Source: Oligoflexus sp. (GTDB taxonomy: Bacteria > Bdellovibrionota_B > Oligoflexia > Oligoflexales > Oligoflexaceae). From it: 12,320 nucleotides of DNA. How positions within the stretch are numbered: position 1 is the first letter of the stretch; every line of letters starts with the position of its first letter. The stretch spans positions 1-12,320 of the forward strand of contig JASLCY010000282.1 of assembly GCA_030151925.1 (NCBI GenBank), written 5' to 3'. The position numbers and the translations under genes are program-made. Under the pieces are notes generated by a model that did not search any database, had not been told where the DNA came from, and saw nothing but the letters and a program-made list of their open reading frames with translations. Shown one piece after another: positions 1 through 12,320 of the stretch.

Positions 1-352
1 GCGAAATCAATTCGGTCGGCAGAGTCGCGCGACGAATATTCGCCCTGTAAAGAATAGCGCCTCGAAGCTTTGAATAATCGAGGTCGGCATCTTCGAGATT
101 CGCACCGGTGAAGTCCGCACCTTCGAGGTTGGCACTCCAGAGGGAGGTTCCTCTCAAATCCGCATCACGGAAAACAGCGTCTTTGAGGTTGGCATAAGAG
201 AGATTCGCCTCTCGCAAATCACAGCCCGAGAAGTCGATTTTCACCAGGTTCGCTTTGCGCATGTCAACATTGACAAGCGATTTTGTTTCGGCAAGAAGTT
301 CGAGCACTTCTTTACGTGTCAGAGTGACAAGATTTTCCGAATTCTTGCTCAT
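1..352 (-). CDS. Pentapeptide-repeat protein, partial (C-terminus beyond left edge)
   Basis: The ATG at 352-350 follows AAGGAG at 6-nt spacing, so the start is well supported; 117 codons are visible before the edge. A short N-terminal helix (about residues 10-28) leads into a strict five-residue register: a hydrophobic residue stands at every fifth position from M31 through L36, F41, L46 and so on to L111, mostly as A(D/N)Lxx. That is about 17 consecutive repeats, enough for at least four coils of the right-handed quadrilateral beta-helix known for this family. There is no signal peptide, so it is probably cytoplasmic. Family members range from DNA-mimic gyrase protectors to proteins of unknown role; nothing here selects a function. 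It lies 84 bp downstream of iscB on the same strand, and its leader may contain the right end of that element. Confidence 0.9.
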   Translation of the reverse strand, partial: MSKNSENLVTLTRKEVLELLAETKSLVNVDMRKANLVKIDFSGCDLREANLSYANLKDAVFRDADLRGTSLWSANLEGADFTGANLEDADLDYSKLRGAILYRANIRRATLPTELIS

Positions 353-405
353 GCTTTCTCCTTTGAAAACCACTTCCCATAGGGAGCGGGGGAAAAGGAG
401 CCTGC

Positions 406-424
406 TATCTCCAGGTCGGAGATA
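406..424 (-). other. Hairpin just 3' of iscB; candidate right-end structure of the IscB element
   Basis: TATCTCC (406-412) and GGAGATA (418-424) form a perfect 7-bp stem with a 5-nt loop, 12 nt beyond the iscB stop codon. On the minus strand the next T-run (TTTT, 393-396) is short and about 9 nt away, so it is a poor intrinsic terminator. Subterminal hairpins are typical of IS200/IS605-type ends, to which IscB elements are related, so a right-end role is plausible but inferred. Confidence 0.4.
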
Positions 425-436
425 ATCTTAAGAGGC

Positions 437-1720
437 TCATGCGTACATATAACCATCGAATCGATGCAAAATTCTGCAATCTTTGGCGCGGATGCCCTGT
501 ATCGTGTTCTCGGCCGTCTTGATGTTGAAACTCCCCGTGCTGCGCACGGCTACGCGCCCAACATAGTGCCCCTTCTTTTTCCCTTGTTCGACACGAGCGT
601 GAACCATGTCTCCCGTTTGAAAGCCCTGGACGCGTTTTTGGGCTTTGGGACTAGTTCTAGGAAATCCATAGCGATCCATCAGACACTTTTGCCGACTGCC
701 ACGTCCCGTGGCCTGAACGAATAATGGCTTTAATTGTGGTGAAATATAAACCTTTGCTCCCGTCTCTCCCACGCAGGCGGCATCGATCCAATGATCCTTT
801 GGATAGCCTTGAGCTACGCGATTTTGCTTGGTTCGACCTCCGGACCAAAGGCTGAGAGGTAAGGCGAGAACGGCGAGTTGTTCCGCGATAGCAAAACGCG
901 TGGTATTGACAGCCGCTGCGTCTTTGAGTGGGACCTTAGCAAAAGCAAGGATTTTAGCCAGCTTTCCCTTATCTTTGACAAAGGTCTCTACACTGCGCGA
1001 AGCTTTTTTCTGGTTGCAGGGGCGACAGGCTAGAGTCAAGTTTGAAACTCTGTCGCTACCACCCAGTGCGCGTGGAACTATATGTTCCACTTCCAGAGGA
1101 AGATCTTTCTTCCCGCAATAGGCGCAGGTTCTTTGCCATTTTTCCAGGAGATATTCGCGCAGCTCGTAGCCCAGGAGTTCTCCCTGCCGGTATTCGATGC
1201 CGGATATCTCGGGATTGACGATTTTTTGCATATCAAAACGCACGGTTTCAATGGCTATGGTACTAATCGGTGCCTTACGCATGATTCTTCGCGTCCAATG
1301 AAAGACGTTTTCCACGCGTGACCGAAGAGAGGGCGCCAGCCATCCTTCTGGTTTTTGCCGATTTTGAAAGCGAGGCGCGCGGTATCGAGTATGGCGGTTT
1401 CTTCGTGAATGCCGGAGAATTCGTCGTGTTTGCAGGGCATCGCGTATTACGCGACCTCTGTGAGAGAGGTTCAAGGCAAAGACAATGCGTCTTCCTTGCC
1501 TGCTTTCGAGCGAAAGAGCCAGCCCGGTCGTGCGGCTGCCTGGATCGAGTTTGAGTTCGAGGGGCTGATTATGGCCGGTCTCTCGTTCTTTAAGCCGGAT
1601 GGTGAAGGGAAAACGCTGGCAGACGACGGCCTTTCCCTTGCGAAGGAGCATCCTTGCTCTTGCTGGATGGCAAGGCATAAGCGGCTGAGCGCTTTTAGTG
1701 ACCACAAAAACTCTTTGCAA
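437..1720 (-). CDS. iscB: IscB RNA-guided DNA endonuclease (RuvC split by HNH), 427 aa
   Basis: IscB proteins are the RNA-guided nucleases from which Cas9 is thought to descend; they use an omega-RNA encoded upstream of the gene. Visible in order: the N-terminal PLMP domain (QPLMPC, residues 12-17, with the following Arg/Lys-rich segment); RuvC-I KLDPGSRTTGLAL with D59; an Arg-rich bridge helix (about 98-121); RuvC-II IAIETVRFD with E158; an HNH domain with zinc pairs C199/C202 and C232/C235, catalytic-type E212-H213 and N227; RuvC-III DHWIDAA with H310 and D313; and a C-terminal TAM-interacting domain (about 340-427) ending FDGYMY. All key residues are present and the length is normal, so it is probably active. 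The start is TTG, with GAAAGG about 10 nt upstream. No IS200/IS605 transposase accompanies it. Sequence identification is by motif recognition, not by search. Confidence 0.96.
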   Translation of the reverse strand: MQRVFVVTKSAQPLMPCHPARARMLLRKGKAVVCQRFPFTIRLKERETGHNQPLELKLDPGSRTTGLALSLESRQGRRIVFALNLSHRGRVIRDALQTRRILRHSRRNRHTRYRAPRFQNRQKPEGWLAPSLRSRVENVFHWTRRIMRKAPISTIAIETVRFDMQKIVNPEISGIEYRQGELLGYELREYLLEKWQRTCAYCGKKDLPLEVEHIVPRALGGSDRVSNLTLACRPCNQKKASRSVETFVKDKGKLAKILAFAKVPLKDAAAVNTTRFAIAEQLAVLALPLSLWSGGRTKQNRVAQGYPKDHWIDAACVGETGAKVYISPQLKPLFVQATGRGSRQKCLMDRYGFPRTSPKAQKRVQGFQTGDMVHARVEQGKKKGHYVGRVAVRSTGSFNIKTAENTIQGIRAKDCRILHRFDGYMYA

Positions 1721-2035
1721 AATAAGTTACCTTTCGGTCTCCGCATGAAAGCGGGTGTTGAGCCCTATATAGGCTCGTCTCCTTGACAGTGTTGAGAGCA
1801 GTTTTTACGCAAGTAGCACTGGCCTAAACCCCTTACACCTGTTTAACCACTTGCCGCAGAGCCTGGGACTGGAGAAGCATCCCAAGGTGCCTATATATTT
1901 GCTCGCAACGTAGCTTGGGATGACTCCCTTGCTAAGTCGGGTCAACATGAAGCCTGTAGGGATTGCTCCTTACAAATTTGCCCATTAGAGCAGGTAGTTG
2001 ACGTTTACCTCATCCATAGCCACGGGATCCACTTC
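1721..2035 (-). ncRNA. IscB omega-RNA (HEARO RNA), including predicted guide
   Basis: This stretch without a credible gene directly upstream of iscB carries the expected scaffold. On the minus strand, GTCAACTACC (2002-1993) pairs through GTCAAC with GTTGAC (1946-1941), enclosing a TGCTC/GAGCA stem (1992-1988 with 1968-1964). Then GGGAGTCATCCC (1928-1917) leads into a perfect 9-bp stem, CATCCCAAG (1922-1914) with CTTGGGATG (1886-1878). A further stem, GCAAGT/ACTTGC (1854-1849 with 1814-1809), encloses GTTTA-type pairs (1845-1841 with 1829-1825). Two small hairpins precede the start codon: GAGCC/GGCTC (1776-1760) and CCGC/GCGG (1754-1741). The GTCAACTACC, ATGTTGACCC and GGGAGTCATCCC blocks match my recollection of the HEARO/omega-RNA consensus. 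The 5' boundary and guide (about 2014-2035) are inferred from element layout, so the exact ends are uncertain. Confidence 0.88.
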
Positions 2036-2051
2036 TGCACTGTCTCACAAA

Positions 2052-2080
2052 AGAACAGAGGATTGGAAATTTATTTTCAA
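2052..2080 (-). promoter_or_regulatory. Candidate promoter for the omega-RNA/iscB transcript
   Basis: On the minus strand TTGAAA (2080-2075) is followed after 17 nt by TGTTCT (2057-2052). The -35 matches 5 of 6 consensus bases, the -10 only 3 of 6. A start near 2045 would place about 10 nt before the predicted guide, which fits an omega-RNA. It lies just beyond the gap terminator, so the RNA needs its own promoter unless termination leaks. Confidence 0.35.
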
Positions 2081-2094
2081 CGCGCGCGAAACGC

Positions 2095-2130
2095 AAAAAA
2101 GGCGCTGCATGGCCTGAGCCACGAAGCGCC
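2095..2130 (-). terminator. Rho-independent terminator of gap
   Basis: On the minus strand GGCGCT (2130-2125) pairs with AGCGCC (2106-2101), with an inner TGGC/GCCA extension, followed immediately by six T residues (2100-2095). It begins 11 nt after the gap stop codon and separates gap from the IscB element. Confidence 0.9.
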
Positions 2131-2140
2131 TCTTGAAAAC

Positions 2141-3136
2141 TTACTTCGCCATCAGCGCAGCGACGTCGAGCATGCGGTGACTGAAACCCGACTCGTTATC
2201 GTACCAGGCCAAAACCTTGATCATCTTGCCGCCGATGACCATGGTGCTGTCCGCGTCGACGGTCGACGAAGCGGGCGAACCATTGAAGTCCGAGGAGACG
2301 AGCAGTTCGGTGGTGTAGTTGAGGATGCCTTTGAGAGGGCCGTCCGCAGCGGCTTTCAGAGCAGCGTTCACTTCTTCGATGTTGGTTTCTTTTTTCACGG
2401 TGACGGTGAGGTCGACCAGTGAAACGTTCGGCGTGGGAACGCGGATCGAGATGCCGTCGAGCTTGCCTTTGAGTTCCGGCAGCACGAGGCCGATCGCCAC
2501 GGCGGCGCCGGTCGAGGTCGGGATCATGTTGGTCGCGGCCGCACGCGCGCGACGGAGGTCCGAGTGCGGGAGGTCGAGGAGCTGTTGGTCGTTGGTATAG
2601 CTGTGGATCGTCGTCATCTGACCGACTTCGATGCCGAATTTCTCGTGGAGGATCTTGGCGACCGGCGCCAGGCAGTTGGTCGTGCAGCTGCCGTTCGAGA
2701 CGATGGTCATGTCCGCTTTGAGTTTGTCGTGGTTCACGCCGTAGACGACGGTGAGGTCTTCGCCTTTGGCGGGAGCGGAGATGAGGACTTTCTTCGCGCC
2801 GGCTTTGATGTGGGCTTCAGCCTTCTCGCGATCGCGGAAGATGCCGGTCGATTCGAAGACGATCTCGACCTTGTTCGGGCCCCAGGGGATTTCCGCCGGG
2901 TTGCGGACGGCTGAGACGCTGATTTTTTTGCCGTTGACGATGATCGCGCCTTCGGCCGCTTCGACCGTCGCGTCGAGCACGCCGTGGACGGAGTCGTACT
3001 TGAGGAGGTGAGCCAGCGTTTTTGTATCGGTGAGATCGTTGATGTGAACGATTTCAATATCCTTACGCTTGAGGGCAGCCCTCATCACAACCCGACCGAT
3101 GCGACCGAAACCATTGATGCCGACTCTAAGTGTCAT
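2141..3136 (-). CDS. gap: Glyceraldehyde-3-phosphate dehydrogenase, type I
   Basis: This enzyme converts glyceraldehyde-3-phosphate, NAD+ and phosphate into 1,3-bisphosphoglycerate in cytoplasmic glycolysis. The 331-aa length is normal. The Rossmann nucleotide-binding motif GINGFGRIG is at 6-14; N33-D34 after the second strand indicates preference for NAD over NADP. The catalytic segment [12 protein letters not shown] holds the nucleophile C151, and the base is H178 in IHSYTNDQ. The C-terminal [12 protein letters not shown] motif is intact. The ATG at 3136-3134 has AGGAG 9 nt upstream. It stands alone, not beside pgk or tpi within the window, and has its own terminator. Its codon use and high GC contrast with the more AT-rich neighbouring iscB locus, which supports separate ancestry of the latter. 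Confidence 0.98.
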
Positions 3137-3186
3137 GTACCCTTACTCCTAATTCGTCAAATTGGGGCTTCACAAAACAGGCCTCG

Positions 3187-3215
3187 GTTATACTCCCCGC
3201 CCCCGAAAAAATCCA
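3187..3215 (-). promoter_or_regulatory. Candidate gap promoter abutting the palindromic repeat
   Basis: TATAAC (3192-3187) on the minus strand matches 5 of 6 bases of a -10 box. With a 17-nt spacer the -35 position is TGGATT (3215-3210), a 3 of 6 match that just touches the outer edge of the palindrome arm. The spacer is unusually G-rich. The leader to the gap start would be about 45 nt. Confidence 0.4.
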
Positions 3216-3337
3216 GAAGCCATCTCATAAATGCGATGGCGTCGTTCTTCGTCGTCGGGCGCTCCTCATGTACCAGCGCGTACACTCCGGGCGCCCTCCT
3301 CCTCGGGCCTAGCCCTCCCATTTATGAGATGGCTTCT
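3215..3337. repeat. 123-bp palindromic MITE-like element
   Basis: A perfect 19-nt inverted repeat, AGAAGCCATCTCATAAATG (3215-3233) and its complement (3319-3337), encloses 85 bp. Inside is a second stem, GGGCGC (3257-3262) with GCGCCC (3291-3296), holding two GTAC copies (3269-3272 and 3280-3283). A short alternative stem, GCCATC (3219-3224) with GATGGC (3235-3240), competes with the long arms. CCATCTCATAAA resembles the ends of IS5/IS427-type elements, so a non-autonomous mobile element is likely. I see no target-site duplication. It sits between divergent gap and the gene at 3461. Confidence 0.65.
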
Positions 3338-3380
3338 CGAGAGATAGACCCACCTTGGCTCGATGGCCCCCGCTTACCCT

Positions 3381-3409
3381 TTGCAGGAAAACCAGGTAAA
3401 ATGTACATA
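3381..3409 (+). promoter_or_regulatory. Candidate promoter for the gene at 3461
   Basis: TTGCAG (3381-3386) and TACATA (3404-3409) are spaced by 17 nt, upstream of the GTG start at 3461. The -35 is a good match, the -10 moderate. Confidence 0.4.
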
Positions 3410-3460
3410 GGCGAAAATTCCTAGTTTCCCCCTTCCAAGGCGGCATCGAGAGGTTCATCT

Positions 3461-4201
3461 GTGTCAAAAAATACAGATTTCTACCGTTATGTCATCAGTT
3501 TCGCGATGTCGATCTTCATCGTGCCTAAAGCTCAAGGCGCCATGCCTACGGCAGGACTGCCTATAGAACCCGCATCTTCGCTCAAAGACATCGAGAGCGA
3601 CGCTCCTGCGGATCTACACGAGGAGCGCGCCCGCTCGCGACGGACATCTTCTCTCAACCCGAACGACGGGACCGGGACCGTAGCCCCCTCCGAACGCACC
3701 GCCCGGGCCAGCAGCCCCCGCAGCGAAGGCGACGGCGATTTCGGGGCCGCGATCCGCCTCAGCATGATCCGCGACGGCTTCGGCGCCCAGATCAAACTGC
3801 TCGAATACCCCGTCTCGTGGCTGGCCATCACCCAGACCGCGCGTTATTTCCAGAACGATCAGGTCGAGCGTCTCCATAAGCAGCGGCAGGGCTATCTGAT
3901 CGGCTTCGACCTCCATCCCTGGCGGCACGCGTTCATCTCGCCCTTCCTGAACATGCAGGCCGGCTACGAGAAATTCTACCGTTACGACGATCAGAGGACG
4001 TTGGATTCTTCGGTGGGGGAAGCCTCGGCTGGCCTCGAGCTGCGGCTCGGCCATCTCGCTTCCATCAGCGGGCAATGGACGGAAGCCTATTATCCCAGCC
4101 TCCGCGAAGCGATGTTCACCGGCGAGGAGAACGCCAGGAATCCCAGGCATCATGCGATAGCCGAGATCCTGTTCAACTTGAAATGGGAAACGAGCTACTG
4201 A
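3461..4201 (+). CDS. Exported hypothetical protein, probable outer-membrane beta-barrel
   Basis: I do not recognise a named family. The GTG start at 3461 has GAGAGG about 8 nt upstream. Residues 10-26 form a hydrophobic signal segment ending KAQGA, so export is likely. Residues 45-92 are a polar linker rich in Ser, Arg, Pro and Glu, with low complexity. From about residue 93 the chain alternates polar and hydrophobic residues in strands rich in Tyr, Phe and Trp (for example KLLEYPVSWLAITQTARYF and AIAEILFNLKWETSY), ends with an aromatic residue and has Gly turns, as in outer-membrane barrels. At 246 aa it would be a small barrel of about 8 strands. Its stop overlaps the convergent lipoprotein gene by 7 bp. 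The barrel assignment is inference from composition. Confidence 0.8.
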   Translation: MSKNTDFYRYVISFAMSIFIVPKAQGAMPTAGLPIEPASSLKDIESDAPADLHEERARSRRTSSLNPNDGTGTVAPSERTARASSPRSEGDGDFGAAIRLSMIRDGFGAQIKLLEYPVSWLAITQTARYFQNDQVERLHKQRQGYLIGFDLHPWRHAFISPFLNMQAGYEKFYRYDDQRTLDSSVGEASAGLELRLGHLASISGQWTEAYYPSLREAMFTGEENARNPRHHAIAEILFNLKWETSY

Positions 4202-4917
4202 CCGGGAAGCGACTGGCCGGAGGCCGCGAGGTAGTTCTTGAGCTTCTCGCTGACCGTCGCGCCGGGTTCCTGGTCGATCGCGCTCTGGATCTGCTTCACT
4301 TTATCCGCGGCGACGCCGTTCGCCTCCGCGCCCTGCACGATAGCCGCTGAGCCCGCCGCATCGTTGAGGCTATTCAGGATAGCTTCCGCCGAAGCGTCGT
4401 CGAGGTTCTCCAGCTCTTCCGCCGTGAATTTGCCGTCGCCGTCCGCATCGAAGAACTTCGCCTGCAATGCCGTGAAAGACGCATTGTACAGGGTGGATTT
4501 GAAGTTGTCGGCATCCTTGCGCTCCGCCTCGGGAATCGAGTTCAGCAGCGTGACCGCTTCCAGCATCAGCTGGCGGTTCGCCGCCGTCGCCGCCGGCAGG
4601 AGGCCGAACATCGCGGTCAAGCCGTTATCGCCCGAAACGCCTTCCGTCGCCAGCTTCACCGCGATGTCGAAGGTGTCCACGCCGGCCTTCTGCGCCTTGG
4701 CGCTCGCCATCAGCGAAATCAATTGATAGTTGTTAGGCTCGTCCTTCATCGCGTCGGTCAGCACGCTGATCGCCTCGTCGGGCTTATGCTGGTCGAGGTA
4801 GGAGGCGGCCGCCTCCGCGGGATCGGGTTTGTCGACCGGCGTGAAGACGTTGCTGCGGCAAGCGCCGAGCAGGACCAGCGAGAGGAGGACGATCGTGTTG
4901 ATTCGTGGTGTGCGCAT
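4195..4917 (-). CDS. Lipoprotein with TPR-like repeat and EF-hand loop
   Basis: The N-terminus MRTPRINTIVLLSLVLLGAC is a lipoprotein signal with lipobox LGAC; C20 would be lipidated. Residues 33-75 (EAAASYLDQHKPDEAISVLTDAMKDEPNNYQLISLMA) look like a TPR-type helical pair. Residues 157-168, DADGDGKFTAEE, are a textbook EF-hand calcium loop with D157, D159, D161 and E168 in the coordinating positions; no second loop is visible. The rest is Ala-rich helix. The ATG at 4917-4915 has AAGGAG at 7-nt spacing. It starts 11 bp after the stop of the outer-membrane protein gene at 4929, so the two form an operon. A periplasmic-face accessory role for that barrel is plausible, but the function is unknown. 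Confidence 0.88.
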   Translation of the reverse strand: MRTPRINTIVLLSLVLLGACRSNVFTPVDKPDPAEAAASYLDQHKPDEAISVLTDAMKDEPNNYQLISLMASAKAQKAGVDTFDIAVKLATEGVSGDNGLTAMFGLLPAATAANRQLMLEAVTLLNSIPEAERKDADNFKSTLYNASFTALQAKFFDADGDGKFTAEELENLDDASAEAILNSLNDAAGSAAIVQGAEANGVAADKVKQIQSAIDQEPGATVSEKLKNYLAASGQSLPGQ

Positions 4918-4928
4918 CGCCTTGCTCC

Positions 4929-6026
4929 TTAAAAACCGGCCATCAGGCGGAACATGAGACGTTGATCGGGACGCATGCCGGAGGATGTGCCGACCTCTTC
5001 CGTCATCAGGCCGAGGTCCATGCGGATCACGTAGAGGTTGGTGAAGAGGCCGATCGTCGGATAACCTTCGTTGAGGCCGCCCGTGAGGCCGATGAGTTTG
5101 CCGAAGCGCACCTCGGCGCCGAGGTGCGTGCGTTTGAAGACGTTGGTCTCGACCTGGCCGAGCGCGTCGCGGAAGTCGGCGAGGAAGGTGAGCGAGCTCA
5201 TCTTCGTGGCTTTCTCCGCCGCGATGCCGATCGTCACGATCTGCGGCAGGTTCTTCGAATGCACGCCGGCCTCGTCCGACCGGAGCTTCGCCGCGCCGAC
5301 GTTTTCGATGTGCAGGCCGAGGGTCAGCGGCCAGCTCTTGGGAGCGAGCATCGCTCCGATGTCGCCCGCGTAGCCCTTGCGTTCGTGTTTCACGTCGTCG
5401 CCGTTGAGCTTATCGGCGATGTTGTCCGCGTCGGCGGCCGAGATATCGAGGACGGCCTCGTTGCGCACGATGTATTTGAGGGTGGTGCCGAGGTAGAGCG
5501 TATCGCCGAAGAAGGATTCCGCGGCGCTCAGGGTCGCCACGCGATTCGCCACGGCATCGGCGTGCAGGGTCTCGACGCCGTTCTCCTCCGGGGCCTTGCT
5601 GAGCATCACGTTGGTGTTCGCGGAGACCAGCCCGCCGAGGGCGAAGCGACGGAACACCACGCCCGTGAAGTTGTTGGCGCCGAGGTGGACGTTCTTGCCT
5701 TCGAACGATTCGAGCGCCTCCGCGTCGTTATCCTTTTGAACGAGCACCTGGCGGACGAGGTCCTTGGTTTGGGTGGAGACCTCGACGCTCGGGGAGATGA
5801 GGACGGTTTCCTTGTAGATGCCCTTGCCTTGGGCGAGGCCCGCCGGGTTGTAGAAGATCGCCTCGTGCCCGTCGGCGTTCGCCACGCCGGTGTCGCCGCG
5901 GCCTTGGAAGTATGGGCTGCGATAGAGGGTATAAAACTCGAGGGAGTCCGAGGTACCGGCCATAGCCGTGCCTTGGAGTGCCAACGTAAGGGCGGAGAGT
6001 CCGAGAGGGCCCACGAGTTTCTTCAT
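4929..6026 (-). CDS. Outer-membrane beta-barrel protein, FadL/PorV-like
   Basis: I choose the ATG at 6026-6024, giving 365 aa, because it begins a clear signal peptide (MKKLVGPLGLSALTLALQGTAMA, cleavage after A23) and has AGGAAAGAG upstream; the open frame extends to 6167 but that part reads as non-coding. The segment GDTGVANADGHEAIFYNPAGLA (45-65) is the plug-like N-terminal signature of FadL/OmpP1 and PorV-type barrels. The remainder alternates as amphipathic strands with Gly- and Asp-rich turns, and the final residue is phenylalanine, a BAM recognition signal. FadL proteins take up hydrophobic compounds; PorV-like members can serve in protein export or be uncharacterised. The substrate cannot be told. 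It is the first gene of an operon with the EF-hand lipoprotein. Confidence 0.88.
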   Translation of the reverse strand: MKKLVGPLGLSALTLALQGTAMAGTSDSLEFYTLYRSPYFQGRGDTGVANADGHEAIFYNPAGLAQGKGIYKETVLISPSVEVSTQTKDLVRQVLVQKDNDAEALESFEGKNVHLGANNFTGVVFRRFALGGLVSANTNVMLSKAPEENGVETLHADAVANRVATLSAAESFFGDTLYLGTTLKYIVRNEAVLDISAADADNIADKLNGDDVKHERKGYAGDIGAMLAPKSWPLTLGLHIENVGAAKLRSDEAGVHSKNLPQIVTIGIAAEKATKMSSLTFLADFRDALGQVETNVFKRTHLGAEVRFGKLIGLTGGLNEGYPTIGLFTNLYVIRMDLGLMTEEVGTSSGMRPDQRLMFRLMAGF

Positions 6027-6123
6027 AGAATGCTCTTTCCTAAGCTGTCCTAAGGAAGGGATCGGCCCATTCCATGGAAACCTTAGGCAGGCGGTAAATA
6101 TTCTGGAAGAAATTGAGATGACG

Positions 6124-6150
6124 GGGAAAAAGCGGGGTCCAAAGGACCCC
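6124..6150 (-). terminator. Intrinsic terminator-like hairpin in the leader of the OMP operon
   Basis: On the minus strand GGGGTCC (6150-6144), loop TTT, GGACCCC (6140-6134) is a perfect 7-bp stem followed by GC and five T residues (6130-6127 region). It lies about 100 nt upstream of the OMP start and no gene on the minus strand ends here, so it either attenuates the operon or ends a small RNA. Confidence 0.6.
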
Positions 6151-6691
6151 ATCGAAGCTCTCGGCACTTAAGGTGAAACGTTTTATTGGAAGATAAATTG
6201 GATTTGGCGGAACAAGCGGCGTTTTTACAAAAACGCTAAAAAAACGGGAAAGGACTGGAAGTTGCGGTGCGAGAGCTTTGAATATTGAGTGCGAACACAT
6301 CAAACGAAACGTGTTCTATGCCTCTGCATATTCGTTGTCAAGATTTTACGCCTCTAAATTTCGTAATCCGGATTTCCTCAGGCGCGGTGAGCAGTTGGAC
6401 TTTTCCAAAGAGTTTTGGTTCGCCCACAACCCTCAAAAAATATTCAACTTATCATGCATTCAGATATTCAAAGTGGCATGGAGCTTTGCTTGCCGCGTTG
6501 ATTGGCCAGTCGGCCTAGGGAACCCGCTATTCTCAATCTGGCAGCGCCTCGGTAAGATTTAAATGCCGTCTCATAACTCTTCATGATGACTCATCAAAAG
6601 CTATATTTTTCGCATCCCCTCAAGGTTTTCCGGGGCCGAGCCGATAAGAGGCCCAGCGTCCGTCTCGTTTTTCGATCTCCTAGAGGTATGT
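6151..6691. other. AT-rich stretch without a convincing gene
   Basis: About 540 bp separate the OMP leader from the RCC1 lipoprotein gene. It contains a perfect stem GCGTTTTT/AAAAACGC (6219-6236) next to A/T runs. Two overlapping plus-strand frames are open: 6278-6562 (94 aa) and 6285-6518 (77 aa). Both start with TTG, lack a good ribosome site and show no domain I recognise, so I do not call either. Composition is lower in GC than the flanking genes. Confidence 0.5.
6580..6607 (+). promoter_or_regulatory. Candidate promoter and operator of the RCC1 lipoprotein gene
   Basis: TATATT (6602-6607) is a 5 of 6 match to a -10 box, with a weak -35 TTCATG (6580-6585) 16 nt before it. An odd palindrome, TGATGA-C-TCATCA (6584-6596), sits in the spacer, where a bound regulator would block the polymerase. 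The leader to the ATG would be about 78 nt. Confidence 0.35.
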
Positions 6692-8602
6692 ATGAAAAAA
6701 CTTCTACAGCTTGCCTTGCTTGCGCTCGCGCCTCTCGCCTGCCACAAGGTCGAACAATCGAAACTCGATGCCGCCTGGTTCCCTTCCGGCGATTACACGT
6801 ACTTCATCTATTACGATAAACCGACCTTCTACATCCAGAAGTGCGCGACCACGCCGGAGATGAGCAAAATCATGGCCTCGGCGGGCACCGACGTGCAGAA
6901 GGCGAAGCAGAACTGCCACGATTCCGTGACGCCCGTGACGTTGAGCGCGATGAGCGACGCGATCCGCTCGCAGATCTCGGTGATCTCGCAGGACGAGCTC
7001 ATGGGCCCCAAGACGAATCGCCAATTCTATATCAACGCCAGCATCGACGAGCTCGAGCGCAACGTGTCCGGCACGGAGAACGAGGTGCGTTCGCTCTATA
7101 ACGGCGTTCCCAGCACCGATAGCAACAAGAGCTCCTTGAACCAGATCCTCGCCGACGTCCTGATGGGCAACAACCTCAAAGCGGAGCTCGCGCAGCTGCG
7201 CAGCATGCTGGCCGCGGCCAAGACCGACGCGACGAACAAGAAGCTGGCCGATATCGATGGCCAGGCGGCTCTGCGCATCGCGGGCCAGATCACCAAGGAC
7301 GCGAGCAACCAGGCTATGGCCTATACGCGCCTCCTCATGGCGCAGGACGTGATCTATCACCTCGACGCCAACCAGAACAAAAGCCTCATCACCGCGATCC
7401 GCAGCTTCGATCCCGTGTGCGAGCGCGGCGTGAAATCCGGTGAATCCCTGACCGTCGACCAGGGCACGGAACGCATCACGTATCGTTGCGAAGTCACGGG
7501 CCAACTCAAGGTCATGGACGTGACCTGCCCCCTGCCGGGTTATGAACGCTCCGGCGATTTCTGCGTCTTCACCGGCAAGGGCCTGAGCCTCGCTTCGATC
7601 GCGCCGGCGCACGCGGGCATCTGCGCCGTGACCAAAGCCAACGTCGTCACCTGCTGGGGTAAACCCGGCGAGTTCCCCATGGTGGGCCTCGGCAGCGTCA
7701 GCTCGGGTTTCCTCGGCGGCGCTGTGGGTTCATCGGCTCCCCGCGCGCAGGTGATGGGCCACGCGGTGATCGGCGCCGACCATTCGATGTGCGCGCTCGA
7801 CGGCGATGACAAACTTACGAAGTGCTGGCCCGGCCTCGCGACCGCGCCTTTGAACAGCGACGCCTTCTCGTCTTTGGCCGGCGGTTTCTCGCACTATTGC
7901 GGCGTGAAGGCCGACGGTTCGGTGAAGTGCTTCGGCCAGGACGAATACCAGCAGATCGATAGCCCGGCGATCGAGCACGCCTCGAGCCTCTCGGTCGCGG
8001 ATCAAAGTTCGTGCGCGATCGGTGATAACGACCAGGTCTATTGCTGGGGACGGCATATGGGCGAGAACCAGCAGCCTTCGGCGGCGCCTCCGGCCGACCT
8101 CGGTCCGGCGGTGGCGGTGAGCGCCGGCCCTCTGCATGCCTGTGCGATCCTCAAGGCGGACCACACCGTCCGCTGCTGGGGTCAGAACGATAACGGCCAG
8201 GTCTCGGTGCCGGCCGATCTCGGTGCGGTTCGCCTGATCCTCGCCACGCGTTACGAGTCGTGCGCGGTGACGACCGGCAACGATCTCCGCTGCTGGGGCA
8301 AAGACGCCTCAGGCCGGGCTTACAAAACCGCTCCGGCGCTGCACGACGTCGCCCGCCTCGTCACCGGCGTCTCCGCGAGCAACACCTGCGCGATCACCAG
8401 CAATGGCAGCGTTTCGTGCTGGGGCGCTCAGATTTACATCAGCCCTTATTCGGTCGACGTTCCGGCGAACGTCGGCGCCGTCGACGACGTGGCGATCTCC
8501 GCGGTCGGCTACATCTGCGCGAAACAAAAAGCGGGCGGCATCAGCTGCTGGGGCAACACGGCGGAAGTTCCTATGGACGTTCCTGCTGTCTTTAGTAACT
8601 AA
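6692..8602 (+). CDS. Lipoprotein with eight Cys-paired RCC1-like repeats, 636 aa
   Basis: MKKLLQLALLALAPLAC is a lipoprotein signal with C17 as lipidation site; the ATG at 6692 has AGAGG at 6 nt. Residues 18-290 are mostly helical, with a polar coiled region about 120-235, and match no family I know. A Cys-rich join (VCERG ... YRCEV ... VTCPLPGYERSGDFC, about 248-289) leads into the C-terminal propeller. From 309 to 622 there are eight units of the form CA(I/V)-x7-11-(V/L)xC(W/F)G, for example C311/C321 and C609/C619, typical of bacterial RCC1-repeat (ALPHA-tubulin suppressor-like) proteins. Each unit carries two cysteines about 10 residues apart, which should form one disulfide per blade outside the cytoplasm. 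Canonical RCC1 has seven blades. A surface adhesive or binding role is inferred. Confidence 0.93.
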   Translation: MKKLLQLALLALAPLACHKVEQSKLDAAWFPSGDYTYFIYYDKPTFYIQKCATTPEMSKIMASAGTDVQKAKQNCHDSVTPVTLSAMSDAIRSQISVISQDELMGPKTNRQFYINASIDELERNVSGTENEVRSLYNGVPSTDSNKSSLNQILADVLMGNNLKAELAQLRSMLAAAKTDATNKKLADIDGQAALRIAGQITKDASNQAMAYTRLLMAQDVIYHLDANQNKSLITAIRSFDPVCERGVKSGESLTVDQGTERITYRCEVTGQLKVMDVTCPLPGYERSGDFCVFTGKGLSLASIAPAHAGICAVTKANVVTCWGKPGEFPMVGLGSVSSGFLGGAVGSSAPRAQVMGHAVIGADHSMCALDGDDKLTKCWPGLATAPLNSDAFSSLAGGFSHYCGVKADGSVKCFGQDEYQQIDSPAIEHASSLSVADQSSCAIGDNDQVYCWGRHMGENQQPSAAPPADLGPAVAVSAGPLHACAILKADHTVRCWGQNDNGQVSVPADLGAVRLILATRYESCAVTTGNDLRCWGKDASGRAYKTAPALHDVARLVTGVSASNTCAITSNGSVSCWGAQIYISPYSVDVPANVGAVDDVAISAVGYICAKQKAGGISCWGNTAEVPMDVPAVFSN

Positions 8603-8635
8603 CGCATTTAAAAAAAATCAAAGGATTCACGACTC

Positions 8636-8662
8636 AGAAGGCTCTAAAAAGCCTTCTTTTTT
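8636..8662 (+). terminator. Rho-independent terminator of the RCC1 lipoprotein gene
   Basis: AGAAGGC (8636-8642) pairs with GCCTTCT (8651-8657) across an 8-nt A-rich loop, followed by a run of T residues to 8662. It lies 34 nt after the stop codon. Confidence 0.92.
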
Positions 8663-8667
8663 CTATT

Positions 8668-8699
8668 TGTTACAAATATTTATGTAATTTTATGTAACA
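8668..8699. promoter_or_regulatory. AT-rich palindrome with tandem TTATGTAA sites
   Basis: TGTTACA (8668-8674) and TGTAACA (8693-8699) form a 7-bp inverted repeat. Between and within them, TTATGTAA occurs twice (8680-8687 and 8690-8697), exactly 10 bp apart, one helical turn. This lies between the terminator and the DUF374 gene and looks like a regulator binding region; no clear -10/-35 pair stands out. A separate 7-bp stem, CCTGACT/AGTCAGG (8735-8752), follows. Confidence 0.4.
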
Positions 8700-8843
8700 G
8701 TTGGGTGATAGCATTTGCTTTTTCAGGCGATATCCCTGACTCTATAGTCAGGCCTCATTTCACATCTGATCCTTTCAGCCTTTTCGCAGCCGCTCGAACA
8801 TAGCTTGAGAACAAAGCTGTTTTATTACGGCAGGGAGACCCGC

Positions 8844-9566
8844 TTGTCCATTTCCTGGAAAAAATCCCTCGTGCTCCGCATCGTCACCGCTCTCTGCGTG
8901 CTGCTGCACAAGAGTTACCGTTATCGCTTCTACAATCTGGCCAACCGTCGCGAGGCGGAGACCCTGCATCCGAAGAACGCCTTCACGATCGCCTCGTGGC
9001 ACCAAAACTGTTTCGCGGGAATCCTTTCGCATGCGGGGCAGGGGATAGCCCTGCTCGTGAGCCGTTCGATGGACGGCGAGATCGTGAGCCGGCTCGCGAA
9101 GTCGATCGGCCTCACCTCGATCCGCGGCAGCTCGAAAAAAGGCGGGAAGGAAGCGCTGGCGGTCCTCGTCGATCGCACCGGGGAAGAAGGCCTGCGCTCG
9201 GCTATCACGATCGACGGCCCGAAAGGCCCGATTTACGAAATCAAACGCGGCATCCTCAGCCTCTCGATGGAGACCGGCGCCCCCATCCTCCCGCTGTTCG
9301 CGATCGGCGCAAGGTACTGGACCCTCAGCAAGAGTTGGGACAAGTTTCGGATCCCCAAACCCTTCACCAAGGTCTCGGTCCTCTACGGCAAGCCGTTCAT
9401 CGTCGACCCCGTGGAGTTCGAGACCAATTACGAAGGCCTCAAGGCGCGGCTCGCGAACGAGCTCCGCACGCTCGAACTGCAGGCGATGAACATGGGCCTC
9501 GCGGTCGTCGACGTCGGACCCGCCGTTTCCGAGCCGACCCCCAAAGCGGTCGGCCTCGCCTCCTGA
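8844..9566 (+). CDS. DUF374 lysophospholipid acyltransferase-family protein
   Basis: This family (DUF374, LPLAT superfamily) is related to enzymes that transfer acyl chains to glycerol phosphate or lipid A; the exact substrate is unknown. I choose the TTG at 8844, giving 240 aa, because GGGAG lies 7 nt upstream; the frame stays open to a TTG at 8805 that has no ribosome site. Visible: an N-terminal hydrophobic helix (about 7-22) for membrane association; SWHQN with H53 as the likely catalytic base; SRSMDGEIVSRLAKSIGL (about 73-90) followed by RGSS (94-97); and ITIDGPKGP (121-129), the substrate-binding block, then GAPILPL. The last 25 residues are an Ala/Val/Pro tail of no known role. The gene has its own upstream region after a terminator and is 109 bp before the MFS gene. 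Confidence 0.9.
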   Translation: MSISWKKSLVLRIVTALCVLLHKSYRYRFYNLANRREAETLHPKNAFTIASWHQNCFAGILSHAGQGIALLVSRSMDGEIVSRLAKSIGLTSIRGSSKKGGKEALAVLVDRTGEEGLRSAITIDGPKGPIYEIKRGILSLSMETGAPILPLFAIGARYWTLSKSWDKFRIPKPFTKVSVLYGKPFIVDPVEFETNYEGLKARLANELRTLELQAMNMGLAVVDVGPAVSEPTPKAVGLAS

Positions 9567-9602
9567 TCGCTCGGATAGAAAAAGATCGGGTTGATGCTTG
9601 AT

Positions 9603-9650
9603 CCCGACAGTTTCGGGGCGAGCGCGAGAAGTGCTAAAATCGCTTAGCAC
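9603..9650 (+). promoter_or_regulatory. Two inverted repeats upstream of the MFS gene
   Basis: CCCGA/TCGGG (9603-9617, 5-nt loop) is followed by GTGCTAA-N6-TTAGCAC (9631-9650), a perfect 7-bp inverted repeat ending 25 nt before the ATG at 9676. A -10-like TAAAAT (9635-9640) lies inside the second repeat, so it could be an operator over a promoter. Neither hairpin has a T-tail, so they are not terminators. Confidence 0.35.
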
Positions 9651-9675
9651 ACTCGTGCTCTTCACCGAGGTCTTC

Positions 9676-10932
9676 ATGAATAGCCGCACGCTCCTCTTGG
9701 GGCTGGTCTTCCTCTCGCAGAGCTTCAACTTCGCGCTCACTCTCCAGCCCATGCTGCTGACGGAAACGGGCGTCCTGCTGCCTATGCAGGCCGCGCTCAC
9801 GCTCGCTCTTGGGTCCTTGCTCTCGGGCGTCCTCCAGCCTTGGATCGGCAACCTCCTCGACCGCGGCCGCATCAAACGCAGCTTCACCCTCGTCACCGTG
9901 TGTTATCTCGTCGGCGTCGCGGGTTATTGGACCAAGGGCGCGCCGGCCTGGGAGCTCATCCTCTCGTGCCTCGTGCTCGTCATGGCGAGCCTCACGCTCA
10001 GGACTATGGTGTCGATGGCCTTGATCGCGCGCTGCCAGGGCGAGGAGCGGGCGGAAGCCGCTTCGATGCGTTATCTCGTGAGCAACGCCGCGCTCGCCGT
10101 CTCCTCGAGCATCTCCCTCGTCGCCTTCGTCGATTATCGCCGGGAACTGCTCCTGGTCGACCTCGTCACGAGCCTCCTCATGGCCGCGGGCATGCTGAAG
10201 CATCTCAAGGCCAACCAGAACCAGGGCAGCATCAAAGAACGCACCTCGCTGCGGCAGAGCAAGGTCGTGCTGGGCTCGGCGATGAAGCGCCACGGGCGGC
10301 TGATCATCGGCCTCAGCATCGTGACGATCTGCTTTTCGGCGAACTTCTCCTATATCCCGCTGCTCTTCGCCAAACGCGGTACGATCGACAGCAACGTCTC
10401 GGCTCTGATTTTGATGGCGAATTCGGTGCTGGTCATGGCTACGGCCAAAGTCCTGCGTTATTACACGAGGCATTGGTCGGCGAGGCGGATCGGCAAGGTG
10501 GGGACAGCGCTGATCACGGTCGGCCTTTGTTTTGCGCCCCTGACCCATTCGATCCCGTGGCTGCTGGTCGGCGTGCTGATCTGGACGGCGGGCGAAGTGA
10601 TCTTCATCCCCTGGGAGCAGCTGCAGCTCTTCAATTGTTTCGATAACGTGACGCCGGGGTTGGCGTCGGGTGCGGTGAGCTTCCTCTTCTCGATCTGCCA
10701 GATCCTGGCGCCGATACTTTCGAGCCTTTTGCTGGCGTTGCCGGAGCCGGTCGCCGCGCTGCTGCTGACGGCCCTGCCGATCGCCGGCTATCAGATCTAC
10801 CGGAGCAGCTTCCGCCTGAGCCTCGCGGTGGACGTTGCCTCGCCGCGGCCGCTGCTCAAGGAAGTGGAGATCGATCCCGCGGCGCCCGTCACTCTCCAGC
10901 CCGAGTCGCTCTACGAGAAGAAGGTCTCATAG
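9676..10932 (+). CDS. MFS-type permease, 12 transmembrane segments
   Basis: A major-facilitator transporter of the inner membrane; the substrate is unknown. The ATG at 9676, giving 418 aa, has GAGG 6 nt upstream and starts directly before the first membrane helix; the frame is open to a TTG at 9598 that crosses the inverted repeats and is less likely. About 12 hydrophobic segments are visible in two halves separated by a charged central loop (about 172-205, HLKANQNQGSIKERTSLRQSK). The loop between helices 2 and 3, GNLLDRGRIKR (58-68), is the MFS motif A. The C-terminal 40 residues are cytoplasmic and acidic. The lack of recognisable drug- or sugar-specific motifs prevents a finer call. Its stop codon overlaps the convergent secreted-protein gene by 6 bp. 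Confidence 0.9.
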   Translation: MNSRTLLLGLVFLSQSFNFALTLQPMLLTETGVLLPMQAALTLALGSLLSGVLQPWIGNLLDRGRIKRSFTLVTVCYLVGVAGYWTKGAPAWELILSCLVLVMASLTLRTMVSMALIARCQGEERAEAASMRYLVSNAALAVSSSISLVAFVDYRRELLLVDLVTSLLMAAGMLKHLKANQNQGSIKERTSLRQSKVVLGSAMKRHGRLIIGLSIVTICFSANFSYIPLLFAKRGTIDSNVSALILMANSVLVMATAKVLRYYTRHWSARRIGKVGTALITVGLCFAPLTHSIPWLLVGVLIWTAGEVIFIPWEQLQLFNCFDNVTPGLASGAVSFLFSICQILAPILSSLLLALPEPVAALLLTALPIAGYQIYRSSFRLSLAVDVASPRPLLKEVEIDPAAPVTLQPESLYEKKVS

Positions 10933-11199
10933 CAGCGTCGTCTGCGGGATGAGGCCGAACTCCTGCAGGAGCATGATCATCGGATCGCCGCTGTTGTCGC
11001 CTTGATCGTCCGGGCCCTTCGGGGAAGGGTTCTGCGGATCGAGCGCTCCATCGGGTAAACCGCCGCTGCCGCCGCCGCCGACGCCCCGGGTCTTCACCCG
11101 ACTCGGCTTCTTGCCGGCTTCGGGGTTCGCTGGGGTATCCGCCAGGGCCTCGCCTGCCAGCAGGGCGAAGAGTATCGTGCCGAGGATCCAAGTCTTCAT
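10927..11199 (-). CDS. Small Gly-rich secreted protein, 90 aa
   Basis: I do not recognise a family. MKTWILGTILFALLAGEALA is a clear signal peptide with cleavage after A20. The mature 70 residues are Pro/Lys/Asp-rich and disordered in character, with a glycine run (about 39-48, VGGGGSGG) and a short hydrophobic end (73-90, DPMIMLLQEFGLIPQTTLL) that could contact a membrane or partner. There are no cysteines. The ATG at 11199-11197 has AAGGA about 7 nt upstream. It starts 12 bp after the HTH gene on the same strand, so the two are almost certainly one operon. Position and size make a regulator-linked secreted peptide conceivable, but this is inference. Confidence 0.82.
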   Translation of the reverse strand: MKTWILGTILFALLAGEALADTPANPEAGKKPSRVKTRGVGGGGSGGLPDGALDPQNPSPKGPDDQGDNSGDPMIMLLQEFGLIPQTTLL

Positions 11200-11211
11200 G
11201 GTTCGTCCTTC

Positions 11212-11958
11212 TTAAAACAAAGTCATCGCTAACGTGATCGCGACCTTCTCATCGCCCTCATTGCTCGGGTCGCGCATGATATTCAGCAGTTCGTTCCGCG
11301 TCGCTTCCATCAGCCGATAGACCTTGCGGGCGGCCTCGATGCTCAAAGCGCTGCCTTGCGCGAGGATGAGGTTGCCCTTCAGGTCGATGTTGAGGTTGTC
11401 GAGCGTGAGCCGCGCGAGTTCGTTCGCGAACTGCTGCGAGGCGAAGTAGAGATCGTCGCTCGAGAGCTGGTAACGCTGGCCGTCCCAGCGGACGAGCTCA
11501 GCCTCGTTCAATTCCTCGAGGGTGATGGCGGCGTTCGGGCCGAAGCGGGTCTTCAGGCGTTCGGGAGTCGCGGGCGCGAAGCTCAGCTCGAGGAGGATCT
11601 CGCAATGGCGACGCGTGACGGCCATCGGCCTGGCGATGCGGCCGCCGAACTCCGTGAGGGCTTTGGTATAAGGCGTGAGATGAGGCAGGTGATCCTGCAC
11701 GAAGGCGTGGACTTCGCCGACGTCCGCGACCACGAGCAGCACTCTGAGGATGGTCTCGCCGTTGGGAACCGCTTTGCCGTCCGCCATGTTCCGAACCGTG
11801 CCGTAGTTCAATCCGCATTCTTCGGAGAGCTGCTTGAGCGAGCGGTGTTTTTTGCTCGCCAACCAAACCCTGATGTATTCCTGAAGTTTTTCGACCACCG
11901 TATGCTTCCCGTTTGCAAGGGCCTTGGCTGCCGCGATTTTCAAAGAAAAATCGGCCAA
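11212..11958 (-). CDS. HTH regulator, possibly TIGR02147/DUF4423-like
   Basis: Probable cytoplasmic DNA-binding regulator. The frame is open from an ATG at 12090 (292 aa), but that start and the ATG at 11988 lack a good ribosome site. The TTG at 11958 has AAGGAG at 6-nt spacing, so I prefer a 248-aa protein. Residues 39-77 (RSLKQLSEECGLNYGTVRNMADGKAVPNGETILRVLLVVA) form a Xre-like helix-turn-helix with recognition helix YGTVRNMADGK. The rest appears as a winged-helix-like middle part (about 115-170) and an all-helical C-terminal domain ending AITLAMTLF. This layout resembles the TIGR02147 family, abundant in Bdellovibrio and Fibrobacter, but I rate family membership at about even odds. It heads an operon with the small secreted protein. 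Confidence 0.85.
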   Translation of the reverse strand: MADFSLKIAAAKALANGKHTVVEKLQEYIRVWLASKKHRSLKQLSEECGLNYGTVRNMADGKAVPNGETILRVLLVVADVGEVHAFVQDHLPHLTPYTKALTEFGGRIARPMAVTRRHCEILLELSFAPATPERLKTRFGPNAAITLEELNEAELVRWDGQRYQLSSDDLYFASQQFANELARLTLDNLNIDLKGNLILAQGSALSIEAARKVYRLMEATRNELLNIMRDPSNEGDEKVAITLAMTLF

Positions 11959-12114
11959 ATCGCGCTCCTTGTAACATGGGCTCTTCATCTTTTGCAACTT
12001 TTCCGGACCCGAAAAAAAGCCGGTCTGAAGGCTTCTCCGCTCAGGAACGTAAACCCTTATAAAATCTAAGGTCCTTGCCGGTGATGACATCCGTTAGCAT
12101 TCGGCCTCGCGGCC

Positions 12115-12127
12115 AATCGCTAGGCGA
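12115..12127. other. Hairpin in the divergent promoter region
   Basis: ATCGC-TAG-GCGAT is a perfect 5-bp stem between the regulator and the divergent gene at 12239, next to a GGCC-N4-GGCC palindrome just before it. It could be an operator for the regulator; there is no T-tail. Confidence 0.25.
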
Positions 12128-12238
12128 TGAAAACGATTTTGGGCGTGTATCGAGAAGGTACTTGCCAGGATTTCGGGTAGTCGTTAGAGAGGGGCTACCA
12201 AACTTGGAACGCGAAACCAAACATGAAAGGCCTTATCC

Positions 12239-12320
12239 ATGAAAGCTCTTTTGCTCCTTAGCCAACTCGTCATCCCTTCTATCCCTGCCGACGTCTCGCA
12301 AGACGGTGCTTTCATCGTCG
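12239..12320 (+). CDS. Start of an exported protein, partial at right edge
   Basis: The ATG at 12239 follows AAAGG at 8-nt spacing and opens MKALLLLSQLVIPSIPA, a short signal-peptide-like segment, then DVSQDGAFIV before the window ends. Only 27 codons are visible, so no family can be named. An ATG at 12223 opens a 12-codon frame that stops at once. The gene is divergent from the HTH regulator operon. Confidence 0.6.
   Translation, partial: MKALLLLSQLVIPSIPADVSQDGAFIV

Follow-up and report, generated by a model that had tools for sequence, protein, structure and literature searches.

An IscB element in Oligoflexus located between a host gene's probable old ribosome-binding region and its predicted start codon

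The 12,320-nt stretch of Oligoflexus DNA analyzed here (hereafter the window) very likely carries an intact and probably working IscB/omega-RNA (OMEGA) element that stands directly before the codon at which a host gene is predicted to start, would use the former ribosome-binding sequence of this gene as its guide, and seems to supply the gene with a new Shine-Dalgarno sequence. Family membership, the ends of the element, the empty site, the relation between guide and target, the position at the predicted start, covariation in the RNA, and recurrence among relatives are all directly supported by our data.

Cas9 is considered a descendant of IscB. The guide of an IscB system sits at the 5' end of the omega-RNA, outside the element, and the omega-RNA must therefore be transcribed from host DNA. 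To our knowledge, neither the transcription of a guide located beyond the element nor the avoidance of harm to the host is well explained. Landing between a ribosome-binding site and a start codon would answer both questions, as the guide would be co-transcribed with the host gene and translation of that gene would be kept. Natural pairs of guide and TAM (ATGA) can also be read directly from genome sequences for a group of compact nucleases.

IscB protein and omega-RNA

The iscB gene (positions 437-1720, minus strand) starts with TTG and encodes a protein of 427 aa. The initial annotation had proposed a complete and solitary IscB nuclease, and profile searches bear this out: the protein scored 434.5 bits against the NCBIfam equivalog NF040563 (guided_IscB), far above the cut-off of 175, and 225 bits against the RRXRR family of Pfam, while three HNH families also exceeded their cut-offs. 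The architecture of an RRXRR/PLMP-RuvC part combined with HNH is thus present above curated cut-offs. The word solitary is also apt, since no Y1 transposase was found among the 12 ORFs scanned in the 12-kb window. We then aligned the protein with 16 homologues chosen from 120 listed matches. The residues D59, E158, H213, H310, and D313 and the zinc-type cysteines C199, C202, C232, and C235 were invariant in all 17 sequences, whereas E212 was replaced by D in two of them. These conserved RuvC and HNH residues, which we take to be the catalytic ones, are those listed by the initial annotation, with the same residue numbers. A nuclease-dead, domesticated OMEGA regulator was considered and rejected, because the catalytic residues that such a protein would have lost are intact.

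Homologues of this protein are very common. At least 7999 homologous proteins were found at an E value of 0.001 or better (the 7999 best candidates were scored), along with at least 544 homologous stretches in genome contigs, 88 plasmid records, 58 phage records, and 11 viral loci. The relatives with solved structures comprise 17 distinct sequences, including TbaIscB, IscB/OgeuIscB, HfmIscB, an IsrB fusion, and Cas9-type proteins. The closest named homologue among the matches listed was the IscB of Oligoflexus tunisiensis (79%). The protein and its RNA add one more member to a very large family, and the copy itself is ordinary.

The RNA scaffold (1772-2002, minus strand) lies directly upstream of iscB on the same strand. 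It had been predicted as a HEARO/omega-RNA, and the covariance model supports this assignment: Rfam RF02033 aligned at 2002-1772 over its full length (model positions 1-211) with 114 bits (E = 1.8e-23), above the gathering score of 83. The window RNA differs from the Rfam family in some non-standard pairs within the 5' stems of the alignment. In an alignment of 15 RNAs, the window included, 22 of the 33 predicted pairs presented two-sided compensating changes in at least one sequence, and the stems have thus not been lost by non-compensating changes in relatives. We also scanned 42 related loci, chosen from 80 with L093 and L001 added, and HEARO exceeded its threshold in 14/14, 9/14, and 13/14 loci of three sets.

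Two individual stems had been singled out initially. The closure GTCAAC/GTTGAC (1941-1946/1997-2002) is an exact complement and forms part of the outer stem in the Rfam model. The 9-bp stem at 1878-1886/1914-1922 is likewise an exact complement, but the Rfam alignment pairs 1879-1886 with 1862-1869 and not with 1914-1922. In addition, this stem was not found in four relatives, where the longest perfect upstream complement was 4 nt in two and shorter than 4 nt in the other two. We therefore reject it as a consensus stem and regard it as a real complement that forms a non-consensus alternative pairing. The fold of the single sequence was also rejected as evidence for the RNA, with a z-score of -1.28 and 16 of 200 shuffled sequences folding equally well.

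Element ends and insertion site

The unit had first been delimited as positions 420-2035. The element is real, but its true extent is 353-2002 (minus strand) plus the guide at 2003-2018; the precise boundaries, the empty site, the guide, the TAM, and the position at a start codon all go beyond the initial annotation. Relatives were sought in 43 genomes from the order of L015, an Oligoflexaceae bacterium. A full-length or near-full-length relative of the IscB was present in only two of them (G001 and G030), the other matches covering the HNH region or little more. The upstream neighbor that fixes synteny is a GAPDH gene (2141-3136, minus strand); DNA of the GAPDH side matched 35 of the 43 genomes, and the five best were examined (L123-L127). 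On the other side lies a pentapeptide-repeat gene (2-352, minus strand; PF00805, 94.4 bits) of 117 codons that is open to the edge of the window.

The gene order from GAPDH to the pentapeptide-repeat gene was conserved in all five examined relatives, without an IscB between them. The empty site reads GATGAGGTAGAC-ATGAGCAAGAA in L123, L124, and L125, the best aligned of the five, and the filled site of the window reads GATGAGGTAAAC, then GTCAAC...AAAGGAGAAAGC, then ATGAGCAAGAA. The insertion occurred without target duplication. Because the relatives have the same neighbors and no insert, the element can be delimited as 353-2002 (1650 bp), with an ambiguity of 1 nt at the ends. Its absence from the five examined relatives suggests that this is probably a lineage-specific insertion. 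The right end, downstream of iscB, spans 353-436 (minus strand) as judged from the sequence and the relatives. A hairpin GAGCCT...AGGCTC with an inner ATCTCC/GGAGAT (398-438, minus strand) can be read in the sequence; folding of the region 345-440 gave a z-score of -1.67, with 11 of 200 shuffles equally good.

The putative guide is the 16-nt sequence TATGGATGAGGTAAAC (2003-2018, minus strand), whose place and length are assigned according to the IscB literature. It corresponds to the ribosome-binding region of the host gene before insertion, since the element split a conserved GAGG from ATGA. Compared to the intact site of the relatives, the guide was identical at 12 of 16 positions in L123, L124, and L125, at 9 of 16 in L126, and at 7 of 16 in L127. 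Its own site was the sole match within three mismatches in the window. The quartet adjoining the element end, ATGA (349-352, minus strand), is the candidate TAM and target site, and the host gene is predicted to start at its ATG.

Insertion thus took place behind the conserved GAGG and directly before ATGA, where the pentapeptide-repeat gene is predicted to begin. GAGG is found 5 nt before the ATG in the five examined relatives and in the old flank of the window. The relatives gave anti-Shine-Dalgarno pairing energies between -5.6 and -7.2 kcal/mol, and the old flank of the window gave -6.9 kcal/mol. This likely ribosome-binding region is now parted from the ATG and is replaced by the sequence AAAGGAG of the right end (358-364, minus strand), an outward Shine-Dalgarno-like motif located 5 nt before the host ATG, with an energy of -8.7 kcal/mol. 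In L126, the ATG of ATGA is the only possible start before an upstream stop. Other possible starts lie upstream in the other four relatives, and the joined old flank of the window presents an in-frame ATG five codons further up. Because of these upstream in-frame starts, it is possible that the element clipped a few N-terminal codons of the pentapeptide-repeat gene.

The same layout was observed in a second copy, L093 of genome G030, with the old flank GAAGGACTGATCA, the right end GAAAGGAAGCATT, and then ATGAAAAATACTCTGTTCGC (ATGA). The layout was read from this copy, the IscB copy of G001 being truncated by the end of its contig. The frame that follows ATGA in L093 has just 59 codons, and the Shine-Dalgarno signal of this right end is not significant when taken alone (p = 0.17).

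Start codons among related elements

A related element is present in many copies in Desulfobacter latus, and its IscB is approximately 56% identical to that of the window. A fuzzy search for the right end identified 62 distinct junctions in this species, and ATGA came next in 58 of them; of the remaining four, three represent a divergent variant of the end and continue with TATA, and one continues with GCAT. Start-codon statistics were computed just from the ends with ATGA next, and the control ATGA sites were drawn from loci of at least 9000 bases around the elements rather than from whole genomes. A frame of at least 100 codons was opened by ATGA in 37 of the 58 cases, as compared to 19.5% of 1313 control ATGA sites (p = 1e-12). 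Among the 36 copies with both flanks, the element stood at the first ATG of such a frame in 16 and not in the other 20, whereas 64 of the 1352 control sites were first ATGs of this kind (p = 9.6e-12).

We then classified sites using a simple gene model. Gene interiors were avoided, with 5 of 36 copies located inside genes versus 956 of 1206 control sites, and antisense interiors were not used at all (0/36 versus 423/1206). Four of the five interior cases had been counted as starts in the previous test and have a further in-frame ATG upstream; L051 is the one copy that interrupts a sense frame. Among non-disrupting sites, the ratio of starts to others was 16:15 for the element and 46:204 for the controls (odds ratio of 4.7, p = 1.1e-4).

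The association with ATGA extends to other lineages. Of all 256 tetramers, ATGA was the most strongly over-represented in the interval 15-130 nt behind the stop of iscB, with 38 of 55 lineages as compared to 19.7 in shuffled sequences. When the interval was widened to 15-215 nt, ATGA occurred in 44 lineages, and it opened a frame of at least 80 codons in 27 of them. We also inspected nine plasmid copies, taken from 20 listed among 88 plasmid records. In four of them, an annotated CDS starts exactly at the first ATGA, namely an HNH gene, parB in Trichormus, parB in Deinococcus, and a prepilin gene. The other five had no annotated start at this position, although in one of them the annotated GTG is located only 8 nt further on.

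Shine-Dalgarno signals among related elements

The motifs GGAGG, AAAGG, or GAGGT were found approximately 3-12 nt before ATGA in the window and in L093, L027, L028, L030, L041, L056, L070, L076, L084, L088, L257, and L260. In other copies (L021, L032, L036, and L046, as well as D. latus by eye), AAGGAGG or GGGAG was located immediately 5' of the terminal hairpin; folding of this hairpin would bring the motif near the ATG. Energies were compared to the DNA preceding each locus's own right end, and the pre-stem signal was assessed by an explicit stem search that replaced an unreliable hairpin-skipping test. A Shine-Dalgarno-like signal, direct or pre-stem, was detected in 16 of 38 right ends where 3.7 were expected (p = 1.8e-7); the direct signal was present in 11 and the pre-stem signal in six, and 22 of the 38 showed no signal at p = 0.05. 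These 38 right ends are not independent, as some loci are pairs from one genome, and eight of the positions were placed manually using the ATGA next to the hairpin. The stem search misplaces some stems, and L049 of D. latus was scored as having no signal. Shuffling composition instead, 8 of 28 lineages fell below 0.05. This ribosome-binding trait is therefore genuine in some members of the family and missing or weak in the others. Apart from the GGAGG or AAAGG that stands at a distance from ATGA suited to ribosome binding, the ends of these lineages differ.

The old Shine-Dalgarno sequences remain visible in the left flanks. We tested 28 loci whose frame has at least 60 codons, comparing each to its own upstream DNA, and observed a significant shift (Kolmogorov-Smirnov p = 2.5e-5), with 10 of the 28 at 0.1 or below. 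These 28 come from a set of 33 loci, two more having been dropped from 35 for lack of ATGA. A stronger left-flank signal at start sites than elsewhere was not supported, either in D. latus (p = 0.20) or across loci (p = 0.12, and p = 0.27 with corrected groups).

Proposed mechanism and alternative explanations

Our reading of the window is as follows. Transcription from the promoter of the host gene would enter the element and yield an omega-RNA whose 5' guide is the old ribosome-binding sequence; an insertion that reads in the sense direction and sits at a start codon favors such transcription of the guide from host DNA. IscB with this RNA would then cut a sister chromosome that has kept or regained the empty site, where the guide match is followed by ATGA. 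In line with the published OMEGA model, repair of the cut site would copy the element back, and such cutting would favor its retention or return. The right end appears to supply a new Shine-Dalgarno sequence, and the displaced gene would therefore still be translatable. Mobilization would take place in trans through a Y1 transposase. A broader view, to which we give an even chance, is that a large branch of IscB elements specializes in start codons: ATGA would serve at once as transposase target, TAM, and start codon. An insertion at this place would bring the 5' guide of the omega-RNA under the control of a host promoter, the guide would come from the ribosome-binding site of the host, and the gene would in return receive a ribosome-binding site from the right end of the element. 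If so, translation coupling would explain the persistence of these elements in addition to RNA-guided cutting.

The same observations could be produced by an ordinary IscB element whose position at start codons is a by-product of a transposase needing ATGA and of selection against insertions in genes, a reading that we find plausible if on balance doubtful. The purine run would then have no role in translation, and it may serve recognition of the right end by the transposase. Strong avoidance of gene interiors in D. latus (5/36 versus 956/1206 control sites), the 22 of 38 right ends without a Shine-Dalgarno signal at p = 0.05, and the 20 of 36 D. latus copies away from the first ATGs of long frames are all in its favor. 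However, starts are still enriched 4.7-fold (as an odds ratio, p = 1.1e-4) when only non-disrupting sites are considered, and GGAGG or AAAGG recurs at ribosome-binding distance in different lineages whose ends are otherwise dissimilar.

It is also conceivable, and in our view unlikely, that the element landed inside the coding sequence, a few codons past the true start, and that the protein now begins at an internal Met. The in-frame ATG located five codons up in the joined flank of the window and the in-frame upstream starts of four of the five relatives point in this direction, but L126 has no other start before its stop and all five relatives have GAGG 5 nt before the ATG. Finally, a decayed or immobile relic, with an IscB or an RNA that no longer works, or else a regulator adopted by the host, appears improbable. 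The TTG start, the single copy seen, and the transposase missing from the ORFs scanned in 12 kb would fit a relic. Against this stand the uninterrupted frame, the full set of catalytic and zinc residues, which is unlike a dead regulator, the full-length HEARO above threshold, and the absence of the element from the five examined relatives, which makes a lineage-specific insertion probable.

Comparison with known systems

The ISC transposons described by Kapitonov et al. 2016 are reportedly non-autonomous, insert at a fixed 4-bp site without duplicating it, and have IS605-like ends. Insertion without duplication at a fixed short site, a trait shared with IS200/605-like ISC elements, was observed here in the empty sites and in the ATGA that follows 58 of 62 right ends in D. 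latus. The preference for start codons and the Shine-Dalgarno sequence of the right end may be additions to this picture. In TnpB-derived repressors and other domesticated OMEGA proteins, the guide aims at the expression signals of a gene, as it does here. Unlike in these proteins, the nuclease residues of the window protein are intact and its guide matches its own insertion site.

The window protein resembles the IscB/OMEGA proteins OgeuIscB (PDB 7xht) and IscB (7utn) in its RRXRR/PLMP start, the HNH between RuvC parts, and the C-terminal domain, and these systems share a HEARO omega-RNA directly upstream. It is shorter, however, with 427 aa versus chains of 495-496 aa, and the element differs from known IscB/OMEGA systems by its predicted ATGA TAM and, as far as our search covered them, by its start-codon position and its outward Shine-Dalgarno sequence. 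The predicted ATGA resembles the 3' NTGA/TTGA TAM of IsrB (DtIsrB) given in PMC9581776. According to the same paper, a linker replaces HNH in IsrB and the protein nicks DNA, whereas the window protein has an HNH. In the portions of the IscB, HEARO, TnpB, and IS605 literature covered by our search, neither landing at start codons nor an outward Shine-Dalgarno sequence was found, and an earlier mention may exist; the accessible portion of PMC13180657 has nothing on start-codon insertion.

Transposase and transcription

A promoter scan of the minus strand of positions 300-2300 identified no sigma-70-like promoter. Y1 transposase genes were present in the genomes of three of the five examined relatives, and D. 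latus yielded 11 Y1 matches. The best of these 11, L153, was considered as a mobilizer and was rejected, as no end motifs shared with the IscB element were found. Upstream of the insertion site, the block TTTCC...TT.TGAGACA is common to the window and the three aligned relatives.

Miniature and variant elements in Desulfobacter latus

The many copies of the related element in D. latus include miniature ones of 333-349 bp each (loci L193, L177, L224, L225, and L245). These are too short for iscB and yet keep the HEARO RNA, which scores 151.7-159.3 bits, as well as the right end with ATGA next to it. They are mobile elements with an omega-RNA only, which may supply guides to an IscB encoded elsewhere.

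The right ends of other D. latus copies vary. The inner hairpin is gone at L249, L250, L252, L254, and L255, which retain AAGGAGG-GCGGCAA-TTCC-TTGCCGC-ATTTT|ATGA (ACGGCAA replacing GCGGCAA at L254), a layout of Shine-Dalgarno sequence, short hairpin, and start. L248, L251, and L253 have a divergent right end, TTTTCTTGCCGGTTTTT, and next to it TATA in place of ATGA; perhaps these copies represent a sister element with a different target.

Genes adjoining other copies

On plasmids of Trichormus (L261) and Deinococcus (L262), the IscB element is flanked by annotated parA-type and parB-type genes, and the ATGA after the element is the start of parB in both. This arrangement was found in two phyla. 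At locus L078 (1263-1845), a cobalamin riboswitch (114.5 bits) lies directly 5' of HEARO, and the ATGA after the element opens a 552-codon frame; the riboswitch may control the omega-RNA.

Other features of the window

An inverted repeat at 3212-3340 has 29-nt arms (90% complementary) spaced by 71 nt. Because G010 and G030, two further genomes of the order, contain this sequence at 70-83% identity, it is perhaps a MITE. The minus-strand match to the skipping-rope RNA at 3543-3590 is sub-threshold (22 bits vs 36.7) and likely due to chance.
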